Source: Eubacteriaceae bacterium
GTDB taxonomy: Bacteria; Bacillota; Clostridia; Lachnospirales; Lachnospiraceae
Assembly: GCA_902362875.1 (NCBI GenBank)
Contig: CABIYF010000014.1
Location: forward strand, 1 to 64,000
Direction: 5' to 3'
Length of the DNA: 64,000 nt
Program-made: the position numbers and the translations under genes
In this document: positions 1-64,000 of the stretch, in pieces
How positions within the stretch are numbered: position 1 is the stretch's first letter
How the letters are laid out: each line of letters starts with the position of its first letter
The notes under the pieces: generated by a model
Told to the model about the DNA's origin: nothing
Seen by the model: the letters and a program-made list of their open reading frames with translations, nothing else
Database searches by the model: none

Positions 1-1
1 C

Positions 2-81
2 GCTGGCTTTCCTTGCAAAACTCGCCTTCAAAGGTACTCAAATCGTTACTCTTTGAGGCTCAAACATTGCACCAAGCCAGC
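2..81. repeat. Nested inverted-repeat element at window edge
   Basis: Outer arms GCTGGCTT (2-9) and AAGCCAGC (74-81) are exact reverse complements. Inside them, 26-36 and 47-58 form a second stem of about 11 pairs with one bulge. The element lies downstream of the LacI-type gene that ends at 184 and may extend past the window edge. Its nested layout resembles the larger element at 31337-31480, but the sequences differ. No open reading frame is evident here. It could be an intergenic repeat or a folded 3' end of a transcript; there is no clear U-run. Confidence 0.45.
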
Positions 82-183
82 TGCGAATCGGTAAAAAACG
101 TGGCAAAATTCTAATGCTGCTTTTTCAGACTATTATTTATTTTTTCTCATATACTGAAAGACTTCAGTTGGCCAACTTTCAAA

Positions 184-1266
184 TTAAAATTTCGCCTTCC
201 CAGTACTTTTCCGTTTCACAATAAATGGTTCAAATTCCAACTTCGTAACAAAGCTGCGTGGCTGGTTTTTGGTTTTGGAATCACGGATACGCACAATGAT
301 ATCAACGGCTTCGCGTCCTTTTGCTTCGATGGAATGTTCGACAGTTGTAAGGGAGATACGATTCATTCCAGCCATTGGGATATTGTCAAAGCCGCAGACG
401 GAGAAATCATTTGGAACTTTGTACTTCATTTCGTATAGAGCATCTAAGATTCCAAAAGCCACCATATCGTTGTATCCGACAAAAGCAGTACAATCAGTTC
501 CTTCCTCAAGAATTTGCTTTGTCAGATTATATCCGGAGGAATATTCCAAAAGATTTGGGGACAGAAGATTGTATTCACCTGATGAGAGTGAGCGGATCTG
601 TACACTGTCATCTCCAAGACCATGTTCACGGAAAGTGGAGGCGAGGGCATCATAACGTTTTGATCGGGAACGTTCGATATCGCTGATCGGCGTTGATATG
701 TAAGTGATTTTCTTATGACCAAGTGAGATCAGATGTTCTGCAACCAGTCGTGCCGGTTTTGAACTGCTGACATGAATGGAGTCAAAAGAAATCTCATCAT
801 TTTTGTCTCCGATATTAACGATCGGAATCTGCTTTGACATTTCGTTTACTTCTGGAAGAAAAGATGTTGGATACAGATAGACAATTCCAGCAGCATCAAG
901 ATCGTTTTTCATAAGATCCAGATAATATTGCTCAGTACTTGGATTACGAAGTGTCGGTGCGACAAAGGTCAGGTATCCGTAATCATGAGCGCGTTCTGTA
1001 ATAGAATGCACTAAAGTTGTATAATAATGATTAGATAAAAATGGACAGATGATCAAAATGACTTTAGAAAGCGGTTTGCTTTTTGTTTCAAGTACTTTTT
1101 TCTTTTTCTGATATCCAAGCTCTTTCGCAGCGTTAAAAACTTTCTTCTTTGTACTCTCTGAAAATGAGACATTGCTCTTATTATTTAAGATCATGGAGAC
1201 TGCAGACTGGGAAAGACCGACATGATCTGCAATGTCCTTGGTCGTTACTTTTTTCTTTAAACCCAT
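184..1266 (-). CDS. LacI-family transcriptional regulator
   Basis: The protein has about 360 residues. The N-terminus carries a LacI helix-turn-helix (TTKDIADHVGLSQSAVSMIL), followed by a hinge and a periplasmic-binding-protein-like effector domain with VVNIG-type strands and the C-terminal VCGFDNIPMAG motif. The start at 1266 (MGLKKKV) is chosen because AAGGAG lies about seven bases upstream. An in-frame ATG at 1284 precedes that site and lacks its own. The gene is divergent from the transaldolase/transketolase operon and probably controls it, and itself, through the TATTAATA motifs in the shared 360-bp region. The effector cannot be read from sequence; a sugar or sugar phosphate is likely for the family. 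Confidence 0.9.
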   Translation of the reverse strand: MGLKKKVTTKDIADHVGLSQSAVSMILNNKSNVSFSESTKKKVFNAAKELGYQKKKKVLETKSKPLSKVILIICPFLSNHYYTTLVHSITERAHDYGYLTFVAPTLRNPSTEQYYLDLMKNDLDAAGIVYLYPTSFLPEVNEMSKQIPIVNIGDKNDEISFDSIHVSSSKPARLVAEHLISLGHKKITYISTPISDIERSRSKRYDALASTFREHGLGDDSVQIRSLSSGEYNLLSPNLLEYSSGYNLTKQILEEGTDCTAFVGYNDMVAFGILDALYEMKYKVPNDFSVCGFDNIPMAGMNRISLTTVEHSIEAKGREAVDIIVRIRDSKTKNQPRSFVTKLEFEPFIVKRKSTGKAKF

Positions 1267-1296
1267 AAAATTCTCCTTAATCAAAATTATTTTAAT

Positions 1297-1496
1297 TAAT
1301 TAATAGGTACTAATAAAAACGGAAATATTAGTAATAAAAATAAAAATATTAATTAAATTCATATTAATCATAGCATATTTTTTTGCAAAAAAACAAGGAA
1401 AATCAAGCTTTTTTAAATTAAAAGAAATTAAAGAAATCGTCTTGAAAAAATCAAAAAAACAATGTACTATTAATAAAGTTGAAAAATATTAATAAA
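1297..1496. promoter_or_regulatory. Cluster of TATTAATA-type candidate operators
   Basis: The divergent region holds repeated copies of a palindromic motif: TATTAGTAATA (1326-1336), TATTAATTAA (1347-1356), TATTAATCAT (1362-1371), and two identical TATTAATAAA copies (1468-1477 and 1487-1496) spaced 19 bp apart just upstream of the transaldolase promoter. A TACTAATAAA variant is at 1309-1318. The pattern is seen in the sequence; assigning it to the adjacent LacI-type regulator is inference. The DNA is very A/T-rich, so some copies may be chance. The motif also lacks the central CG common in LacI operators. Confidence 0.45.
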
Positions 1497-1534
1497 TTCG
1501 ACGAAGATTGCCTTAATATGCCGTATTTTACGAT

Positions 1535-1563
1535 TTGACAACCTGTTTTATCCATGCTTAAAT
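1535..1563 (+). promoter_or_regulatory. Sigma-A promoter of tal-transketolase operon
   Basis: TTGACA (1535-1540), a 17-bp spacer and TTAAAT (1558-1563). It leaves a leader of about 50 nt before the ribosome binding site AGGAGG at about 1610 and the ATG at 1624. Confidence 0.6.
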
Positions 1564-1623
1564 AAAGCCAGAAACAAAACAACGAACAAAACAACAAACA
1601 ATGTTTTTAGGAGGAAGTAAGTT

Positions 1624-2280
1624 ATGAGATTTTTCGTGGACACAGCAGATGTAGATCAGATTCGTAAAGCAAATGACATGGGAGTTATCTGTGGAGTAAC
1701 AACAAACCCATCATTAATCGCAAAATCAGGAAGACAGTTTGATGACGTAATCAGAGAAATCACTTCTATCGTAGATGGAGCTATCAGTGGAGAAGTAAAA
1801 GCTACAACAACTGATGCAGAAGGAATGATCAAAGAAGGAAGAGAAATCGCTAAGATTCATCCAAACATGGTTGTAAAAATTCCTACAACAATCGAAGGAT
1901 TAAAAGCTACTAAAGTTTTATCTTCTGAAGGAATCAAAACAAACCTTACATTAATCTTCAATCCAAACCAGGCATTATTAGCTGCAAGAGCTGGAGCAAC
2001 ATATGTATCTCCATTCTTAGGAAGATTAGATGATATTTCTCAGAACGGATTAGATTTAATCGCAGATATCAGAGAAATCTTTGATGCAGCAGGAGATATC
2101 GATACACAGATCATCTGTGCAAGTGTTCGTAACCCAATTCATGTTATGGAATGTGCTAAGATGGGAGCTGACATTGCTACAGTACCTTACAATGTATTCG
2201 AACAGATGATGAAACACCCATTAACAGATCAGGGAATCGAAAAATTCCAGGCAGATTACAAAGCAGTATTCGGAGAATAA
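1624..2280 (+). CDS. tal: Transaldolase, short TalC/FSA-type
   Basis: Class I aldolase-fold enzyme of 218 residues, the usual length of the small transaldolase/fructose-6-phosphate aldolase family. It transfers a dihydroxyacetone unit between sugar phosphates in the non-oxidative pentose phosphate pathway. The N-terminal [13 protein letters not shown] and GVTTNPSLI signatures are present, and Lys85 in VVKIPTT is the Schiff-base lysine. In the GEVKATTT segment a Glu stands where E. coli FSA has Gln59, which favours transaldolase over aldolase activity. AGGAGG lies about eight bases before the ATG. It is first in an operon with the split transketolase, which supplies the complementary reaction. 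The codons used are uniformly A/T-rich, consistent with high expression. Confidence 0.93.
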
Positions 2281-2298
2281 GAAAGGGTGGTAGATACA

Positions 2299-3120
2299 AT
2301 GACAACCGCAGAATTAAAGAAAACAGCAAATGAGGTTCGCAAAGGCATCATCAAGTCAACACATGCTGCCAAATCCGGACATCCGGGCGGATCTTTATCA
2401 GCAGCCGACTTATTTACATATCTGTATTTTGTTGAGTTAAACGTTGATCCTAAGAATCCAAAAGATGAGAACAGAGATCGTTTCGTATTATCTAAAGGAC
2501 ATGTAGCTCCTGGATATTACTCAACATTAGCAGAAAGAGGATTCTTCCCTAAAGAAGACCTGTTAACATTAAGACATGTTGGATCTTACTTACAGGGACA
2601 TCCAGACATGAAGAAGATTCCTGGAGTAGATATGTCCAGCGGATCTTTAGGACAGGGAATCTCTGCTGCAGTTGGTATGGCACTTGCTGCAAGACTTCAG
2701 AATAAAGATTACCGTACATATACACTTCTTGGAGATGGTGAGATTCAGGAAGGTCAGGTATGGGAAGCTGCAATGTTTGCAGGATCAAGAAAACTTGACA
2801 ATTTAGTAGTTATTGTTGATAACAACGGATTACAGATCGATGGACCAATTGATGAAGTAAACTCTCCATATCCAATCGGAGCTAAATTCGAAGCATTTAA
2901 CTTTAATGTGGTTGAAATTGATGGTCACGACTTTGATCAGATTGCAGATGCATTCAAACAGGCAAAAGAATGCAAAGGAAAACCAACAGCGATCATTATG
3001 AAGACAGTCAAAGGTAAAGGTGTATCCTTCATGGAGAACCAGGTATCATGGCATGGTTCTGCACCAAATGATGAACAATGTAAACAGGCACTGGAAGAAT
3101 TAGAAAAGGTGGGCGAGTAA
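2299..3120 (+). CDS. tktA: Transketolase, N-terminal (TPP-binding) subunit
   Basis: N-terminal half of a two-gene transketolase, about 273 residues. It carries the thiamine diphosphate pyrophosphate-binding domain: GHPGGSLSAADLF near the N-terminus, then GDGEIQEGQVWEA followed by VDNNGLQIDG, the GDG...N metal/TPP motif. The ATG at 2299 is preferred because the AAAGGGTGG ribosome binding site fits it; a GTG at 2287 lies inside that site. It starts 18 bp after the transaldolase stop and ends one base before the C-terminal subunit, so the two halves should be made in equal amounts and assemble into an alpha2beta2 enzyme. Split transketolases are common in Firmicutes and archaea. Confidence 0.93.
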   Translation: MTTAELKKTANEVRKGIIKSTHAAKSGHPGGSLSAADLFTYLYFVELNVDPKNPKDENRDRFVLSKGHVAPGYYSTLAERGFFPKEDLLTLRHVGSYLQGHPDMKKIPGVDMSSGSLGQGISAAVGMALAARLQNKDYRTYTLLGDGEIQEGQVWEAAMFAGSRKLDNLVVIVDNNGLQIDGPIDEVNSPYPIGAKFEAFNFNVVEIDGHDFDQIADAFKQAKECKGKPTAIIMKTVKGKGVSFMENQVSWHGSAPNDEQCKQALEELEKVGE

Positions 3121-3121
3121 G

Positions 3122-4060
3122 ATGGCAGAAGTAAAGAAGATTGCGACAAGAGAAAGCTATGGTAATGCTTTAGTTGAATTAGGACAGGAAAACCCTAATG
3201 TTGTAGTTTTAGATGCTGACTTAGCCGCTGCAACTAAAACAGGAATGTTTAAAAAAGCTTTTCCAGAAAGACATATTGACTGTGGTATCGCAGAATCTAA
3301 CATGATCGGTATCGCTGCTGGACTTGCAGCAGCAGGAATGGTTCCATTTGCAAGCAGCTTTGCTATGTTTGCAGCTGGACGTGCATTCGAACAGGTAAGA
3401 AACTCTGTTGGATATCCACACTTAAACGTTAAGATCGGAGCTACTCATGGTGGTATTTCCGTAGGAGAAGACGGTGCTACACATCAGTGCTGTGAAGATA
3501 TCGCTTTAATGCGTACAATTCCAGGAATGACAGTTATCGTTCCATCTGATGACGTAGAAGCAAAAGCAGCAGTGAAAGCTGCAGCAGCTATGGAAGGACC
3601 AGTCTATATGAGATTCGGTCGTCTGGCAGTACCTGTGATCAACGATGAAGATTATAAATTCGAGATCGGTAAAGGTAATGTTTTAAGAGAAGGAACAGAC
3701 GTAACAATCATCGCTAACGGATTATGTGTAGCTGAATCTTTAGACGCAGCTGAGAAATTAGCAGCAGACGGAATCAACGCTCAGGTTATCAACATGGCGA
3801 CTGTAAAACCATTAGATACAGAGCTTGTATTAGAAGCAGCAAAAGCAACAGGAAAAGTTGTTACAGTTGAAGAACATTCAGTAATTGGTGGATTAGGAAG
3901 TGCTGTATGTGACGTATTAGCAGAACAGCTTCCAACACCTGTATTAAAGATTGGTGTGAACGATGTCTTTGGACATTCAGGACCAGCAGTAGAACTGATC
4001 AAAGAATTCGGATTAGATGGTGACAGTATCGCTGCCAAAGTAAAAGAATTTGTAAAATAA
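3122..4060 (+). CDS. tktB: Transketolase, C-terminal subunit
   Basis: Second half of the split transketolase, 312 residues, holding the pyrimidine-binding domain and the C-terminal transketolase domain. DCGIAESNMIGIAAGLA contains the glutamate that activates the TPP aminopyrimidine. VKIGATHGGISVGEDGATHQ and the EEHSVIGGLGSAV segment near residue 245 are typical of transketolase and DXS-like C-terminal halves. The one-base gap to the upstream subunit implies translational coupling. A hairpin terminator about 30 bp downstream closes the three-gene operon. Confidence 0.93.
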   Translation: MAEVKKIATRESYGNALVELGQENPNVVVLDADLAAATKTGMFKKAFPERHIDCGIAESNMIGIAAGLAAAGMVPFASSFAMFAAGRAFEQVRNSVGYPHLNVKIGATHGGISVGEDGATHQCCEDIALMRTIPGMTVIVPSDDVEAKAAVKAAAAMEGPVYMRFGRLAVPVINDEDYKFEIGKGNVLREGTDVTIIANGLCVAESLDAAEKLAADGINAQVINMATVKPLDTELVLEAAKATGKVVTVEEHSVIGGLGSAVCDVLAEQLPTPVLKIGVNDVFGHSGPAVELIKEFGLDGDSIAAKVKEFVK

Positions 4061-4087
4061 TAAATCCTTTTAATAAATAAAATTAAG

Positions 4088-4125
4088 ATAACACATCTGT
4101 TTTTGTAGCAGGTGTGTTATTTTTA
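4088..4125 (+). terminator. Rho-independent terminator after transketolase
   Basis: A 12-bp stem (4088-4099 with 4109-4120, including AACACATCTG paired with CAGGTGTGTT, one G-T pair) is followed by a T-run. Confidence 0.85.
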
Positions 4126-4184
4126 TGCTATGATGAAATTAGTTTTATAATCAAAGTAATATGGTGAAAGGGGTAGTGATAACC

Positions 4185-4931
4185 ATGTGGACAAGAAGTG
4201 AATTAAAGGAACGAGGAAAGACAGCGTTACATAGGAATTACTGGATTACAGTAGCTGTGACATTGATCGTAGGAATTTTGACAGGAGATTTTTTAAATTC
4301 CTCAGGAAACAGTGCCAGAACAGGAGCAGAAAATATTGATTCGATACATTCAATATTTGATTTCATACCAATTATGTGGATCATAGGGGCTGCAATAGGA
4401 ATTATTACAGCAAGCGTTATATATTCTATATTTGTAGGCAATTTGTTTGAAGTGGGCAGCTGTCGCTTTTTTGAAGAAAATAGTGAACATAAAGCAAGAT
4501 TGGGACTGATCTTAGATGGGTTTAAGAATGGGGCATATCTAAAGAATGTAAGTACGATCTTTTTCAGAGACCTATACACTTTTTTGTGGACGTTATGTCT
4601 GATCATTCCAGGAATTGTGAAAGGTTATGAGTACAAGATGATTCCATATATTCTGGCTGAGAATCCAGAGATTTCAAGAGAAAGAGCTTTTGAGATCAGC
4701 AAACAGATGATGGATGGACAGAAGGGAGATGCATTTGTCTTAGATCTGTCATTTATTGGATGGAATATTTTATCTGTGATTACGTTAGGAATTGTTGGAA
4801 TTTTATATGTAAATCCATATCAGTCAGCAACATGGGCAGAACTTTATAAGACGAATCGTGAAACAGCAATTGCTTCAGGAATTGCAACAAGAGAAGAACT
4901 TCCGGGACTTCAAAAAGAAATGGATGAATAA
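4185..4931 (+). CDS. DUF975 family integral membrane protein
   Basis: About 248 residues. It begins with the family-typical MWTRSELKERGKTAL, then has several hydrophobic segments: around residues 20-32, 60-85 (IMWIIGAAIGIITASVIYSI), 125-145 (FLWTLCLIIPGIVKGYEYKM) and 190-215. The IPGIVKGYEYKMIPYILAENP stretch is the conserved DUF975 core. The ATG at 4185 is preferred over 4161 because the upstream ATG would precede the GAAAGGGG ribosome binding site. TATAAT at 4146-4151 is a candidate -10. The gene is flanked by terminators on both sides, so it is probably monocistronic. The molecular function of the family is unknown. Confidence 0.85.
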   Translation: MWTRSELKERGKTALHRNYWITVAVTLIVGILTGDFLNSSGNSARTGAENIDSIHSIFDFIPIMWIIGAAIGIITASVIYSIFVGNLFEVGSCRFFEENSEHKARLGLILDGFKNGAYLKNVSTIFFRDLYTFLWTLCLIIPGIVKGYEYKMIPYILAENPEISRERAFEISKQMMDGQKGDAFVLDLSFIGWNILSVITLGIVGILYVNPYQSATWAELYKTNRETAIASGIATREELPGLQKEMDE

Positions 4932-4940
4932 AGATTTTAG

Positions 4941-4978
4941 AAGAGAACTTAGGCAGAGATGATCTGAGTTCTCTTTTG
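4941..4978 (+). terminator. Rho-independent terminator after DUF975 gene
   Basis: AAGAGAACT (4941-4949) pairs with AGTTCTCTT (4967-4975), followed by T-rich sequence. Confidence 0.75.
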
Positions 4979-5011
4979 TATTATTTAAGAAAAAGTTCAG
5001 AGATTCTATAT

Positions 5012-5040
5012 TTGATAGCAATTAAAAATCATGTTATACT
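5012..5040 (+). promoter_or_regulatory. Sigma-A promoter upstream of glmM
   Basis: TTGATA (5012-5017), a 17-bp spacer and TATACT (5035-5040), 47 bp before the glmM start. It probably drives the long glmM-priA-def run. Confidence 0.65.
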
Positions 5041-5087
5041 ATAGATTAGCAAAAAAATAATCAAGAATTATTTAAGGAGTTTGTAAG

Positions 5088-6440
5088 ATGGGAAAATATT
5101 TTGGAACAGACGGGTTCCGTGGAGAAGCAAATATAAATTTAACTGTAGAACATGCATATAAAGTAGGACGTTACATCGGATGGTATTTCAACCAGAAGAC
5201 AAGCAGCAGAGCAAAGATCGTGATCGGTAAAGATACAAGACGAAGCAGCTATATGTTCGAGAATGCATTAGTCGCTGGACTTACAGCATCTGGTGCTGAT
5301 GCTTATATGCTTTATGTAACAACAACACCAAGTGTTGCCTATGTAGTAAGAACAGAGCAGTTTGACTGTGGTATCATGATCTCAGCAAGCCACAATCCAT
5401 ACTATGATAATGGAATCAAACTGATCAATGCCAAAGGACATAAGATGGAAGCAGAAGTCGAGGAAAAGATCGAGGCATACATCGATGGAGAGATTGAAGA
5501 ACTTCCATTTGCAACAAAGAAAGAGATTGGACGTGCAAAAGACTATGCAGCAGGAAGAAATCATTATATTGGATATCTGATCTCAACAGCAACAAGATCA
5601 TTTAAAGGTGTGAAAGTCGGATTAGACTGCTCCAACGGAAGCTCTTTTGCGATTGCAGAGAATGTATTTAAAGCATTAGGAGCAGAGACACATGTGATCA
5701 ACAACGAACCAGACGGAACAAATATCAATACAAACTGCGGTTCTACACATATCGAGATTCTGCAGGGATATGTAAAAGAAAACCATTTAGATGTGGGATT
5801 TGCATATGACGGAGATGCTGACCGTTGTATCGCTGTTGATGAGAATGGACAGGTCGTAGACGGAGACCTGATTCTTTATGTTTGTGGACAGTACATGAAG
5901 AAACATGGAGAATTAAACAATAACACAGTTGTAACAACAGTAATGTCAAACTTAGGACTTTACAAAGCATTTGATGCAGCTGGAATTTCATACGAGAAGA
6001 CAGCCGTTGGTGACAAATATGTCAATGAAAATATGGTCAAGAACGGTCACGCATTAGGTGGAGAACAGTCTGGACATATCATCTTCAGCAAGTTCGCTAC
6101 AACAGGAGATGGTATCTTAACATCCTTAAAGATCATGGAAGCAATGATCGAACAGAAACAGAGTCTTGCCCAGCTTGCAGAACCAGTACAGATCTTCCCA
6201 CAGATTCTTGAGAATGTCCGTGTGGCAGACAAAGCAACAGCACAGGCAGATGAAGATGTGCAGAAAGCAGTCAAAGAAGTGGAAGCAGAACTTGGAGATG
6301 AAGGAAGAATCCTTGTACGTGAGAGTGGAACAGAACCTTTAGTACGAGTTATGGTTGAAGCAAGAAGCCATGAAATCTGCAGAGAGAAAGTAGATAAAGT
6401 GGTGAAAGTTTTAAGAGAGAAAGGTCACGTTATCAAATAG
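5088..6440 (+). CDS. glmM: Phosphoglucosamine mutase
   Basis: Converts glucosamine-6-phosphate to glucosamine-1-phosphate for UDP-GlcNAc, the precursor of peptidoglycan and of the surface polysaccharide encoded further along. It has 450 residues, the normal length. Motifs in order: FGTDGFRGEAN at the N-terminus; the phosphoserine loop ISASHNP with catalytic Ser101; the metal loop DGDADR around residue 240; the sugar-binding GGEQSGHII around residue 325; and the phosphate-binding RESGTEPLVRVM near residue 410. The ATG follows TTAAGGAG. priA begins three bases after the stop, so the genes are probably cotranscribed. Confidence 0.93.
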   Translation: MGKYFGTDGFRGEANINLTVEHAYKVGRYIGWYFNQKTSSRAKIVIGKDTRRSSYMFENALVAGLTASGADAYMLYVTTTPSVAYVVRTEQFDCGIMISASHNPYYDNGIKLINAKGHKMEAEVEEKIEAYIDGEIEELPFATKKEIGRAKDYAAGRNHYIGYLISTATRSFKGVKVGLDCSNGSSFAIAENVFKALGAETHVINNEPDGTNINTNCGSTHIEILQGYVKENHLDVGFAYDGDADRCIAVDENGQVVDGDLILYVCGQYMKKHGELNNNTVVTTVMSNLGLYKAFDAAGISYEKTAVGDKYVNENMVKNGHALGGEQSGHIIFSKFATTGDGILTSLKIMEAMIEQKQSLAQLAEPVQIFPQILENVRVADKATAQADEDVQKAVKEVEAELGDEGRILVRESGTEPLVRVMVEARSHEICREKVDKVVKVLREKGHVIK

Positions 6441-6443
6441 TCT

Positions 6444-8669
6444 ATGGAAAAGTTATATGCGGATATTATCATTAATATTTCTCATGAGGCACTGGATAAG
6501 GTATTTGCCTACAAAGTGCCTTTTTCCTTGATTCAGGACATTCGGGTGGGGCAGCAGGTCGTTGTCCCATTTGGACGTTCTAATAAGGAACAGACTGGAT
6601 ATGTGGTAAATCTTTCAAGAACTGTGGATTATGATGAAAGTAAAGTCAAGGAAATCATAAGAATTGAGACAGATCATGTCGGAGTGGAAGCAAAGATGAT
6701 AGAACTTGCAGCGTGGATCAGGGAGAATTATGGATCAACCATGATTCAGGCATTAAAAACGGTTCTTCCAGTACAGGAGAAAGTTGCAAGAAAAGCAAGA
6801 AAGTACATTGAATTAAGCATAGATGCAGTACATGGTCCAGCGATGCTAGATGAATATTTCAGCAAACATTATGTGGCGAAAGCAAGACTTTTAGCTGCAA
6901 TATTAGACAATCCAAAGATTTCGTGGGAGACGGCATCCAAGGATTTAAAGATTTCCAAAAGTACAGTAGACAGCATGGAGAAAGAAGGAATTCTTCATGT
7001 GGTGACAGAATATTATTACCGCAGTCCGGGACAGTTTCAGACAGAGCAGACGAGGGCAAATGTATTAAATGAGCAGCAGCAGGAATTGATTGATGAGTTC
7101 AGACAAGATTTTCTGAGGGAAGAATACAAGACGTATCTCCTTCATGGAATTACGGGAAGTGGAAAGACAGAAGTCTATCTTACGGCAATCGAAGAAGTGA
7201 TCAGGCAGGGAAAACAAGCAATCGTTCTGATCCCGGAGATCGCACTGACATACCAGACAGTGACAAGATTCACAAAACGTTTCGGCGACCGTGTATCGAT
7301 TCTGAATTCAAGATTATCAAAGGGAGAGAAATACGACCAGTGGCTGCGTGCAAAACGAGGAGATATCGATGTGATCATCGGTCCAAGATCAGCCTTGTTT
7401 GTACCATTTCCGAATCTTGGTCTGATCGTAATCGATGAAGAACATGAAGGAAGCTACAAAAGTGAACAGACACCGAAATACCATGCAAGAGAAGTGGCGA
7501 TCAAGAAGGCAGAGATGGAAGGCGCATCCGTGATCCTTGGCTCTGCGACACCATCGGTGGACAGCTATAAGCATGCTCAAGATGGAACCTATCGTTTATG
7601 GGAACTTACAAAGCGTGCAAAAGAAGCAGTTCTTCCACAGGTTTATATAGAAGATCTAAGAGAAGAATTAAAGGCTGGAAACCGCAGCATGTTCAGCAGA
7701 AGATTACGAGATCTTATACAGGACCGTCTGGATAAGGGCGAGCAGATCATGTTGTTTTTAAACCGCAGAGGTTATGCAGGATTTGTTTCGTGCAGAAGCT
7801 GTGGACATGTCATGGAATGCCCGCATTGCGATATTTCGATGACATATCACAGGGATGGAAGACTTCGATGCCATTATTGTGGGTATGAACAGCCGATGCT
7901 CAAAGTATGTCCGGAATGTGGCAGTCCGTATATCGGGACATTTGGACTTGGAACACAGAAGGTGGAAGCCGCGCTATTTAAAGAATTTCCACAGGCGAGA
8001 GTCCTTCGAATGGATATGGATACGACCAAGAGAAAAAACAGTCACGAAAAGATATTATCAGCATTTTCAGATGGAGAGGCAGATATCTTAGTCGGGACAC
8101 AGATGATCGTGAAAGGTCATGATTTTGCAAATGTAACATTAGTCGGAGTGCTGGCAGCAGATCTGTCACTGCATGCGAATGATTACAGAGCGGGGGAGAG
8201 AACCTTCCAGCTTCTTACGCAGGCAGCAGGAAGAGCAGGAAGAGGCAGTAAACCGGGAGAAGTGGTGATTCAGACATATTCACCAGAACATTACAGCATC
8301 CAGACAGCCGCCAGACAGGATTATCATGCATTTTATCAGGAGGAGATCGCATATCGTACGATGATGAAATATCCCCCAGTCTGGCAGATGTTAGTCGTAT
8401 TTGCATCAGGAGAAGACAAAGCGTGGCTTGATAAAGTGATGGATGCGATGGCTGAAGTCGCAAAACATATGGATCTTATGGTAATTGGACCGAGTGAGGC
8501 TGGATTTGGCAAGATCAACGACCAATACCGCAAGGTCATTTATATTAAGAATCAGGATTATGATATACTGGTAAAGGCAAAGAACCGTCTGGAACAGTGG
8601 ATCGACCTGAATAATATCAGAAAGAGGTTACTAGTCAATTTTGACTTTAATCCAATGAATAGTTATTAA
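6444..8669 (+). CDS. priA: Primosomal protein N', replication-restart helicase
   Basis: A 741-residue superfamily 2 helicase that reloads the replisome at stalled forks. The N-terminal 3'-DNA-binding domain (residues 1-110) and a winged-helix segment precede the helicase core. The core has Walker A HGITGSGKTEVYL (about 232-244), the DEEH box VIDEEHEGSYKSEQ, GSATPS (motif III), GTQMIVKGHDF and QAAGRAGRG (motif VI). Between the helicase lobes lie the eight zinc-binding cysteines in CRSCG, CPHC, CHYCG and CPECG spacing. All key motifs are intact. No good ribosome binding site precedes the ATG, which is three bases after glmM, so translational coupling is likely. Confidence 0.94.
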   Translation: MEKLYADIIINISHEALDKVFAYKVPFSLIQDIRVGQQVVVPFGRSNKEQTGYVVNLSRTVDYDESKVKEIIRIETDHVGVEAKMIELAAWIRENYGSTMIQALKTVLPVQEKVARKARKYIELSIDAVHGPAMLDEYFSKHYVAKARLLAAILDNPKISWETASKDLKISKSTVDSMEKEGILHVVTEYYYRSPGQFQTEQTRANVLNEQQQELIDEFRQDFLREEYKTYLLHGITGSGKTEVYLTAIEEVIRQGKQAIVLIPEIALTYQTVTRFTKRFGDRVSILNSRLSKGEKYDQWLRAKRGDIDVIIGPRSALFVPFPNLGLIVIDEEHEGSYKSEQTPKYHAREVAIKKAEMEGASVILGSATPSVDSYKHAQDGTYRLWELTKRAKEAVLPQVYIEDLREELKAGNRSMFSRRLRDLIQDRLDKGEQIMLFLNRRGYAGFVSCRSCGHVMECPHCDISMTYHRDGRLRCHYCGYEQPMLKVCPECGSPYIGTFGLGTQKVEAALFKEFPQARVLRMDMDTTKRKNSHEKILSAFSDGEADILVGTQMIVKGHDFANVTLVGVLAADLSLHANDYRAGERTFQLLTQAAGRAGRGSKPGEVVIQTYSPEHYSIQTAARQDYHAFYQEEIAYRTMMKYPPVWQMLVVFASGEDKAWLDKVMDAMAEVAKHMDLMVIGPSEAGFGKINDQYRKVIYIKNQDYDILVKAKNRLEQWIDLNNIRKRLLVNFDFNPMNSY

Positions 8670-8729
8670 CCAGGAGACAGGTATTAAGATATATAGTTGT
8701 TAACAGACAGAAAAGAAAAGGAGAAAGTT

Positions 8730-9209
8730 ATGGCAATTCGACAGATTCGAGTATTAGGAGACGATGTTTTAAGAAAGAAATGTAAAGAAGTAAAGGAAAT
8801 GACACCAAGAATGCATACATTAGTAGAGGATATGTACGACACAATGTATGAAGCAATGGGAGTTGGACTTGCAGCACCTCAGGTTGGAATCTTAAAGAGA
8901 ATCGTAGTGATCGACACAGGAGAAGAAGGTGAATGTGTAACACTTGTAAACCCTGTGATCACATTAAAAGAAGGAGAACAGGTTGGAGAAGAAGGATGCT
9001 TAAGTCTTCCAGGAAAAGTAGCAGTTGTAAAACGTCCAGATCATGTGATCTGTGAAGCATTTGATGAAGATATGAATCCGATCACAGTCGAAGGATTTGG
9101 CTTATTTGCAAGAGCGATCTGCCATGAGACAGACCACTTAGATGGAATTTTATACCCAGATGTAGCAGAAGAACCAGCAAGAGACATCACAATGGAAGAG
9201 GTAGAATAG
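8730..9209 (+). CDS. def: Peptide deformylase
   Basis: Removes the formyl group from nascent N-termini. About 159 residues with all three family motifs: GVGLAAPQVG (motif 1), EEGCLSLP (motif 2, metal-binding Cys) and CHETDHLDG (motif 3, HExxH). The start at 8730 is set by AAAGGAG seven bases upstream; the earlier in-frame start at 8697 precedes that site. fmt begins at the next base after the stop, pairing the deformylase with the formyltransferase as in most bacteria. Confidence 0.95.
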   Translation: MAIRQIRVLGDDVLRKKCKEVKEMTPRMHTLVEDMYDTMYEAMGVGLAAPQVGILKRIVVIDTGEEGECVTLVNPVITLKEGEQVGEEGCLSLPGKVAVVKRPDHVICEAFDEDMNPITVEGFGLFARAICHETDHLDGILYPDVAEEPARDITMEEVE

Positions 9210-10139
9210 ATGAGAGCAGTATTTATGGGAACTCCGGAGTTCGCAGTACCAACCCTGCAGGCACTGATCGACCATCATGAAGTGCTTGCAGTTGTGACAC
9301 AGCCGGACAAACAAAGAGGACGCGGAAAGAAGATGCAGTTTCCTCCAGTGAAAGAAAAAGCAGTCGAATACGATATTCCGGTTTATCAGCCACAGAGAGC
9401 AAGAGATGAGGAATTCATCGAAGAATTAAAGAAGATCGATCCAGATGTGATCGTAGTTGTTGCTTATGGACAGATTTTACCAGAGAGTATCTTAAATATT
9501 CCAAAATACGGATGTATCAATGTACATGGATCACTTCTTCCAAAATACAGAGGTGCTGCACCAATTCAGTGGGCGGTTCTTGATGGAGAAGAGAAAACAG
9601 GAATCACAACCATGTACATGGAAAAGGGACTTGATACTGGAGATATGATCGACAAAGCAGAAGTTGTTTTAGACGAGAAGGAAACAGCGGGATCACTGCA
9701 TGATAAACTCATGGTATTAGGGGCAGACTTATTATTAGAGACATTAAAGAAATTAGAAGATGGCAGTGCAGTAAGAGAAAAACAAAATGACGAAGAAAGC
9801 TGTTATGCCAAGATGTTAAGCAAAGACATGGGACAGATTGATTTTACAAAAGATGCAAAAGAGATCGAATGTCTGGTACGTGGAATGAATCCATGGCCAA
9901 GTGCTTATACATCATTAGACGGAAAGACAATGAAAGTCTGGGAAGCAGATGTGTTAGACAGAGAAAGCAAAGAAGAACCAGGAACGATCGTGGAAGTGAC
10001 AAAGAAAGAGATCATCGTGGCAACAGGAAGTCATGATCTCGCACTTCATGAGATTCAGCTGGCAGGAAAGAAACGCATGCAGGTACAGGCATTTTTACTT
10101 GGATATCAGGTAGAAGCAGGTACAAAATTAGGAGAATAG
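9210..10139 (+). CDS. fmt: Methionyl-tRNA formyltransferase
   Basis: Formylates the initiator Met-tRNA using 10-formyl-tetrahydrofolate. It has 309 residues, the typical length. The N-terminal Rossmann domain starts MRAVFMGTPEFAVPTL, and the catalytic region has HGSLLPKYRGAAPIQWAVLDG and TTMYMEKGLDTGDM. The C-terminal OB-like tRNA-binding domain includes GMNPWPSAYT and the basic KKRMQVQAFLLG. The ATG directly abuts the def TAG, so expression is coupled. Confidence 0.95.
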   Translation: MRAVFMGTPEFAVPTLQALIDHHEVLAVVTQPDKQRGRGKKMQFPPVKEKAVEYDIPVYQPQRARDEEFIEELKKIDPDVIVVVAYGQILPESILNIPKYGCINVHGSLLPKYRGAAPIQWAVLDGEEKTGITTMYMEKGLDTGDMIDKAEVVLDEKETAGSLHDKLMVLGADLLLETLKKLEDGSAVREKQNDEESCYAKMLSKDMGQIDFTKDAKEIECLVRGMNPWPSAYTSLDGKTMKVWEADVLDRESKEEPGTIVEVTKKEIIVATGSHDLALHEIQLAGKKRMQVQAFLLGYQVEAGTKLGE

Positions 10140-10143
10140 ATCA

Positions 10144-11487
10144 ATGGAGAATCCAAGAGAAAGTGCATTGGATGTGCTTATCAAAGTTGATAAAAAGGAA
10201 GAATTATCTCATATAGCGATCAGCAATGTCTTAGAAAAATATCAGTTTTCAGAGAAAAGAGACAGAGCGTTTTTTACGAGACTGGTTGAAGGAACATTAG
10301 AACGCCAGATTACGATTGATTATGTGATCGATCAGTTTTCAAAGACTAAGATCAGAAAATGCAAACCACTGATTCGGGCATTACTTCGTATGGGAGTCTA
10401 CCAGATTCTTTACATGGATCAGGTGCCGGATTCTGCAGCCTGCAATGAAGCAGTAAAATTGGCAAAGAAACGCGGATTTTCAAGATTATCAGGATTCGTA
10501 AACGGTGTTTTGCGTAACATTTCAAGAAAGAAAGAAACGATCAGTTATCCAAAGAAAGACAAGGATCTTGTGACATATTTATCTGTGACATATTCAATCC
10601 CAGAATGGATCATAAATTTCTTTAAGAAAACATATGATGATGAGACAGTGGAAAAGATCATTGCTTCCTATCTGGAAGATAGAAAGACAACACTATGCTG
10701 TCTTGAGAGCAAAGGCGGAAAAGATGCGGTCCGTAAGGAATTGGAGGCAGAGAATGTCACAGTGGAAGACGGTAAATTGATTGAAAATGCAGTGAAGATC
10801 TCAGATTACGATTTCTTATACCGCCTGAAAGCATTTCGTGAAGGAAAATGCTATGTGCAGGATGAAAGTTCCATGCTTTGTGCAAAGCTTGCCGGGGCAG
10901 AAGAAGGTCAGTTTGTGATGGATCTGTGCAGCGCACCGGGAGGAAAATCCTTATATACAGCAGATCAGATGAAAGACAGCGGGCAGATATTATCAAGAGA
11001 TCTGACCGAATATAAGACAGATCTGATCGAAGATAACATTGAGCGTATGGGATTCACCAATATGGTATCAGAAGTATTTGATGCGACAGTTTTGGATGAA
11101 GAACATATAGAGGCAGCAGATGTTGTGATCGCAGATGTACCTTGCTCTGGTCTTGGGATCATGGGCAAGAAAAATGATATCAAATACCATATTTCAGAAG
11201 AAGGAATGAAGGATCTGGTAAAACTTCAGAGAGAGATCCTTACAAATGCAGTACAGTATGTGAAACATGGCGGAACACTGATCTACAGCACATGTACGAT
11301 CAATCCAGAAGAGAATGAAAAGAATTTCCAGTGGATAAAGGATCATTTTGATTATGAAGCTGTGGATATCACAGAAGAATTGCCACATAATCTAAAGATT
11401 GACACTGCGAAGGATGGTTATATCCAGCTGCTTCCGGGAATACATCCATGCGATGGATTTTTCATCGGCAAATTAAGGAGAAAATAA
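10144..11487 (+). CDS. rsmB: 16S rRNA m5C967 methyltransferase
   Basis: 447 residues. An N-terminal NusB-like RNA-binding domain (about 1-135, with DRAFFTRLVEGTLE) precedes a class I SAM methyltransferase domain. The latter has the SAM motif DLCSAPGGKSLYTADQM near residue 260, the PCS motif ADVPCSGLGIMGKKNDIKY near 335, and the catalytic STCTINPEENE near 380. Both cysteines used by RNA m5C methyltransferases are present. It starts four bases after fmt and rlmN follows four bases after its stop. Confidence 0.93.
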   Translation: MENPRESALDVLIKVDKKEELSHIAISNVLEKYQFSEKRDRAFFTRLVEGTLERQITIDYVIDQFSKTKIRKCKPLIRALLRMGVYQILYMDQVPDSAACNEAVKLAKKRGFSRLSGFVNGVLRNISRKKETISYPKKDKDLVTYLSVTYSIPEWIINFFKKTYDDETVEKIIASYLEDRKTTLCCLESKGGKDAVRKELEAENVTVEDGKLIENAVKISDYDFLYRLKAFREGKCYVQDESSMLCAKLAGAEEGQFVMDLCSAPGGKSLYTADQMKDSGQILSRDLTEYKTDLIEDNIERMGFTNMVSEVFDATVLDEEHIEAADVVIADVPCSGLGIMGKKNDIKYHISEEGMKDLVKLQREILTNAVQYVKHGGTLIYSTCTINPEENEKNFQWIKDHFDYEAVDITEELPHNLKIDTAKDGYIQLLPGIHPCDGFFIGKLRRK

Positions 11488-11491
11488 TTTT

Positions 11492-12523
11492 ATGGATTTA
11501 AAATCAATGACTCTCATTGAGATGCAGGAATATATGGAATCAATCGGAGAAAAGAAATTCCGTGCAAAACAGGTATATGAATGGTTTCATAAGCACCTTG
11601 CATTATCTCTTGATGAGATGAACAATATACCAAAGAAATTAAAAGAAAAAATAGAACAGACACAGGATATTTACGGAGTAAAACCAGTAGACTGTTTTAT
11701 ATCAAAGATCGATGGTACCAGAAAATATCTGTTTGAATTATATGATGGGAATATCATTGAAAGTGTACTGATGAAATACAAACATGGAAATTCTGTCTGT
11801 ATTTCATCACAGGCTGGATGCAGAATGGGATGTAAATTCTGTGCATCAACGCTTGGAGGTTTAGACAGAAACTTAACCCCGTCTGAGATGCTTTCCCAGA
11901 TTTATTATATCCAGAGAGATACAGGGGAAAGAGTTTCAAATGTTGTTATGATGGGAACTGGCGAACCGATGGATAATTATGATAATGTATTGAGATTTTT
12001 AGAGCTGATCACATCAGAAAATGGATTGAATATCAGCCAGAGAAATATCACGATCTCAACATGTGGAATTGTGCCAAAGATCAGAGAATTAGCCGAAAAA
12101 CATTTACAGATCACGCTGGCGATCTCACTTCATTCTCCAAATGATGAGATGAGAAGAGGTCTTATGCCGATCGCAATGAAGTATTCGATCGATGAGCTGT
12201 TAGATGCGTGTCATTATTATTTTAAAGAGACAAACCGAAGAATGACATTTGAGTATAGTCTGGTAGCAGGAGTAAATGACCAGCCGGCACATGCACTCGA
12301 ACTGGCATCAAGATTAAAGGGCTTTCCATGCCATGTGAATCTGATCCCGGTTAACCCAATCAAAGAGCGTGATTTCAAGCAGTCCATGCCTCAGTCAGTT
12401 ATGGAATTTAAAAAGATACTTGAAAAAAATCGTGTAAATGTTACCATAAGAAGAGAAATGGGCGCAGATATCAATGCCGCCTGTGGACAGCTTAGAAGGA
12501 AAAAACTGCAGTCAAGATTGTAA
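11492..12523 (+). CDS. rlmN: 23S rRNA A2503/tRNA A37 methyltransferase, radical SAM
   Basis: 343 residues. The radical-SAM cluster motif CRMGCKFCAS (CxxxCxxC) lies near residue 110; GTGEPMDNYDNV and STCGIVPKI follow. The resolving cysteine near the C-terminus is in GADINAACGQLRR. The ALSLHSPNDEMRRGLMPI segment is diagnostic of RlmN/Cfr enzymes, and the absence of any resistance context favours RlmN. AAGGAG precedes the ATG. The position between rsmB and the PP2C phosphatase matches the Bacillus gene order. Confidence 0.94.
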   Translation: MDLKSMTLIEMQEYMESIGEKKFRAKQVYEWFHKHLALSLDEMNNIPKKLKEKIEQTQDIYGVKPVDCFISKIDGTRKYLFELYDGNIIESVLMKYKHGNSVCISSQAGCRMGCKFCASTLGGLDRNLTPSEMLSQIYYIQRDTGERVSNVVMMGTGEPMDNYDNVLRFLELITSENGLNISQRNITISTCGIVPKIRELAEKHLQITLAISLHSPNDEMRRGLMPIAMKYSIDELLDACHYYFKETNRRMTFEYSLVAGVNDQPAHALELASRLKGFPCHVNLIPVNPIKERDFKQSMPQSVMEFKKILEKNRVNVTIRREMGADINAACGQLRRKKLQSRL

Positions 12524-12534
12524 AGGAGAACGAT

Positions 12535-13254
12535 ATGCGATCCGTAGGAGCTTCACATATAGGCAAGGTAAGGACAGAGAATCAGGATAAGATCTTCTTT
12601 CATGACCAGCCTGTAGGAAACTTAAAAAATCTTTATATTGTGGCAGATGGTATGGGAGGACACCGCGCAGGAGGGCATGCCTCTTCTTTTGCAGTGGAAA
12701 GATTTGTGGAACTGATCGAAGAATCAGATCAGACAGACCCAATTGAGCTTATGAAAGCTTGTATTGCTACAGTGAATCAGGAAATGATTGTAAAAAGCAA
12801 CGAGAATGAAGAATACGCAGGAATGGGTACAACATTTGTTGCTGCAACAGTTTCTGATCATAAAGTTACTGTTATGAATATTGGTGATAGCAGATTATAT
12901 TATGGAAATAAGGAATTAAAACAGATCACGGTAGATCATTCTTATGTAGAGGAATTGATCAATGCGGGAATGTTAGACAGGGAACAGGGAAGGCTTCATC
13001 CGAAGAAGAATGTGATTACGAGAGCGCTTGGCTCACAGGCAGCGACACCGGATTTTTTTGAATTCGAAGCACAGGAAGGATATCTGCTGCTTTGCAGTGA
13101 TGGACTTTCCAACATGATATCAGATGATGAATTAAAAGAGCTTCTTTTAGATCACGATCAGATTGCCAATAAGACAAACCAGATGATCGCCCGTGCCAAT
13201 GAGTACGGAGGGAAAGATAATATTTCTCTGGTGATCGTAGATTTAAAGAGATGA
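12535..13254 (+). CDS. stp: PP2C-type Ser/Thr protein phosphatase
   Basis: 239 residues; the partner phosphatase of the PASTA kinase encoded next. Metal-coordinating motifs are present in order: KVRTENQDKIF, VADGMGGHRAGGHAS (first metal aspartate), GMGTTFVAATV, NIGDSRLYY, LLCSDGLSNMI and GGKDNISLVIVDL. AAAGGAG lies six bases before the ATG. The prkC start is 12 bp downstream, the conserved Firmicute pairing that controls cell-wall growth and division through reversible phosphorylation. Confidence 0.93.
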   Translation: MRSVGASHIGKVRTENQDKIFFHDQPVGNLKNLYIVADGMGGHRAGGHASSFAVERFVELIEESDQTDPIELMKACIATVNQEMIVKSNENEEYAGMGTTFVAATVSDHKVTVMNIGDSRLYYGNKELKQITVDHSYVEELINAGMLDREQGRLHPKKNVITRALGSQAATPDFFEFEAQEGYLLLCSDGLSNMISDDELKELLLDHDQIANKTNQMIARANEYGGKDNISLVIVDLKR

Positions 13255-13266
13255 GGTGAAGGATAG

Positions 13267-15120
13267 ATGTTAGAACTTGGTACGATGTTGTCAGGCCGTT
13301 ATGAGGTGCTTAAGCGCGTTGGAAGCGGTGGAATGGCAGACGTTTATATGGCGAAAGACCATAAATTAAACCGGAACGTTGCAGTGAAGGTATTGAAAAG
13401 TGAATATGTAGAAGATGAGAAATTTTTAAGAAAATTTGAGACAGAAGCACAGGCCGTAGCAAGATTATCCCATCCGAATATCGTGAATATCTACGATGTA
13501 GGAATTGAAGATGGCATTAACTATATTGTTATGGAACTTGCAGAAGGAATCACATTAAAAGAATATATCAGAAAAAAAGGATATTTAACTCCAAAGGAGA
13601 CCGTAGAGATTTCAACACAGATTGCTTCAGCGGTCTCACACGCACATAAAAACCATATCATTCACAGAGATATCAAACCACAGAATATTCTTGTGTCTGA
13701 TACAGGAATCATTAAAGTTACAGATTTTGGAATTGCAAAAGCTACGAGCAGCAATACAGTGACTTCCACAGCAACTGCTATGGGATCCGTACATTATATC
13801 TCTCCAGAACAGGCAAAAGGACGTTTTTGTGATGAGAAGAGTGATATATATTCTCTTGGTATCACGATGTATGAGATGGTGACAGGACACGTTCCATTTG
13901 ATCATGAAAACGGAGTAACGATCGCATTGATGCATCTGCAGAATGAGATCACACCTCCAAGCCAGATCAGGGATGGAATTCCAGACAGTTTAGAGAAGAT
14001 CATTTTAAAATGTACAATGAAAAAGCCGGAAGAGCGTTATCAGACAGCCGATGAACTGATCACTGATCTACGACTTGTATTTGAAGACACATCCGGCGAT
14101 TATGTAGGCGTTGTGCCGGCAATCGATGATTCGCCAACGATCATGATCGATCAGAATGAGCTGACACAGAGAATCAATACGCCAAAGAATGACTCAAAGA
14201 TCCAGCAGGAAGAATCATTGAAAGCTGAAGAAGAGAATGCGTATCTTGACGAAGATGACGAGGAAGAATCCGGAATGAATTCCAAGATTGAGAAATTAGT
14301 CATTGTGCTTGCGGCAGTTGTCGGAGCAATCATACTGATCTCAATTATTGTATTTGTAGTGAAAAGTTCAGGAGTCTTTAAGTCAGGTAAGACAACAACG
14401 ACAGCAAGCATTGGAACAACTGCACAATCAGATGATACAGAATCTGAAAAATATACAGTAGATAATTATATTGGAATGTCATTAAGTGCAGCAAGAGAGA
14501 AGATTGACGGTAAATTTAAGATCAAAGTAGAAGAAGAATATTCAGATGAATATGCAAAAGATCTTGTTATCAGTCAGGATCCGGAAAGTGATACAGAATT
14601 AGAAGCAGGCAAAACACTGACATTAGTTGTGAGTAAAGGTGCCAGAACAGAAGATAAAGTTTCTGTGCCGGGAGTTGTAGGTGAGAAAGAATCATCAGCA
14701 AAAAGTACATTGGAAGCAGCAGGACTGAAAGTATCAGTTAAGACAAAATACAGCACAGATGTGGCAAAAGGAAAAGTTATTTCCCAGTCACCAGGAAGCG
14801 GAAATCAGGTTGCAAAGAATTCAACAGTTGTTATTACTGTAAGTAAAGGTGAGAAGCCAGAGACTATGGTAAGAGTTCCAAATCTCCGCTATTTCACAGA
14901 ATCAGAGGCTAGAAGTGAACTGAAAAATTCCAATCTTGTGCTTGGAAGTGTACTAAAAGAATACAGTGACAGTGTTGAAAAAGGACTTGTTATCAGACAG
15001 ACAGTAAGTTCAGGAAGCAAAGTCAAAGAAGGAACAGCAGTCGGAATCTATGTGAGCCTTGGGCCTCGCCAGACTGCAACAACAGCAGATCAGGATTCAA
15101 CAGCAGATGAAGAACAATAG
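13267..15120 (+). CDS. prkC: PASTA-domain Ser/Thr kinase
   Basis: 617 residues. Cytoplasmic Hanks-type kinase domain at 11-270: glycine loop VGSGGMADVY, ATP lysine Lys41, catalytic HRDIKPQN (Asp135), DFGIAKA and the activation loop with several Thr/Ser followed by GSVHYISPEQA. An acidic juxtamembrane linker precedes one transmembrane helix (about 343-365). Outside the cell lie three PASTA repeats (about 395-600) that bind muropeptides or beta-lactams in characterised relatives. A Thr-rich tail ends the protein. The gene is coupled with stp upstream and rsgA downstream (13-bp gap). Confidence 0.94.
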   Translation: MLELGTMLSGRYEVLKRVGSGGMADVYMAKDHKLNRNVAVKVLKSEYVEDEKFLRKFETEAQAVARLSHPNIVNIYDVGIEDGINYIVMELAEGITLKEYIRKKGYLTPKETVEISTQIASAVSHAHKNHIIHRDIKPQNILVSDTGIIKVTDFGIAKATSSNTVTSTATAMGSVHYISPEQAKGRFCDEKSDIYSLGITMYEMVTGHVPFDHENGVTIALMHLQNEITPPSQIRDGIPDSLEKIILKCTMKKPEERYQTADELITDLRLVFEDTSGDYVGVVPAIDDSPTIMIDQNELTQRINTPKNDSKIQQEESLKAEEENAYLDEDDEEESGMNSKIEKLVIVLAAVVGAIILISIIVFVVKSSGVFKSGKTTTTASIGTTAQSDDTESEKYTVDNYIGMSLSAAREKIDGKFKIKVEEEYSDEYAKDLVISQDPESDTELEAGKTLTLVVSKGARTEDKVSVPGVVGEKESSAKSTLEAAGLKVSVKTKYSTDVAKGKVISQSPGSGNQVAKNSTVVITVSKGEKPETMVRVPNLRYFTESEARSELKNSNLVLGSVLKEYSDSVEKGLVIRQTVSSGSKVKEGTAVGIYVSLGPRQTATTADQDSTADEEQ

Positions 15121-15133
15121 CAGGAGATAATTC

Positions 15134-16009
15134 ATGCAGGGAAAGATCATAAAAGGAATTGCAGGATTTTATTACGTGCAGACAGAAGACAAATTATATG
15201 AATGTAAAGCAAAAGGTATCTTCAGGAATAAGAAGATGAAACCTTTAGTCGGAGATAATGTTGATATTGATATTCTCGACGAAGAAGATCAGGAAGGAAA
15301 CATTACAAAGATTTATGAACGCAGCAATGAACTGATTCGTCCGGCAGTTGCCAATGTCGATCAGGCACTGATCATATTTGCAGCGAAGAACCCAAAGCCG
15401 AATTATAATCTGCTGGATCGTTTCCTGATGATGATGGAGAAACAGGAAGTACCTGTGATCGTCTGCTTCAATAAAGTAGATCTTGCCAAAGAAAAGGATC
15501 TGACATTATTGGAGAAAGTATACGAAAACTGTGGTCATATCGTCAAATTCATCAGTGTCAAAGAAGAAGAAGGAATTGACGAGATCAGAGAACTGATCCA
15601 TGGGAAGACGACAGTGCTTGCAGGACCATCAGGTGTTGGAAAGTCATCATTGATGAATCTGCTTCAGCCAGAAGCACAGATGGAGACAGGAGCAGTCAGT
15701 GAGAAGATCAAAAGAGGACGTCATACAACAAGACATTCTGAATTGATCCGTATCGAGAAAGATACATTTGTGTTAGATACGCCAGGATTTAGTTCTTTAT
15801 TTATCCATATGTTTGAAGAAGATGAGATCAAGGATTATTTTCAGGAATTTGCGGACTATGAAGATGAATGCAGATTCCAGGGATGCAGTCATACACACGA
15901 GCCGGATTGTGGAGTCAAGAGAGCTCTGGAAGAAGGAAAGATTTCAAAGATCCGATATGATAACTATGTAAATATTTATACAGAACTAAAAGAAAAGAGA
16001 AAATGGTAA
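15134..16009 (+). CDS. rsgA: Ribosome small-subunit GTPase RsgA
   Basis: 291 residues. Circularly permuted GTPase: OB-fold N-terminus, then G4 NKVD before G1 GPSGVGKSSLMNLL and G3 DTPGFSS. A C-terminal zinc site has CRFQGCSHTHEPDCGV. It assists late 30S maturation. The next gene starts within its stop codon (TAATG). In Bacillus, rpe lies between rsgA and the thiamine pyrophosphokinase gene; here it is absent. Confidence 0.94.
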   Translation: MQGKIIKGIAGFYYVQTEDKLYECKAKGIFRNKKMKPLVGDNVDIDILDEEDQEGNITKIYERSNELIRPAVANVDQALIIFAAKNPKPNYNLLDRFLMMMEKQEVPVIVCFNKVDLAKEKDLTLLEKVYENCGHIVKFISVKEEEGIDEIRELIHGKTTVLAGPSGVGKSSLMNLLQPEAQMETGAVSEKIKRGRHTTRHSELIRIEKDTFVLDTPGFSSLFIHMFEEDEIKDYFQEFADYEDECRFQGCSHTHEPDCGVKRALEEGKISKIRYDNYVNIYTELKEKRKW

Positions 16010-16644
16010 TGCGCGTATTGATTTTAACAGGCGGGGCGGTAGAAGAAAAGTTTGCGGCAGACTATATCAAACAATGGAATCCAGATAAAGTGATAACCGC
16101 AGACAAAGGACTGCTTTACGCTAAAAAATTAGATATCAAACCAGACATTATTCTGGGTGATTTTGATAGCTGCAGCAAGGATGTGATGGAGGAGTTTTCC
16201 ACAGATGAGAAGATCATCGTACCATGCGAGAAAGACGATACCGATACAGGACTTGCAATGCAGAAAGCCATCGAGACAGGTGCAGACGAGATTCTGTTAG
16301 TGGGAGGAACAGGAACAAGGCTGGATCATGTCTTAGGCAATATCGGCCAGTTGTTTTATGCACACAGCAAGGGTGTAAAAGCAGAGCTGATCGATGCGAA
16401 TAATCGTATAAGGGTTCTTGATCATAAAAGTACAGTGTCAAAGAAAGACCAGTTTGGAAAATATGTATCACTGATCCCTCTGTACGAGGCAAAAGGTGTC
16501 ACATTGGAAGGGTTTAAATACCCACTGAATGATGATACACTGGTATTCCATGAATCATGGGGAATCAGTAATGAACTGGAAGCAGAAGAAGGAATCATCT
16601 CTTATCGAGAAGGTAAACTGCTTCTGATAGAAAGCAGAGATTGA
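16009..16644 (+). CDS. thiN: Thiamine diphosphokinase
   Basis: 211 residues. It transfers pyrophosphate from ATP to thiamine to make TPP, the cofactor of the transketolase in this window. The N-terminal catalytic domain has ITADKGLLYAKKL, ILGDFDS and PCEKDDTDTGLAMQKA, with GGTGTRLDHVLGNI closing the active site; the C-terminal beta-sandwich binds thiamine. The ATG at 16009 overlaps the rsgA stop by one base; an in-frame ATG at 16003 would overlap more. Confidence 0.9.
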   Translation: MRVLILTGGAVEEKFAADYIKQWNPDKVITADKGLLYAKKLDIKPDIILGDFDSCSKDVMEEFSTDEKIIVPCEKDDTDTGLAMQKAIETGADEILLVGGTGTRLDHVLGNIGQLFYAHSKGVKAELIDANNRIRVLDHKSTVSKKDQFGKYVSLIPLYEAKGVTLEGFKYPLNDDTLVFHESWGISNELEAEEGIISYREGKLLLIESRD

Positions 16645-16655
16645 GGTTATACAAG

Positions 16656-17147
16656 ATGAAGAAAGAAAATGTAACAACGAATAAAGTAACAAGAAAGCTG
16701 GAGAAGATATTGTGGGCAGTCCTGATCCTGATGTTTATTGCATCACTGATCGGAATGTTTCTTGGACAGTATATGGATGGAGCAGTTTTTTATAAGATCT
16801 GCGTTATCATGACTGTGTTATCAGCAGCAATTTTATCACTGGAACGTTTCTATTTTGGAAAAGAAATGGGAAGAGATATGCCATCTGCATTTAACATTGG
16901 TTACTGGATGATCATTGTATGGTCAGTGATCTTGCTGATCCATGCAGCTGGAGTTGTTCTTTTACCTTTACTGATGGAATTAGAATACAGAGTATTCTGG
17001 GTAGTCGTACCAACAGTCAGCTTATTATGGATGACAAGATATATCTTTGGAGATAACTTAGACTGGGATAAGACAGACAAGAAAGGCTGGAAAGAAGGCC
17101 GTATGAATTATTCACAGAAAAGCAATAAGAAGAATGTAGGGAGATAA
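16656..17147 (+). CDS. Small integral membrane protein, unknown
   Basis: About 163 residues with four predicted membrane helices: ILWAVLILMFIASLIGMFL, a segment around FYKICVIMTVLSAAIL, WMIIVWSVILLIHAAGVVLL and FWVVVPTVSLLWMTRYIF. N- and C-termini are basic and probably cytoplasmic. The ATG at 16656 has GAGG nine bases upstream; a TTG at 16641 overlaps the thiN stop and is less likely. It is cotranscribed with thiN and the gamma-carbonic-anhydrase-like gene. I do not recognise the family and assign no function. Confidence 0.7.
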   Translation: MKKENVTTNKVTRKLEKILWAVLILMFIASLIGMFLGQYMDGAVFYKICVIMTVLSAAILSLERFYFGKEMGRDMPSAFNIGYWMIIVWSVILLIHAAGVVLLPLLMELEYRVFWVVVPTVSLLWMTRYIFGDNLDWDKTDKKGWKEGRMNYSQKSNKKNVGR

Positions 17148-17150
17148 ACG

Positions 17151-17657
17151 ATGAACTACAGACAGGGAAAGATCGCTGATACAGCAAAGATAGCAAAAGA
17201 AACAGTTTTGGTCGGCAATATTACAATTGGAGAAGAATCTACCGTATTATTTTTTACAGCGATGCGCTGTGAAGGAGAAGAAACCATCGTGATCGGGAAC
17301 CAGAGTAATGTGCAGGAAAACTGTACGATCCATGTAGATGAAGGGAATAGTGTAAAGATAGGTGATGGTGTTACAATTGGTCATAACAGTGTGATCCATG
17401 GATGCCAGATCGGAGATAATTCCATGATCGGTATGGGATCGGTTGTTATGAATGGAGCCAAGATCGGCAATCACTGCCTGATCGGAGCAGGAAGTCTTGT
17501 GACACAGAATACAGTGATTCCAGATAATTCCCTGGTTATGGGAAGTCCTGCGAGAGTGAAACGTACATTGACAGAAGATGAAATCAAATATCTTGAGGGA
17601 AGCAGAGAAGAATATGTAGAAGTAGGGAAACTGCTTCGAGAAGATGGGATACTTTAA
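17151..17657 (+). CDS. Gamma-carbonic-anhydrase-like hexapeptide protein
   Basis: 168 residues forming a left-handed beta-helix from hexapeptide repeats (IGEEST, IGNQSN, IGDGVT, IGDNSM, IGNHCL). Candidate zinc histidines are in CTIHVD, IGHNSVIHG and IGNHC, as in the YrdA/PaaY branch of the gamma-carbonic anhydrase family. The C-terminal GSPARVKRTLTEDEI helix is typical. It starts three bases after the membrane-protein gene. Carbonic anhydrase activity has not been shown for many members, so the product is best named by family. Confidence 0.85.
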   Translation: MNYRQGKIADTAKIAKETVLVGNITIGEESTVLFFTAMRCEGEETIVIGNQSNVQENCTIHVDEGNSVKIGDGVTIGHNSVIHGCQIGDNSMIGMGSVVMNGAKIGNHCLIGAGSLVTQNTVIPDNSLVMGSPARVKRTLTEDEIKYLEGSREEYVEVGKLLREDGIL

Positions 17658-17684
17658 GAATAAGTTAGAAATGGAAGGTATGGA

Positions 17685-18662
17685 ATGAAACCTGGAATAA
17701 AAGATGTGGCAAAAGTAGCGGGAGTTTCTCCCACAACAGTATCCAGGGTATTAAATAACCGAGGATACATCAGCGAAGAAACAAGAAAAAAAGTATATGA
17801 TGCAATGGAAGAGATCAATTATTATCCAAATGAGATTGCCAGAGCGTTGTTAAATAACAGAACGTATTTTGTCGGGGTTATCGTTCCTACTGTAACATCA
17901 CCATTTCATGGAGAAGTTGTAGAACAGATAGAATATTATCTATCACAGAAAAATTATAAGATGCTTCTGTGTAACAGCAAAAACCAGATGGATACAGAGA
18001 AAGCCTATATTGATATGCTAAGACGCAATCAGGTAGATGGAATGATCGTTGGAACGCATAACGCAGTCGTAGAAGCATATTCCAAGTTAAAGATGCCAGT
18101 CGTAGGAATTGACCGTTATCTTGGAGAACATATTCCAGTCGTTTCATGTGATAACTATGCGGCAGGACAGATGGCAACCAGACATTTGATCGACAAAGGA
18201 TGTCAGCATATTTTATGTATTCGAGGAAACAGTAAATTAAAGATGCCAGGTAACAATCGAAGTCAGGCCTATATTCAAGAGATGGAGAAAGCAGGGCTTC
18301 CTCAGATAATTTTAGAAGTACCATTTATCATGGAGAATGTGGAGAAGCAAAAACTTATTTATGATATGTTAAATGCACACCCTGAGATTGACGGTATTTT
18401 TGCAGGAGATGATTCGCTTGCAGTGATCGCACTTCATATCGTAAGGCAAAAAGGAATCAATATTCCGAAAGATCTAAAGATCATCGGAGTAGATGGAACA
18501 AAACAGATTTTAGGATTTGTTCCAGAACTGACAACGATCCAACAGCCAATTAAACAGATCGCAAAGGCAGCGGTGGATAAACTGATCGATCTGATCGAGG
18601 GAAAACCAGCAGAAAGCTGTATGGATCTTCCAGTAAAATTACTGGAGGGACAGACAACATAA
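17685..18662 (+). CDS. scrR: LacI-family regulator, probable sucrose repressor
   Basis: 325 residues. The HTH is VAKVAGVSPTTVSRVLNNRG followed by ISEETRKKV and the hinge YYPNEIARALLNNRT. The effector domain has FVGVIVPTVTSPFHG, PVVGIDRYLGEHIPVVSCDNY and the IIGVDGTKQI motif. It stands directly before the GH32-PTS-GH32 operon on the same strand, separated by a terminator and that operon's promoter. That position suggests it represses sucrose/fructan uptake and binds the AACGATTGACATAT repeats. GGAAGG precedes the ATG. Cotranscription with the housekeeping genes upstream is possible, since only 27 bp separate them. Confidence 0.87.
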   Translation: MKPGIKDVAKVAGVSPTTVSRVLNNRGYISEETRKKVYDAMEEINYYPNEIARALLNNRTYFVGVIVPTVTSPFHGEVVEQIEYYLSQKNYKMLLCNSKNQMDTEKAYIDMLRRNQVDGMIVGTHNAVVEAYSKLKMPVVGIDRYLGEHIPVVSCDNYAAGQMATRHLIDKGCQHILCIRGNSKLKMPGNNRSQAYIQEMEKAGLPQIILEVPFIMENVEKQKLIYDMLNAHPEIDGIFAGDDSLAVIALHIVRQKGINIPKDLKIIGVDGTKQILGFVPELTTIQQPIKQIAKAAVDKLIDLIEGKPAESCMDLPVKLLEGQTT

Positions 18663-18677
18663 GAGAGAATAAAAAAG

Positions 18678-18705
18678 GAAGAGAAAATGCCACTCTTCTT
18701 TTTTT
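18678..18705 (+). terminator. Rho-independent terminator after scrR
   Basis: GAAGAG (18678-18683) pairs with CTCTTC (18693-18698), extended by A/T pairs and followed by seven T. Confidence 0.75.
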
Positions 18706-18800
18706 ATGCCTAAAAATATGCCAGAACGTACAAAATAAAATAAGTTTTATGCAAAACTACCAAAAATCACATTAATATTTTGTGCAAAAATAAATGTGGT

Positions 18801-18834
18801 AACGATTGACATATGAAAACGATTGACATATAAT
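18801..18834 (+). promoter_or_regulatory. scr promoter with overlapping tandem operators
   Basis: Perfect sigma-A hexamers TTGACA (18806-18811) and TATAAT (18829-18834) are 17 bp apart. AACGATTGACATAT occurs twice (18801-18814 and 18819-18832), so one copy covers the -35 and the other the -10. Each copy contains the AACGATT core expected for a LacI-family protein. A CcpA cre-like reading (TGAAAACGATTG) is possible but imperfect. Binding would block RNA polymerase directly. Confidence 0.75.
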
Positions 18835-18878
18835 AAAGCCATAGAAAGCAACAAGGTAAATCAAAGAAAGGATAAATT

Positions 18879-20270
18879 ATGTATCAGCTATATTATCAGC
18901 CCGAAGGTATCTGGGTAGGAGATGTTATGCCTTATGGAAAAGAAGGTCAGTTTTATGTATATCATCAGAGAGATACAAGAAATCCAGGACCTTTTGGAGA
19001 ACCATTCGGTTGGGCATTAGCAACAACAAAAGATTTTGTAGATTACAAAGACTATGGAGAAAGCTTAAAGCGTGGAACGGATGATGAAGCAGATCAGTTC
19101 ATCTATGCAGGAAGTGTTTTTGAAACAGAGGCAGGATTTCATGCATTTTATACAGGATATAATAGAGAATTCCTAAAGGCAGGAAAGACATCACAGACAC
19201 TGCTTCATGCCACAAGCAAAGATGGGATCACATGGGAGAAATCGAAAGAAGCATTAGAGATTCCTCCACAGGAAGGATATGATAAGAGAAACTGGAGAGA
19301 TCCATTTGTTCTATGGGATGAGGAAAGAGAAGAATATCTGTTGATCCTTGGAGCAAGAAAGGGCGAAGATAAGAGAAAACAGACAGGACGTCTCGTACAT
19401 TTCACATCAAAAGATTTAAAGAAATGGGAATTTAAAGGAGATTTCTGGGCACCAGGAATTTACACAATGTTTGAGATGCCAGAGATCTTTAAGATGGGAG
19501 ACTGGTGGTATCTTGTATTCTCAGAATACAGTGAGGGTAATAAAATCCATTACAGAAGAAGCAAGAACCTGTACGGACCTTGGGAAGCACCATTTGATGA
19601 TGCATTTGACGGCAGAGCATACTATGCAGGACGTACAGCATTTGATGGAGAACGAAGAGTACTTTTTGGATGGGTGCCAACAAGAATCGATAACGATGAC
19701 AAGAACGCATACTTATGGGGAGGAACTTTCGTGCCACACGAAGTATTCCAGAAAGAAGATGGAACACTTGGGGTAAAACCAGTAGATCAGATGATGGAAG
19801 CATTCGATGGTTGGAAAGATTTATTTAACCCTTGTATGAAAACGATTGACACAAAAGAAGAAGCACTTCTTTGTGAAGATACAGGAAGCATCGCAGCGTT
19901 AAAAACAACTGTAAAATTTGAAGAAGGAACGAAAGAATTTTCTATCAGATTTTACAAAAATGAAGAAACAGAAGTTTCATATGAATACAGATTCTTTGTG
20001 GAAGAAAATAAAGTGGTCTTTAACAAATGCCCAAATTATCCATGGTATCAGTGCTTTAACATTGGACTTGAGCGTCCGATCAAATTAGAAGCAGGCAAAG
20101 AATATGAAATCTGCCTGATCATAGACCAGGATATTTCAACATTATATATCAATGGAACGGCATTGAATGCAAGATTATGTGATCATCCAGGAAATGGATT
20201 GGCACTGACAGTGACAGATGGTACACTAGAAGCAAAAAATACAAAAATTGCAACAAAAGTAAATAAATAA
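18879..20270 (+). CDS. Divergent GH32-family fructan hydrolase
   Basis: 463 residues. Five-bladed propeller followed by a C-terminal beta-sandwich (from about residue 330). The GH32 positions are recognisable but altered: the nucleophile region reads WVGDVMPYG (Asp15) in place of the usual NDPNG; the RDP motif is intact (140-142); and the acid/base motif is FEMPE (Glu199) in place of ECP. No signal peptide is present, so it acts in the cytoplasm on an imported, probably phosphorylated, sugar. It is first in the operon with a IIBCA permease and a canonical GH32, suggesting a second substrate such as a short fructo-oligosaccharide. A 17-bp operator-like sequence lies inside the gene at 19835-19851. 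Confidence 0.8.
   Translation: MYQLYYQPEGIWVGDVMPYGKEGQFYVYHQRDTRNPGPFGEPFGWALATTKDFVDYKDYGESLKRGTDDEADQFIYAGSVFETEAGFHAFYTGYNREFLKAGKTSQTLLHATSKDGITWEKSKEALEIPPQEGYDKRNWRDPFVLWDEEREEYLLILGARKGEDKRKQTGRLVHFTSKDLKKWEFKGDFWAPGIYTMFEMPEIFKMGDWWYLVFSEYSEGNKIHYRRSKNLYGPWEAPFDDAFDGRAYYAGRTAFDGERRVLFGWVPTRIDNDDKNAYLWGGTFVPHEVFQKEDGTLGVKPVDQMMEAFDGWKDLFNPCMKTIDTKEEALLCEDTGSIAALKTTVKFEEGTKEFSIRFYKNEETEVSYEYRFFVEENKVVFNKCPNYPWYQCFNIGLERPIKLEAGKEYEICLIIDQDISTLYINGTALNARLCDHPGNGLALTVTDGTLEAKNTKIATKVNK
19835..19851 (+). promoter_or_regulatory. Intragenic copy of scr operator sequence
   Basis: TATGAAAACGATTGACA here is identical over 17 bp to 18812-18828 in the scr promoter, 1023 bp upstream. It is read as coding sequence (MKTID). 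An auxiliary operator for repression looping is a reasonable inference. Confidence 0.5.
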
Positions 20271-20298
20271 AAAGAGAAAAATAAAGGAGAAAATATAG

Positions 20299-22206
20299 AT
20301 GGATTACAAAAAAATATCACAAGATGTGGTAGATCACGTTGGTGGAATCAGTAACATCAAAGGTGCAACACACTGTGTGACAAGACTTCGACTGATCTTA
20401 AATGATGAAACAAAATATGACCGCAAAGCATTAGAGAATATCGAAGGTGTTAAAGGTGTCTTATTTAACAGTGGGCAGCTAATGATCATTTTCGGAACAG
20501 GAACAGTTAATAATGTTTATGATGCATTTATTGAATTAACAGGTGTTAAAGAAATGTCTCAGTCTGATGCCAAGGCAGAAGGAATGAGCAAGATGGGAAA
20601 ATTACAGCAGGGATTCAAAGTATTCTCTGATATTTTTATTCCGATCATTCCAGCATTCGTTGCAGCAGCGATCCTGACTGGTGTCAAAGCATTATTGACA
20701 GCGAATGGATTATTTGGATTAGAAGGATCTCTAGCAGATCAGAGCAAACTTGTTGCAGATATTGCAGAATTCTTAGCAATCATGGCAACAACATTTAATT
20801 ATCTGCCAATCCTTGTAATGTATAGTGCCGTCAAACGATTCGGTGGGAATCCGATCCTTGGTATCTTAGTCGGAATCGTTATGGTACATCCAGATCTTGT
20901 AAATCGTAATACATTCGTATTAGACCCATCTGCAGCAAGCTACTGGCATTTCGGACCATTAGCAATTGCAAAGGTTGCATTCCAAGGAGGAGTATTCCCA
21001 GCAATCTTAACAGCATGGTTTATGTCTAAAGTAGAAAAGATCGCACAGAAATATGTACCAGCTGTGGTATCATTTGTATTTGTACCAACAATTACTATTT
21101 TCTTTGCAAACGTAGCATTATTTACAGTATTCGGACCAGTTGGAAATATGATTGGTAACGGATTAGCAGCGATCATTGATATTTTATATAACAGTTTTGG
21201 AGCTTTGGGAGCATTTATCTTTGCAGCGTTATTACAACCATTAGTAGTTACAGGAACACATCAGGCAATTCAGGGAATTGAAGCAAACTTGATTGCAACT
21301 ACAGGATTTAACTACATTCAGGGAATCTGGTCTGTATCGATCATCGCACAGGGTGGTGGAGCAATCGGAATGTACTTGTTAGCAAAGAAACACTCTAAAG
21401 ACAGAGATATCGCAATGTCAAGTTTCATTCCAACATTAGTAGGAATCTCAGAACCAGCTATCTTTGCTGCAAACTTAAAATATTCCGTGATCCCATTTGT
21501 ATGCGCCTGCCTAGGAGCTGGATGTGGTGGAGCATTCATGAAACTTGCAGGAGTAAGAGCCATTGGACAGGGTCTAACAGGAGTATTAGGACTTCTGATC
21601 GTAGTACCTAATAAATTGGTATTCTATATCATTGGAAACCTGATCGCATTTATCGTACCAATCGTGCTGATCGTCATTTATAATAAAACAAAAGGTATTC
21701 CACATGGTGAAGAAGAGGAAGAAGCTGAATCTGCATTAACAATTGATGAGACAGCGAAAGTACCAGTCAAAGCAGTTGTTGATGGAAAAGTAATTGCGAT
21801 TGAAGATGTAAAAGATGGAATCTTCTCTGAAAAAGTATTAGGAGATGGAGTAGGGATCATCCCAACAAGTGAAACAGTATTAGCGCCGGCAGAAGGTGAA
21901 ATCTGTACAGTGATGGAAGGCTCAAAACATGCCATCGGTGTCCGAACAACAAACAATAGTGTATTTCTGATTCATGTAGGAATCGAAACAGTATCCATGA
22001 ATGGGGAAGGATTTGAATACCTTGTAAAGAAAGGACAACACGTGAAGGAAGGTCAGCCAATTCTCAAATTTGACAGAGCAAAGATTGAAGCAAAAGGATT
22101 AAATCCAGTCGTTGTATTTGTCAAAACAGAGGAAGGTAACCAGACACCTGTAGTATTTAAGACAGGAATCAATGTCAAAGCAGGAAAAGACGTGATCGGG
22201 GAATAA
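20299..22206 (+). CDS. scrA: PTS sucrose/beta-glucoside transporter EIIBCA
   Basis: 635 residues, fused in B-C-A order. EIIB (1-85) has the phosphorylated Cys26 in HCVTRLRL. EIIC (about 105-465) has around ten membrane segments and the GTHQAIQGIEANL and GISEPAIFAANLKY family motifs. EIIA (about 490-635, glucose type) has SKHAIGV and FLIHVGIETV with the active His near 559. It imports a sugar while phosphorylating it. The flanking GH32 genes point to sucrose or a beta-fructoside rather than a beta-glucoside. AAAGGAG precedes the ATG; scrB starts two bases after the stop. Confidence 0.9.
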   Translation: MDYKKISQDVVDHVGGISNIKGATHCVTRLRLILNDETKYDRKALENIEGVKGVLFNSGQLMIIFGTGTVNNVYDAFIELTGVKEMSQSDAKAEGMSKMGKLQQGFKVFSDIFIPIIPAFVAAAILTGVKALLTANGLFGLEGSLADQSKLVADIAEFLAIMATTFNYLPILVMYSAVKRFGGNPILGILVGIVMVHPDLVNRNTFVLDPSAASYWHFGPLAIAKVAFQGGVFPAILTAWFMSKVEKIAQKYVPAVVSFVFVPTITIFFANVALFTVFGPVGNMIGNGLAAIIDILYNSFGALGAFIFAALLQPLVVTGTHQAIQGIEANLIATTGFNYIQGIWSVSIIAQGGGAIGMYLLAKKHSKDRDIAMSSFIPTLVGISEPAIFAANLKYSVIPFVCACLGAGCGGAFMKLAGVRAIGQGLTGVLGLLIVVPNKLVFYIIGNLIAFIVPIVLIVIYNKTKGIPHGEEEEEAESALTIDETAKVPVKAVVDGKVIAIEDVKDGIFSEKVLGDGVGIIPTSETVLAPAEGEICTVMEGSKHAIGVRTTNNSVFLIHVGIETVSMNGEGFEYLVKKGQHVKEGQPILKFDRAKIEAKGLNPVVVFVKTEEGNQTPVVFKTGINVKAGKDVIGE

Positions 22207-22207
22207 T

Positions 22208-23593
22208 ATGAAATTTTTAGATGTAGATAAATATACACCGATTCAAAAAAGTCATGAAACATATTTAAAGGAGCTTGTGGAGTATTGTAAAGATACTCCA
22301 CGGCATCCATCCTATCATATTCATCCCCCATGTGGATTAGTGAACGATCCAAATGGTCTGGCTTACTTTGGAGGAAAATACCATGTATTTTATCAGTGGT
22401 TTCCATTTGGACCAGAACACGGAATGAAACATTGGGCACATGTGACCTCAGAAGATCTCGTAAAATGGGAATGGTCTGATCAGATACTCATTCCAGATCA
22501 GGAATATGAGAAAAATGGATGTTATTCAGGAAATTCCATAGAAGCAGATGGTAAGCTTTATCTTTATTACACAGCAAACTACAAGACAGAACAGGGGAAA
22601 ATTCCAAAACAGGCGATGGCAGTTATGAACAGCGATGGTACAATTCTTAAATCTCCAAACAATCCGATCATCGATGAACAGCCAGAAGGACTGATCGGAG
22701 AGATCAGAGACCCGTTTGTATTTGAAAAAGAAGGAGCGTACTGGATGCTTTTAGGTGGTGGAAGCATCGATGGGCAGGCAAGACTGATCCTGTATAAGAG
22801 TACAGATCTTGAAAACTGGGCATATCAGGGAAATATTGAACTGACAGGAATTGATCTGGAGCTTGGTTATATGTATGAATGTCCATCTTACATTGAAATA
22901 GATGGAAAAGATGTTTTATGTTTATCATTAATGGGACGTACACCAGTGGGAGAACATTTTCACAATGAGTTTTCCAGTGTATATTTTATCGGAGAGCTAA
23001 ATCTTGAAGATAAAACATTTCACGTAGAATCATTTGATGAGATCGACAAAGGATTTGATTTTTATGCACCACAAGTATTCTATGGAAAAGACAGACAACC
23101 AATGATGTTTGCGTGGCTTGGGTGTGGGGTACAGGAACTTCCATATGCAAAAGAAGATATGTGGATCCATAGTCTGACAATGCCAAGGATCCTAACGATC
23201 AAAGAAGGAAAGTTATGTCAGAAAGTTCCAGAAAATATTAAGAATGAATATGCACATCTTGATATATACAGTAAAAGAATGAAACCAGAAGAAGATACAT
23301 GGTATATCAATCTGACAGATAAACAGATTTCAGAAATTCAGATCGGAGATCAAGAAGATCATTTAAGTATTAAGATTGACTGGGCCGCAGGACATATAGT
23401 TGCAGACCGAAGTACGCTTAAGCATCAGTTTAGTACAGAATATGGAGTTCAAAGAAAAGTTTCAATGTCAGAAGAACTCAAAAACATTGAGATATATTAT
23501 GATAATACATTTATTGAAATTTATCTCAATGATGGAAAAGACACAATGACCCTTCGTGCATTTCCGGAAAATGTGGAAATTAATCTAATTTAG
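22208..23593 (+). CDS. scrB: Sucrose-6-phosphate hydrolase, GH32
   Basis: 461 residues with the full catalytic set: LVNDPNGLAYF (nucleophile Asp47), GEIRDPFVF, and MYECPSYIE (acid/base Glu). FYQWFPFGP and HWAHVTSEDLVKWEW are typical of sucrose-6-phosphate hydrolases. The propeller is followed by a beta-sandwich ending in LRAFPENVEI. It has no signal peptide, in keeping with a cytoplasmic enzyme that splits sucrose-6-phosphate from the PTS into glucose-6-phosphate and fructose. It is last in the operon, followed by a terminator. Confidence 0.92.
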   Translation: MKFLDVDKYTPIQKSHETYLKELVEYCKDTPRHPSYHIHPPCGLVNDPNGLAYFGGKYHVFYQWFPFGPEHGMKHWAHVTSEDLVKWEWSDQILIPDQEYEKNGCYSGNSIEADGKLYLYYTANYKTEQGKIPKQAMAVMNSDGTILKSPNNPIIDEQPEGLIGEIRDPFVFEKEGAYWMLLGGGSIDGQARLILYKSTDLENWAYQGNIELTGIDLELGYMYECPSYIEIDGKDVLCLSLMGRTPVGEHFHNEFSSVYFIGELNLEDKTFHVESFDEIDKGFDFYAPQVFYGKDRQPMMFAWLGCGVQELPYAKEDMWIHSLTMPRILTIKEGKLCQKVPENIKNEYAHLDIYSKRMKPEEDTWYINLTDKQISEIQIGDQEDHLSIKIDWAAGHIVADRSTLKHQFSTEYGVQRKVSMSEELKNIEIYYDNTFIEIYLNDGKDTMTLRAFPENVEINLI

Positions 23594-23598
23594 AAAAG

Positions 23599-23628
23599 AT
23601 ATGGTGGAGAAATCTGCCATATTTTTTT
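23599..23628 (+). terminator. Rho-independent terminator after scrB
   Basis: ATATGGTGGA (23599-23608) pairs with TCTGCCATAT (23613-23622) allowing G-T pairs, followed by seven T. Confidence 0.8.
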
Positions 23629-23660
23629 GCTGATATATAATAGATAAAGTCGAGCAATTC

Positions 23661-23689
23661 TTGAAAACACTAAGATTATATGATACCAT
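23661..23689 (+). promoter_or_regulatory. Promoter of zinc-ribbon protein gene
   Basis: TTGAAA (23661-23666), a 17-bp spacer and TACCAT (23684-23689), 40 bp before the start codon. Confidence 0.5.
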
Positions 23690-23729
23690 TTTCATAAGAT
23701 AAAAACGAATCAGTAAGAAAGCAGGGTCT

Positions 23730-24134
23730 ATGAAATACGAGAAATGTCCAATCTGTGAAGAAAAGTTAAGAAATGGTGTCTGCCCAATGTGTGGTTATGA
23801 TTTTAATCGCTTAGGTCGGTCAAGAATATTAAAAGATGGTCATTGGGATATATTAACGACTGACAAAAAGACTTCTCAGCCGAAATATATCCATGATGAA
23901 AAACGGCATCCAGATTTTAAAAATGTCAAGAATACAAAGACGCAGCCAATGAAGACACAGAGGAAAGCAACAACCTATCAAAATAAAAAAGAAAAGAAGA
24001 AATCAAAAAAAGGAAAGTGGGCGGTGATCGTCTTTATTCTTTATCTGTTGTCATTTTTAGCAGATCTTGTACCAGAGGCATTCACTCACATAGAAGATTT
24101 TATAAATCAGATCCTGAATGGATTAAATTTTTAA
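23730..24134 (+). CDS. Zinc-ribbon protein with C-terminal membrane helix
   Basis: 134 residues. The N-terminal CPICEEKLRNGVCPMCGYDF provides CxxC-x8-CxxC, a zinc ribbon. A long basic linker rich in Lys and Gln (about 50-95) follows, then one membrane helix (WAVIVFILYLLSFLADLV, about 97-115) and a short tail. It is a standalone gene between two terminators. Such zinc-ribbon/single-helix proteins are frequent in Lachnospiraceae; no specific role can be assigned. Confidence 0.75.
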   Translation: MKYEKCPICEEKLRNGVCPMCGYDFNRLGRSRILKDGHWDILTTDKKTSQPKYIHDEKRHPDFKNVKNTKTQPMKTQRKATTYQNKKEKKKSKKGKWAVIVFILYLLSFLADLVPEAFTHIEDFINQILNGLNF

Positions 24135-24145
24135 AAAAAGTAAGC

Positions 24146-24185
24146 AAAAGTCTGTCATTTTTAAGAAAAAACGGCAGACTTTTGT
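24146..24185 (+). terminator. Rho-independent terminator
   Basis: AAAAGTCTG (24146-24154) pairs with CAGACTTTT (24175-24183) around a 20-nt A/T-rich loop, followed by T-rich sequence. Confidence 0.7.
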
Positions 24186-24259
24186 TCATTTTTATATTTT
24201 AAAAAGATAAAAATTATGGTAACATTAACTCTATAGGCAATTTAACAGGAGGAAGACTT

Positions 24260-24553
24260 ATGGCAAATCATATTGATGATGCAACGATTGAATATGTCGG
24301 AATTTTAGCAAAGCTTGAATTATCTGGCGAAGAAAAAGAACAGGCCAAGAAAGATATGGAAAGCATGCTCGACTATGTAGATAAATTAAACGAACTAGAT
24401 ACAAGCAGTGTAGAACCAATGTCTCATGTATTCCCAGTGAAGAATGTATTCAGAGAAGATGTGGTAACGAATGGAGACGGAAGCGAAGACACATTAAAGA
24501 ACGCACCAGAAGCGCAGGACAATGCCTTTGTCGTGCCAAAGACAATCATATAG
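24260..24553 (+). CDS. gatC: Asp/Glu-tRNA amidotransferase subunit C
   Basis: 97 residues. The family pattern of a helical start ([16 protein letters not shown]), [17 protein letters not shown], then [19 protein letters not shown] is present. It stabilises the GatA-GatB complex that converts Glu-tRNA(Gln) or Asp-tRNA(Asn) to the amide. AGGAGG precedes the ATG; gatA starts 10 bp downstream. Confidence 0.95.
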
Positions 24554-24563
24554 GAGGCAGAAG

Positions 24564-26036
24564 ATGAGCATTTTAGAATTAACTGCCGTAGAATTAGGCA
24601 AGAAGATCAAAGACAAAGAGATCACAGTTGTAGAAGCAACAAAGGCAGCATTTGAACAGATTAAGGCAGTCGAAAGTGATGTACACGGATATGTCTCTTA
24701 CGATGAAGAAAGTGCATTAAAGAGAGCCGAAGAAGTACAAAAAGGAATCGATGATGGGACTTACACAGGACCATTAGCAGGAGTTCCAATGGCAATTAAG
24801 GATAATATCTGTACAAAAGGATATACAACAACATGCAGTTCCAAGATCTTAGAGAACTTTGTACCAACATACTCCGCACAGGCAGTTGAGAACCTGATCA
24901 AAGAAGGAGTTGTATTTTTAGGAAAGACAAACATGGATGAGTTCGCCATGGGAAGTACAACAGAGACTTCTGCATATGGTGTGACAAAGAACCCATGGGA
25001 TTTAGAGAAAGTACCAGGTGGATCATCAGGTGGTTCAGCAGCAGCTGTTGCAGCTAACGAATGTTTCATGGCGTTAGGATCTGATACAGGTGGATCTATC
25101 AGACAGCCAGCATCTTACTGTGGTGTTACAGGGATCAAACCAACCTATGGAACAGTATCCCGTTACGGACTGATCGCTTATGGATCATCCTTAGACCAGA
25201 TCGGACCATTAGCAAAAGACGTGACAGACTGTGCAACATTATTAGAAGCGATCGCATCCCACGATGAGAAAGATTCCACATCTGTCAAATTAGAATCTTA
25301 TGACTTCACATCTGCATTAAAAGATGATGTCAAAGGAATGAAGATCGGTATTCCAAAAGATTACTTTGGAGAAGGTCTTGACGAGGAAGTCAAAGAAGCT
25401 GTTTTAGCAGCAGCAAAGACATTAGAAGAAAAAGGAGCCATCGTAGAAGAATTCGATCTTGGATTAGTTGAATATGCAATCCCTGCATACTATGTTATTG
25501 CAGCAGCAGAAGCAAGTTCAAACTTATCCCGTTTCGATGGTGTAAAATACGGATACAGAGCGAAAGACTACGAAGGACTTCACAACATGTATAAGAAGAC
25601 ACGTTCAGAAGGATTCGGAGCCGAAGTAAAACGCCGTATTATGTTAGGATCATTCGTATTAAGTTCCGGATATTACGATGCATACTACTTAAAAGCATTA
25701 AGAACAAAAGCACTGATCAAGAAAGAATTTGACAAAGCATTCGAGAAATACGATGTGATCTTAGGACCAGTTGCACCAACAACAGCTCCAAAATTAGGAG
25801 ACAGCTTAAGCGATCCGATCAAGATGTATTTAGGAGATATCTACACAATCTCTGTCAACCTTGCAGGACTTCCAGGAATCTCACTTCCATGTGGTAAGGA
25901 TAAGAATGGAATGCCAATCGGACTTCAGCTGATCGGAGACTGCTTCAATGAGAAGAAGATCATTCAGGCAGCATACACATTTGAGCAGACAAGAGCATAT
26001 GAAGCTCCAGCAATCGCTAAAGGAGGGGCTAAATAG
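24564..26036 (+). CDS. gatA: Asp/Glu-tRNA amidotransferase subunit A
   Basis: 490 residues, amidase-signature family. Releases ammonia from glutamine for GatB. The Ser-cisSer-Lys triad is visible: Lys in PMAIKDNI, and the serines in GGSSGGSAAAVAA and GSDTGGSIRQPAS. TAGGAGG lies seven bases before the ATG at 24564; an earlier in-frame ATG at 24522 falls inside gatC and lacks a site. The stop is immediately followed by gatB. Confidence 0.95.
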   Translation: MSILELTAVELGKKIKDKEITVVEATKAAFEQIKAVESDVHGYVSYDEESALKRAEEVQKGIDDGTYTGPLAGVPMAIKDNICTKGYTTTCSSKILENFVPTYSAQAVENLIKEGVVFLGKTNMDEFAMGSTTETSAYGVTKNPWDLEKVPGGSSGGSAAAVAANECFMALGSDTGGSIRQPASYCGVTGIKPTYGTVSRYGLIAYGSSLDQIGPLAKDVTDCATLLEAIASHDEKDSTSVKLESYDFTSALKDDVKGMKIGIPKDYFGEGLDEEVKEAVLAAAKTLEEKGAIVEEFDLGLVEYAIPAYYVIAAAEASSNLSRFDGVKYGYRAKDYEGLHNMYKKTRSEGFGAEVKRRIMLGSFVLSSGYYDAYYLKALRTKALIKKEFDKAFEKYDVILGPVAPTTAPKLGDSLSDPIKMYLGDIYTISVNLAGLPGISLPCGKDKNGMPIGLQLIGDCFNEKKIIQAAYTFEQTRAYEAPAIAKGGAK

Positions 26037-27476
26037 ATGAGCAAGAATTACGAAACAGTCATCGGACTTGAAGTCCATGTAGAATTAGCAACAAAGACAA
26101 AGATCTTCTGTGGATGCAGCACAGCATTCGGAGGAGCACCAAACACACACACATGCCCTGTATGTACAGGTATGCCTGGATCATTACCAGTATTAAATAA
26201 ACAGGTCGTAGAATATGCCATGGCGGTTGGACTTGCAACAAATTGTGATATCACACAGAACTGCAAATTTGACCGTAAGAACTATTTTTATCCAGATAAC
26301 CCACAGAACTACCAGATTTCTCAGTTGTATTTACCAATCTGCCGAAATGGTAAAGTAGAGATCGACGTAGAAGGGGAGAAGAAAGATATCAGAATCCACG
26401 AGATCCATATGGAAGAAGATGCAGGTAAATTAGTGCATGATCCATGGACAGGAGATTCTTTAGTAGACTTTAACCGTTCCGGAGTGCCACTGATCGAGAT
26501 CGTATCCGAACCAGATATGCGTTCCGCAGACGAAGTGATCGCATACCTTGAGAAATTACGTCTGATCATCCAGTACTTAGGAGCATCTGACTGTAAATTA
26601 CAGGAAGGTTCCATGAGAGCTGACGTAAACTTATCTGTTCGCGAAGTTGGAGCCGAAGAATTCGGAACACGTACAGAGATGAAGAACTTGAACTCTTTCA
26701 AAGCGATCAAGAGAGCCATTGAAGGAGAGATGGAACGTCAGATCGACCTGATCGAAGCAGGTGAGAAAGTCGTACAGGAAACAAGAAGATGGGATGATAC
26801 AAAGGGAGCATCTTACGCAATGCGTTCTAAAGAAGATGCTCAGGATTACCGTTACTTCCCAGATCCAGACTTAGTACCGATCGAGATCAGCGACGAATGG
26901 ATGGACAAAGTAAGAGCAGCTCAGCCAGAGTTCAGAGATGAGAAGAAAGTCCGTTATAAAGAAGAATATGACCTTCCAGACTATGATATTGACATCATCA
27001 CAGGATCAAAACACCTTGCAGATATCTTCGAAGCAACGATCGCGCTTGGATCAGAACCTAAAGAAGTATCTAACTGGTTAATGGGAGAAACGATCCGTCT
27101 TGTAAATGAATCAGAGATGGACATTGACGATGTATCATTCAAACCAGAACATCTTGCAAAACTGATCGAGATGATCAAGAAGAATGAGATCAACCGAAGC
27201 GTAGGAAAAGAAGTCTTCGAGAAAGTCTTCAAAGAAAATATCGATCCTGCAGCATACGTTGAAGAACACGGATTAAAATCCATGAACGATGAGGGAGCTT
27301 TAAAAGCAACGATCGAAGAGATCGTTGCGAACAATCCAAAATCTGTCGAAGACTACAAAGCTGGTAAGAAGAAAGCTATTGGATTCTTAGTTGGACAGAC
27401 AATGAAAGCAACACAGGGAAAAGCAAACCCTGGAATCGTGAATAAGATCTTAACAGAGATTTTAGATAATCTGTAA
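26037..27476 (+). CDS. gatB: Asp/Glu-tRNA amidotransferase subunit B
   Basis: 479 residues. The N-terminal kinase-like domain opens YETVIGLEVHVELATKTKIFC and carries CGCS...CPVC zinc-site cysteines, then YFYPDNPQNYQISQ and HMEEDAGK. The helical and YqeY tail domains include INRSVGKEVFEKV and the C-terminal FLVGQTMKATQGKANP, which reads tRNA. It activates the tRNA carboxylate with ATP and adds ammonia from GatA. It directly abuts gatA. Confidence 0.95.
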   Translation: MSKNYETVIGLEVHVELATKTKIFCGCSTAFGGAPNTHTCPVCTGMPGSLPVLNKQVVEYAMAVGLATNCDITQNCKFDRKNYFYPDNPQNYQISQLYLPICRNGKVEIDVEGEKKDIRIHEIHMEEDAGKLVHDPWTGDSLVDFNRSGVPLIEIVSEPDMRSADEVIAYLEKLRLIIQYLGASDCKLQEGSMRADVNLSVREVGAEEFGTRTEMKNLNSFKAIKRAIEGEMERQIDLIEAGEKVVQETRRWDDTKGASYAMRSKEDAQDYRYFPDPDLVPIEISDEWMDKVRAAQPEFRDEKKVRYKEEYDLPDYDIDIITGSKHLADIFEATIALGSEPKEVSNWLMGETIRLVNESEMDIDDVSFKPEHLAKLIEMIKKNEINRSVGKEVFEKVFKENIDPAAYVEEHGLKSMNDEGALKATIEEIVANNPKSVEDYKAGKKKAIGFLVGQTMKATQGKANPGIVNKILTEILDNL

Positions 27477-27529
27477 ATAAGAACGATTTGTTTAAGCAAA
27501 CGTATCATACCCAAATAATAGTGTATACA

Positions 27530-27565
27530 AAAATCAGAATCTGGAACAACAGGTTCTGATTTTTT
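27530..27565 (+). terminator. Rho-independent terminator after gatCAB
   Basis: AAAATCAGAATCTG (27530-27543) pairs with CAGGTTCTGATTTT (27550-27563), 14 pairs with one G-T, followed by T-run. Confidence 0.9.
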
Positions 27566-27578
27566 GTATGATAAAACA

Positions 27579-27607
27579 TTGAAATTCATTCCATTAAAAC
27601 GTACAAT
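27579..27607 (+). promoter_or_regulatory. Promoter of the HAD phosphatase pair
   Basis: TTGAAA (27579-27584), a 17-bp spacer and TACAAT (27602-27607), 52 bp before the start at 27659. Confidence 0.6.
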
Positions 27608-27658
27608 ATAACCATGTATAAATGTATGTAGAAACAAAACAACAGGATGGAGAGAGTT

Positions 27659-28456
27659 ATGAACAAATACAAAGGTGTCGTATTTTTTGATTACGATGGA
27701 ACAACAGTTGATGAAGTCGATAATATTGCAACAGCAACACCAAAGACAGTAGAATCCTTGAATAAATTAAAGGAAAATGGTTATCTGACAATGTTATGTT
27801 CTGGAAGAACCCACAGATTTCTAGAGATGGACGTGGATAAATTCATGGGAGCGATCACATGTAATGGATCACATACAGAAGTTGAAGGGGAAGTGATCCG
27901 TGATATCTGTATTCCAGACGAACTGTTATTTAAAGTAGTCAATGAATATTTTCCAAGAGATACGATCATTCATTTTGATACAAGGGATATCAGTTATTAT
28001 CTGCATCAGGATGCAGAATTTTTTATGCATCACTGTGAACTGTTTCATCTTCCACAGCGCTGGTATGCACCATGGAAATTCCGCCAGAAAGACAATCATG
28101 TAAGTAAATTAGTTATGAATTATAAAGATCCACAAGTAAAGATAGATTTTGAAGAAGAATTTAAAGATGTCTTTACTGTTGCAAAACATGTTCGAGAGAA
28201 TTTTATTGATATCACATTAAAAGGAGTTACAAAAGGTGATGCAATTGTTGAATTGATCGATAAATTAGGAATCGATAAGAAAGATACTTATGCTTTTGGA
28301 GATGCAGACAATGATGTAGAGATGATGGAAGCCGTTGGAACAGGAATTGCTATGGGACGTCACAGCGAAGCCGTTGAAAAGGTAGCATCTATGATCACAG
28401 GAACAGTGAAAGAAGAAGGAATCACAACAGCATTAGAGAAGTTAGGACTGATATAA
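27659..28456 (+). CDS. Cof-type HAD-IIB phosphatase
   Basis: About 265 residues. HAD motif I FFDYDGTTVDE, motif II MLCSGRTHRF, and the C-terminal FGDADNDVEMMEAVGTGIAMGR containing motifs III/IV. A large cap domain between motifs II and III marks the Cof/IIB subfamily, which hydrolyses sugar phosphates, nucleotides or flavin phosphates. ATG 27659 is preferred because GGAGAGAG fits it; an ATG at 27647 overlaps that site. It is followed one base later by a second HAD gene. Confidence 0.88.
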   Translation: MNKYKGVVFFDYDGTTVDEVDNIATATPKTVESLNKLKENGYLTMLCSGRTHRFLEMDVDKFMGAITCNGSHTEVEGEVIRDICIPDELLFKVVNEYFPRDTIIHFDTRDISYYLHQDAEFFMHHCELFHLPQRWYAPWKFRQKDNHVSKLVMNYKDPQVKIDFEEEFKDVFTVAKHVRENFIDITLKGVTKGDAIVELIDKLGIDKKDTYAFGDADNDVEMMEAVGTGIAMGRHSEAVEKVASMITGTVKEEGITTALEKLGLI

Positions 28457-28457
28457 G

Positions 28458-29153
28458 ATGAAGAATATAATATTTGATGTGGACGATACACTATATGACC
28501 TGATGGAGGCCTTTGAGAAGGCACATAAAGAGTTTTTTGCAGATAAGACAAAGGAAGATTGCGAGGAACTTTTTAAACGCTCCAGAACCTACAGCGATGA
28601 GGCGTTTTATATGGCAAGAGAAGGAAAGATCAGCCATGATGAGGAGTTTGCATACCGGATTCAGAAGACCTATAAAGACTCAGGAATTGAGGTGAGCAAA
28701 GAAGAGGCAAAACAATTTGAAGAACGATACCGTTATCATCAAAAACATATTCATGTACCAGAAGGTATTAAAACACTTCTAAGTGAATGTAAGAAGCAGG
28801 GGAAGACGATGGGAGTGCTTACGAATGGAACAGCACTTCATCAAGGAAAGAAATTAGAGAATTTACAGCTTTCCAAATGGTTTGACGAAGATAAGATGTT
28901 CATTTCTGATGTGATCGGTTTTACAAAACCGAATGTCAAAGCATTTCAGATCGTACAGGAGAAGATGAATCTTAATCCTGAAGAGACATGGTTTGTAGGA
29001 GATACCTTCGAGGTAGATGTCGTAGGAGCCAAGAATGCAGGATGGCATGTGATCTGGTTTAATCATAGAAAACGTCCGATGCCAGAAGGAGATATCAGAC
29101 CTGATATTGAAGTTAGAACAGTTGAAAAACTGATGGATGTAATTACAAAGTAG
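28458..29153 (+). CDS. HAD-IA family phosphatase (YjjG-like)
   Basis: 231 residues. Motif I IIFDVDDTLYDL, motif II GVLTNGTALHQ, Lys motif III FTKPNVKAFQIV and motif IV WFVGDTFEVDVVGAKNAGW. The small helical cap between motifs I and II places it in HAD subfamily IA, near YjjG nucleotidases and phosphoglycolate phosphatases. The substrate cannot be told from sequence. It is cotranscribed with the Cof-type gene. Confidence 0.85.
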   Translation: MKNIIFDVDDTLYDLMEAFEKAHKEFFADKTKEDCEELFKRSRTYSDEAFYMAREGKISHDEEFAYRIQKTYKDSGIEVSKEEAKQFEERYRYHQKHIHVPEGIKTLLSECKKQGKTMGVLTNGTALHQGKKLENLQLSKWFDEDKMFISDVIGFTKPNVKAFQIVQEKMNLNPEETWFVGDTFEVDVVGAKNAGWHVIWFNHRKRPMPEGDIRPDIEVRTVEKLMDVITK

Positions 29154-29162
29154 ATAATGTGA

Positions 29163-29206
29163 AAAAGAAGGTGAAACCAAATGATAAGTTCCACCTTCTT
29201 TTATTT
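29163..29206. terminator. Bidirectional terminator between converging genes
   Basis: AAAAGAAGGTG (29163-29173) pairs perfectly with CACCTTCTTTT (29192-29202); A-rich on the left and T-rich on the right, so it can end transcription from both sides. Confidence 0.85.
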
Positions 29207-29239
29207 TAAGATTGAGATGTAATTGTATGAGATAAGAAA

Positions 29240-31219
29240 TTATTTTTTCTTAGTCTTTAAGTTCTTTGCAGATGACCAAGAAGCACGTAAAGTTGTATTC
29301 TTATTATCAACTTTTACAGTTCTTACGGCTCTGACTCTTACATAATACTTCTTATTCTTTTTAAGTTTTGTTAAAACTTTAGAAGAAGATTTAGAAGAAA
29401 CTTTTACAGTTTTTGCACCTTTAAAGCTCTTAGATGTACCATACTGTACTTCGTAAGAAGTAGCGTTAGCGACTTTGCTCCAAGAAGCTTTTAAGGATGT
29501 CTTTTTCGCTTTGCTTAATTTAACAGTTGTCTTAGCAGGTGCTTTCGCATTGATCTTGTAAGTTAATTTCTTTGTACCTGTGTAGTTTTTACCATTAAAT
29601 TTAACAGTTGCTGTGTAAGTTCCAGGTTTTTTACTGTTGGAGTTAGAGTAAGATACTGTGTAATTGCTTGCTGCGATTGTTTTGTTGGCAGAATCTTTTG
29701 CTACAACAGTAGCTTTCTGAACTTTTCCATTTTCTGTGAAAGATGTTTTGTTTAATGCGATAGATTTAATCTTGGCAATTGTTGTTGTACTCTTAACATC
29801 ACCACAGTTAGAGCATTTTACTACGATAGAACCATCTTTAGATGTTGAAGCTGGTGTAGTAATTGTTTTGTAATCTTTCTTAGTGACAGCTTTCATGGCA
29901 GCTGTTAAATGAGATGTACACTCTTTCACAGAACCAGAATAGATAACTTCATCTTTTAAAGCATCAACAGCTTCACCAAGTTCTGTGTCAAGATCTGTCC
30001 AAGCTTTGTCCTGTCCATCACAGTAAGAATCTTTGTCAGCTTTCATAGCATTTGCCTGATCGATCAGTTTCTGAAGATCAGCTTTTTCAGTATCTGTTGC
30101 TTCTTTAGCATTTGCGATATTGTCACCAGTAGCCTGAACATTGAATGAGAAGTCCTCATATCCAAGAGCAGAAATAGTAAGTTTCCAGTAACCAGTTCCA
30201 TCATAATCTTCAGGTAACTGACAACGAATAGATTCTGTTAAACCAAGCTGGATTCCCATAGATTTGTGCATCCAGTTGTCAGCAGCAAATTTAGTACCAT
30301 AAGTAGCTAATGGTTTAGAATATGTATCATCATATCCATAGTATGTCCATGTAACAGCCTGCATATTTGAACCAAGATCTCCATAAGCATCACCATTAAG
30401 ATCGACACGTAAAAACTCGCCATAAGAACCTGCACCAGGTTTGACCTCAACAGTAATCTTATCAGAATCCACTTTCTTGATGGCAGCATCTTTTAAACCA
30501 GATTCAGAACCAGTTTTGCGAGCGCTGAAAGAGAAAGTTCCATCAGAGTTTTCTGTAGCTGTTTTTAAACCATTTGTATTTGCTGTTACATTTGCAGTTG
30601 CAGTATAAGCAGATAAATTCACTTCGCTGTAACCACCAGTTAAAGTACCACCATTTTCAACAACCTGATATTTGGCTTTTAAATCATTTAACTGAGAAGT
30701 TTTAACAGCTACAGGAACATACTTAATACCAGAAACTTCATAATGAGACATTGTATAAGTATTTCCGTTATCAGTAATATTTCCTTTATTCCAGCTGACA
30801 GATGAACCGTCTGTTAAGTAGATTGTTTTACCATCATCAGACCAGTGGGAAACTTTATACTCAGGACCAGTTTTACCATCTGCATCTGTAGTAAAGATGG
30901 TAGCCATGCACTGATAGCTTCCACGATGTAATCCATGTTTTGCTGTTGCTCGAGTAACAACATCATATCCACCTTTATCTGATTCTTTTTTAGAATCTAA
31001 AACATCTGAGCTAGAAGCATCACCCGCATTATAAACATCTTCATGTGCCCAATACTCAGCCCAAGTAAGACCAACATAACAATAAGTCCATTCATCAGCC
31101 TGATCAGCTTTAACAATATGAGCCACATTAAAGATGTTAGCAGTCACAGGAGTAGCTGTGAAAGCCATAGCACCAGTCATGGCAACTGCAAAAGCTTTAC
31201 CAATTAATCTTTTACGCAT
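29240..31219 (-). CDS. Secreted Tp47-like penicillin-binding protein with Fn3
   Basis: 659 residues. The signal peptide (about 1-38, signal peptidase I type, no lipobox) is followed by a region (about 43-365) whose landmarks match the Treponema pallidum Tp47 penicillin-binding lipoprotein as I recall it: VVTRATAKHGLHRG (87-100), IKYVPVAV (165-172), TNGLK and FSARK (215-235), YYGYDDTY and YGTK (293-310), and GYWKLTISALGY (343-354). A helical spacer (370-450), a CSNCG-containing beta unit (about 450-560) and a fibronectin type III domain (about 565-650) follow, ending in a Lys-rich tail that could hold it to the wall. No sortase motif is present. It is monocistronic, with its own promoter and a shared terminator. 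Role in peptidoglycan or beta-lactam handling is inferred from the family. Confidence 0.8.
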   Translation of the reverse strand: MRKRLIGKAFAVAMTGAMAFTATPVTANIFNVAHIVKADQADEWTYCYVGLTWAEYWAHEDVYNAGDASSSDVLDSKKESDKGGYDVVTRATAKHGLHRGSYQCMATIFTTDADGKTGPEYKVSHWSDDGKTIYLTDGSSVSWNKGNITDNGNTYTMSHYEVSGIKYVPVAVKTSQLNDLKAKYQVVENGGTLTGGYSEVNLSAYTATANVTANTNGLKTATENSDGTFSFSARKTGSESGLKDAAIKKVDSDKITVEVKPGAGSYGEFLRVDLNGDAYGDLGSNMQAVTWTYYGYDDTYSKPLATYGTKFAADNWMHKSMGIQLGLTESIRCQLPEDYDGTGYWKLTISALGYEDFSFNVQATGDNIANAKEATDTEKADLQKLIDQANAMKADKDSYCDGQDKAWTDLDTELGEAVDALKDEVIYSGSVKECTSHLTAAMKAVTKKDYKTITTPASTSKDGSIVVKCSNCGDVKSTTTIAKIKSIALNKTSFTENGKVQKATVVAKDSANKTIAASNYTVSYSNSNSKKPGTYTATVKFNGKNYTGTKKLTYKINAKAPAKTTVKLSKAKKTSLKASWSKVANATSYEVQYGTSKSFKGAKTVKVSSKSSSKVLTKLKKNKKYYVRVRAVRTVKVDNKNTTLRASWSSAKNLKTKKK

Positions 31220-31293
31220 ATAGTTTTCCTCCGTTTTCTTGTAATAAAATAATAGCGCGTATAATAGTTAGAAGATTCTAACTGCTGGAAAAT

Positions 31294-31322
31294 ATGATAC
31301 CATATGAATGGTTAGTGGACAA
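31294..31322 (-). promoter_or_regulatory. Promoter of the Tp47-like gene
   Basis: On the minus strand TTGTCC (31322-31317), a 17-bp spacer and TATCAT (31299-31294), about 75 bp upstream of the start. A GGAGG site lies just before the ATG. Confidence 0.45.
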
Positions 31323-31336
31323 TAACTGTAAGTGAG

Positions 31337-31480
31337 AATAATTATCAATATACTACCCTGTGACGCGCTTTCGCTCGACTCGCACGTAGTGGACACTAAA
31401 TTCGACAGCGACTTATCAGTCACTGCTCATTAAGTGCCAACGAGCTCCTACGGTCACAAGGCAGTATATTGATAATTATT
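31337..31480. repeat. 144-bp inverted-repeat element, MITE-like
   Basis: Arms 31337-31364 and 31453-31480 are inverted copies with two mismatches over 28 bp; the outer 18 bp are exact. The 88-bp interior is more G/C-rich than its surroundings and itself folds: GTGGACACTAA against TTAAGTGCCAAC, and a central hairpin GCGACT-TATC-AGTCAC. It has no coding capacity. It lies between the divergent Tp47-like gene and the response regulator, separating their promoters. It could be a mobilisable miniature element or a folded RNA/DNA boundary. Confidence 0.7.
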
Positions 31481-31575
31481 CGGGAGGTGCTATGGTATAA
31501 TTTAGCCCTCAGAGCGGCAGGTATTGGTGGAACGTTTACTTTATTTATGCAATCCAATATAATAAATAAAGAAAG

Positions 31576-31630
31576 TTAAGAATTTTGTAAGAATTACATT
31601 AAGTGAAATTAAAGAATTAATTGTTAAGAT
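31576..31630 (+). promoter_or_regulatory. Candidate OmpR-type response-regulator boxes
   Basis: TAAGAA at 31577 and 31588 (11 bp apart), TAAGTG at 31600, TTAAAG at 31609 and TTAAGAT at 31624 form a ladder of direct repeats upstream of the regulator gene. The 10-12-bp spacing is usual for winged-helix regulators binding as head-to-tail dimers, so autoregulation is a fair inference. Confidence 0.45.
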
Positions 31631-31661
31631 AAAACCATCAAAGATACGAGGAGGAAAAACT

Positions 31662-32369
31662 ATGAACCAGCCAAAGATTCTGGTCGTCGATGACGACAAA
31701 GAGATCGTAGGGGCGATCAAGAAACGTCTGGAAATGGAAGACTATGAAATTATCACTGCATATAACGGACTGGAAGCAATGGATGTTTTAATGGAACAGG
31801 AAGTCCAGCTTTTGATCATAGACGTCATGATGCCAAAGATGGACGGACTTTCAGCAACTATGAAGATCCGTGAAAGCAAGAACATTCCAATTATCATTTT
31901 GTCAGCAAAGACAGAAGAAAGTGATAAGATTCTTGGATTATCCATGGGAGCCGATGATTATGTCAGCAAACCATTCCGCCCGGATGAACTGGTGGCAAGA
32001 GTCAAATCACAACTGCGCCGATACATGCAGTTTGGTGGGATGAATGCCCCAAAAAGCAATAAGGAACAAATTATAAATGGCGGACTGATCCTTGATATGA
32101 AAGGAAAAAGAATGTTAGTTGACGGGGAAGCTGTGAAGCTGACAGCAACCGAATATAAGATCGTAAGCCTTCTCATGAAGAATCTTGGCAGGGTATTTTC
32201 AGCAGATGAAATCTATGAACGTGTATGGAACGAAGAAGCCTACGCAACAGAAAATACAGTCATGGTTCATATCCGCCGTATCCGCGAGAAAATAGAAATA
32301 GATGCAAAAAATCCAAGATATTTAAAGGTGGTGTGGGGAATTGGATACAAGATCGAAAAAATGGACTAA
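31662..32369 (+). CDS. OmpR-family response regulator
   Basis: 235 residues. Receiver domain 1-120 with the acidic pair in LVVDDDK, phospho-acceptor Asp54 (LLIIDVMMPKMDG), switch Ser/Thr in ILSAK and Lys in YVSKPF. The winged-helix DNA-binding domain (about 135-235) contains LTATEYKIVSLL and ENTVMVHIRRIREKIE. GGAGG precedes the ATG. The histidine kinase gene overlaps its 3' end by 29 bp, so the two are translationally coupled. Confidence 0.93.
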   Translation: MNQPKILVVDDDKEIVGAIKKRLEMEDYEIITAYNGLEAMDVLMEQEVQLLIIDVMMPKMDGLSATMKIRESKNIPIIILSAKTEESDKILGLSMGADDYVSKPFRPDELVARVKSQLRRYMQFGGMNAPKSNKEQIINGGLILDMKGKRMLVDGEAVKLTATEYKIVSLLMKNLGRVFSADEIYERVWNEEAYATENTVMVHIRRIREKIEIDAKNPRYLKVVWGIGYKIEKMD

Positions 32370-34473
32370 TACGATACTGGTTACACTTGTGATCATTGTT
32401 ATGACTTTGTCAGGAATGTATGGGATCAGTACGATTCATAACATGGCACTGACGGGAAATAACAGTTTTACAGTGGATGAGCTGGATCAGATTGATTATA
32501 TCAAAAAGACACAGACATCTTTATTTGACAAATGGGCAGAGGAACAAGGTGCAAAAACTTATTCTGATCAGCGAAACCATGTGTCAGAGGCTCTGCTTAC
32601 AAAGATTAAAAACGAATTCAGAGTAAAAGTAACAATGAAAGTCAAACCATATGACAAAAAGATGATAACAACAACATCGTATTATGGGGCGAAAAATGCA
32701 GATTATACAGGGGGAAGGATTGAACATTTTCATATAGAACGATCCGAAACAGAATTAAATAAAGATGGAAGCTTTAAAGGATGGGACCCAACCGATGATT
32801 TTAATGCAAATCCAGAAGAATATTATGCATTTGCCGGAGACAGCTATACGATGGAATTTGTATTTCCGTCCAACCTTTTGATCAATAATAAAAAGAAGCA
32901 GCGTCTGGAAACAGCAGAAATTGAGATTTCGCTGACAAAGAAAGCTTTAACAGAGATTGATCAGTTTCAGAAGAAGGCAACAAAACAGCTGGCTGCAGGA
33001 TTGAAGGCCATTGTTATTGTATCAGTGGTTGAAGTGATCGGAACAATCTTATTGTGTGTGCTATTCGCACTTCAGAAGAAACGAACCAAATTTTTCAATG
33101 CACTGGATAAAATCTGGTGGGAAATTATATTGGCAGCAGGATTGATCCTGATCGGACTTGCGATTGCATTATGCATTGGAGACTGGCAATATACGATCGA
33201 ATACGCACAAGGTACAATGAGTTCATCGACATTAGAGATGATCATGATGCTAAGTTATCTGTCCGTACCATTTTTTATCATGGCGTTCGCAGTATGCGTA
33301 CAGACAACGATATGGAGATTAAAAGAAAGAAATTTCTTGGATTCTACATTTTGTCTGGGATATTTTAGAAAATGGTATCGTCATGAAAAGCAAAGACGAG
33401 AACTGGAAGAAGAAGCAATGTCTTTTGCACAAAAACATGCAAGAGACAGGATCAGGCAATACCGCGTTTTGAGATATATTATGATTGGAGGAGTTGCGGT
33501 CTGTGTTATCATATTGTTCACAGGAGCTCAATTGAGCGACTTTCTTGTTACTTTAATAGCAATTACATGTATTTTATTATTCAAATTTTTCAAGAAATAT
33601 TCAAACAAATATGCAGAAGAACAAAGAGATTTAGGAAAATTAGTCGATCAGATCGAACGTATCTCAAATGGAGAATTGACAGCAACAACGGATATCAACG
33701 AAGATTCGGATTATTACGAATATAGCCAGAAACTGACCCATATAGGACAGGGAATGGAAAAAGCATTAGAAACGCAGATGAAAGGCGAGAGAATGAAGAT
33801 CGACCTGATCACCAATGTTTCTCATGATTTAAAGACTCCTTTGACATCGATCATTGGCTACGTTGATCTCTTAAGCAGGGACGATACATTATCCGATGAA
33901 GCAAAAGATTATGTAACGATCCTTGTGAAGAAGACAGAACGTTTAAAAGATATCATTTCAGATTTGTTTGAGCTTGCAAAATCAACGAGTGGAGATGTCA
34001 AGGTTGATATGGAAGAAATGGATATGAAACGTCTGGTGGAACAAACATTGGGGGATATGGCTGATCAGATAGAGGAATCAGGATTTGGAATCAGATATCA
34101 GTGCAATGCAGCCTGCACAAAATTTATGGGTGATGGAAACCGCATGTACAGAGTTGTGCAGAATGTCATTGAAAATGCATTGAAATATTCACTCAAAGGC
34201 ACAAGAATCTTCATTTATATCACCGAAGAAGCAGGAAATATCATTTTAAAAGTTACGAATACAGCATCGTATGAGATGAATTTTACCGAAGAAGAGATCA
34301 TGGAACGCTTTGCGAGAGCAGAAAAATCAAGAACAAGTGAAGGTAACGGATTGGGACTGTCCATTGCAGATAGTTTTACAAAGAACTGCGGAGGTAAATT
34401 TGAAATCAAAATTGAAGGCGATCAGTTCACTGTAACTATACAATTTAAACAATATTTTAAAGAAAATAAATAG
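32341..34473 (+). CDS. Membrane sensor histidine kinase
   Basis: 710 residues starting at a TTG (32341) inside the response-regulator gene; a later ATG would cut through the first membrane helix, and GGTGGTGTGGGGA lies just upstream. Helix 1 (about 9-30) is followed by an extracellular region (about 31-215), then about five helices between 220 and 420. A linker with ERISNGELTAT leads to the dimerisation domain with His495 in NVSHDLKTPLTSIIGY, then the ATPase domain with QNVIENALKYS (N box) and EGNGLGLSIADSF (G box). Two hundred bases of non-coding DNA follow. The signal sensed is unknown. Confidence 0.9.
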   Translation: MDTRSKKWTNTILVTLVIIVMTLSGMYGISTIHNMALTGNNSFTVDELDQIDYIKKTQTSLFDKWAEEQGAKTYSDQRNHVSEALLTKIKNEFRVKVTMKVKPYDKKMITTTSYYGAKNADYTGGRIEHFHIERSETELNKDGSFKGWDPTDDFNANPEEYYAFAGDSYTMEFVFPSNLLINNKKKQRLETAEIEISLTKKALTEIDQFQKKATKQLAAGLKAIVIVSVVEVIGTILLCVLFALQKKRTKFFNALDKIWWEIILAAGLILIGLAIALCIGDWQYTIEYAQGTMSSSTLEMIMMLSYLSVPFFIMAFAVCVQTTIWRLKERNFLDSTFCLGYFRKWYRHEKQRRELEEEAMSFAQKHARDRIRQYRVLRYIMIGGVAVCVIILFTGAQLSDFLVTLIAITCILLFKFFKKYSNKYAEEQRDLGKLVDQIERISNGELTATTDINEDSDYYEYSQKLTHIGQGMEKALETQMKGERMKIDLITNVSHDLKTPLTSIIGYVDLLSRDDTLSDEAKDYVTILVKKTERLKDIISDLFELAKSTSGDVKVDMEEMDMKRLVEQTLGDMADQIEESGFGIRYQCNAACTKFMGDGNRMYRVVQNVIENALKYSLKGTRIFIYITEEAGNIILKVTNTASYEMNFTEEEIMERFARAEKSRTSEGNGLGLSIADSFTKNCGGKFEIKIEGDQFTVTIQFKQYFKENK

Positions 34474-34510
34474 TTTTCGTATGTTTTTTGCTAAAAAAGC
34501 AACGTTCTGA

Positions 34511-34727
34511 AAAAAAACCACGTGAAAGGGTAGAAAAGATTAATATAAAAGTATATACTAACTAATGTGTCAATAATATGCAAACAGACCATTTTCAAGA
34601 ATGGTTTTATAATCCTTTCCTCGTGAAGTTTTTATGATACATGGTGACTTTTGGATCGGTTGCGTATTTGGAGACATCTGCTTTTAAAAGCCCTTCCGGT
34701 TCTTAGGAACCGGAAGGGCTTTTTTTG
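34511..34727 (+). ncRNA. Candidate structured RNA ending in strong terminator
   Basis: The gap after the kinase gene is not empty. A 5' arm around 34514-34541 and a 3' arm around 34609-34635 (TAATCCTTTCC, TCGTGAAGTTTTT) are complementary with bulges and enclose ACCATT-TTCAAG-AATGGT, a clean 6-bp hairpin at 34589-34606. The transcript would stop at the terminator at 34689-34727. I do not recognise a known RNA family and see no convincing promoter, so it could instead be the folded 3' UTR of the kinase mRNA. Confidence 0.35.
34689..34727 (+). terminator. Very strong Rho-independent terminator
   Basis: A perfect 14-bp stem, AGCCCTTCCGGTTC (34689-34702) with GAACCGGAAGGGCT (34707-34720), loop TTAG, then seven T. 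The strongest terminator in the window. Confidence 0.97.
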
Positions 34728-34748
34728 CCTTTCAAGACAGCTGGAAAA

Positions 34749-34777
34749 TTGCAAGATGAAACGGCATCTGATATAAT
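34749..34777 (+). promoter_or_regulatory. Promoter of the GH3 lipoprotein gene
   Basis: TTGCAA (34749-34754), a 17-bp spacer and TATAAT (34772-34777), 35 bp before the start. It also excludes an earlier in-frame start at 34725. Confidence 0.75.
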
Positions 34778-34811
34778 ATTAAGAAAAACATGTACGAGAA
34801 AGGACATGAAG

Positions 34812-36017
34812 ATGATGAAGAAACGGTGGATAAGTCTCCTGCTCATCCTTGTGCTTGTTATGGCAGCAGGATGTGGCAAAAAGAAGAGTACGACAAAGAA
34901 AGTAAAGACGGAGGATCTTGATGAGGCAACACTGCAGGGTATGGCGAAAGATATTACGAAAGAGATGTCTTTAAAGAATAAGATCGGACAATTATTCATG
35001 GTATCGATATATCAGCTGGACGAAGCAGAAAGCAAGAACCAGACAAAGATAACAGACGGCATGAAGAAGACATTAAAGAAATACCCGGCAGGCGGGATCG
35101 TGATGTTTGCCAAGAATATTGAAACCCGAGAGCAGACAAAGACAATGATAAAAGATCTTCAGGATACATCTTATGTGCCATTATTTATGGCAGTTGATGA
35201 AGAATGCGGAACAGTCTCAAGAGTTGCATCCAATCCGAACATGAAGATGACCGTGTATCCATCTGCACAGGAAGTCGGCAAGACTTACACGGACAAGCAG
35301 ATTGCAAAGATGGGACAGACACAGGGAAAAGAATTAAAAGAGCTGGGATTTAACATGAACCTTGCACCAGTAGCAGACGTGCTCACCAATAAGAATAACA
35401 CAGAGATTGGCGACAGAAGTTTTGGAACGGACTCAAAGAAAGTATCATCAATTGTAGCAAGCTTAGTTAAGAACATGCAGAAACAGCAGATTTCCGCAAC
35501 CATCAAGCATTTTCCGGGAAGCGGTGGATGCGGAGGAGATACTCACCGTGGAAGTACAGAGACACATCAGACGATCGAGACATTAAGAGACGCAGATTTT
35601 AAGCCATTTAAAGCTGGGATCAAGGCAGATGTGGATGCGGTGATGGTATCACATCTGATGCTCAGCAACGTGACAGACGAGAAAGAACCTTCCAGTTTAA
35701 GCAGCAGGGTGGTCAGTGACATTTTAAGAGACGAGCTTGAATACAATGGAATCATTATGACAGATGCAATGAACATGAAAGCGATCACAGATAACTACAG
35801 TTCAGGAGAAGCAGCAGTCAAAGCCATTCAGGCAGGAGTTGACTTGATTGTGATGCCGGATAATTATAAGGAAGCATATCAGGCAATCGAGAAAGCAATA
35901 AAAAACGGACAGATCAAGGAGTCAAGAATTGATAAATCTGTAAGAAGGATCATCTACGCAAAGATCAAGAGAGGCGAGATTCCTCCAGATACTACCTTAT
36001 TAAAGGATAACGAGTAA
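34812..36017 (+). CDS. GH3 beta-N-acetylhexosaminidase-like lipoprotein
   Basis: About 401 residues. The signal peptide ends in the lipobox MAAGC, so it is a membrane-anchored lipoprotein. The GH3 barrel follows: IGQLFMVSIYQ, GGIVMFAKNI, FMAVDEECGTVSRV, NLAPVADVLTN, TIKHFPGSGGCGGDTHRGS and IIMTDAMNMKAI with the nucleophile Asp. KHFPG...DTH corresponds to the NagZ catalytic loop His, with an unusual glycine-rich insertion. It probably trims GlcNAc from cell-wall fragments outside the membrane. AAAGGA is well spaced for the ATG at 34812; an ATG at 34806 is too close to it. Confidence 0.87.
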   Translation: MMKKRWISLLLILVLVMAAGCGKKKSTTKKVKTEDLDEATLQGMAKDITKEMSLKNKIGQLFMVSIYQLDEAESKNQTKITDGMKKTLKKYPAGGIVMFAKNIETREQTKTMIKDLQDTSYVPLFMAVDEECGTVSRVASNPNMKMTVYPSAQEVGKTYTDKQIAKMGQTQGKELKELGFNMNLAPVADVLTNKNNTEIGDRSFGTDSKKVSSIVASLVKNMQKQQISATIKHFPGSGGCGGDTHRGSTETHQTIETLRDADFKPFKAGIKADVDAVMVSHLMLSNVTDEKEPSSLSSRVVSDILRDELEYNGIIMTDAMNMKAITDNYSSGEAAVKAIQAGVDLIVMPDNYKEAYQAIEKAIKNGQIKESRIDKSVRRIIYAKIKRGEIPPDTTLLKDNE

Positions 36018-36119
36018 GAGTAAGACTCTTGCAGATTTAAAATGAATATGTTACTATCAAAAATGTGTATTTTACAAAGGAAACTAAAGATTGTATAACA
36101 GAAAGGTCAAAAGATCACG

Positions 36120-37547
36120 ATGAGCAGAGAGAACTTTGATAAGTTGGGAGAAGAATGTGGAGTTTTCGGTATCTATGATTTCGATGGCAATGATGTAGCA
36201 TCAACAATCTACTATGGATTGTTTGCCCTCCAGCACCGAGGACAGGAAAGCTGTGGAATTGCAGTATCTGATACGAATGGTCCAAAACGTAATGTCACAT
36301 CTCAAAAAGGTATGGGATTATGTAATGAAGTGTTTACACCAGATTCCCTTCAGGCATTAAAGGGTGATATCGGTGTAGGACATGTAAGGTATTCAACAGC
36401 AGGAGAAAGTGTTCCTGAGAATGCCCAGCCGCTGGTATTAAATTATGTAAAAGGTACTTTAGGACTTGCACATAATGGTAATCTGATCAATGCGTTAGAA
36501 CTTCGTGAAGAGTTAGAACAGACGGGAGCGATTTTCCAGACAACGATCGATTCCGAAGTTATCGCATATCACATCGCAAGAGAACGTGTGAATACACCAT
36601 CCATTGAGAAAGCAGTTGCGAAAGCAATGCAGAAGATCAAGGGAGCCTATTCACTGATCGTTATGTCACCAAGAAAGCTGATTGGAGCAAGAGATCCATA
36701 CGGATTTAAGCCGCTTTGTATTGGTAAGAGAGATAATGCATTTGTATTAGCATCTGAAAGCTGTGCATTAGATACGATCGGAGCAGAATTTATCCGTGAT
36801 GTCAACCCAGGAGAGATCGTAACGATCACAAAAGATGGAATTCAGTCTGACTGCAGCATGTGTTTGCCACAGGAGAAGACAGCAAGATGTATCTTTGAGT
36901 ACATATATTTCGCAAGACCAGACAGCGAGATTGATGGAATCGGAGTATATCACTCAAGAATTCAGGCAGGAAGATATCTTGCACAGGATTCACCAGTAGA
37001 AGCAGATTTGGTTGTCGGAGTACCGGAATCAGGAAACGCAGCAGCACTTGGATATTCTCTGGAATCAGGAATTCCATATGGTACAGCGTTTGTTAAGAAC
37101 AGTTATGTAGGAAGAACCTTCATCAAACCGGGACAAAGCAGCCGTGAATCAAGTGTACAGATTAAGTTGAATGTATTAAAAGAAGCTGTCAAAGGAAAGA
37201 GAGTCATTATGATCGATGATTCCATTGTCCGTGGAACGACAAGTGACCGTATTGTATCCATGCTTCGCGAAGCAGGAGCAACTGAAGTCCATGTAAGAAT
37301 CAGTTCACCACCATTCTTATGGCCATGTTACTTTGGAACAGATATTCCAGAGAGAGAACAGCTGATCGCATATAACCGTTCCATCAACGAGATCTGTGAA
37401 GTTATCGGAGCAGACAGTTTAGGATATTTAAGAGAAGAAAGACTTTCAGAGATGGTACAAGGACTGCCAATCTGTAAAGGATGTTTCACAGGAGAATATC
37501 CAATGGAACCGCCAACAAGAGATATTCGTGGAAATTTTGAAAGATAA
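36120..37547 (+). CDS. purF: Amidophosphoribosyltransferase
   Basis: 475 residues; first step of purine synthesis, PRPP plus glutamine to phosphoribosylamine. A 12-residue propeptide precedes the N-terminal nucleophile Cys13 (EECGVFGIYD), as in the Bacillus-type enzyme. LQHRGQESCG and RYSTAG mark the glutaminase domain; VIMIDDSIVRGTTSDRIV is the PRPP loop. Cysteines in WPCYFG and ICKGCFTG match the 4Fe-4S ligands of the Bacillus type. TTTACA-17-TATAAC at 36071-36099 is a possible promoter but sits very near the ribosome binding site. Confidence 0.94.
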   Translation: MSRENFDKLGEECGVFGIYDFDGNDVASTIYYGLFALQHRGQESCGIAVSDTNGPKRNVTSQKGMGLCNEVFTPDSLQALKGDIGVGHVRYSTAGESVPENAQPLVLNYVKGTLGLAHNGNLINALELREELEQTGAIFQTTIDSEVIAYHIARERVNTPSIEKAVAKAMQKIKGAYSLIVMSPRKLIGARDPYGFKPLCIGKRDNAFVLASESCALDTIGAEFIRDVNPGEIVTITKDGIQSDCSMCLPQEKTARCIFEYIYFARPDSEIDGIGVYHSRIQAGRYLAQDSPVEADLVVGVPESGNAAALGYSLESGIPYGTAFVKNSYVGRTFIKPGQSSRESSVQIKLNVLKEAVKGKRVIMIDDSIVRGTTSDRIVSMLREAGATEVHVRISSPPFLWPCYFGTDIPEREQLIAYNRSINEICEVIGADSLGYLREERLSEMVQGLPICKGCFTGEYPMEPPTRDIRGNFER

Positions 37548-37563
37548 GAATAAGGAGATTTTT

Positions 37564-38994
37564 ATGAACGACCGTTACCAGAGCCCATTATCAGAACGTT
37601 ATGCAAGCAAAGAGATGCAGTACATCTTTTCTCCAGATAAGAAGTTTAAGACATGGAGAAAATTATGGATCGCACTTGCTGAGACTGAGAAAGAATTAGG
37701 ACTAGATATTACACAGGAACAGATTGATGAGTTAAAAGCACATGCAGAAGATATCAACTACGATGTAGCCAAAGAACGTGAAAAATTAGTCCGCCATGAC
37801 GTAATGTCCCACGTATACGCATACGGAGTACAATGTCCAAAAGCAAAAGGAATCATCCATTTAGGAGCAACTTCCTGCTATGTTGGAGATAACACAGATA
37901 TCATCATCATGACAGAAGCATTAAAACTTGTCAGAGTAAAATTATTAAATGTAATCAACGAATTATCCAAATTCGCAATGAAATACAAAGATCTTCCAAC
38001 ACTTGGATTTACACATTTCCAGCCAGCACAGCCTACAACAGTAGGTAAGAGAGCAACACTCTGGCTGATGGATCTTGTGTATGATTTAGAAGATCTTGAC
38101 CACGTAATTGCCAATATGAGACTGTTAGGTTCTAAAGGAACAACAGGAACACAGGCAAGTTTCTTAGAGTTATTTGAAGGAGATCACGAAACGATCAAGA
38201 AGATCGATGGAATGATCGCCGAGAAGATGGGATTTGACAAATGCCAGCCAGTATCTGGACAGACATATTCAAGAAAAGTTGACTCCCGCGTGATCAACGT
38301 ATTAAGCCAGATCGCACAGTCTGCTCATAAATTCTCAAATGACATCAGACTTTTACAGCACTTAAAAGAAGTCGAAGAACCATTCGAGAAGAACCAGATC
38401 GGATCATCTGCAATGGCATATAAGAGAAACCCAATGAGAAGTGAAAGAATTGCTTCCTTAGCAAACTATGTAATGTCAGATGCAATGAACCCTGCATTAG
38501 TGGCATCTACACAGTGGTTTGAAAGAACTTTAGATGATTCAGCAAACAAACGATTATCCGTACCAGAAGGATTCTTAGCAATCGATGGTATCTTAGACCT
38601 TTACTTAAATGTAGTCGATGGACTTGTTGTATATCCTAAAGTTATTGAAAGCCGTTTAAGAAGCGAACTTCCATTTATGGCAACAGAGAACATCATGATG
38701 GATGCAGTAAAAGCTGGTGGAGACCGTCAGGAACTTCACGAGAGGATCCGTGTACATTCTATGGCAGCAGGAAAAGTTGTCAAAGAAGAAGGAAAACCAA
38801 ACGATCTGTTAGAGAGAATCGCAGCAGATCCAGCATTTGGAATGAACATGGAACAGTTACAGGCAATCATGAAACCAGAGAACTTCGTTGGACGCGCACC
38901 ACAGCAGACAGAAGAGTTTGTAGCTGAAGTGATCAATCCAATTCTTGAAGAGAATAAAGAAGTACTTGGATTAACAGCAGAGATTAATGTATAG
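37564..38994 (+). CDS. purB: Adenylosuccinate lyase
   Basis: 476 residues. Cleaves SAICAR and adenylosuccinate in purine synthesis. Fumarase-superfamily signatures are TLGFTHFQPAQPTTVGKR near residue 145 and the catalytic-loop signature GSSAMAYKRNPMRSER near 285; GATSCYVGDNTDI holds an active-site region. AAGGAG lies before the ATG at 37564, and the gene starts 16 bp after purF, forming a purF-purB pair. A terminator follows. Confidence 0.94.
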   Translation: MNDRYQSPLSERYASKEMQYIFSPDKKFKTWRKLWIALAETEKELGLDITQEQIDELKAHAEDINYDVAKEREKLVRHDVMSHVYAYGVQCPKAKGIIHLGATSCYVGDNTDIIIMTEALKLVRVKLLNVINELSKFAMKYKDLPTLGFTHFQPAQPTTVGKRATLWLMDLVYDLEDLDHVIANMRLLGSKGTTGTQASFLELFEGDHETIKKIDGMIAEKMGFDKCQPVSGQTYSRKVDSRVINVLSQIAQSAHKFSNDIRLLQHLKEVEEPFEKNQIGSSAMAYKRNPMRSERIASLANYVMSDAMNPALVASTQWFERTLDDSANKRLSVPEGFLAIDGILDLYLNVVDGLVVYPKVIESRLRSELPFMATENIMMDAVKAGGDRQELHERIRVHSMAAGKVVKEEGKPNDLLERIAADPAFGMNMEQLQAIMKPENFVGRAPQQTEEFVAEVINPILEENKEVLGLTAEINV

Positions 38995-39017
38995 AATCTG
39001 AATGAATAGAATAAAAT

Positions 39018-39052
39018 GGACAGGAGAATGAAAGTTTTCCTGTTCTTTTTTT
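39018..39052 (+). terminator. Rho-independent terminator after purB
   Basis: GGACAGGA (39018-39025) pairs with TCCTGTTC (39038-39045), with G-T pairs, followed by eight T and T-rich sequence. Confidence 0.75.
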
Positions 39053-39156
39053 CTTTGCGTTCAGGAAAATGTTTGAAAATGAGAAAAAACATGAATTAAA
39101 TTAACCTAAAAAGCCGGAAAGTGACGGAAGTAGATATAGGAAAAGTTTATAAGGAA

Positions 39157-39165
39157 TGATATAAT
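39157..39165 (+). promoter_or_regulatory. Extended -10 promoter of polysaccharide cluster
   Basis: TGATATAAT contains a perfect -10 (39160-39165) with the TG extension and no good -35 at 17 bp. It lies 59 bp before the first gene. No antiterminator or attenuator was seen between it and the cluster. Confidence 0.55.
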
Positions 39166-39223
39166 GAATAAAAGGACACTTTAAAGGGACAAAATAAATT
39201 TGGGGAAAGAGGAAACACAAAAT

Positions 39224-41089
39224 ATGGGAGACATCAGACAGACAATAAAGAGAAAAAAATGGAATATGATTTTAGGGGCTTTGGATATATTGATGATGAT
39301 AGCAGCAGCTTATCTGGCATTACTGACCAGATTTGAATTCTATCCATCCAAAGTAGCATTGGTATTTTTGAAATCTGTATTTCAATATATGCCATTAAAT
39401 CTTTTCTGCAGTATCTTGATTTTCATGGCATACAAATTATATTCTACTCAATGGAAATATGCAGGGATATCAGATTTTGTAAATGTGATCAAATCAGTAT
39501 TTATATCATCTGTATTTCAGCTGATTGGTATTTCAATGTTACGCTGGGAGATACCAAGAAGCTACTTTTTCCTGTATCTTGTATATCTGATGCTTGGCAC
39601 ATTCTTTATTCGATTGTTAGTGCGTCTGATCCAGGGAAAAGAACCGCTCAGGATCAAAGATACTAATAAGAAAAAAGTATCCGTGATGTTAATTGGAGCT
39701 GGAGAAGCAGGAAACATCATTTTAAATGAGATCAAGAAAAGTGCATATGTCAACAAGTCTATCAAATGTATCATAGATGATAATCCGGCAAAGAAACATA
39801 CATATTTATCAGGTGTTCCCGTGGTTGGAAACCGTCATACGATTATTCGAAATGCGATCAAATACGATATAGAAGAGATTATTCTGGCAATTCCTACATT
39901 ATCCGCAAAAGACCGCAAGGAGATTCTGGAGATATGCAAACAGACAGGATGTCATTTAAGTATTCTTCCAGGACTTTATCAGTTGATCAACAGTGAAGTA
40001 ACGGTATCATCTTTAAGAGAAGTTGAGATTGAGGATTTACTTGGAAGAGAACCAGTGAAAGCGAACCTTCCATCCATTATGAATTATGTCAAAGACCAGA
40101 TTGTGTTTGTAACCGGAGGGGGCGGATCGATCGGAAGTGAGATCTGCAGGCAGGTAGCAAGATACAAGCCGAAGAAACTAGTGATCATTGACAACTACGA
40201 GAATAATGCATATGAGATTCAGATGGAATTAAAGAGAAAACATCCGGAATTAGACTTGAAAGTGTTGATCTTATCTGTCCAGAATCATTTGAGAATGCAT
40301 AATATTTTTCAGGATTACAAACCAGATATTGTATTTCATGCGGCAGCACATAAGCATGTGCCATTGATGGAAGACAGCCCGCATGATGCGATTAAGAATA
40401 ATGTCTTTGGAACATTTAATGTCGCCCAAGAAGCAGGATTAAGCGGTGTAAAAAGAATGGTATTGATTTCCACAGACAAAGCAGTCAGACCAACCAATAT
40501 CATGGGAGCATCCAAGCGAGTGTGCGAGATGGTGATCCAGTACATGAACACACAGTATGACACAGAGTATGTGGCGGTGCGCTTTGGAAATGTATTGGGA
40601 AGCAATGGAAGCGTTGTACCATTATTTAAGAAACAGATCGCTAATGGAGGTCCGGTAACCGTGACACATCCAGAGATCATCAGATATTTTATGACGATTC
40701 CGGAGGCAGTAAGTCTGGTACTGGAAGCAGGAGCTTACGCTAAAGGAGGAGAGATCTTTATTCTTGATATGGGAGAACCAGTTAGGATTTTAGATCTTGC
40801 AGAGAATATGATCCGTTTATCAGGACTGATTCCAGGGGAAGATATTGAAATTCAGTTTACTGGCTTAAGACCAGGAGAGAAACTATATGAAGAACTTCTG
40901 ATCGACGAAGAGAATAAAAAAGAGACAGAGAACAAACGAATCTTTATTGGAAATCCAAAGATGATGCCGCCAGAGCAGTTTGGCAAACTGATCGCTGAAT
41001 TAGATCATGCAGCATTTTCAGAAGATCCAAGGATTCGGGAAGTTGTAAAAAAACTAGTTCCAGAATATACATATCAGCAGACAAAATGA
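39224..41089 (+). CDS. UDP-GlcNAc 4,6-dehydratase, membrane type (PglF/CapD-like)
   Basis: About 621 residues. Four N-terminal membrane helices (to about residue 115), a Rossmann-like regulatory domain with VMLIGAGEAGNII, then the dehydratase domain: NAD motif FVTGGGGSIGSEICRQ, HAAAHKHVPLMED and the catalytic STDKAVRPTNIMGASKR, with Met and Lys replacing the usual Tyr-x3-Lys as in WbpM/PglF. It converts UDP-GlcNAc to the 4-keto-6-deoxy sugar. The ATG at 39224 is preferred (AGAGGA upstream), but a TTG at 39200 has AAAGGGA and cannot be excluded. It opens the cluster and is followed 17 bp later by the matching aminotransferase. Confidence 0.9.
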   Translation: MGDIRQTIKRKKWNMILGALDILMMIAAAYLALLTRFEFYPSKVALVFLKSVFQYMPLNLFCSILIFMAYKLYSTQWKYAGISDFVNVIKSVFISSVFQLIGISMLRWEIPRSYFFLYLVYLMLGTFFIRLLVRLIQGKEPLRIKDTNKKKVSVMLIGAGEAGNIILNEIKKSAYVNKSIKCIIDDNPAKKHTYLSGVPVVGNRHTIIRNAIKYDIEEIILAIPTLSAKDRKEILEICKQTGCHLSILPGLYQLINSEVTVSSLREVEIEDLLGREPVKANLPSIMNYVKDQIVFVTGGGGSIGSEICRQVARYKPKKLVIIDNYENNAYEIQMELKRKHPELDLKVLILSVQNHLRMHNIFQDYKPDIVFHAAAHKHVPLMEDSPHDAIKNNVFGTFNVAQEAGLSGVKRMVLISTDKAVRPTNIMGASKRVCEMVIQYMNTQYDTEYVAVRFGNVLGSNGSVVPLFKKQIANGGPVTVTHPEIIRYFMTIPEAVSLVLEAGAYAKGGEIFILDMGEPVRILDLAENMIRLSGLIPGEDIEIQFTGLRPGEKLYEELLIDEENKKETENKRIFIGNPKMMPPEQFGKLIAELDHAAFSEDPRIREVVKKLVPEYTYQQTK

Positions 41090-41106
41090 CAGGGGGATGA
41101 GACAGC

Positions 41107-42240
41107 ATGAAAGAACGTATTTATATGGCATCACCAACGATGCATGGGGAAGAACAAAAATTTGTGCAGGAAGCGTTTGACACCAATTGGATCGCACCAC
41201 TTGGCCCAAATGTAAATGGTTTCGAACGTGAGATGGAACAATATACAGGAATTGCCCATTGCAGTGCATTAAGTGCAGGAACAGCAGCACTGCATCTGGC
41301 AATGAAATTACTAAAAGTCGGGGAAGGAGATACTGTGATATGTCCTTCGCTGACTTTTGCTGCAACTGTCAATCCGGTGGCATACGAAAAGGGAAAGATC
41401 GTATTTGTCGATTCAGAACCAGAGACATGGAACATGTCACCACAGGCACTAAGAAGAGCGTTAGAAGACCATCCAGAGACAAAGGCAGTTATTGTAGCAC
41501 ATCTTTATGGAACACCTGCGAAAGTAGATGAAATTCTGGCAGTCTGTAAGGAGTATAACGTTCCATTAGTAGAAGATGCTGCAGAAAGCTTAGGAGCAAC
41601 ATACAAAGGCATCCAGACGGGAAAATTTGGGGTTATTGCAGCATTTTCATTTAACGGAAATAAGATCATCACGACATCCGGCGGAGGAATGATCGCATCA
41701 GAGAATGAAGAATACATTAAACATGCAACATTTCTGGCAACACAGGCGAAAGAGCCAGTCAGACATTATGAACATAAAGAGATAGGATATAACTACAGAA
41801 TGTCCAATATTACAGCAGGAGTTGGAAGAGGGCAGCTTATTCATTTAGATGAACATATTGCAAAGAAGAAAGCAATTTATGAGACATATAAAGAAGCATT
41901 GAAAGACTATAAACATGTTCATATGAATCCATATGAAACATGCAGTGAGCCAAACTTCTGGTTATCCTGTATGACGCTTGATGAATCATGCGGTGTAAAA
42001 CCATTAGATATCATTGAAGCATTGGAGGCAGAGAACATCGAAAGCCGTCCAATCTGGAAACCATTACACAAACAGCCAGTGTTTGAAGGCTGTGAATTTT
42101 ATTCCCATTATGAGAATGATGAGAAACCAGTATCAGAAGATATTTTTGACCGCGGATTATGTCTTCCAAGCGATATAAAGAACACAAAGGAAGATATGGA
42201 AAGGATCATAAAGATCATAAAGTCCGTATTAGACCGATAA
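41107..42240 (+). CDS. DegT-family sugar aminotransferase (PglE-like)
   Basis: 377 residues, PLP-dependent. Opening MASPTMHGEEQKFVQEAFDTN is typical of UDP-4-keto-6-deoxy-GlcNAc aminotransferases. PLP contacts include SAGTAALHLA, VEDAAESLGATYKG and Lys186 in FNGNKIITTSGGG, close to Lys184 of Campylobacter PglE as I recall it. It would aminate the product of the preceding dehydratase to UDP-4-amino-4,6-dideoxy-GlcNAc. GGGGATG provides the ribosome binding site. Confidence 0.88.
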   Translation: MKERIYMASPTMHGEEQKFVQEAFDTNWIAPLGPNVNGFEREMEQYTGIAHCSALSAGTAALHLAMKLLKVGEGDTVICPSLTFAATVNPVAYEKGKIVFVDSEPETWNMSPQALRRALEDHPETKAVIVAHLYGTPAKVDEILAVCKEYNVPLVEDAAESLGATYKGIQTGKFGVIAAFSFNGNKIITTSGGGMIASENEEYIKHATFLATQAKEPVRHYEHKEIGYNYRMSNITAGVGRGQLIHLDEHIAKKKAIYETYKEALKDYKHVHMNPYETCSEPNFWLSCMTLDESCGVKPLDIIEALEAENIESRPIWKPLHKQPVFEGCEFYSHYENDEKPVSEDIFDRGLCLPSDIKNTKEDMERIIKIIKSVLDR

Positions 42241-42264
42241 AATGAAAATGGGAGTAAATAAAAG

Positions 42265-44508
42265 ATGTATCAAAAGTATATCAAACGATTTTTTGACATT
42301 ATATTGTCACTGTGCTGTATTATTTTATCCAGTCCGATCCTGCTTGTTACAGCACTGCTTGTAAGGATCAAATTAGGAAGTCCTGTGATCTTTAAACAGG
42401 AAAGACCGGGGTATCACAACGAAGTATTTACACTGTACAAATTCAGAAGTATGACAGATGCCAAAGACGAGAATGGAAATCTCCTTCCAGATAAGGAACG
42501 ACTGCCAAGGTTTGGACAGCTGCTGCGTTCGACAAGTCTTGATGAACTGCCGGAATTTTTTAATATTTTATTTGGACATATGAGTTTTGTAGGTCCAAGA
42601 CCACTATTAAAGCAGTATGTGGATTTCTACAGTGCCAGACAAAAACGGCGTGCCGACGTAAGACCAGGACTTACAGGTCTTGCACAGGTTAACGGACGAA
42701 ATGCGATCAGCTGGGAAGAGAAATTTGAATTTGACCTTGAATATGTGGACAGTATTTCATTGATCACAGATATTAAGATCATGTTTCAGACTGTAACAAA
42801 GGTACTAAAACGAGCAGGGATCAGCGCACAGGAATCTGTTACGATGTATGCATTTCAGGGAACGAAGAAGGGGCAGTTCTCAAAATATAAAAGAGATGGA
42901 CACATTAAGATTTTATTTTCCAGCGTCGGGGATCAGGTTGAATTCATCGATACATTCCGCTATGCGGCAGGAAAATTAGGAGTGAAAGTAACATTTGTCG
43001 GATGTGACCACTCTTTGGAAGCACCAGCATTGTATCGCTGTCATAAGCATTATCAGGTACCAGAACCAGGGGAAGAAGGATATATCACAGCACTGTTACA
43101 TATATGCAAACAGGAAAATATCGGTCTGATCATTCCAAGAACGGAAAAAGATGTATTTATTATGTCACAGAGAATCAGTGAGTTTGAAGCGATCGGAACT
43201 GAAGTACTGATCGCCAATGAAGAACTTGCAGTTCTTTGCAGCAATAAGCGCTGGACAGGTAATTTCTTTGAAGAGTGCGGACTAAATTGTCCAAAGATCG
43301 TGGACAAAGCACAAGATTATACGCAGGGATATCCTGCGATGTTTGCAGCATTGGATGCTATGGATAATCTGCAGCAAAGTATTATGGTTCACGATGAAAA
43401 AGAGTTGAATTTCAATGCATCAAAATACGATAATTACACGATCCGCCCATTTTTAAATGGAAAAATGTACGAGATCGATGTATTTTGCAATCCAGATGGA
43501 AGCCCGGTCTTTATCACACCAAGAGCCAAGGAAGATATTGAAGGCAAGGAAAGTGCAAGATACAGAGTGGTAAGAGACCATAAGATCGTAGAAGAAGTGG
43601 AAAAGATTCTTTTGAAGCTGAAACCGTGTGGATGGATGACCGTTTTTATGCTGCGTGAGGAAAATACAGACAAGGACTATTTTATCCGAATGGAACCTTG
43701 GTATCATCAGGCAAGTACAGTATCGATCAAAGCAGGGGCAGATGCACCATTTGCAGCACTTTCCATGATGCTTGGAGAGCCGCTTGCATACAAAGAAGAT
43801 GCAGCTGACGATAACGTGATCTTCACGAGATTTGAAAAAAGCGTATGTTTAAATACCAAAGAAGAACCTATCGTAGAGATACATGACTTCAAAGAACTGT
43901 ACCATCTGGATGATGCGATCGGTTCTGTAATCTTTGATCTTGATGATACTTTGTATTCAGAGAAAGATTATGTCCGAAGCAGTTTCCGTGTCGTAGAACG
44001 AATCCTTCCAGAGGTAAAAAACATTTTCAATAAGTTATGTGCAGCACTGGAAAAAGGACAGCCGCCATTGGAAACTGTATTAAAGGAAGCAGGAATCTAT
44101 TCAGATGAATTGCTTTTAAAATGCAGAGAAGCAATCAGAGATCACAAACCAGAGATTACATTATATGAAGGGGTTAAAGAGTTATTCTTTGAATTGCACA
44201 CACAAAAACGAAGCATCGGACTTTTGATCGATGGAACACCAAAAGTCCAGAGAGCTAAGATAGAAGCCCTCGGATTGGACAAAATGGCCGATGAGATTTT
44301 GATCACCGATGAGCTGGCTGGACACGGAAATGTTATGGAATTTCGAAAACCAAATGATCTACCATTTCTGATCATGAAAAAACGACTGGATGTTCCATGC
44401 AGGAATATGGCATTTGTGGGTGATGATATTGAGAAAGACTTTATTGCTCCAAGAGCATTAGGAATGGAGTGTTATTGGAAGAAAAACGAGGATGGGTTGT
44501 ATGAGTAA
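42265..44508 (+). CDS. PglC-like phosphoglycosyltransferase fused to ATP-grasp and HAD
   Basis: 747 residues in three parts. Residues 1-195: monotopic phosphoglycosyltransferase with one re-entrant helix (11-35), FKQERPGYHNEVFTLYKFRSM, catalytic Asp93-Glu94 in TSLDELPEFFN, SFVGPRPLL and RPGLTGLAQVNGRN. This predicts transfer of diacetylbacillosamine phosphate to undecaprenyl phosphate. Residues about 213-535: ATP-grasp-like fold (SVGDQ, GLIIPRTEKDVFI, GKMYEIDVFC), but the usual metal motif EINPR reads IRMEPW and the ATP lysine strand is not recognisable, so it may be inactive. Residues 552-747: HAD phosphatase with intact IFDLDDTLY (Asp558), LLIDGTP, FRKPND and FVGDDIEKDF. The frame is open with no internal signal for restart, so the fusion is real in this sequence. 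Confidence 0.88.
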   Translation: MYQKYIKRFFDIILSLCCIILSSPILLVTALLVRIKLGSPVIFKQERPGYHNEVFTLYKFRSMTDAKDENGNLLPDKERLPRFGQLLRSTSLDELPEFFNILFGHMSFVGPRPLLKQYVDFYSARQKRRADVRPGLTGLAQVNGRNAISWEEKFEFDLEYVDSISLITDIKIMFQTVTKVLKRAGISAQESVTMYAFQGTKKGQFSKYKRDGHIKILFSSVGDQVEFIDTFRYAAGKLGVKVTFVGCDHSLEAPALYRCHKHYQVPEPGEEGYITALLHICKQENIGLIIPRTEKDVFIMSQRISEFEAIGTEVLIANEELAVLCSNKRWTGNFFEECGLNCPKIVDKAQDYTQGYPAMFAALDAMDNLQQSIMVHDEKELNFNASKYDNYTIRPFLNGKMYEIDVFCNPDGSPVFITPRAKEDIEGKESARYRVVRDHKIVEEVEKILLKLKPCGWMTVFMLREENTDKDYFIRMEPWYHQASTVSIKAGADAPFAALSMMLGEPLAYKEDAADDNVIFTRFEKSVCLNTKEEPIVEIHDFKELYHLDDAIGSVIFDLDDTLYSEKDYVRSSFRVVERILPEVKNIFNKLCAALEKGQPPLETVLKEAGIYSDELLLKCREAIRDHKPEITLYEGVKELFFELHTQKRSIGLLIDGTPKVQRAKIEALGLDKMADEILITDELAGHGNVMEFRKPNDLPFLIMKKRLDVPCRNMAFVGDDIEKDFIAPRALGMECYWKKNEDGLYE

Positions 44509-45169
44509 GGAAAAGAAGATCAGACCGATCGTGATCGTAGGAGCCGGAGGTATGGGAAGAGATACCCAGTGGCTGATCGAACGGATCAATGAATCAGATC
44601 AACAAGAAAAGTATGAGATACTCGGTTATATAGATGATGGGATCAAAGCAGGGACAATGATTGATGATCACCCTGTTCTTGGTGGAATTGATTATCTTGT
44701 CAATCAGCAGGAACAGCTGTCAGTTGCATTTGCATTAGGCAATGTGAAGGTCCGAAAGAAACTTATAGAAAAGTGTATAGAAAATCCGAATCTCACTTAC
44801 CCAAATCTTATAGATCCATCTGTTATTATGTCTGAAAGAATTATGATCGGACAAGGAAATATTATCTGTACTTCTGTGATCATGACGACCAATATCTGGA
44901 TTGGAGATTTTAACCTGATCTGTAACAGAAGTATTGTCGGACATGATGACAGAATTGGAAATTATAACACACTTTATCCGGGAGTCCTGCTTTCTGGGAA
45001 TGTAAGAATCAGTACATTAACAGAGATAGGAACAGGAAGCCAGATCATACAAGGCTTGCGCATCACCGACGAGGTGACCGCAGGTGCAGGAAGCACGATC
45101 ATCAAAGATATAGATACACCGGGAACTTATGTAGGAAGTCCCGTAAGAAGAGTAAATTATGAAGAATAG
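44501..45169 (+). CDS. Sugar O/N-acetyltransferase (PglD/NeuD-like)
   Basis: 222 residues. An N-terminal Rossmann unit (IVIVGAGGMGRDTQWLI, YEILGYIDDG) binds the UDP-sugar, and a C-terminal left-handed beta-helix binds acetyl-CoA. IVGHDDRIGNYNTLYPGVLLSGNVRI carries the catalytic histidine, His148 from this start. It should acetylate the 4-amino group to give UDP-N,N'-diacetylbacillosamine. The ATG at 44501 overlaps the upstream gene by 8 bp, with GAGG before it. Its product would feed the phosphoglycosyltransferase encoded just upstream. Confidence 0.87.
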   Translation: MSKEKKIRPIVIVGAGGMGRDTQWLIERINESDQQEKYEILGYIDDGIKAGTMIDDHPVLGGIDYLVNQQEQLSVAFALGNVKVRKKLIEKCIENPNLTYPNLIDPSVIMSERIMIGQGNIICTSVIMTTNIWIGDFNLICNRSIVGHDDRIGNYNTLYPGVLLSGNVRISTLTEIGTGSQIIQGLRITDEVTAGAGSTIIKDIDTPGTYVGSPVRRVNYEE

Positions 45170-46253
45170 AAAGATATTAATTTTAGCAAATTTAGATGTA
45201 GGATTATACAAATTCAGAAAGGCACTGATCAAAGAATTATTAGATCAGGAAAATGAAGTTTATATTTCCCTGCCGAAAGGAATGCTGGTAGAGAAGCTTG
45301 AAGAAATGGGCTGTCATTTTATTGAAACACCTGTTGACCGCAGAGGGATCAACCCAGTGACAGACTTTAAATTAATTCTGCAATATTTAAAAATCATGAA
45401 AACAATCCGCCCAGATCAGGTGATCACCTACACGATCAAACCGAATATCTATGGTGGACTTGCAGCAAGATTAAAGAGAATACCATATGCAGTCAATATT
45501 ACAGGATTAGGAACAGCATTTCAGAGTGAAAATATGATCAAAAAACTGGTCGTATTTCTATACAAACTGTCATGCAAAAAGGCTAAGACAGTATTCTTTG
45601 AAAATGCCGAAAATAAACAGGTATTTCTAAGCAATAATATCATCAAAGATTCACAGACATGCCTTCTGCCAGGCGCAGGAATTGATCTGAATGAATATGA
45701 AATGACACCATATCCAGAAGAATCAAGAAACATCAGATTCTTATTCATCGGACGAGTGATGAAAGAAAAAGGAGTCGAAGAACTGTTTAAAGCAGCAAAG
45801 AACATCAAGAAGATATATCCGGAAGCGTCTTTTGATATTGTCGGACCAATGGAAGACGATTACAAAGACAGAATTCATTCTTTAGTCAGAAACGGGATCA
45901 TCTATTATTACGGATATCAGGAAGATGTAAAACCATTCATCAAGAAATGCGACTGTTTTGTACTGCCGTCATACCATGAAGGAATGGCAAATACTCTGTT
46001 AGAATCCGCAGCCCTGGGAAGACCATTGATCACGAGCAGGATACATGGATGTATGGAGGCAGTCAATGAGGGTGAGAACGGATATCTGGTAGATGTAAAA
46101 GATGCCAGAGGTCTGGAAGAGAAGATGAAGGAGTTTATTGATCTTTCCTATGATGAGAAGAAGATGATGGGTGAGAAGTCACGAGAAGTGATGGTTGAGA
46201 AGTTTGATAAGGTGGAAGTTGTTGGGATGACAATAGAAGGACTTGAGAGATGA
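45159..46253 (+). CDS. GT4 glycosyltransferase (PglA-like)
   Basis: 364 residues, GT-B fold. N-terminal domain: ILILANLDVGLYKFRKALI, VDRRGINPVTDFKL and TYTIKPNIYGGLAARL, features of the PglA/WbpY-type enzymes that add the second sugar to lipid-linked bacillosamine. The C-terminal domain has FIGRVMKEKGVEELF and the EX7E motif HEGMANTLLESAALGRP. It overlaps the upstream acetyltransferase by 11 bp. HexNAc, probably GalNAc, is the expected donor by family. Confidence 0.85.
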   Translation: MKNRKILILANLDVGLYKFRKALIKELLDQENEVYISLPKGMLVEKLEEMGCHFIETPVDRRGINPVTDFKLILQYLKIMKTIRPDQVITYTIKPNIYGGLAARLKRIPYAVNITGLGTAFQSENMIKKLVVFLYKLSCKKAKTVFFENAENKQVFLSNNIIKDSQTCLLPGAGIDLNEYEMTPYPEESRNIRFLFIGRVMKEKGVEELFKAAKNIKKIYPEASFDIVGPMEDDYKDRIHSLVRNGIIYYYGYQEDVKPFIKKCDCFVLPSYHEGMANTLLESAALGRPLITSRIHGCMEAVNEGENGYLVDVKDARGLEEKMKEFIDLSYDEKKMMGEKSREVMVEKFDKVEVVGMTIEGLER

Positions 46254-46274
46254 TAGATAAAGGAAGGAAGAACA

Positions 46275-47384
46275 TTGAGTATTTATTGGTTGTTTTTAGT
46301 ATTAGCGACAATTATATGTTTTTGGAATGAATCAAGCAGTAAAATAGTATGGAATGGCAGAAGATATCAAAGGAAAGCGTATTGGAGCCAGGCAATTATC
46401 TTTTTTGCAGTTGTGATTTTTTTCTGTGGATTAAGAAGTGGAATTGCAGATACAGGAACATATATACAAATGTTTAAAAGCTATCCATCTAGTATATTTG
46501 GAATCCATTTAGATGATATCAATAAAGATAAAGGATTTTTTATTATATCAGTTCTTTATAAACAGTTTATCTCAACAGATTTTCATGGATGGCTGTTTTT
46601 AATGGCTCTGATTTCAGGTGTTGCATTAATGTTAGGCTTGATGAAATATTCAGAATATTTTGGATTAAGTTGTTATTTATTGATTGTGGGAACAATGTTT
46701 ACCTATTTTGTAAATGGTATGCGGCAATTTGTTGTTGTTACAATATTTTTTTATGCAACATACATGATCTTGGAAGGAAAATGGACGAAATATGTAATTT
46801 TAATTCTTTTACTTTCTACAATTCATGGTTCGGCATTGATATTATTATTGGTGTATTTCTTAAGAAATGTGAAACCATGGGGTTCTCAAATGAGAATGGT
46901 TATGTTTTTATCTCTGATTGCAGGAGTAGGTTTTGATAAGCTATTCCCTTTGTTTGGAAATTTTTTGGCAGAAACACAGTATAAAGGTTATGTTGATTAC
47001 ATTTCATCACAGGGAAGAGGAAGTAGTGTTATTCGACTGGCAATTGCAGTGATTCCTTGTGTGATAGCATATATGGCACGATATGCGATTGAAGAAGAAA
47101 ATAATAAACTTATAAATTTCAGTATTAATATGTCAGTCATCAATTTTTGTTTATATATTATAGCGACATTCTCCAGTGGAATGGTAGTTGGAAGGCTTAC
47201 AACATATTTTGATATTTATAATCTGATACTGCTTCCTTGGTTGATGCATCATGCATTTACACAAAGGAGCAGAAAAATCGTAATCTTATTGTGCATGGCA
47301 TTTTATTTAGTATTTTTCTATTTCCAGATGGTACTGACATGGGGGTTAGGCTACGAAAGTGATATTTTACATTTATATATATGA
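46275..47384 (+). CDS. EpsG/Wzy-like polysaccharide polymerase
   Basis: 369 residues, at least nine hydrophobic segments with few charged loops. GLRSGIADTGTYIQMFK after the second helix is the EpsG-family pattern. It starts at TTG (46275) seven bases after AGGAAGG; no ATG is available before the first helix. It would join undecaprenyl-linked repeat units outside the membrane. Base composition is more A/T-rich than in the flanking genes, as is usual for polymerase genes in variable clusters. Confidence 0.82.
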   Translation: MSIYWLFLVLATIICFWNESSSKIVWNGRRYQRKAYWSQAIIFFAVVIFFCGLRSGIADTGTYIQMFKSYPSSIFGIHLDDINKDKGFFIISVLYKQFISTDFHGWLFLMALISGVALMLGLMKYSEYFGLSCYLLIVGTMFTYFVNGMRQFVVVTIFFYATYMILEGKWTKYVILILLLSTIHGSALILLLVYFLRNVKPWGSQMRMVMFLSLIAGVGFDKLFPLFGNFLAETQYKGYVDYISSQGRGSSVIRLAIAVIPCVIAYMARYAIEEENNKLINFSINMSVINFCLYIIATFSSGMVVGRLTTYFDIYNLILLPWLMHHAFTQRSRKIVILLCMAFYLVFFYFQMVLTWGLGYESDILHLYI

Positions 47385-47410
47385 TTTAATAAATTTAAGG
47401 GGAAAGAAGA

Positions 47411-48394
47411 ATGAAGATAAGTGTGATCATACCTGTATATAATACAGAGAAATATTTAAAAGAATGTGTAGATAGTGTACTTGCTCAAACATATTGGGAT
47501 TTAGAAATTCTATTGATCAATGATGGAGCAACAGATTCCAGTCCACAGATTTGTGAAGTGTATGCTAAGCAAGATATGAGAATTAAAGTAATACATAAAC
47601 AAAATGGAGGATTATCTGATACAAGAAATACGGGAATCAAACAGTGCAGTGGAGATTATGTATTATTTCTTGACAGTGATGACTACTGGGATGATAAAGA
47701 GATGGTTAAAAAGCTTGTTAACCAAATGGAACAATATCCAGTAGACATTTTAAATTTCCGTTATAAAAAATATATGGAAGATACCAAGCAGTTTGTAACA
47801 TGCTTAAAATCCGTAGAAGATATCAAACAGCAGGAAAAAGATCAGATATTAGAAAGACTGATCAATGAAGGATTATATATTTCATCTGCATGTAATAAGT
47901 TGATATCTGCCTCTTTCCTAAAAGAAAATGAATTATATTTTGAAAAAGGAATTACATCAGAAGATATCGACTGGTGCGCAAGAATGCTGATCAAATGTAA
48001 AAGCATTGGATATAACAATGTAGAAGCTTATGTATATCGTCAGAGAAGTGAATCAATCACTCACACGATTTCTTATAAGAATATTTATGATCTTAGCAAT
48101 AACGTGAAGAAATGTGTAAGATTTGGAAAGAAAATTCCAAAGGAAACAAAATTTTATGAATTATATCATGATTTCGCAGCATATCAATATGGAACGTTAT
48201 TATTAAGCAACACTTTGGTAGAAGGTGATAAAGCCAGGATCAAAGCAATCATGAAAGAAATGAAAGCATACAGCTGGCTGCTCGCTTATCATGTAAATCC
48301 TAAGATCAAATTGCAGTATTATGTAAAGAAAATATTTGGATATAACAATCTGATCAGATTCCTAAAATTATATACAAAGATAAAAAAATACTAG
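47411..48394 (+). CDS. GT2 glycosyltransferase
   Basis: 327 residues. GT-A fold: ISVIIPVYNTEKYLKECVDS, NDGATDSSPQIC, IHKQNGGLSDTRNTGI and the metal motif LDSDDYW near residue 95. The acceptor half includes EKGITSEDIDWCARML, holding the catalytic acidic pair. AAGGGGA precedes the ATG. Acceptor and donor sugars cannot be assigned. No transmembrane helix is evident. Confidence 0.85.
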   Translation: MKISVIIPVYNTEKYLKECVDSVLAQTYWDLEILLINDGATDSSPQICEVYAKQDMRIKVIHKQNGGLSDTRNTGIKQCSGDYVLFLDSDDYWDDKEMVKKLVNQMEQYPVDILNFRYKKYMEDTKQFVTCLKSVEDIKQQEKDQILERLINEGLYISSACNKLISASFLKENELYFEKGITSEDIDWCARMLIKCKSIGYNNVEAYVYRQRSESITHTISYKNIYDLSNNVKKCVRFGKKIPKETKFYELYHDFAAYQYGTLLLSNTLVEGDKARIKAIMKEMKAYSWLLAYHVNPKIKLQYYVKKIFGYNNLIRFLKLYTKIKKY

Positions 48395-48411
48395 ATATAA
48401 GGGGAGTATAT

Positions 48412-49302
48412 ATGGAAACATTGACAATATTCACACCAGCATATAATCGTGCGAAATTTCTGCCAAGAGCATTTGAAGCATTAAAACGTCAGACATTAAA
48501 AGATTTTATCTGGATGATCATTGATGACGGATCAACAGATAATACAGAAGAAGTTGTACAGGAATTTTTAAAAGATACGAATGCTGGATTTAAAACTGAA
48601 TACATAAAAAAAGAAAATGGTGGATTGCATACAGGATATAATAAAGCAATCGAGCTTGCACAAACAGAGTTAATGGTATGTGTTGATTCAGATGATTATA
48701 TGCCAGATGATGCGGTAGAGAAGATCCTTAATCTCTGGAAAGAAAATGGATCGGACAAGTATGCAGGAATTGTTGGATTAGATTATGATTTGGAGAATCA
48801 TTTGATCGGAGATCCCCTGCCAGATCAGAAAACCATCAACTTGATCGATCTGTTAGTTGGAAAGTATCCGATCGTTAATGGAGACAGAACCAATGTTATA
48901 AGAACTGAGTTATATAAAGCCGTGGCACCAATGAAATCTTTTAATGGAGAAAAGAATTTCAACCCACATTATATGCACTTAGAGATCAGCAAAAAATATG
49001 ATTTCCTTGTACTAAATGAGAATCTGAAATACGTGGATTACCAGCCAGGTGGAATGTCTAATTCCATGTTAAAACAGTATTATAACAGCCCAAATAGCTT
49101 TGCAGAGACAAGAAAGTTATATCTTTCATTTGAAAATACATCATTTAAATTCAAACTAAAACATTCTATTCATTATGTTTCCAGTTGTATTCTTGCAGGA
49201 CGATGGATAGATGCGGTAAAAGAGGCACCTAGAAAAGGATATGCTGTGCTGGCATTTCCTTTTGGAGTTATTTTAAGCTTGATAATAAAGGGGAAAAATT
49301 AG
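48412..49302 (+). CDS. GT2 glycosyltransferase
   Basis: 296 residues. LTIFTPAYNRAKFLPRAFEAL, IDDGSTDNTEEVV, KENGGLHTGYNKAI and VDSDDYMPDD give a GT-A enzyme of a different subgroup from its neighbours (GGLHTGYN rather than GGLSDARN). It ends with a hydrophobic stretch (AVLAFPFGVILSLII), which may attach it to the membrane. It follows the preceding gene by 17 bp with AAGGGGAG before the ATG. Confidence 0.83.
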   Translation: METLTIFTPAYNRAKFLPRAFEALKRQTLKDFIWMIIDDGSTDNTEEVVQEFLKDTNAGFKTEYIKKENGGLHTGYNKAIELAQTELMVCVDSDDYMPDDAVEKILNLWKENGSDKYAGIVGLDYDLENHLIGDPLPDQKTINLIDLLVGKYPIVNGDRTNVIRTELYKAVAPMKSFNGEKNFNPHYMHLEISKKYDFLVLNENLKYVDYQPGGMSNSMLKQYYNSPNSFAETRKLYLSFENTSFKFKLKHSIHYVSSCILAGRWIDAVKEAPRKGYAVLAFPFGVILSLIIKGKN

Positions 49303-49305
49303 CGT

Positions 49306-50445
49306 ATGAAGAAAATCAAAGTATTATTTTTAATCCATGATCTGATGCATGGAGGCGCAGAAAAAGTATTATTAAATCTTGTAAATAACATGGATCATGA
49401 AAAATTTGATGTGACAGTCCAGACCTTATTTGATGTAGGAGTAAATAAACAGTTCTTATCAGACAAAGTAAATTACAAAACATGTTATAAGAAGATGTTT
49501 CGAGGAAATACACAATATTTCAAACTATTTTCACCAGAAAGATTATATCGAAAATACATAAAAGATGACTATGATATCTTAGTAGCATATTTAGAAGGAA
49601 GCTGTACAAGAATTATCGGTGGATGCCCAGATGATAAGAAAGTAAAAATCGCATGGCGCCATTTTGCAGAAAATGAAAAAGAATTTTTACAGGCATATCG
49701 TTCCATGGACGAAGCAAAGAAAATCTATCAAAGATTTGACAAGGTTGTTGGAGTATCACAGACAGTCATCGAAGCGTTTGAAGAATTAACAGGACTAAAA
49801 GGGATTTCAACGGTAAAATATAACACAAATGAAACAGATAAGATACTAGAACTGTGCAAAGAAGCAGTAGAGAATCCAAAATTTGTGGAAAAAGAAGATG
49901 TTCTTAAAATTTGTGGAGTTGCAAAAGTAAGACCAAGGAAAGGATTTATGCGTCTTGCAGAAGCACACAAACGATTACAGGATGAAGGATACAAATACCA
50001 TATCTATATCTTAGGTGAAGGAGAAGAACAAGAAAAGATTCAAGGCTATCTGGATAAAAATGATATTGCAGATTCTTTTACTTTCCTTGGATACGATACA
50101 AATCCATACAAATATGTTGCTAGATGCGACTGGTTTATCTGCCCATCCTTTGAAGAAGGGTTTAGTACAGCAGCAACGGAAGCATTAGTTGTAGGTACAC
50201 CAGTAGTGACAACATTATGTTCTGGGATGAAAGAAATGTTGGGGGAAAACAACGAGTATGGAATCATTGTGGAAAACAGCAGTGAAGGTGTCTATGAAGG
50301 ATTAAAAGAAGTTGTTTCAAAGCCAGAATTGTTAGAATCATACACAAAACAGGCACAGATCCGTGGCGAGAAATTCAGTATGCAGGATACAGTGGATGCA
50401 GTAGAAGATATGTTACTGGAATTTTATACGAAAAAAATGAACTAA
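49306..50445 (+). CDS. GT4 glycosyltransferase
   Basis: 379 residues. VLFLIHDLMHGGAEKVLLNLV at the N-terminus is the acceptor-domain start of GT4 enzymes; ICGVAKVRPRKGFMRLAEA opens the donor domain, and PSFEEGFSTAATEALVVGTPVV is the EX7E motif that binds the nucleotide sugar. It starts three bases after the previous stop. Confidence 0.86.
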   Translation: MKKIKVLFLIHDLMHGGAEKVLLNLVNNMDHEKFDVTVQTLFDVGVNKQFLSDKVNYKTCYKKMFRGNTQYFKLFSPERLYRKYIKDDYDILVAYLEGSCTRIIGGCPDDKKVKIAWRHFAENEKEFLQAYRSMDEAKKIYQRFDKVVGVSQTVIEAFEELTGLKGISTVKYNTNETDKILELCKEAVENPKFVEKEDVLKICGVAKVRPRKGFMRLAEAHKRLQDEGYKYHIYILGEGEEQEKIQGYLDKNDIADSFTFLGYDTNPYKYVARCDWFICPSFEEGFSTAATEALVVGTPVVTTLCSGMKEMLGENNEYGIIVENSSEGVYEGLKEVVSKPELLESYTKQAQIRGEKFSMQDTVDAVEDMLLEFYTKKMN

Positions 50446-50463
50446 GTTGGAGGCTGAACAAAT

Positions 50464-51006
50464 ATGGGAGTATTAAAAGAAATTTTATATCGAATCCGTG
50501 GTGATTATACAACAGAGAAATTAATCTCTATGGGAATGAAAGTTGGAAAAAATTTTGGACGATTACATGGAACTATTTTAGATCCATCCCATTGTTGGCT
50601 CATTGAGATTGGAGATAACGTAACCATGGCACCAAGAGTCCATGTGTTGTGCCACGATGCAAGTACAAAAGTTCATTTAGGATACACAAAGATCGGAAAA
50701 GTAAAGATTGGAAACAATGTATTTGTCGGAGCAGAAAGTGTGATCATGCCGAATGTAACATTAGGAGATAATGTGATCGTCGGGGCAAACAGCACGGTAA
50801 CAAAATCATTTCCAGACAATGTTGTGATCGCAGGAAGTCCAGCAAAGATCATAGCAAAGACAGATGAATATCTAAAGAAACAGAAAGAACAGATGGAAAA
50901 TGCACCATGTTATGATGTAGATTACACCCTGAGAGGAAATCTTACAGAAGAAAAGAAACAACAGATGAACAAGGAATTAGAAGATAAGATAGGATACGTG
51001 GATTAG
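50464..51006 (+). CDS. Hexapeptide-repeat sugar O-acetyltransferase
   Basis: 180 residues. Left-handed beta-helix with IGDNVTMAPRVHVLCHDAST, IGNNVFVGAESVIMPNVTLG and the final GANSTVTKSFPDNVVIAGSPAKII turn typical of LacA/NodL/CysE-type acetyltransferases. His in LCHDAST is the probable catalytic base. The context suggests O-acetylation of a repeat-unit sugar. A 35-residue C-terminal tail is rich in Lys and Glu. Confidence 0.83.
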   Translation: MGVLKEILYRIRGDYTTEKLISMGMKVGKNFGRLHGTILDPSHCWLIEIGDNVTMAPRVHVLCHDASTKVHLGYTKIGKVKIGNNVFVGAESVIMPNVTLGDNVIVGANSTVTKSFPDNVVIAGSPAKIIAKTDEYLKKQKEQMENAPCYDVDYTLRGNLTEEKKQQMNKELEDKIGYVD

Positions 51007-51008
51007 AT

Positions 51009-52001
51009 ATGGATGAGAAATTAGTGAGCGTGATCATACCAGCATATAACATAGAAGATTATATTGGACGATGCCTTGATTCTGTTCTTTCACAGACATA
51101 TAAGAATCTGGAGATTCTGGTGGTAGATGATGGATCAAGCGATTGCACAGGAGAAATACTGGATGATTATGAGAAGAAAGATCAGAGAATCAGAGTGATA
51201 CATAAAGAAAATGGCGGTGTGTCATCTGCAAGAAATATAGGCATTGAGGCTGCAACAGGAGATTATATTGGATTTGTTGATGGGGATGATCTGATGGAAC
51301 CAGAAATGTATAAAACTTTGGTAAATCTTTTGAAAGAAGAAAATGCAGATATAGCACATTGTGGATATCAGATGGTATTTCCTGATCGTGTAGATTACTA
51401 TCACAATACCAAAAACAGAAAAGTGCAGACAAGAGAAGAAGGGCTAAAAGATCTTCTGTCAGGAGAAATGATAGAGCCAGCGTTATATAATAAATTATAT
51501 AAAAAAGAATTGTTTGATGGAATTCATCTTGATGAAACATTAAAGATCAACGAAGACTTAGAAGTAAATTATCGTTTATTTAAGAAAAGCAAGAAATCTG
51601 TTTATTATGATGTACCATTGTATTCTTATATGATACGAAAAAATTCAGCAACAGGATCTAACACATTAATAAGAAAAAATGAAGATTCTTTTAAAGTTTT
51701 ACAGCAGATAAAAAATGATTGTAAAAATAAAACAGATATCTATCCTATCGCTTATAGGAGATATATTTATTTACTTATGGTGATCTGCAGAATGAGAACT
51801 GATCAAAAAGAGTATCAAAAGGCGAAGAGAGATATATTAAAGACTGAATTGAAAACAAAAGATTTTAAACAACATATATCATCAAAATTAAGACTTATGA
51901 GTTATTTGTCCTGTTATTTTCCGGGAATCATTAAGGTTATATACAAAATTTATGATTTAAAAACAGGAACATCAAAAAAATATAAAGTAGATGAAGGATA
52001 A
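51009..52001 (+). CDS. GT2 glycosyltransferase
   Basis: 330 residues. VSVIIPAYNIEDYIGRCLDSVLSQTYKNLEILVVDDGS opens the domain in two blocks, followed by IHKENGGVSSARNIGIEAA and VDGDDLMEPE, in which the usual DSDD is DGDD. The second half carries LKINEDLEVNYRLF. It is clearly paralogous to the GT2 genes that follow and belongs to the EpsH/EpsJ-type group. Its 3' half is notably A/T-rich. Confidence 0.84.
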   Translation: MDEKLVSVIIPAYNIEDYIGRCLDSVLSQTYKNLEILVVDDGSSDCTGEILDDYEKKDQRIRVIHKENGGVSSARNIGIEAATGDYIGFVDGDDLMEPEMYKTLVNLLKEENADIAHCGYQMVFPDRVDYYHNTKNRKVQTREEGLKDLLSGEMIEPALYNKLYKKELFDGIHLDETLKINEDLEVNYRLFKKSKKSVYYDVPLYSYMIRKNSATGSNTLIRKNEDSFKVLQQIKNDCKNKTDIYPIAYRRYIYLLMVICRMRTDQKEYQKAKRDILKTELKTKDFKQHISSKLRLMSYLSCYFPGIIKVIYKIYDLKTGTSKKYKVDEG

Positions 52002-52004
52002 ATT

Positions 52005-52976
52005 ATGGAAGAATTAATCAGTATCATTGTACCAATTTATAAAGTAGAAGCTTATTTAGATCGATGTATTGAAAGTATTTTAGATCAGACATACAAGAAT
52101 CTTGAAATTATTCTTGTAGATGATGGCTCTCCAGATGGATGTCCACAAATTTGTGATAACTGGAAAGAAAAAGATGATCGAATCAAAGTCATACATAAGG
52201 AAAATGGGGGCCTGTCTGATGCAAGAAATGCAGGAATGCAGATTATGACAGGAACTTATGTGTCGTATGTTGACAGTGATGACTGGATTGCAAAAAATAT
52301 GTATGAAAAGATGTTAAAGGCAATCAAAAAGAACGATGCAGATATATGCGAATGTCAGTTTGAAAAGACAGCAGGAGTTATAAAAGATACTGCAAATGCC
52401 AAGGCAGATACAGTAGTAACTTTAAGTAAAGAAGAAGCACTGAAAGCTGTTGTACAGGAAAAGATCAATCCGGTCGTATGGAATAAAATATACAAACGAG
52501 AAATCGTAGAAGGATTATATTTTGAAAAAGGAAAATATAATGAAGATGAATTTTGGACATACCATGCAGTTGAGAAGGCAGAAAAAATCATACAGATTGA
52601 CGATGTCTGCTATTATTATTTCTTCAGAGAAGACAGTATTATCAATGAAACATATAATATTCGAAGAATGGACGCATTAGAAGCAAGATATGAGAGAATG
52701 AAATATCTGAAAAAATATCCAGAGATTTATGGAATTGCAAAACGAGAGTTGATCTTTAACTGTATGTATCATTATCAAAAAGGATTACGATTCTTATCAG
52801 GGGAAGACTTAAAAATTTTAAGATCAAAGATCAAAAAAATGTATAAAGATATTCCGATTGATAAAAATGACATCAGACAATATACAAAGAAAGAAAAAAT
52901 TTGGTATTACATATCTAAGATTTCTTTAGATTTCGTGTGTAAGATCCGAAATAAATTCGGATATGGAGTAGAGTAA
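52005..52976 (+). CDS. GT2 glycosyltransferase
   Basis: 323 residues. ISIIVPIYKVEAYLDRCIES, VDDGSPDGCPQICD, IHKENGGLSDARNAGM and VDSDDWIAKNMY are all present; GKYNEDEFWTYHAVEKA carries the acidic catalytic pair. It starts three bases after the preceding stop. Strong similarity to 51009-52001 and 54090-55046 indicates duplication within the cluster. Confidence 0.85.
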   Translation: MEELISIIVPIYKVEAYLDRCIESILDQTYKNLEIILVDDGSPDGCPQICDNWKEKDDRIKVIHKENGGLSDARNAGMQIMTGTYVSYVDSDDWIAKNMYEKMLKAIKKNDADICECQFEKTAGVIKDTANAKADTVVTLSKEEALKAVVQEKINPVVWNKIYKREIVEGLYFEKGKYNEDEFWTYHAVEKAEKIIQIDDVCYYYFFREDSIINETYNIRRMDALEARYERMKYLKKYPEIYGIAKRELIFNCMYHYQKGLRFLSGEDLKILRSKIKKMYKDIPIDKNDIRQYTKKEKIWYYISKISLDFVCKIRNKFGYGVE

Positions 52977-52989
52977 AAAGGGGACAATC

Positions 52990-54078
52990 ATGAAAAAGAT
53001 ATTTTTGTATGCATATGATCATATTAACTTAGGGGATGATCTGTTTATTGAGACAATTACAGATCGGTATAAAGATATAGAGTTTTATTTTTGGACAAAT
53101 GAAAAAAATAAAAAAGTCTTTCAGGAACAGCAAAATTTAAAGATTATAGATGAAAATTCGACAAAGACAAAGCTGTTAAAGAAAATCCGTCCATCATTAG
53201 AGGCTCGATATAAAGCAGGAATCCAAAAAAAATGTGATGCACAGGTATATATCGGAGGATCTATCTTCATGGAATATCCAACATGGAAAGATATCGTATC
53301 ATGGTGGGACTACCAAAGCAATCAGCATCCGTTTTTTGTGTTAGGAGCCAATTTTGGACCATATCATACAGAAGAATATCGTAACGAAATGAACAGAATC
53401 TATGCCCAGTTAAAAGATATTTGTTTTAGAGATACCTATTCAAAGAATCTTTTTGCAGACAACGATAATGTAAGACAGGCACCAGACATTTTGTTCTCCT
53501 ATCCAATGCCGAAAGTTAAGGAAAATAAAAAACAGATTTTTATATCAGTGATCTCATATAAAGACAAAGAACTAAATTCAGATTTTAATCAGATGACAAA
53601 CGAAGAATATATCGAAAAAATGGCAGAAATAACAAGCGGATTTACGAAAGAGGGATATCAGGTAATTCTGGCATCTTTTTGTCGTGAAGAAGGAGATCTT
53701 GAGGCAGCCAAGGCAATTAAAAATAAATCTAAACAGAAGGAAAATATCACAATATTTGATTATGACGGAACAAATCGTAAGCAGCTGTTAGAAGAAATGA
53801 GCAGTTCAGTTTATATCATTGCTGCAAGATTCCATGGAACGATCCTTGGTCTGGCAGCAGAAAAATCTGTATTTCCGATTCTATATAGTGATAAAACAAA
53901 ATATGTGTTAGAAGATCTTGGATTTCATGGAGCATATGCAGATTTAAGACATCCAGATTCTTTAAGTTTTGAAAATGCCAAGAAGAATCTGGAATCCGAA
54001 TATAAGATTGATGTCACAGATTCAGTAAAAAATGCAGAAAAACATTTTGAGAAATTAGATGAATTTTTAAACAACTAG
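52990..54078 (+). CDS. Polysaccharide pyruvyl transferase family protein
   Basis: 362 residues. Family features: N-terminal LYAYDHINLGDDLFIETITDRY, FFVLGANFGPYHTEEYRNE, CFRDTYSKNLF, APDILFSYP, and C-terminal AARFHGTILGLAAEKSVFPI with the conserved RFH. Members add pyruvate from phosphoenolpyruvate to sugars, making the polymer acidic. The gene lies between GT2 genes, so modification of a lipid-linked intermediate is likely. Confidence 0.85.
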   Translation: MKKIFLYAYDHINLGDDLFIETITDRYKDIEFYFWTNEKNKKVFQEQQNLKIIDENSTKTKLLKKIRPSLEARYKAGIQKKCDAQVYIGGSIFMEYPTWKDIVSWWDYQSNQHPFFVLGANFGPYHTEEYRNEMNRIYAQLKDICFRDTYSKNLFADNDNVRQAPDILFSYPMPKVKENKKQIFISVISYKDKELNSDFNQMTNEEYIEKMAEITSGFTKEGYQVILASFCREEGDLEAAKAIKNKSKQKENITIFDYDGTNRKQLLEEMSSSVYIIAARFHGTILGLAAEKSVFPILYSDKTKYVLEDLGFHGAYADLRHPDSLSFENAKKNLESEYKIDVTDSVKNAEKHFEKLDEFLNN

Positions 54079-54089
54079 GGGAAATTACG

Positions 54090-55046
54090 ATGGAATTAGT
54101 TAGTATGATCATACCAGTATATGGGGTAGAAGCATATCTTGAAGAATGTCTGGACACAGTGTTAGATCAGACATACAAAAATTTAGAGATTATCTTAGTC
54201 GATGATGAATCAAAAGACCGCTGTCCGGAAATCTGTGACCAATATGTACAAAAAGATGTAAGGATCAAAGTGATACATCAGAAAAATGGCGGTGCAGCAA
54301 ATGCCAGAAATCACGGGTTAGATATAGCAACTGGTGAGTATATTTGCTTTATCGACAGTGATGATAAAATTGAATTAGATTATGTAGAAAAGCTGTTGGA
54401 TGCAATAAAAGAAAATCAGGCAGATATTGCAGTTTGTTCTTTTAAACAATGGTATAAAGAGCACACAGAAAACAGTACAGGTTTTGAAAATAAAGAATAT
54501 AGCAGCAAAGATTATATCAGAAAATTTTTATCAGACTGGACATGTGGACTGATCTGGAACAAGATGTTTCATAAAAAAACATTAGAAGGAGTCAGATTTG
54601 AAGAAGGACATAAGATTGATGATGAGTTCTTTACATATCAGACAATCTTAAAGGCAGAGAAAGTTATCATTTTTGATGAACCTTTATACTGGTACCGAAT
54701 GAGAAAATCAGGCGTTATGCTCTCAGGAACACAATATCAGGCACAGATGCTAAGAGATCGTTTGTCATATATGACAAAGCGTTATGAGATGGTAGTGGCA
54801 AAATACCCTGATTTAAAGGCAGAATACTTATATAATTTAGCGGATAATCTGATCAGCTTCACAAGACAGGCGCAAGGAACAAAAGATTTAGAAGAAGATG
54901 TTAAGAGAATCAAGAAGAAATACTGGAATCAGATCATGTTTGGACCTGTTCCGGTGAAGATGAAATATTCTTTTTCCAGAAGCTTTTTGGATAAAACCAA
55001 GGCTTGTATGAATGTGAATGAAGGGGAGAAAAACTATTTTGAATAA
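54090..55046 (+). CDS. GT2 glycosyltransferase
   Basis: 318 residues. VSMIIPVYGVEAYLEECLDT, VDDESKDRCPEICD (the usual DGS is DES), IHQKNGGAANARNHGL and IDSDDKIELDY mark the GT-A domain; GHKIDDEFFTYQTIL is the acceptor-side acidic motif. The 3' end overlaps the probable start of the next gene by 8 bp. Close relative of the two preceding GT2 genes. Confidence 0.85.
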   Translation: MELVSMIIPVYGVEAYLEECLDTVLDQTYKNLEIILVDDESKDRCPEICDQYVQKDVRIKVIHQKNGGAANARNHGLDIATGEYICFIDSDDKIELDYVEKLLDAIKENQADIAVCSFKQWYKEHTENSTGFENKEYSSKDYIRKFLSDWTCGLIWNKMFHKKTLEGVRFEEGHKIDDEFFTYQTILKAEKVIIFDEPLYWYRMRKSGVMLSGTQYQAQMLRDRLSYMTKRYEMVVAKYPDLKAEYLYNLADNLISFTRQAQGTKDLEEDVKRIKKKYWNQIMFGPVPVKMKYSFSRSFLDKTKACMNVNEGEKNYFE

Positions 55047-56184
55047 CAAAGAAGAACAAATATATAAGAAGCAGGAAAAACTGCATATTTATGAATATGA
55101 AAATGCCATTATATTACCAAGAAAGTTTGAAGAAAATGCCCCAACATGGGGAAAAGGCGGAGTCTGTGATCAGGATGATGAGTTTGTTCAAAGCTCCTTT
55201 TATGACGGAGGATGGGCTCAGAATGGTGGAAAATATGAATGGACGAAGGAAGATGAAACCTATGTGGATGAAAAAGTCATTTACATCGGAGTTTTTGCAA
55301 AACATTGGGGACACTTCCTTGTTGATATGACTTCAAAACTATGGGCTTTTGCAGATCCTGAAATGAAGGAAAATATAAAAGATTATAAAGTAGCTTATAT
55401 CGGGGAAGAAGAACCATCAGGAAATTATCTTGAATTTTATAAGATGTTAGGAATTCAAGAGGAACAGTTAATGCACATCGAAAATCTTACAAGATTTCAA
55501 AAAGTTTTAGTACCTGAAGCTGGTTTTCGTCCATGTATATGGTATACAGAAGAATATCAGAGAATGTTCAATCAGATGGCAGAATCTGTGATAGAAGATA
55601 AAGAGTTAAAAGAAAAATTTAAAGATCTCAAGAAGATATACTTCTCAAGAAGACAGTTTGGAAAAGCCGTGGCAACGGAATTTGGCGAGGAATATATTGA
55701 ACAATGTTTTAATCAAAATGGCTATGAATCATTAGGACCAGAAACATTATCATTAAGAGAACAGATTTATGTATGGAATCATGCAGAAGCGATCGCATGT
55801 ATGAATGGAACGATTCCACTGAATGTTGTCTTTTGTAAAAATGAAAAATTAAAATTAACGGTCTTAAATAAGATGAGTATTTATCATAAGAATCCATATA
55901 TTTATTTGTATATGAGAAAGATAGAGGCAGACTTTATCAATGTCTATAAGGAGCCATTAAAAGGATATCCTAAATCATTAGGAGAAGGTCCATACTTGAT
56001 CAAAACAGGAAAAGAATTCTTTGATTACTGTCAAAAAGAAGGATTTGAGATTCCATATACAGGAATGAAATTAAGATTCTATGATTTAAAACAAGAGATC
56101 AGATATTATCTGTGTGTCATAGGAATCGGAAAGCAGATCAGAAGAGTTGGATCATTCGTGAAAAGAAAAATATTAAGAAGGTGA
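55039..56184 (+). CDS. GT61-family (DUF563) glycosyltransferase
   Basis: About 381 residues. GVFAKHWGHFLVDMTSKLWAF near residue 85, KKIYFSRRQFGKAVATEFGEE and the later NHAEAIACMNGTIPLNVVFC match the DUF563/GT61 pattern of bacterial capsule enzymes. The likely start is TTG at 55039, since AAGGGGAG lies ten bases upstream; the in-frame ATG at 55018 has no site. The start overlaps the GT2 stop, which implies coupling. Confidence 0.78.
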   Translation: MNNKEEQIYKKQEKLHIYEYENAIILPRKFEENAPTWGKGGVCDQDDEFVQSSFYDGGWAQNGGKYEWTKEDETYVDEKVIYIGVFAKHWGHFLVDMTSKLWAFADPEMKENIKDYKVAYIGEEEPSGNYLEFYKMLGIQEEQLMHIENLTRFQKVLVPEAGFRPCIWYTEEYQRMFNQMAESVIEDKELKEKFKDLKKIYFSRRQFGKAVATEFGEEYIEQCFNQNGYESLGPETLSLREQIYVWNHAEAIACMNGTIPLNVVFCKNEKLKLTVLNKMSIYHKNPYIYLYMRKIEADFINVYKEPLKGYPKSLGEGPYLIKTGKEFFDYCQKEGFEIPYTGMKLRFYDLKQEIRYYLCVIGIGKQIRRVGSFVKRKILRR

Positions 56185-56188
56185 TGAG

Positions 56189-57193
56189 ATGAGACGTTTT
56201 TTTCAAAGAGCATATCATTTTTTAGAGAGAATCAAAAATGAGAGCAGAAATTTTCCAAAGAATCTAAAACATTTTGGATTTCGTACTGCAAAAGCAATTT
56301 TTGTGGATGGATTATTTCCGCCAGGAAAATCAGAAAAGTATATTGCAGAAATAGAACGTTATATAGATGAAGCAATGGGCGATTTTGTACGAAATTATAA
56401 GATTAATGACAATTGGCAAAATGAATCTGAAAAGTATCCAAAATCAGAGAAAGTTCCAGTATGGGTATGCTGGTGGCAGGGAGAAGAAAGTATGCCGGAA
56501 CTGGTAAAAATGTGTTTTCAGCGGCTGAAAGATACACTGCCAGATGATACGACAGAATTGCATTTCATTACATTTGATAATTACAAAGATTATGTCACAC
56601 TGCCAGAGCATATCGAGCAGAAATTTAAAGAAAAGAAAATCACAATGACTACACTGTCAGATATTCTGCGCTTTTGCCTTCTAAGTGAATATGGTGGATT
56701 CTGGATGGATGCAACGGTATTTTTCACAGGAGAATTTCCAAAAGAATTTTTAGAAAAACCATTCTATTCACAGAAAATGTACGATCCAGTGAAGTGCCAG
56801 AGAGAAGCTTGTAAAGGACGTTGGTGTGGATTTTTTATGACAGGATATGCTCACAATCCAATATTTGAGTTTGGACGAGATGCATTTTTTGAATGGTGGA
56901 GAAAATACGACGATATTGTAGATTATGTTTTAATTGATTATTTGATCTTATTAGGATATAAAAACTTTAAGCAGATCAGAGAATTGATCGATGATGTACC
57001 AGATAATAATCTGGATATTTTTGAAATGTATCAGGTATTGGATAAACCATATACCAAAGAATTATATGAACGTCTGACAAAGCGCAATATTATTCATAAA
57101 CTAACCTACAAAATTGATTTAAAGAAAGAAACAGCAGATGGACAGGAAACCTTGTATGCACATTTGCTAGGAGAAGTCTATGGAAACAAATAA
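56189..57193 (+). CDS. Capsular polysaccharide glycosyltransferase (GT32-like)
   Basis: 334 residues. VPVWVCWWQGEESMPELVKMC, TMTTLSDILRFCLLSEYGGFW (in two blocks) and MDATVFFTGEFP match the Caps_synth/GT32 family. In that family the D-x-D-like acidic motif (here WMDATV) binds the nucleotide sugar. GKWCGFFM-type residues follow near 215. It starts four bases after the GT61 gene; the next gene overlaps its end by 14 bp. Confidence 0.82.
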   Translation: MRRFFQRAYHFLERIKNESRNFPKNLKHFGFRTAKAIFVDGLFPPGKSEKYIAEIERYIDEAMGDFVRNYKINDNWQNESEKYPKSEKVPVWVCWWQGEESMPELVKMCFQRLKDTLPDDTTELHFITFDNYKDYVTLPEHIEQKFKEKKITMTTLSDILRFCLLSEYGGFWMDATVFFTGEFPKEFLEKPFYSQKMYDPVKCQREACKGRWCGFFMTGYAHNPIFEFGRDAFFEWWRKYDDIVDYVLIDYLILLGYKNFKQIRELIDDVPDNNLDIFEMYQVLDKPYTKELYERLTKRNIIHKLTYKIDLKKETADGQETLYAHLLGEVYGNK

Positions 57194-58154
57194 AAAAGTC
57201 AGCATTGTGATTCCAGTATACAAAGCAGCAGATACAATCACAAGATGCGTAGAATCTTTAGAGAAAAATACATATCAAAATCTTCAGATTATCTTAGTAG
57301 AAGACTGTTCAGGAGATCAGACAATCGAGGTATGCAAAAAATTAGCAGATAATTATGATAACGTGTTATGCATTGAAAATGATAAAAATCATGGAGTTTC
57401 CTATACAAGAAATCATGGATTAGATCACGCCGATGGAACCTATTTGATGTTTGTGGATAGTGATGACTATGTAGAAGCAGATTATGTGGAAACAATGATA
57501 AATGCGGTTTCTTGTACGGATGATAAAAAATCAATGCCAGTTTGCGGATATGTCAATCATGATGAAAAGAAAAATGATCGTATAGATATATTCCTTCCTG
57601 AAAACGAATCGGAACATTTAGGAACATCAATTCAGGTTATGCCAGAATTATATGAAAAAAGAATGTTACAGATTATCTGGAACAAAGTATTTATGCTAGA
57701 TGTGATCAAACAAAATAACATCCGATTTAAAGAAGAAATGTTTATTGGAGAAGATTTCAGATTTTTATTAGAATACATGAAAGCAGCAGAGATTTCAGGA
57801 TTTAAATTTGTAAACAAAGCTTTGTATCATTATATGAGAGACAATGAACATTCACTGATGTCCAGATTGTTGGAAGTTAAGATTCAGGATGGGCTAGATA
57901 ATTTTGAAATCATGTATGAACTTATGGGAAAATCATCCGATGAGATCAAGCAGTTGCTTAGAATTGAGAAAGAAAAACAAGTACAATATTATGCATATAC
58001 GATCATGCATGATGAAAATATGACGACAAAAGAGAAGAAAGAAAGAATTTTACAGTTGCCAGCAGAGAATGCAGGACAATTATACAAGCAGCAGAAGACA
58101 CTTCAAAGAAAAGAAAGCATCTATCGCTTCAAAAGTAAAATCTTAAAGAAATAA
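57180..58154 (+). CDS. GT2 glycosyltransferase
   Basis: 324 residues. VSIVIPVYKAADTITRCVES, VEDCSGDQTIEVC (VEDCS where most have VDDGS), NHGVSYTRNHGLDHADG and VDSDDYVEADY form the GT-A core; MFIGEDFRFLLEYM is the acceptor-side acidic motif. The ATG overlaps the preceding gene by 14 bp. Confidence 0.84.
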   Translation: METNKKVSIVIPVYKAADTITRCVESLEKNTYQNLQIILVEDCSGDQTIEVCKKLADNYDNVLCIENDKNHGVSYTRNHGLDHADGTYLMFVDSDDYVEADYVETMINAVSCTDDKKSMPVCGYVNHDEKKNDRIDIFLPENESEHLGTSIQVMPELYEKRMLQIIWNKVFMLDVIKQNNIRFKEEMFIGEDFRFLLEYMKAAEISGFKFVNKALYHYMRDNEHSLMSRLLEVKIQDGLDNFEIMYELMGKSSDEIKQLLRIEKEKQVQYYAYTIMHDENMTTKEKKERILQLPAENAGQLYKQQKTLQRKESIYRFKSKILKK

Positions 58155-58163
58155 GGGGCTTAT

Positions 58164-59684
58164 ATGGGACAAAAAAAAGTTAATGAGTTAAAAGTTGGAT
58201 CAATTATTACATACATAAATTTGATCATCAGTACAATTATACCATTATTGTATACACCAATTATGCTTAGGATTCTAGGGCAGGAAGAATATGGATTATA
58301 CAGCTTATCAAATTCAGTGATCAGTTATTTGACATTATTAAACTTTGGTTTTGGTACTGCGATCATACGATTTATATCAAAATTCAGAGTAGAAGGAGAT
58401 CATGAAAAAATAGAAGGGGTTACAGGATTGATTCTTTTTATTTATGCGATCATAGCAGTGGTTGTCTGCATTATCGGATTTTTACTGACAAAAGGAACCG
58501 GTTTATTTTTTGGAACAGGATTAAATGGAAGTGAAATACAGCGATTAAAGATATTAATGATCATTATGACAGTCAGTACAGCAATTTCATTCCCGGTAAG
58601 TGTATTATCGTCTGTATCAATTGCTTATGAAAAATATATTTTCCGTAAAATGGTTGATATGGTAGCTACAATTGCGGCACCAATCTTAAATCTGTTTGTA
58701 TTATTTATGGGATATGCATCTATTGGATTGGCAATGATCGGATTGATCACACAGGTTCTTTATGGAATCATCTTCACACTGTATTGTAAGCAGAAATTAA
58801 ATATTGTGCCAAGATTTAAAAATATGCCATTTTATATGGCTAAAGAAATTTTGGGATTTTCCGTATATGTTTTTGCAAGTTCGATTATCGATATGCTGTA
58901 TTGGGCAACAGATAAAGTATTGATCGGAGCAGTTTTAGGAACTGTTGCGGTAGCAGTTTATAATATCGGTGGAACGTTTACTGCAATGCTGCAAAATATG
59001 TCATCAGCAATCAGTGGAGTTTTCGGAACCAGGGTCAATATGATGGTTTTTGGAAATCAGCCAATGGAGAAGTTGTCAGAATTATTAATCAGAATTGGAC
59101 GATTGCAATATTATATTGTTTCATTAATTTTGTCAGGTTACATTGTATTTGGACAGATATTCATTGATGTATGGGCTGGAAAAAGTTATTCTCAGGCATA
59201 CGTTATTGGTTTACTGACGATGGTTCCATTAGCTGTTCCATTAATTCAAAGTATTGCTTTTTCAGTAATTTCAGCACAGAATAAATTGAAATTCAGAACA
59301 ATTGTATATGCAGTTATTGCGGTATTAAATGTCATAGGAACAATTCTAGTTATGCCAAAATTCGGAATCATTGGAGCAGCAACGTGTACAGCAGTGGCTT
59401 TCGTTGTAGGAAATGGAATTTTGATGAACTGGTATTATTGGAAAGTTATTAAACTTGATATCGTAAGTTTTTGGAAAAACATTTTAAGAATCAGTATTGT
59501 TCCAGTTATTATGATTGTTGCAGGAACAGCAGCACTTCGAGTAATTGCGATAAAGAATCTTTGGATGGTATTGATCTTAGGAATCATCTATGTAGCATTA
59601 TTTGGAATCGCTTCATGGATCTTAGAGATGAATGTCTATGAGAAATCTTTGGTAACTGGTATGTTTCATAAGATTAAGAGATAA
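58164..59684 (+). CDS. Wzx-type polysaccharide flippase
   Basis: 506 residues with 12-14 membrane helices. The start LKVGSIITYINLIISTIIPL and ILGQEEYGLYSLSNSVISYL are standard for the polysaccharide-transporter branch of the MOP superfamily. Matching helices recur in the second half (SVYVFASSIIDMLYWATDKVL). It would flip the undecaprenyl-linked repeat unit to the outer face for the EpsG-like polymerase. Confidence 0.9.
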   Translation: MGQKKVNELKVGSIITYINLIISTIIPLLYTPIMLRILGQEEYGLYSLSNSVISYLTLLNFGFGTAIIRFISKFRVEGDHEKIEGVTGLILFIYAIIAVVVCIIGFLLTKGTGLFFGTGLNGSEIQRLKILMIIMTVSTAISFPVSVLSSVSIAYEKYIFRKMVDMVATIAAPILNLFVLFMGYASIGLAMIGLITQVLYGIIFTLYCKQKLNIVPRFKNMPFYMAKEILGFSVYVFASSIIDMLYWATDKVLIGAVLGTVAVAVYNIGGTFTAMLQNMSSAISGVFGTRVNMMVFGNQPMEKLSELLIRIGRLQYYIVSLILSGYIVFGQIFIDVWAGKSYSQAYVIGLLTMVPLAVPLIQSIAFSVISAQNKLKFRTIVYAVIAVLNVIGTILVMPKFGIIGAATCTAVAFVVGNGILMNWYYWKVIKLDIVSFWKNILRISIVPVIMIVAGTAALRVIAIKNLWMVLILGIIYVALFGIASWILEMNVYEKSLVTGMFHKIKR

Positions 59685-59707
59685 TAAAAAGGTATAGGGA
59701 TGGATCA

Positions 59708-60790
59708 ATGAGTAAATATTTTATTTCAGTTATTATGCCAATATATAATGCAGAGAAATATGTAAAGAAATCAATTGAAAGTTTGGTAAATCAGACGACA
59801 AATGAGATAGAGATTATATTAGTAGATGATGGATCAACTGACGAAAGTGCAAGCATTTGCGACCAGTATGATGGACTAAAGAATGTTAAAATCATTCATA
59901 AAGAAAATGGAGGAACATGTACAGCACGAAATCAAGGACTAGAGCATGCTGATGGGAAATATGTATCTTTTATAGATGCGGATGATTTTATGGATCAGAT
60001 GGCATATGAGAAAATCATAGCTTGTTTAAAGAAAACAAATGCTGATATCTTAGATTTTGGGTGGAGATATATTTCCGAAACAGGAGAAAAAACAGAAAAT
60101 CTAAATGGTAATGAGAAGAATATTCTATTTGATCAAGAATATATAAAAAATATAATATTACCACCACTTCTTAATTTAAAAAAGGATGAGGAACATTTTA
60201 TTTTTGATTTTTCTTGTATGAAAATATTTAAGAAAGAAATTATTGATAAATATAATATTAGATTTGATGAACAAAGAAGAGTCTGGGAAGATCGAATTTT
60301 CATAGTAGAATTTTTGAAATATTGTCAAAACTATTATTGCATGGATGAATGTTTTTATAATTATGTTAGTGTACCAAATTCTTTAAGTAGAAGATACAGT
60401 GCACAGTTTTTAGAATTAATTCTTGCAAACTACAATTTATATATTGATTTATTTGGTGATGATTATGACTTTTCCGTACAGTATGTAACAGATTATTGGT
60501 GTAATTCCATTGAGAATATGATCATGAATCAGTTAAGAGTAAAGGATGAGCATCCAGAAGTGATTGAAAATATCAGTAAGATCTTGAGAGAACCACAGGT
60601 AAAGACATGGTATAAGAATCGCACGCAAAAAGACCAGATGGATAAAGAAATCAGTGAATATCTGGAAGCAAGTGAATATGATCAGGTAATAAAAACTTAT
60701 GAAAAGAAGTTGTTAATGGTTCAAAAGCAAGAAAAGAAAGCAGCAAGAAAACAACTGCTAAGAAGAGTTGTTAGAAAGTTAATTAAGTAA
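59708..60790 (+). CDS. GT2 glycosyltransferase
   Basis: 360 residues. ISVIMPIYNAEKYVKKSIES, VDDGSTDESASICD, IHKENGGTCTARNQGL and IDADDFMDQM (DADD in place of DSDD). RRVWEDRIFIVEFL is the acceptor-side motif. A Lys/Arg-rich C-terminal helix (about 335-360) could sit on the membrane. It is the last gene of the cluster, past the flippase. It is more A/T-rich than earlier genes, so it may have been added later. Confidence 0.84.
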   Translation: MSKYFISVIMPIYNAEKYVKKSIESLVNQTTNEIEIILVDDGSTDESASICDQYDGLKNVKIIHKENGGTCTARNQGLEHADGKYVSFIDADDFMDQMAYEKIIACLKKTNADILDFGWRYISETGEKTENLNGNEKNILFDQEYIKNIILPPLLNLKKDEEHFIFDFSCMKIFKKEIIDKYNIRFDEQRRVWEDRIFIVEFLKYCQNYYCMDECFYNYVSVPNSLSRRYSAQFLELILANYNLYIDLFGDDYDFSVQYVTDYWCNSIENMIMNQLRVKDEHPEVIENISKILREPQVKTWYKNRTQKDQMDKEISEYLEASEYDQVIKTYEKKLLMVQKQEKKAARKQLLRRVVRKLIK

Positions 60791-60802
60791 GAAACATAAA
60801 GT

Positions 60803-60848
60803 GTTATTTGGTATAAACATATTTTTTAATAAGTTTATACCAGATAAC
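60803..60848. repeat. Inverted repeat at convergent gene ends
   Basis: GTTATTTGGTATAAAC (60803-60818) and GTTTATACCAGATAAC (60833-60848) pair over 16 bp with one G-T. It overlaps the last codons of the minus-strand SGNH gene and follows the last cluster gene by 12 bp. There is no U-run on either side, so a classical terminator is doubtful, but it may still block readthrough. Confidence 0.6.
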
Positions 60849-61526
60849 ATAAGATGATGAAGTTAAGTGTAAACCATCCTGAGTGTACTTTTTCGGCAAA
60901 GAGCCATTTTGTTCATATGCAGAATATAAATCTATAAAAGTAAGTTTTTGGCTTTGAGATAATGATTTCAAATAGTGGTTAAAATTACGGATCTTGTCGT
61001 TATCACAATATGGATTCTTGACATCAGCTACAGGCAGTACAGAGCATATAAAAATCTTAGTATCAGGGAGTTCTTTTACACATTCTGTAATTAATTTTTT
61101 ATATTGATACTTACAAGTTTTTAAATTCCTGCATGCAAGAGAATTTACTCCACAAGCAATAAAAACTTTGGAAGGATGAAGAGAAGAAACAGTACTGATT
61201 CTTGAGCGAACATTAACAATTCTGTCACCATAGGAGCCAAGATTACAAATAGAGACATCAGGGAAAGCCTCTTGAAATTGTCCATTAGCGACTAAGGAAT
61301 CACCGATAAATACAATATTTGATGTTACGTTTAATTGTTTTAAGCAATTTTCCCAGGATAAAGAAGCATCGGATTTGACAGGAGATTCTGTCCCTAGTCC
61401 TAGTTTATAAAAAAGTGTATTTGCATAACCAGATGAAATTGATACAAAGATCAATAATATAAGCAGAATTAATGAAATTGATTGATATAAATGTTTGGAT
61501 ATGATAGATTTTTGGCTCGTAGAAAT
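60804..61526 (-). CDS. SGNH/GDSL-family hydrolase, membrane-anchored
   Basis: Block I VFIGDSLVANGQF (Ser nucleophile), block II SYGDRI, block III GVNSL (Asn usually in GxND), and block V DGLHL with the catalytic Asp-His. This is an SGNH esterase, perhaps a polysaccharide deacetylase given the neighbouring cluster. The first ordinary start (TTG, 61454) has no ribosome binding site and would cut off a hydrophobic helix. In-frame coding continues upstream through ISLILLILLIFVSI to a GGAGGGG site at 61534-61528, where the nearest codons are ATT (61526) and ACG (61520). I list the ATT start, giving about 240 residues. The start is uncertain and may reflect a mutation. Confidence 0.72.
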   Translation of the reverse strand: MSTSQKSIISKHLYQSISLILLILLIFVSISSGYANTLFYKLGLGTESPVKSDASLSWENCLKQLNVTSNIVFIGDSLVANGQFQEAFPDVSICNLGSYGDRIVNVRSRISTVSSLHPSKVFIACGVNSLACRNLKTCKYQYKKLITECVKELPDTKIFICSVLPVADVKNPYCDNDKIRNFNHYLKSLSQSQKLTFIDLYSAYEQNGSLPKKYTQDGLHLTSSSYVIWYKLIKKYVYTK

Positions 61527-61547
61527 ACCCCTCCATTTAATAAAAAT

Positions 61548-61576
61548 ATAATAGCATATATAAATGAGAGAGGCAA
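61548..61576 (-). promoter_or_regulatory. Promoter of the SGNH hydrolase gene
   Basis: Minus-strand TTGCCT (61576-61571), a 17-bp spacer and TATTAT (61553-61548). The predicted transcript start near 61541 leaves only a few bases before GGAGGGG, supporting translation from near 61526. Confidence 0.55.
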
Positions 61577-61621
61577 GGAAAAGTATAGAAAAAATGCAAT
61601 TTTGAAGGGTTGAGAAATAAT

Positions 61622-61660
61622 AAACTAATAAATTGAAATAAAAAACTAATATATTGAATT
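61622..61660 (+). promoter_or_regulatory. 21-bp-phased direct repeat over promoter
   Basis: AAACTAATAAATTGAAAT (61622-61639) and AAACTAATATATTGAATT (61643-61660) match at 16 of 18 positions and are 21 bp apart, two helical turns. The second copy covers the -35 of the DUF3990 promoter. A candidate autoregulatory operator. Confidence 0.5.
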
Positions 61661-61682
61661 AACAAGAAAGATTTGCTAAAAT
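61654..61682 (+). promoter_or_regulatory. Promoter of the DUF3990 gene pair
   Basis: TTGAAT (61654-61659), a 17-bp spacer and TAAAAT (61677-61682), about 70 bp before the start at 61753. The rest of the roughly 230-bp gap shows only A/T-rich DNA and the repeat. Confidence 0.6.
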
Positions 61683-61752
61683 AAAAACTATGAGTTGCTT
61701 CACATTGATGTAAATGGAGACCGAATGAAAGTATGAAAAGAGGTGCGGAATA

Positions 61753-62424
61753 ATGATTCTCTATCATGGTTCAAAAGATATCATAGAAAGACCAATTTAT
61801 GGACAAGGAAAAAAATATAATGATTATGGATTAGGATTTTATTGTACAGATAATATAGAATTAGCCAAAGAATGGGGAACTAGCTTTGAAAGAAGTGGAT
61901 ATGCAAATCGATATCAGATAGATTGTACAGGATTAACAATTCTTGATTTAAATGATGATAAATACTGTATTTTACACTGGTTGGCAATTCTTTTATCTAA
62001 TCGGGAATTTGATACGCCGGCAGGATTAGCGTTAGAAGCAAAAGAATTTTTAAAGAAGAATTTTATGTTAGATTATAAAAAATATGACATTATAAAAGGA
62101 TATCGTGCAGATGATAGTTATTTCTCATTTGCACAAGATTTTATTAATGGTACGATTTCATATCGTCAGTTAAATAATGCGATGCATTTAGGAAAATTAG
62201 GAATACAATATGTATTAAAAAGTAAAGAAGCGTTTAATAGAATTGTTTTTGATGGTTATGAAGAAGCAGATTATAAAGAATGGTATGCGAAAAAAATGAA
62301 GAGAGATAAATCTGCTAGAAGAGAGTATTTTGATGTAGAGAGAAATAGAAGACAGAGGGGCGATATTTACATTACGCAAATCTTAGATGAGGAGATGAGT
62401 CCAGATGACAAACGCTTACGATAA
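61753..62424 (+). CDS. DUF3990 family, ADP-ribosyltransferase-like protein
   Basis: 223 residues. ILYHGSKDII opens the domain; DYGLGFYCTDNIELAKEWG follows. These match the His and Tyr positions of the H-Y-E group of ADP-ribosyltransferases, to which DUF3990 has been assigned. LGIQYVLKSKEAF is the likely third strand, with Gln where PARP-like enzymes have Glu. The C-terminal third (about 175-223) is highly charged and helical. GAGGTG precedes the ATG. The next gene overlaps by 20 bp, suggesting a two-gene unit such as a toxin-antitoxin or effector-immunity pair; this is inference. Confidence 0.75.
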   Translation: MILYHGSKDIIERPIYGQGKKYNDYGLGFYCTDNIELAKEWGTSFERSGYANRYQIDCTGLTILDLNDDKYCILHWLAILLSNREFDTPAGLALEAKEFLKKNFMLDYKKYDIIKGYRADDSYFSFAQDFINGTISYRQLNNAMHLGKLGIQYVLKSKEAFNRIVFDGYEEADYKEWYAKKMKRDKSARREYFDVERNRRQRGDIYITQILDEEMSPDDKRLR

Positions 62425-62842
62425 AATCTATTTGGAAAAGGCACAGACAGTTTTGGGAAGAATGACGGACTATGCTGTATATGATCTTGAATATGCAATT
62501 GATGAGATATTTGACTTATTTATTAAAACTGGATACGCCAAAAGATTTGAAAATGGGGATTATCAAGTATTGGTTGGAATGTCAGGAGTAGAACTTGCAA
62601 GACACGTTGTAGAAGAGGCGACTGGTCAGACAGAATTTTGTAAACCGAAATATACAATGAATCGAAGCGAAGAATATTGGATGGGATGGGCATTGGCGTA
62701 TTATCAATGGAAAAGCAATTTCTCATTTGAATATATTTTAGATAAAATTTGTGCAAGTGATATTTTGAAATTGTATATGCCATATCATGAAATGGATATA
62801 AGGGAATTTTGCGACAAAATGTCAGAAATAATAAAAAATTAG
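62405..62842 (+). CDS. Small helical protein paired with DUF3990 gene
   Basis: 145 residues, not recognised. It is rich in acidic and aromatic residues with predicted helices: VYDLEYAIDEIFDLFIKTGY, a central VGMSGVELARHVVEEATG, and an aromatic WMGWALAYYQW. The net charge is negative. The first half resembles the general shape of DUF3791-type small proteins often found beside DUF3990, but I cannot confirm homology. Overlap of 20 bp with the upstream gene implies coupled translation. It could be the antitoxin or immunity partner. Confidence 0.65.
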   Translation: MTNAYDKIYLEKAQTVLGRMTDYAVYDLEYAIDEIFDLFIKTGYAKRFENGDYQVLVGMSGVELARHVVEEATGQTEFCKPKYTMNRSEEYWMGWALAYYQWKSNFSFEYILDKICASDILKLYMPYHEMDIREFCDKMSEIIKN

Positions 62843-62886
62843 TTAAGTTCCAATAGCTCATAAAAAGAAAGAGGTGAATGTACACA

Positions 62887-64000
62887 ATGGATAAAGAAAA
62901 ATTAAAAACAACATTACAAATCGGTGAAACAATAGCCGTAGAATTCAAAAGATGCAGCAATCGAATTGAAAATGATGTATATCAAAGTGTATGTTCTTTT
63001 CTAAATCGCTTTGGTGGGGATATCTATCTTGGTGTTGAAGATAATGGAACTGTCTGTGGTGTCCCAGAAAAGGCAGCAGGTGACATGATAAAAAATTTTA
63101 TAAAGGTTATCAGCAATCCTAATATGTTTACACCAACAATATATTTAGTACCAGAAATTATAAATTATGAGGGAAAAACAATCATCCATATTCACATACC
63201 AGTCAGTGCGGAAGTACACAGCTTTAAGAAAGAAGTCTATGACAGAGTAGATGATGCGGATGTAAAAGTTACAGCAACTGCACAACTTGCAATGATGTAT
63301 ATTAGGAAACAGAATATATTTACAGAGAAACGTATTTATCCATATATTTCATTGGAAGACTTAAGATTAGATTTATTGCCACGGATCAGAAAAATGGCAA
63401 CAAATAATATTGAAGGTGTGCATAGCTGGGAAAGCATGAATGATGAGGAATTATTAAGAAGTGCGGGATTATATGGAAAGGATCGAGCAACAGGAGAAAG
63501 TGGATATAATCTGGCAGCGGTTATGTTATTAGGGAAAGATGATCTGATTATGGATATTTGTCAGATAAATTTTTCATAGAGGGAGTAGAGCGAAAGAATC
63601 TGAGAAATATTATAACGAGAGAAATGATTGCGAATACATTGATTCATAGAGAATTTACAAGTGCATATACAGCTAAATTTGTAATAGAAAAAGATAAAAT
63701 GTATACAGAAAATGCAAATCGATCATCAGGAGATGGGGTTATTACGCCTGATAATATGGAACCAAATCCGAAGAACCCTATTATTGCATCATTTTTCAGG
63801 AATATAGGATGGTCTGATCGTTTAGGTTCTGGAGTAAGAAATACATTTAAATATTCTAAATATTATTCAGGAGAAGAACCAGAATTTATTGAAGGGGACG
63901 TATTTCGAATTATTGTGCCATTAAATGAAGAATATTCGTACGATAATACAAAGGATGGCAGTATTGATGAGCTTAAGAGAGAAGTTGAAGAAAGATTAGA
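62887..64000 (+). pseudogene. AlbA_2/COG2865 ATP-binding protein, deleted and frameshifted
   Basis: The first frame (62887-63579) encodes an AlbA_2/Schlafen-type N-terminal domain: ETIAVEFKRCSNRIENDVYQ, SFLNRFGGDIYLGVEDNG and the following beta strands, then DLIMDICQ. It then hits TAG after a few foreign residues. In the +2 frame from 63564 the family continues, DKFFIEGVERKNLRN, REMIANTLIHREFTSAYTA, NPIIASFFRNIGWSDRLGSG and EGDVFRIIVPLNEE, open to the window end. In intact relatives roughly 45 residues normally separate the two blocks, so an internal deletion with frame change has occurred. GAGGTG precedes the ATG at 62887; an ATG at 62878 is too close to it. Confidence 0.8.

Follow-up and report, generated by a model that had tools for sequence, protein, structure and literature searches.

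In the diNAcBac pathway, the 4-amino sugar is acetylated by PglD. Neisseria PglB is described as an acetyltransferase/phosphoglycosyltransferase (PGT) (PMC11130364), and Neisseria PglB2 appears in excerpts of two papers as an ATP grasp/phosphoglycosyltransferase held responsible for a glyceramido-acetamido trideoxyhexose (PMC11130364, PMC6959607). The bifunctional monotopic PGTs (Bi-PGTs), in which an extra domain is fused to the PGT core, form a named class according to an extract of PMC10942596 (citing O'Toole 2021b). PGT fusions such as the Bi-PGTs and PglB2 are already known; what is new in the locus described here is a double tail that is inactivated and yet seems to be under selection. 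No paper pairing an ATP-grasp with a phosphoglycosyl transferase or PglC was found in the literature reached, which was mostly without subscription journals, and the fusion may already have been reported.

The locus lies in a window of 64,000 nucleotides from a Eubacteriaceae bacterium (contig CABIYF010000014.1), in which a single open frame (42265–44508, + strand) encodes a fusion protein of a PGT, a pseudo-ATP-grasp and a HAD domain, 747 aa in length, as delimited by the ORF and by Pfam and NCBIfam profile matches. Like PglB2 as described in those papers, the protein carries an ATP-grasp C-terminal to a PGT and belongs to a pathway with a 4,6-dehydratase and an aminotransferase; unlike PglB2 as so described, the window has an extra HAD, a degenerate ATP-grasp and a separate PglD. 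With Neisseria PglB and with PGT-PglD fusions such as P0175 and P0177, which carry PglD_N, it shares a PglC-like PGT joined to an enzyme of the 4-N-acylating step, although the partner is a hexapeptide acetyltransferase in those proteins and ATP-grasp-HAD in the window. As in the Bi-PGTs, the PGT core is fused to a further domain; however, the Bi-PGT partners are called functional domains, whereas the second part of the window protein, without ATP-grasp catalytic residues and with one HAD motif lost, looks non-catalytic as far as its sequence tells. Campylobacter concisus PglC (structures 8e37 and 8g1n) is 52–56% identical to the window PGT over the aligned part but lacks the tail. Separate ATP-grasp-HAD proteins of about 540 aa are direct homologues of that tail (P0029, for example, is 43% identical over 98% of it), yet these are unfused and intact at the scored catalytic residues, whereas the window tail is fused and degenerate.

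The initial annotation had read the frame as one 747-residue protein joining a PGT, an ATP-grasp-like region and a HAD, and the single ORF with its Pfam domains bears this out. Relatives of 747 aa recur in the protein database, so the frame is not a local frameshift, and an assembly artefact or read-through is likewise ruled out. They include P0002 (747 aa, 100% identical to the window protein after rounding, 99 member sequences) and P0006 (747 aa, 87% identical over the tail, 13,101 member sequences). The PGT part (residues 1–200, 42265–42864, +) is a small monotopic PGT of the PglC kind: it contains a Bac_transf domain (PF02397, residues 7–182, 4.7e-61 in Pfam), it matches the Campylobacter concisus PglC structure 8e37 with a phmmer value of 1.1e-70, and its alignment to PglC includes the Asp93-Glu94 pair (42541–42546, +), which we take to be catalytic in PglC and which had rightly been called intact. 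Given its homology to PglC and its operon, the domain would load a diNAcBac-type sugar phosphate onto undecaprenyl phosphate and start a surface-glycan chain. A flexible linker is predicted at residues 187–210 (42823–42894, +), where pLDDT falls below 50 at 187–192 and 202–210. The fold-search matches listed cover the ATP-grasp and PGT parts, and the HAD is known here from its sequence.

The genes around the fusion follow the order 4,6-dehydratase, aminotransferase, fusion, PglD-type acetyltransferase, GT4-type glycosyltransferase and EpsG, all on the + strand. Briefly, the UDP-sugar 4,6-dehydratase of PglF/CapD type (39200–41089; Polysacc_synt_2 at 9.9e-123, plus CoA_binding_3), an operon partner of the fusion, is followed by an aminotransferase of the PglE/LegC type (41107–42240; DegT_DnrJ_EryC1 at 1.1e-97, TIGR04181 at 7.8e-113 but under cut-off), which would make the 4-amino sugar. 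The PglD/NeuD-type sugar N-acetyltransferase (44492–45169; PglD_N, and TIGR03570 at 174.8 bits against a cut-off of 160.8) probably starts at the ATG at 44501 rather than at 44492, and its overlap with the stop codon of the fusion suggests coupled translation. It is followed by a glycosyltransferase of the GT4 kind (45159–46253; best NCBIfam models stp2 and PglJ, under their cut-offs), a candidate for the next chain step, and by an EpsG-family protein (46275–47384; PF14897, 2.6e-43), a candidate polymerase. Beyond EpsG lie more glycosyltransferases, a hexapeptide acetyltransferase, a pyruvyl transferase and a candidate Wzx-like flippase (58164–59684, +; Polysacc_synt, 1.3e-18). A terminator-like stem stands just 5′ of the dehydratase (39018–39045), one of 5 such sites against a shuffle mean of 3.9, and a promoter scan stayed near chance (28 sites, shuffle mean 23.2).

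The ATP-grasp region (residues 214–531, 42904–43857, +) matches PylC-like_N in Pfam at residues 216–315 (2.1e-18) and the NCBIfam model PRK12767 (carbamoyl phosphate synthase-like) over 215–531, the latter under its cut-off. Residues 206–532 of the predicted structure match ATP-grasp structures; by this model the earlier assignment of residues 205–540 to ATP-grasp holds, and the possibility that they are not ATP-grasp is ruled out. The region had further been called degenerate, with its EINPR-like metal motif gone and no ATP lysine, and the alignment agrees: Ala361 (43345–43347, +) stands where active relatives have the ATP lysine (FIKP), and RMEPW at 475–479 (43687–43701, +) where they have EINPR, the metal-binding Glu and Asn being replaced by Arg475 and Glu477. 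The protein thus lacks the ATP-binding lysine and the metal-binding Glu and Asn of an active ATP-grasp ligase, and while it is a PGT-ATP-grasp fusion of the PglB2 type, its missing catalytic residues speak against an ATP-grasp competent for N-acylation. The earlier inference that the domain now binds rather than catalyzes is a reasonable one. These three residues are absent in all 28 degenerate triple-fusion rows among the matches listed and, being missing throughout the listed rows of the window's clade, were probably lost early; P0026, P0027 and P0030 are also without part of the middle of the ATP-grasp. Lys328 is kept in 27 of 30 triple-fusion rows among the matches listed, and Asp405 and Glu429 in most rows. 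When 27 clade rows were analyzed for replacements (leaving out P0014, a 436-aa fragment), 12 tail positions, linker position 205 not included, had been taken over by another residue that at least 80% of the rows share, among them Arg394, Glu403 and Arg432 of the ATP-grasp.

For the family as a whole, the best 120 of 638 matches to the tail (residues 200–747) and the best 120 of 1518 matches to residues 1–531 at E <= 1e-40 were listed from the protein database; both searches scored the 7998 candidates sharing most words, and the family counts are those of the listed rows. By length, 27 of the listed tail matches, the window included, are full triple fusions; 90 are separate ATP-grasp-HAD proteins of ~540 aa, and 4 belong to neither group. 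The search with residues 1–531 brings in double fusions of PGT and ATP-grasp as well as P0124 and P0125, two triple fusions whose ATP-grasp and HAD residues are intact. It also yields PGTs joined to other partners, namely PglD, GNAT, aminotransferase or glycosyltransferase domains. The view that these domains are known only as separate neighbors had therefore to be given up, since PGT fusions with ATP-grasp are frequent in the protein database and PglB2 is itself an ATP grasp/PGT. Among the matches listed, the ATP lysine and the EINPR Glu and Asn are lost in 28 of 30 triple-fusion rows and kept in 90 of 91 separate rows; the odd separate row (P0075, 424 aa, counted among the 91) falls inside the degenerate clade on the tree. 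The 28 degenerate rows, which include the nearly identical P0001 (the window) and P0002 as well as the fragment P0014, form one clade with a support of 1.0, in which three truncated PGT-ATP-grasp rows and P0075 are included as well. The double fusions retain the lysine in 52 of 53 listed rows when the short or truncated P0019, P0055, P0122 and P0123 are set aside. The tail is best read as the descendant of a two-domain ATP-grasp-HAD enzyme that is usually separate and usually intact. In genomes, the degenerate fusion was found five times (G001–G005) and is rare among the species genomes reached: screening of the genus (11 genomes), the family (397) and the genus of G005 (4) gave no further copy.

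The surroundings of PglC-like PGTs were surveyed by tblastn in 392 genomes of the order of G001 (locus L001, Anaerostipes), 62 of which held such a PGT at E <= 1e-55, in 64 places; an ATP-grasp-like 425-aa frame of L150 is not counted here. Within 3 kb of the PGT, a distance picked after the results were seen, 29 places had an ATP-grasp only, 17 a PglD only, 17 neither and one both (p 2.1e-5 by Fisher tests, which here and below ignore the relatedness of the genomes), and the sole place with both is L001, whose ATP-grasp is the degenerate fusion. The corresponding counts were 21, 15, 28 and 0 within 800 bases (p 0.0012), 29, 16, 18 and 1 within 1.7 kb, and 27, 21, 12 and 4 within 6 kb (both in L001, L172, L163 and L146; p 3.5e-5), or 20, 16, 9 and 4 at 6 kb when an aminotransferase was required (p 0.0012). 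An ORF-based count at 6 kb (28, 20, 13 and 3), which missed an ATP-grasp of L135 under an overlapping frame and counted L150, was replaced by the tblastn figures. Some of the places with neither had another acyltransferase-like neighbor, L173 with a GNAT and L160 with a hexapeptide protein being examples; at other places the scanned neighbors were glycosyltransferases or unrelated genes. In related loci, all 56 rows of unfused ATP-grasps have the lysine, 53 the Glu and 55 the Asn (the 56 rows are 54 distinct sequences, so some genomes are counted twice), and the fused ones keep the lysine in none of five. Lysine-intact ATP-grasps at or near the PglD position were seen in L007, L009, L011, L013–L016, L024, L035, L045 and many of L108–L147. 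A separate HAD gene comes right after the ATP-grasp in L008, L016, L114, L115, L116 and L117 and none adjoins it in Butyrivibrio (L011, L013–L015), so that pairing without fusion is frequent but not constant.

What chiefly points to the origin of the ATP-grasp is its location, at the site that PglD occupies in other operons. A ligase-fold enzyme in the place of PglD near a PGT would most simply perform the same step with another acid, and 4-N-acylation by the active ATP-grasp is the best reading by analogy with Neisseria PglB2, for which it has been proposed. ATP-grasp enzymes, sometimes with a HAD, seem to stand in for PglD in a good part of the Clostridia sampled, where surface sugars with a non-acetyl 4-N-acyl group would then be expected. 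In the explanation that we favor, and that as a whole we judge to be probable if only just, the window protein is a PGT starter enzyme whose tail comes from such a PglD-replacing ATP-grasp-HAD and has been kept as a non-catalytic module. The active ancestor would have taken the place of PglD by ligating a free carboxylic acid onto the UDP-sugar at its 4-amino group, its HAD perhaps freeing that acid from a phosphorylated precursor, e.g., glycerate from phosphoglycerate. In the window's clade, the ATP-grasp would then have lost its catalytic residues, with the HAD eroding differently from branch to branch. Acylation would be left to the separate PglD, which is encoded right after the fusion in the window and in two related loci. 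The tail, held by purifying selection, would most likely be a docking site that receives PglD, the aminotransferase or the product of these enzymes, or else a ligand sensor acting on the PGT. PglD lies directly 3′ of the degenerate fusion in the window, L001 and L003; as the L002 contig ends at that point, these are three of the five loci whose context can be read. Counting against this explanation, no PglD lies near the degenerate fusions of L004 and L005, and elsewhere in those genomes there are just matches of 25–30% identity; the four places with both genes at 6 kb and the 17 with neither at 3 kb weigh against it as well.

The HAD domain covers residues 552–740 (43918–44484, +; HAD_2 at 555–738, 4.1e-14 in Pfam; TIGR02253 at 552–740, under its cut-off). 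The initial annotation credited it with all four motifs and saw it as a phosphatase tethered to the PGT that could act on the lipid carrier or a donor precursor, or be a regulator. In the rival explanation that builds on this view, the HAD is still a working phosphatase, whose substrate may be the lipid carrier, a nucleotide sugar or a sugar phosphate, and the ATP-grasp is no more than a spacer. Motif I (FDLDDT, with the DxD nucleophile and acid Asp558/Asp560), motif III (FRKPND, Lys695) and motif IV (VGDDIEKDF, Asp720/Asp721/Asp725) are in place and would fit such an activity. Motif II, however, reads LLIDG, with Ile655 (44227–44229, +) where Ser or Thr is found in all 91 separate ATP-grasp-HAD rows among the matches listed, so the domain cannot be called intact, and an active tethered phosphatase working on the carrier or donor becomes the weaker reading. 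Five residues were scored: Asp558 and Asp560 of motif I, Ser/Thr at motif II, Lys at motif III and the first Asp of motif IV. By this score the HAD is complete in 88 of 91 separate rows and in both intact triple fusions, P0124 and P0125, against 2 of 28 degenerate rows, the P0014 fragment included, among the matches listed. On the tree of the degenerate clade, P0014 left out, the losses differ branch by branch: all six rows of the window's branch (P0001–P0006, of which P0001 and P0002 are nearly identical) share the Thr-to-Ile change at motif II, the motif III Lys has become Arg or Ala in P0007–P0013 and P0015–P0017, the first motif IV Asp is gone in P0018, P0021–P0025 and P0028, the nucleophile is Ala in P0020 and Glu in P0028, and P0026 has Asn for Asp560. 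Arg at motif III of HAD enzymes is sometimes tolerated, which also weighs against the explanation that we favor. Several of the motif IV losses leave the next Asp in place, and some changes may only weaken the enzyme, for which reason the domain is called eroded rather than dead. The two complete degenerate rows, P0027 and P0030, count against our preferred explanation, as the HAD may stay useful in some lineages, and the window's branch, nested in the Lys-to-Arg group with nearest sisters that have Arg, has a Lys that may be a reversion, which could mean that function matters. Weighing these points against the fixed motif II change and the losses in sister branches, we regard a working tethered phosphatase as unlikely.

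That the tail is a functionless leftover of a decaying fusion, heading for loss, is more doubtful still, even though catalytic residues are gone from both of its domains and P0026, P0027 and P0030 have lost part of the ATP-grasp. In the two close pairs to which the dN/dS test was applied, ATP-grasp and PGT change at similarly slow rates: the values for PGT, ATP-grasp and HAD are 0.057, 0.059 and 0.102 between the Anaerostipes copies L001 and L002, and those for PGT and ATP-grasp 0.027 and 0.020 between L004 and L005, where the HAD value could not be computed because synonymous differences are saturated. Over longer distances the ATP-grasp diverges faster, with identities to the window of 35–45% against 63–75% for the PGT and 55–65% for the HAD. 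All five genomic copies of the degenerate fusion are free of stops over the matched stretch, and this, with the low ATP-grasp dN/dS and the 12 positions replaced by other conserved residues, argues against simple decay; selection seems to keep the tail. The conserved replacements could also mean that the ATP-grasp chemistry was changed and not lost, Arg394, Glu403 and Arg432 together with the retained Lys328, Asp405 and Glu429 binding another substrate that is still converted. We find this very improbable in view of the universal loss of the lysine and the metal-binding Glu and Asn in the listed degenerate rows, the partial loss of the domain in P0026, P0027 and P0030, and the separate PglD of the window, L001 and L003. 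A tail that is kept with one domain catalytically lost and the other eroding suggests that it now guides or controls the starter enzyme, and a scaffold or sensor role would be the best remaining explanation. A more specific version of it, which is tentative and on the improbable side, makes the tail a double pseudoenzyme turned allosteric sensor or assembly platform: with its remodeled pocket it would bind PglD itself or a pathway metabolite (the 4-amino or N-acyl UDP-sugar, for instance) and hold back the PGT until acylation is complete, sugar being loaded on the scarce lipid carrier only then. Once a PGT has acted, undecaprenyl phosphate, which is scarce, is committed to a glycan, so that the regulation of PGTs is an open question in the field, and the fusion offers a natural case for telling tethered catalysis from scaffolding or sensing.

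Some further observations concern the wider family and the window. The P0006 cluster, with its 13,101 members, carries the fusion, which must accordingly be very abundant in some sampled environment. A PGT and an ATP-grasp-HAD lie nearby in the same frame at G926:C15:34981-37149 and G153:C43:11920-14118, with one or two stop codons within the match, an arrangement resembling a pre-fusion state. Other PGT partners include GNAT, another kind of acyltransferase (P0180, P0187 and P0192), aminotransferases (P0186 and P0195) and a GT2 domain (L149:8259-9971). Elsewhere in the window, a protein combining an fn3 domain with Tp47-type penicillin-binding domains (a and c) is encoded at 29240–31219 (−), and a DUF3990 protein (61753–62424) and a Schlafen/AlbA_2 protein (62878–63579) lie directly past the glycan cluster.
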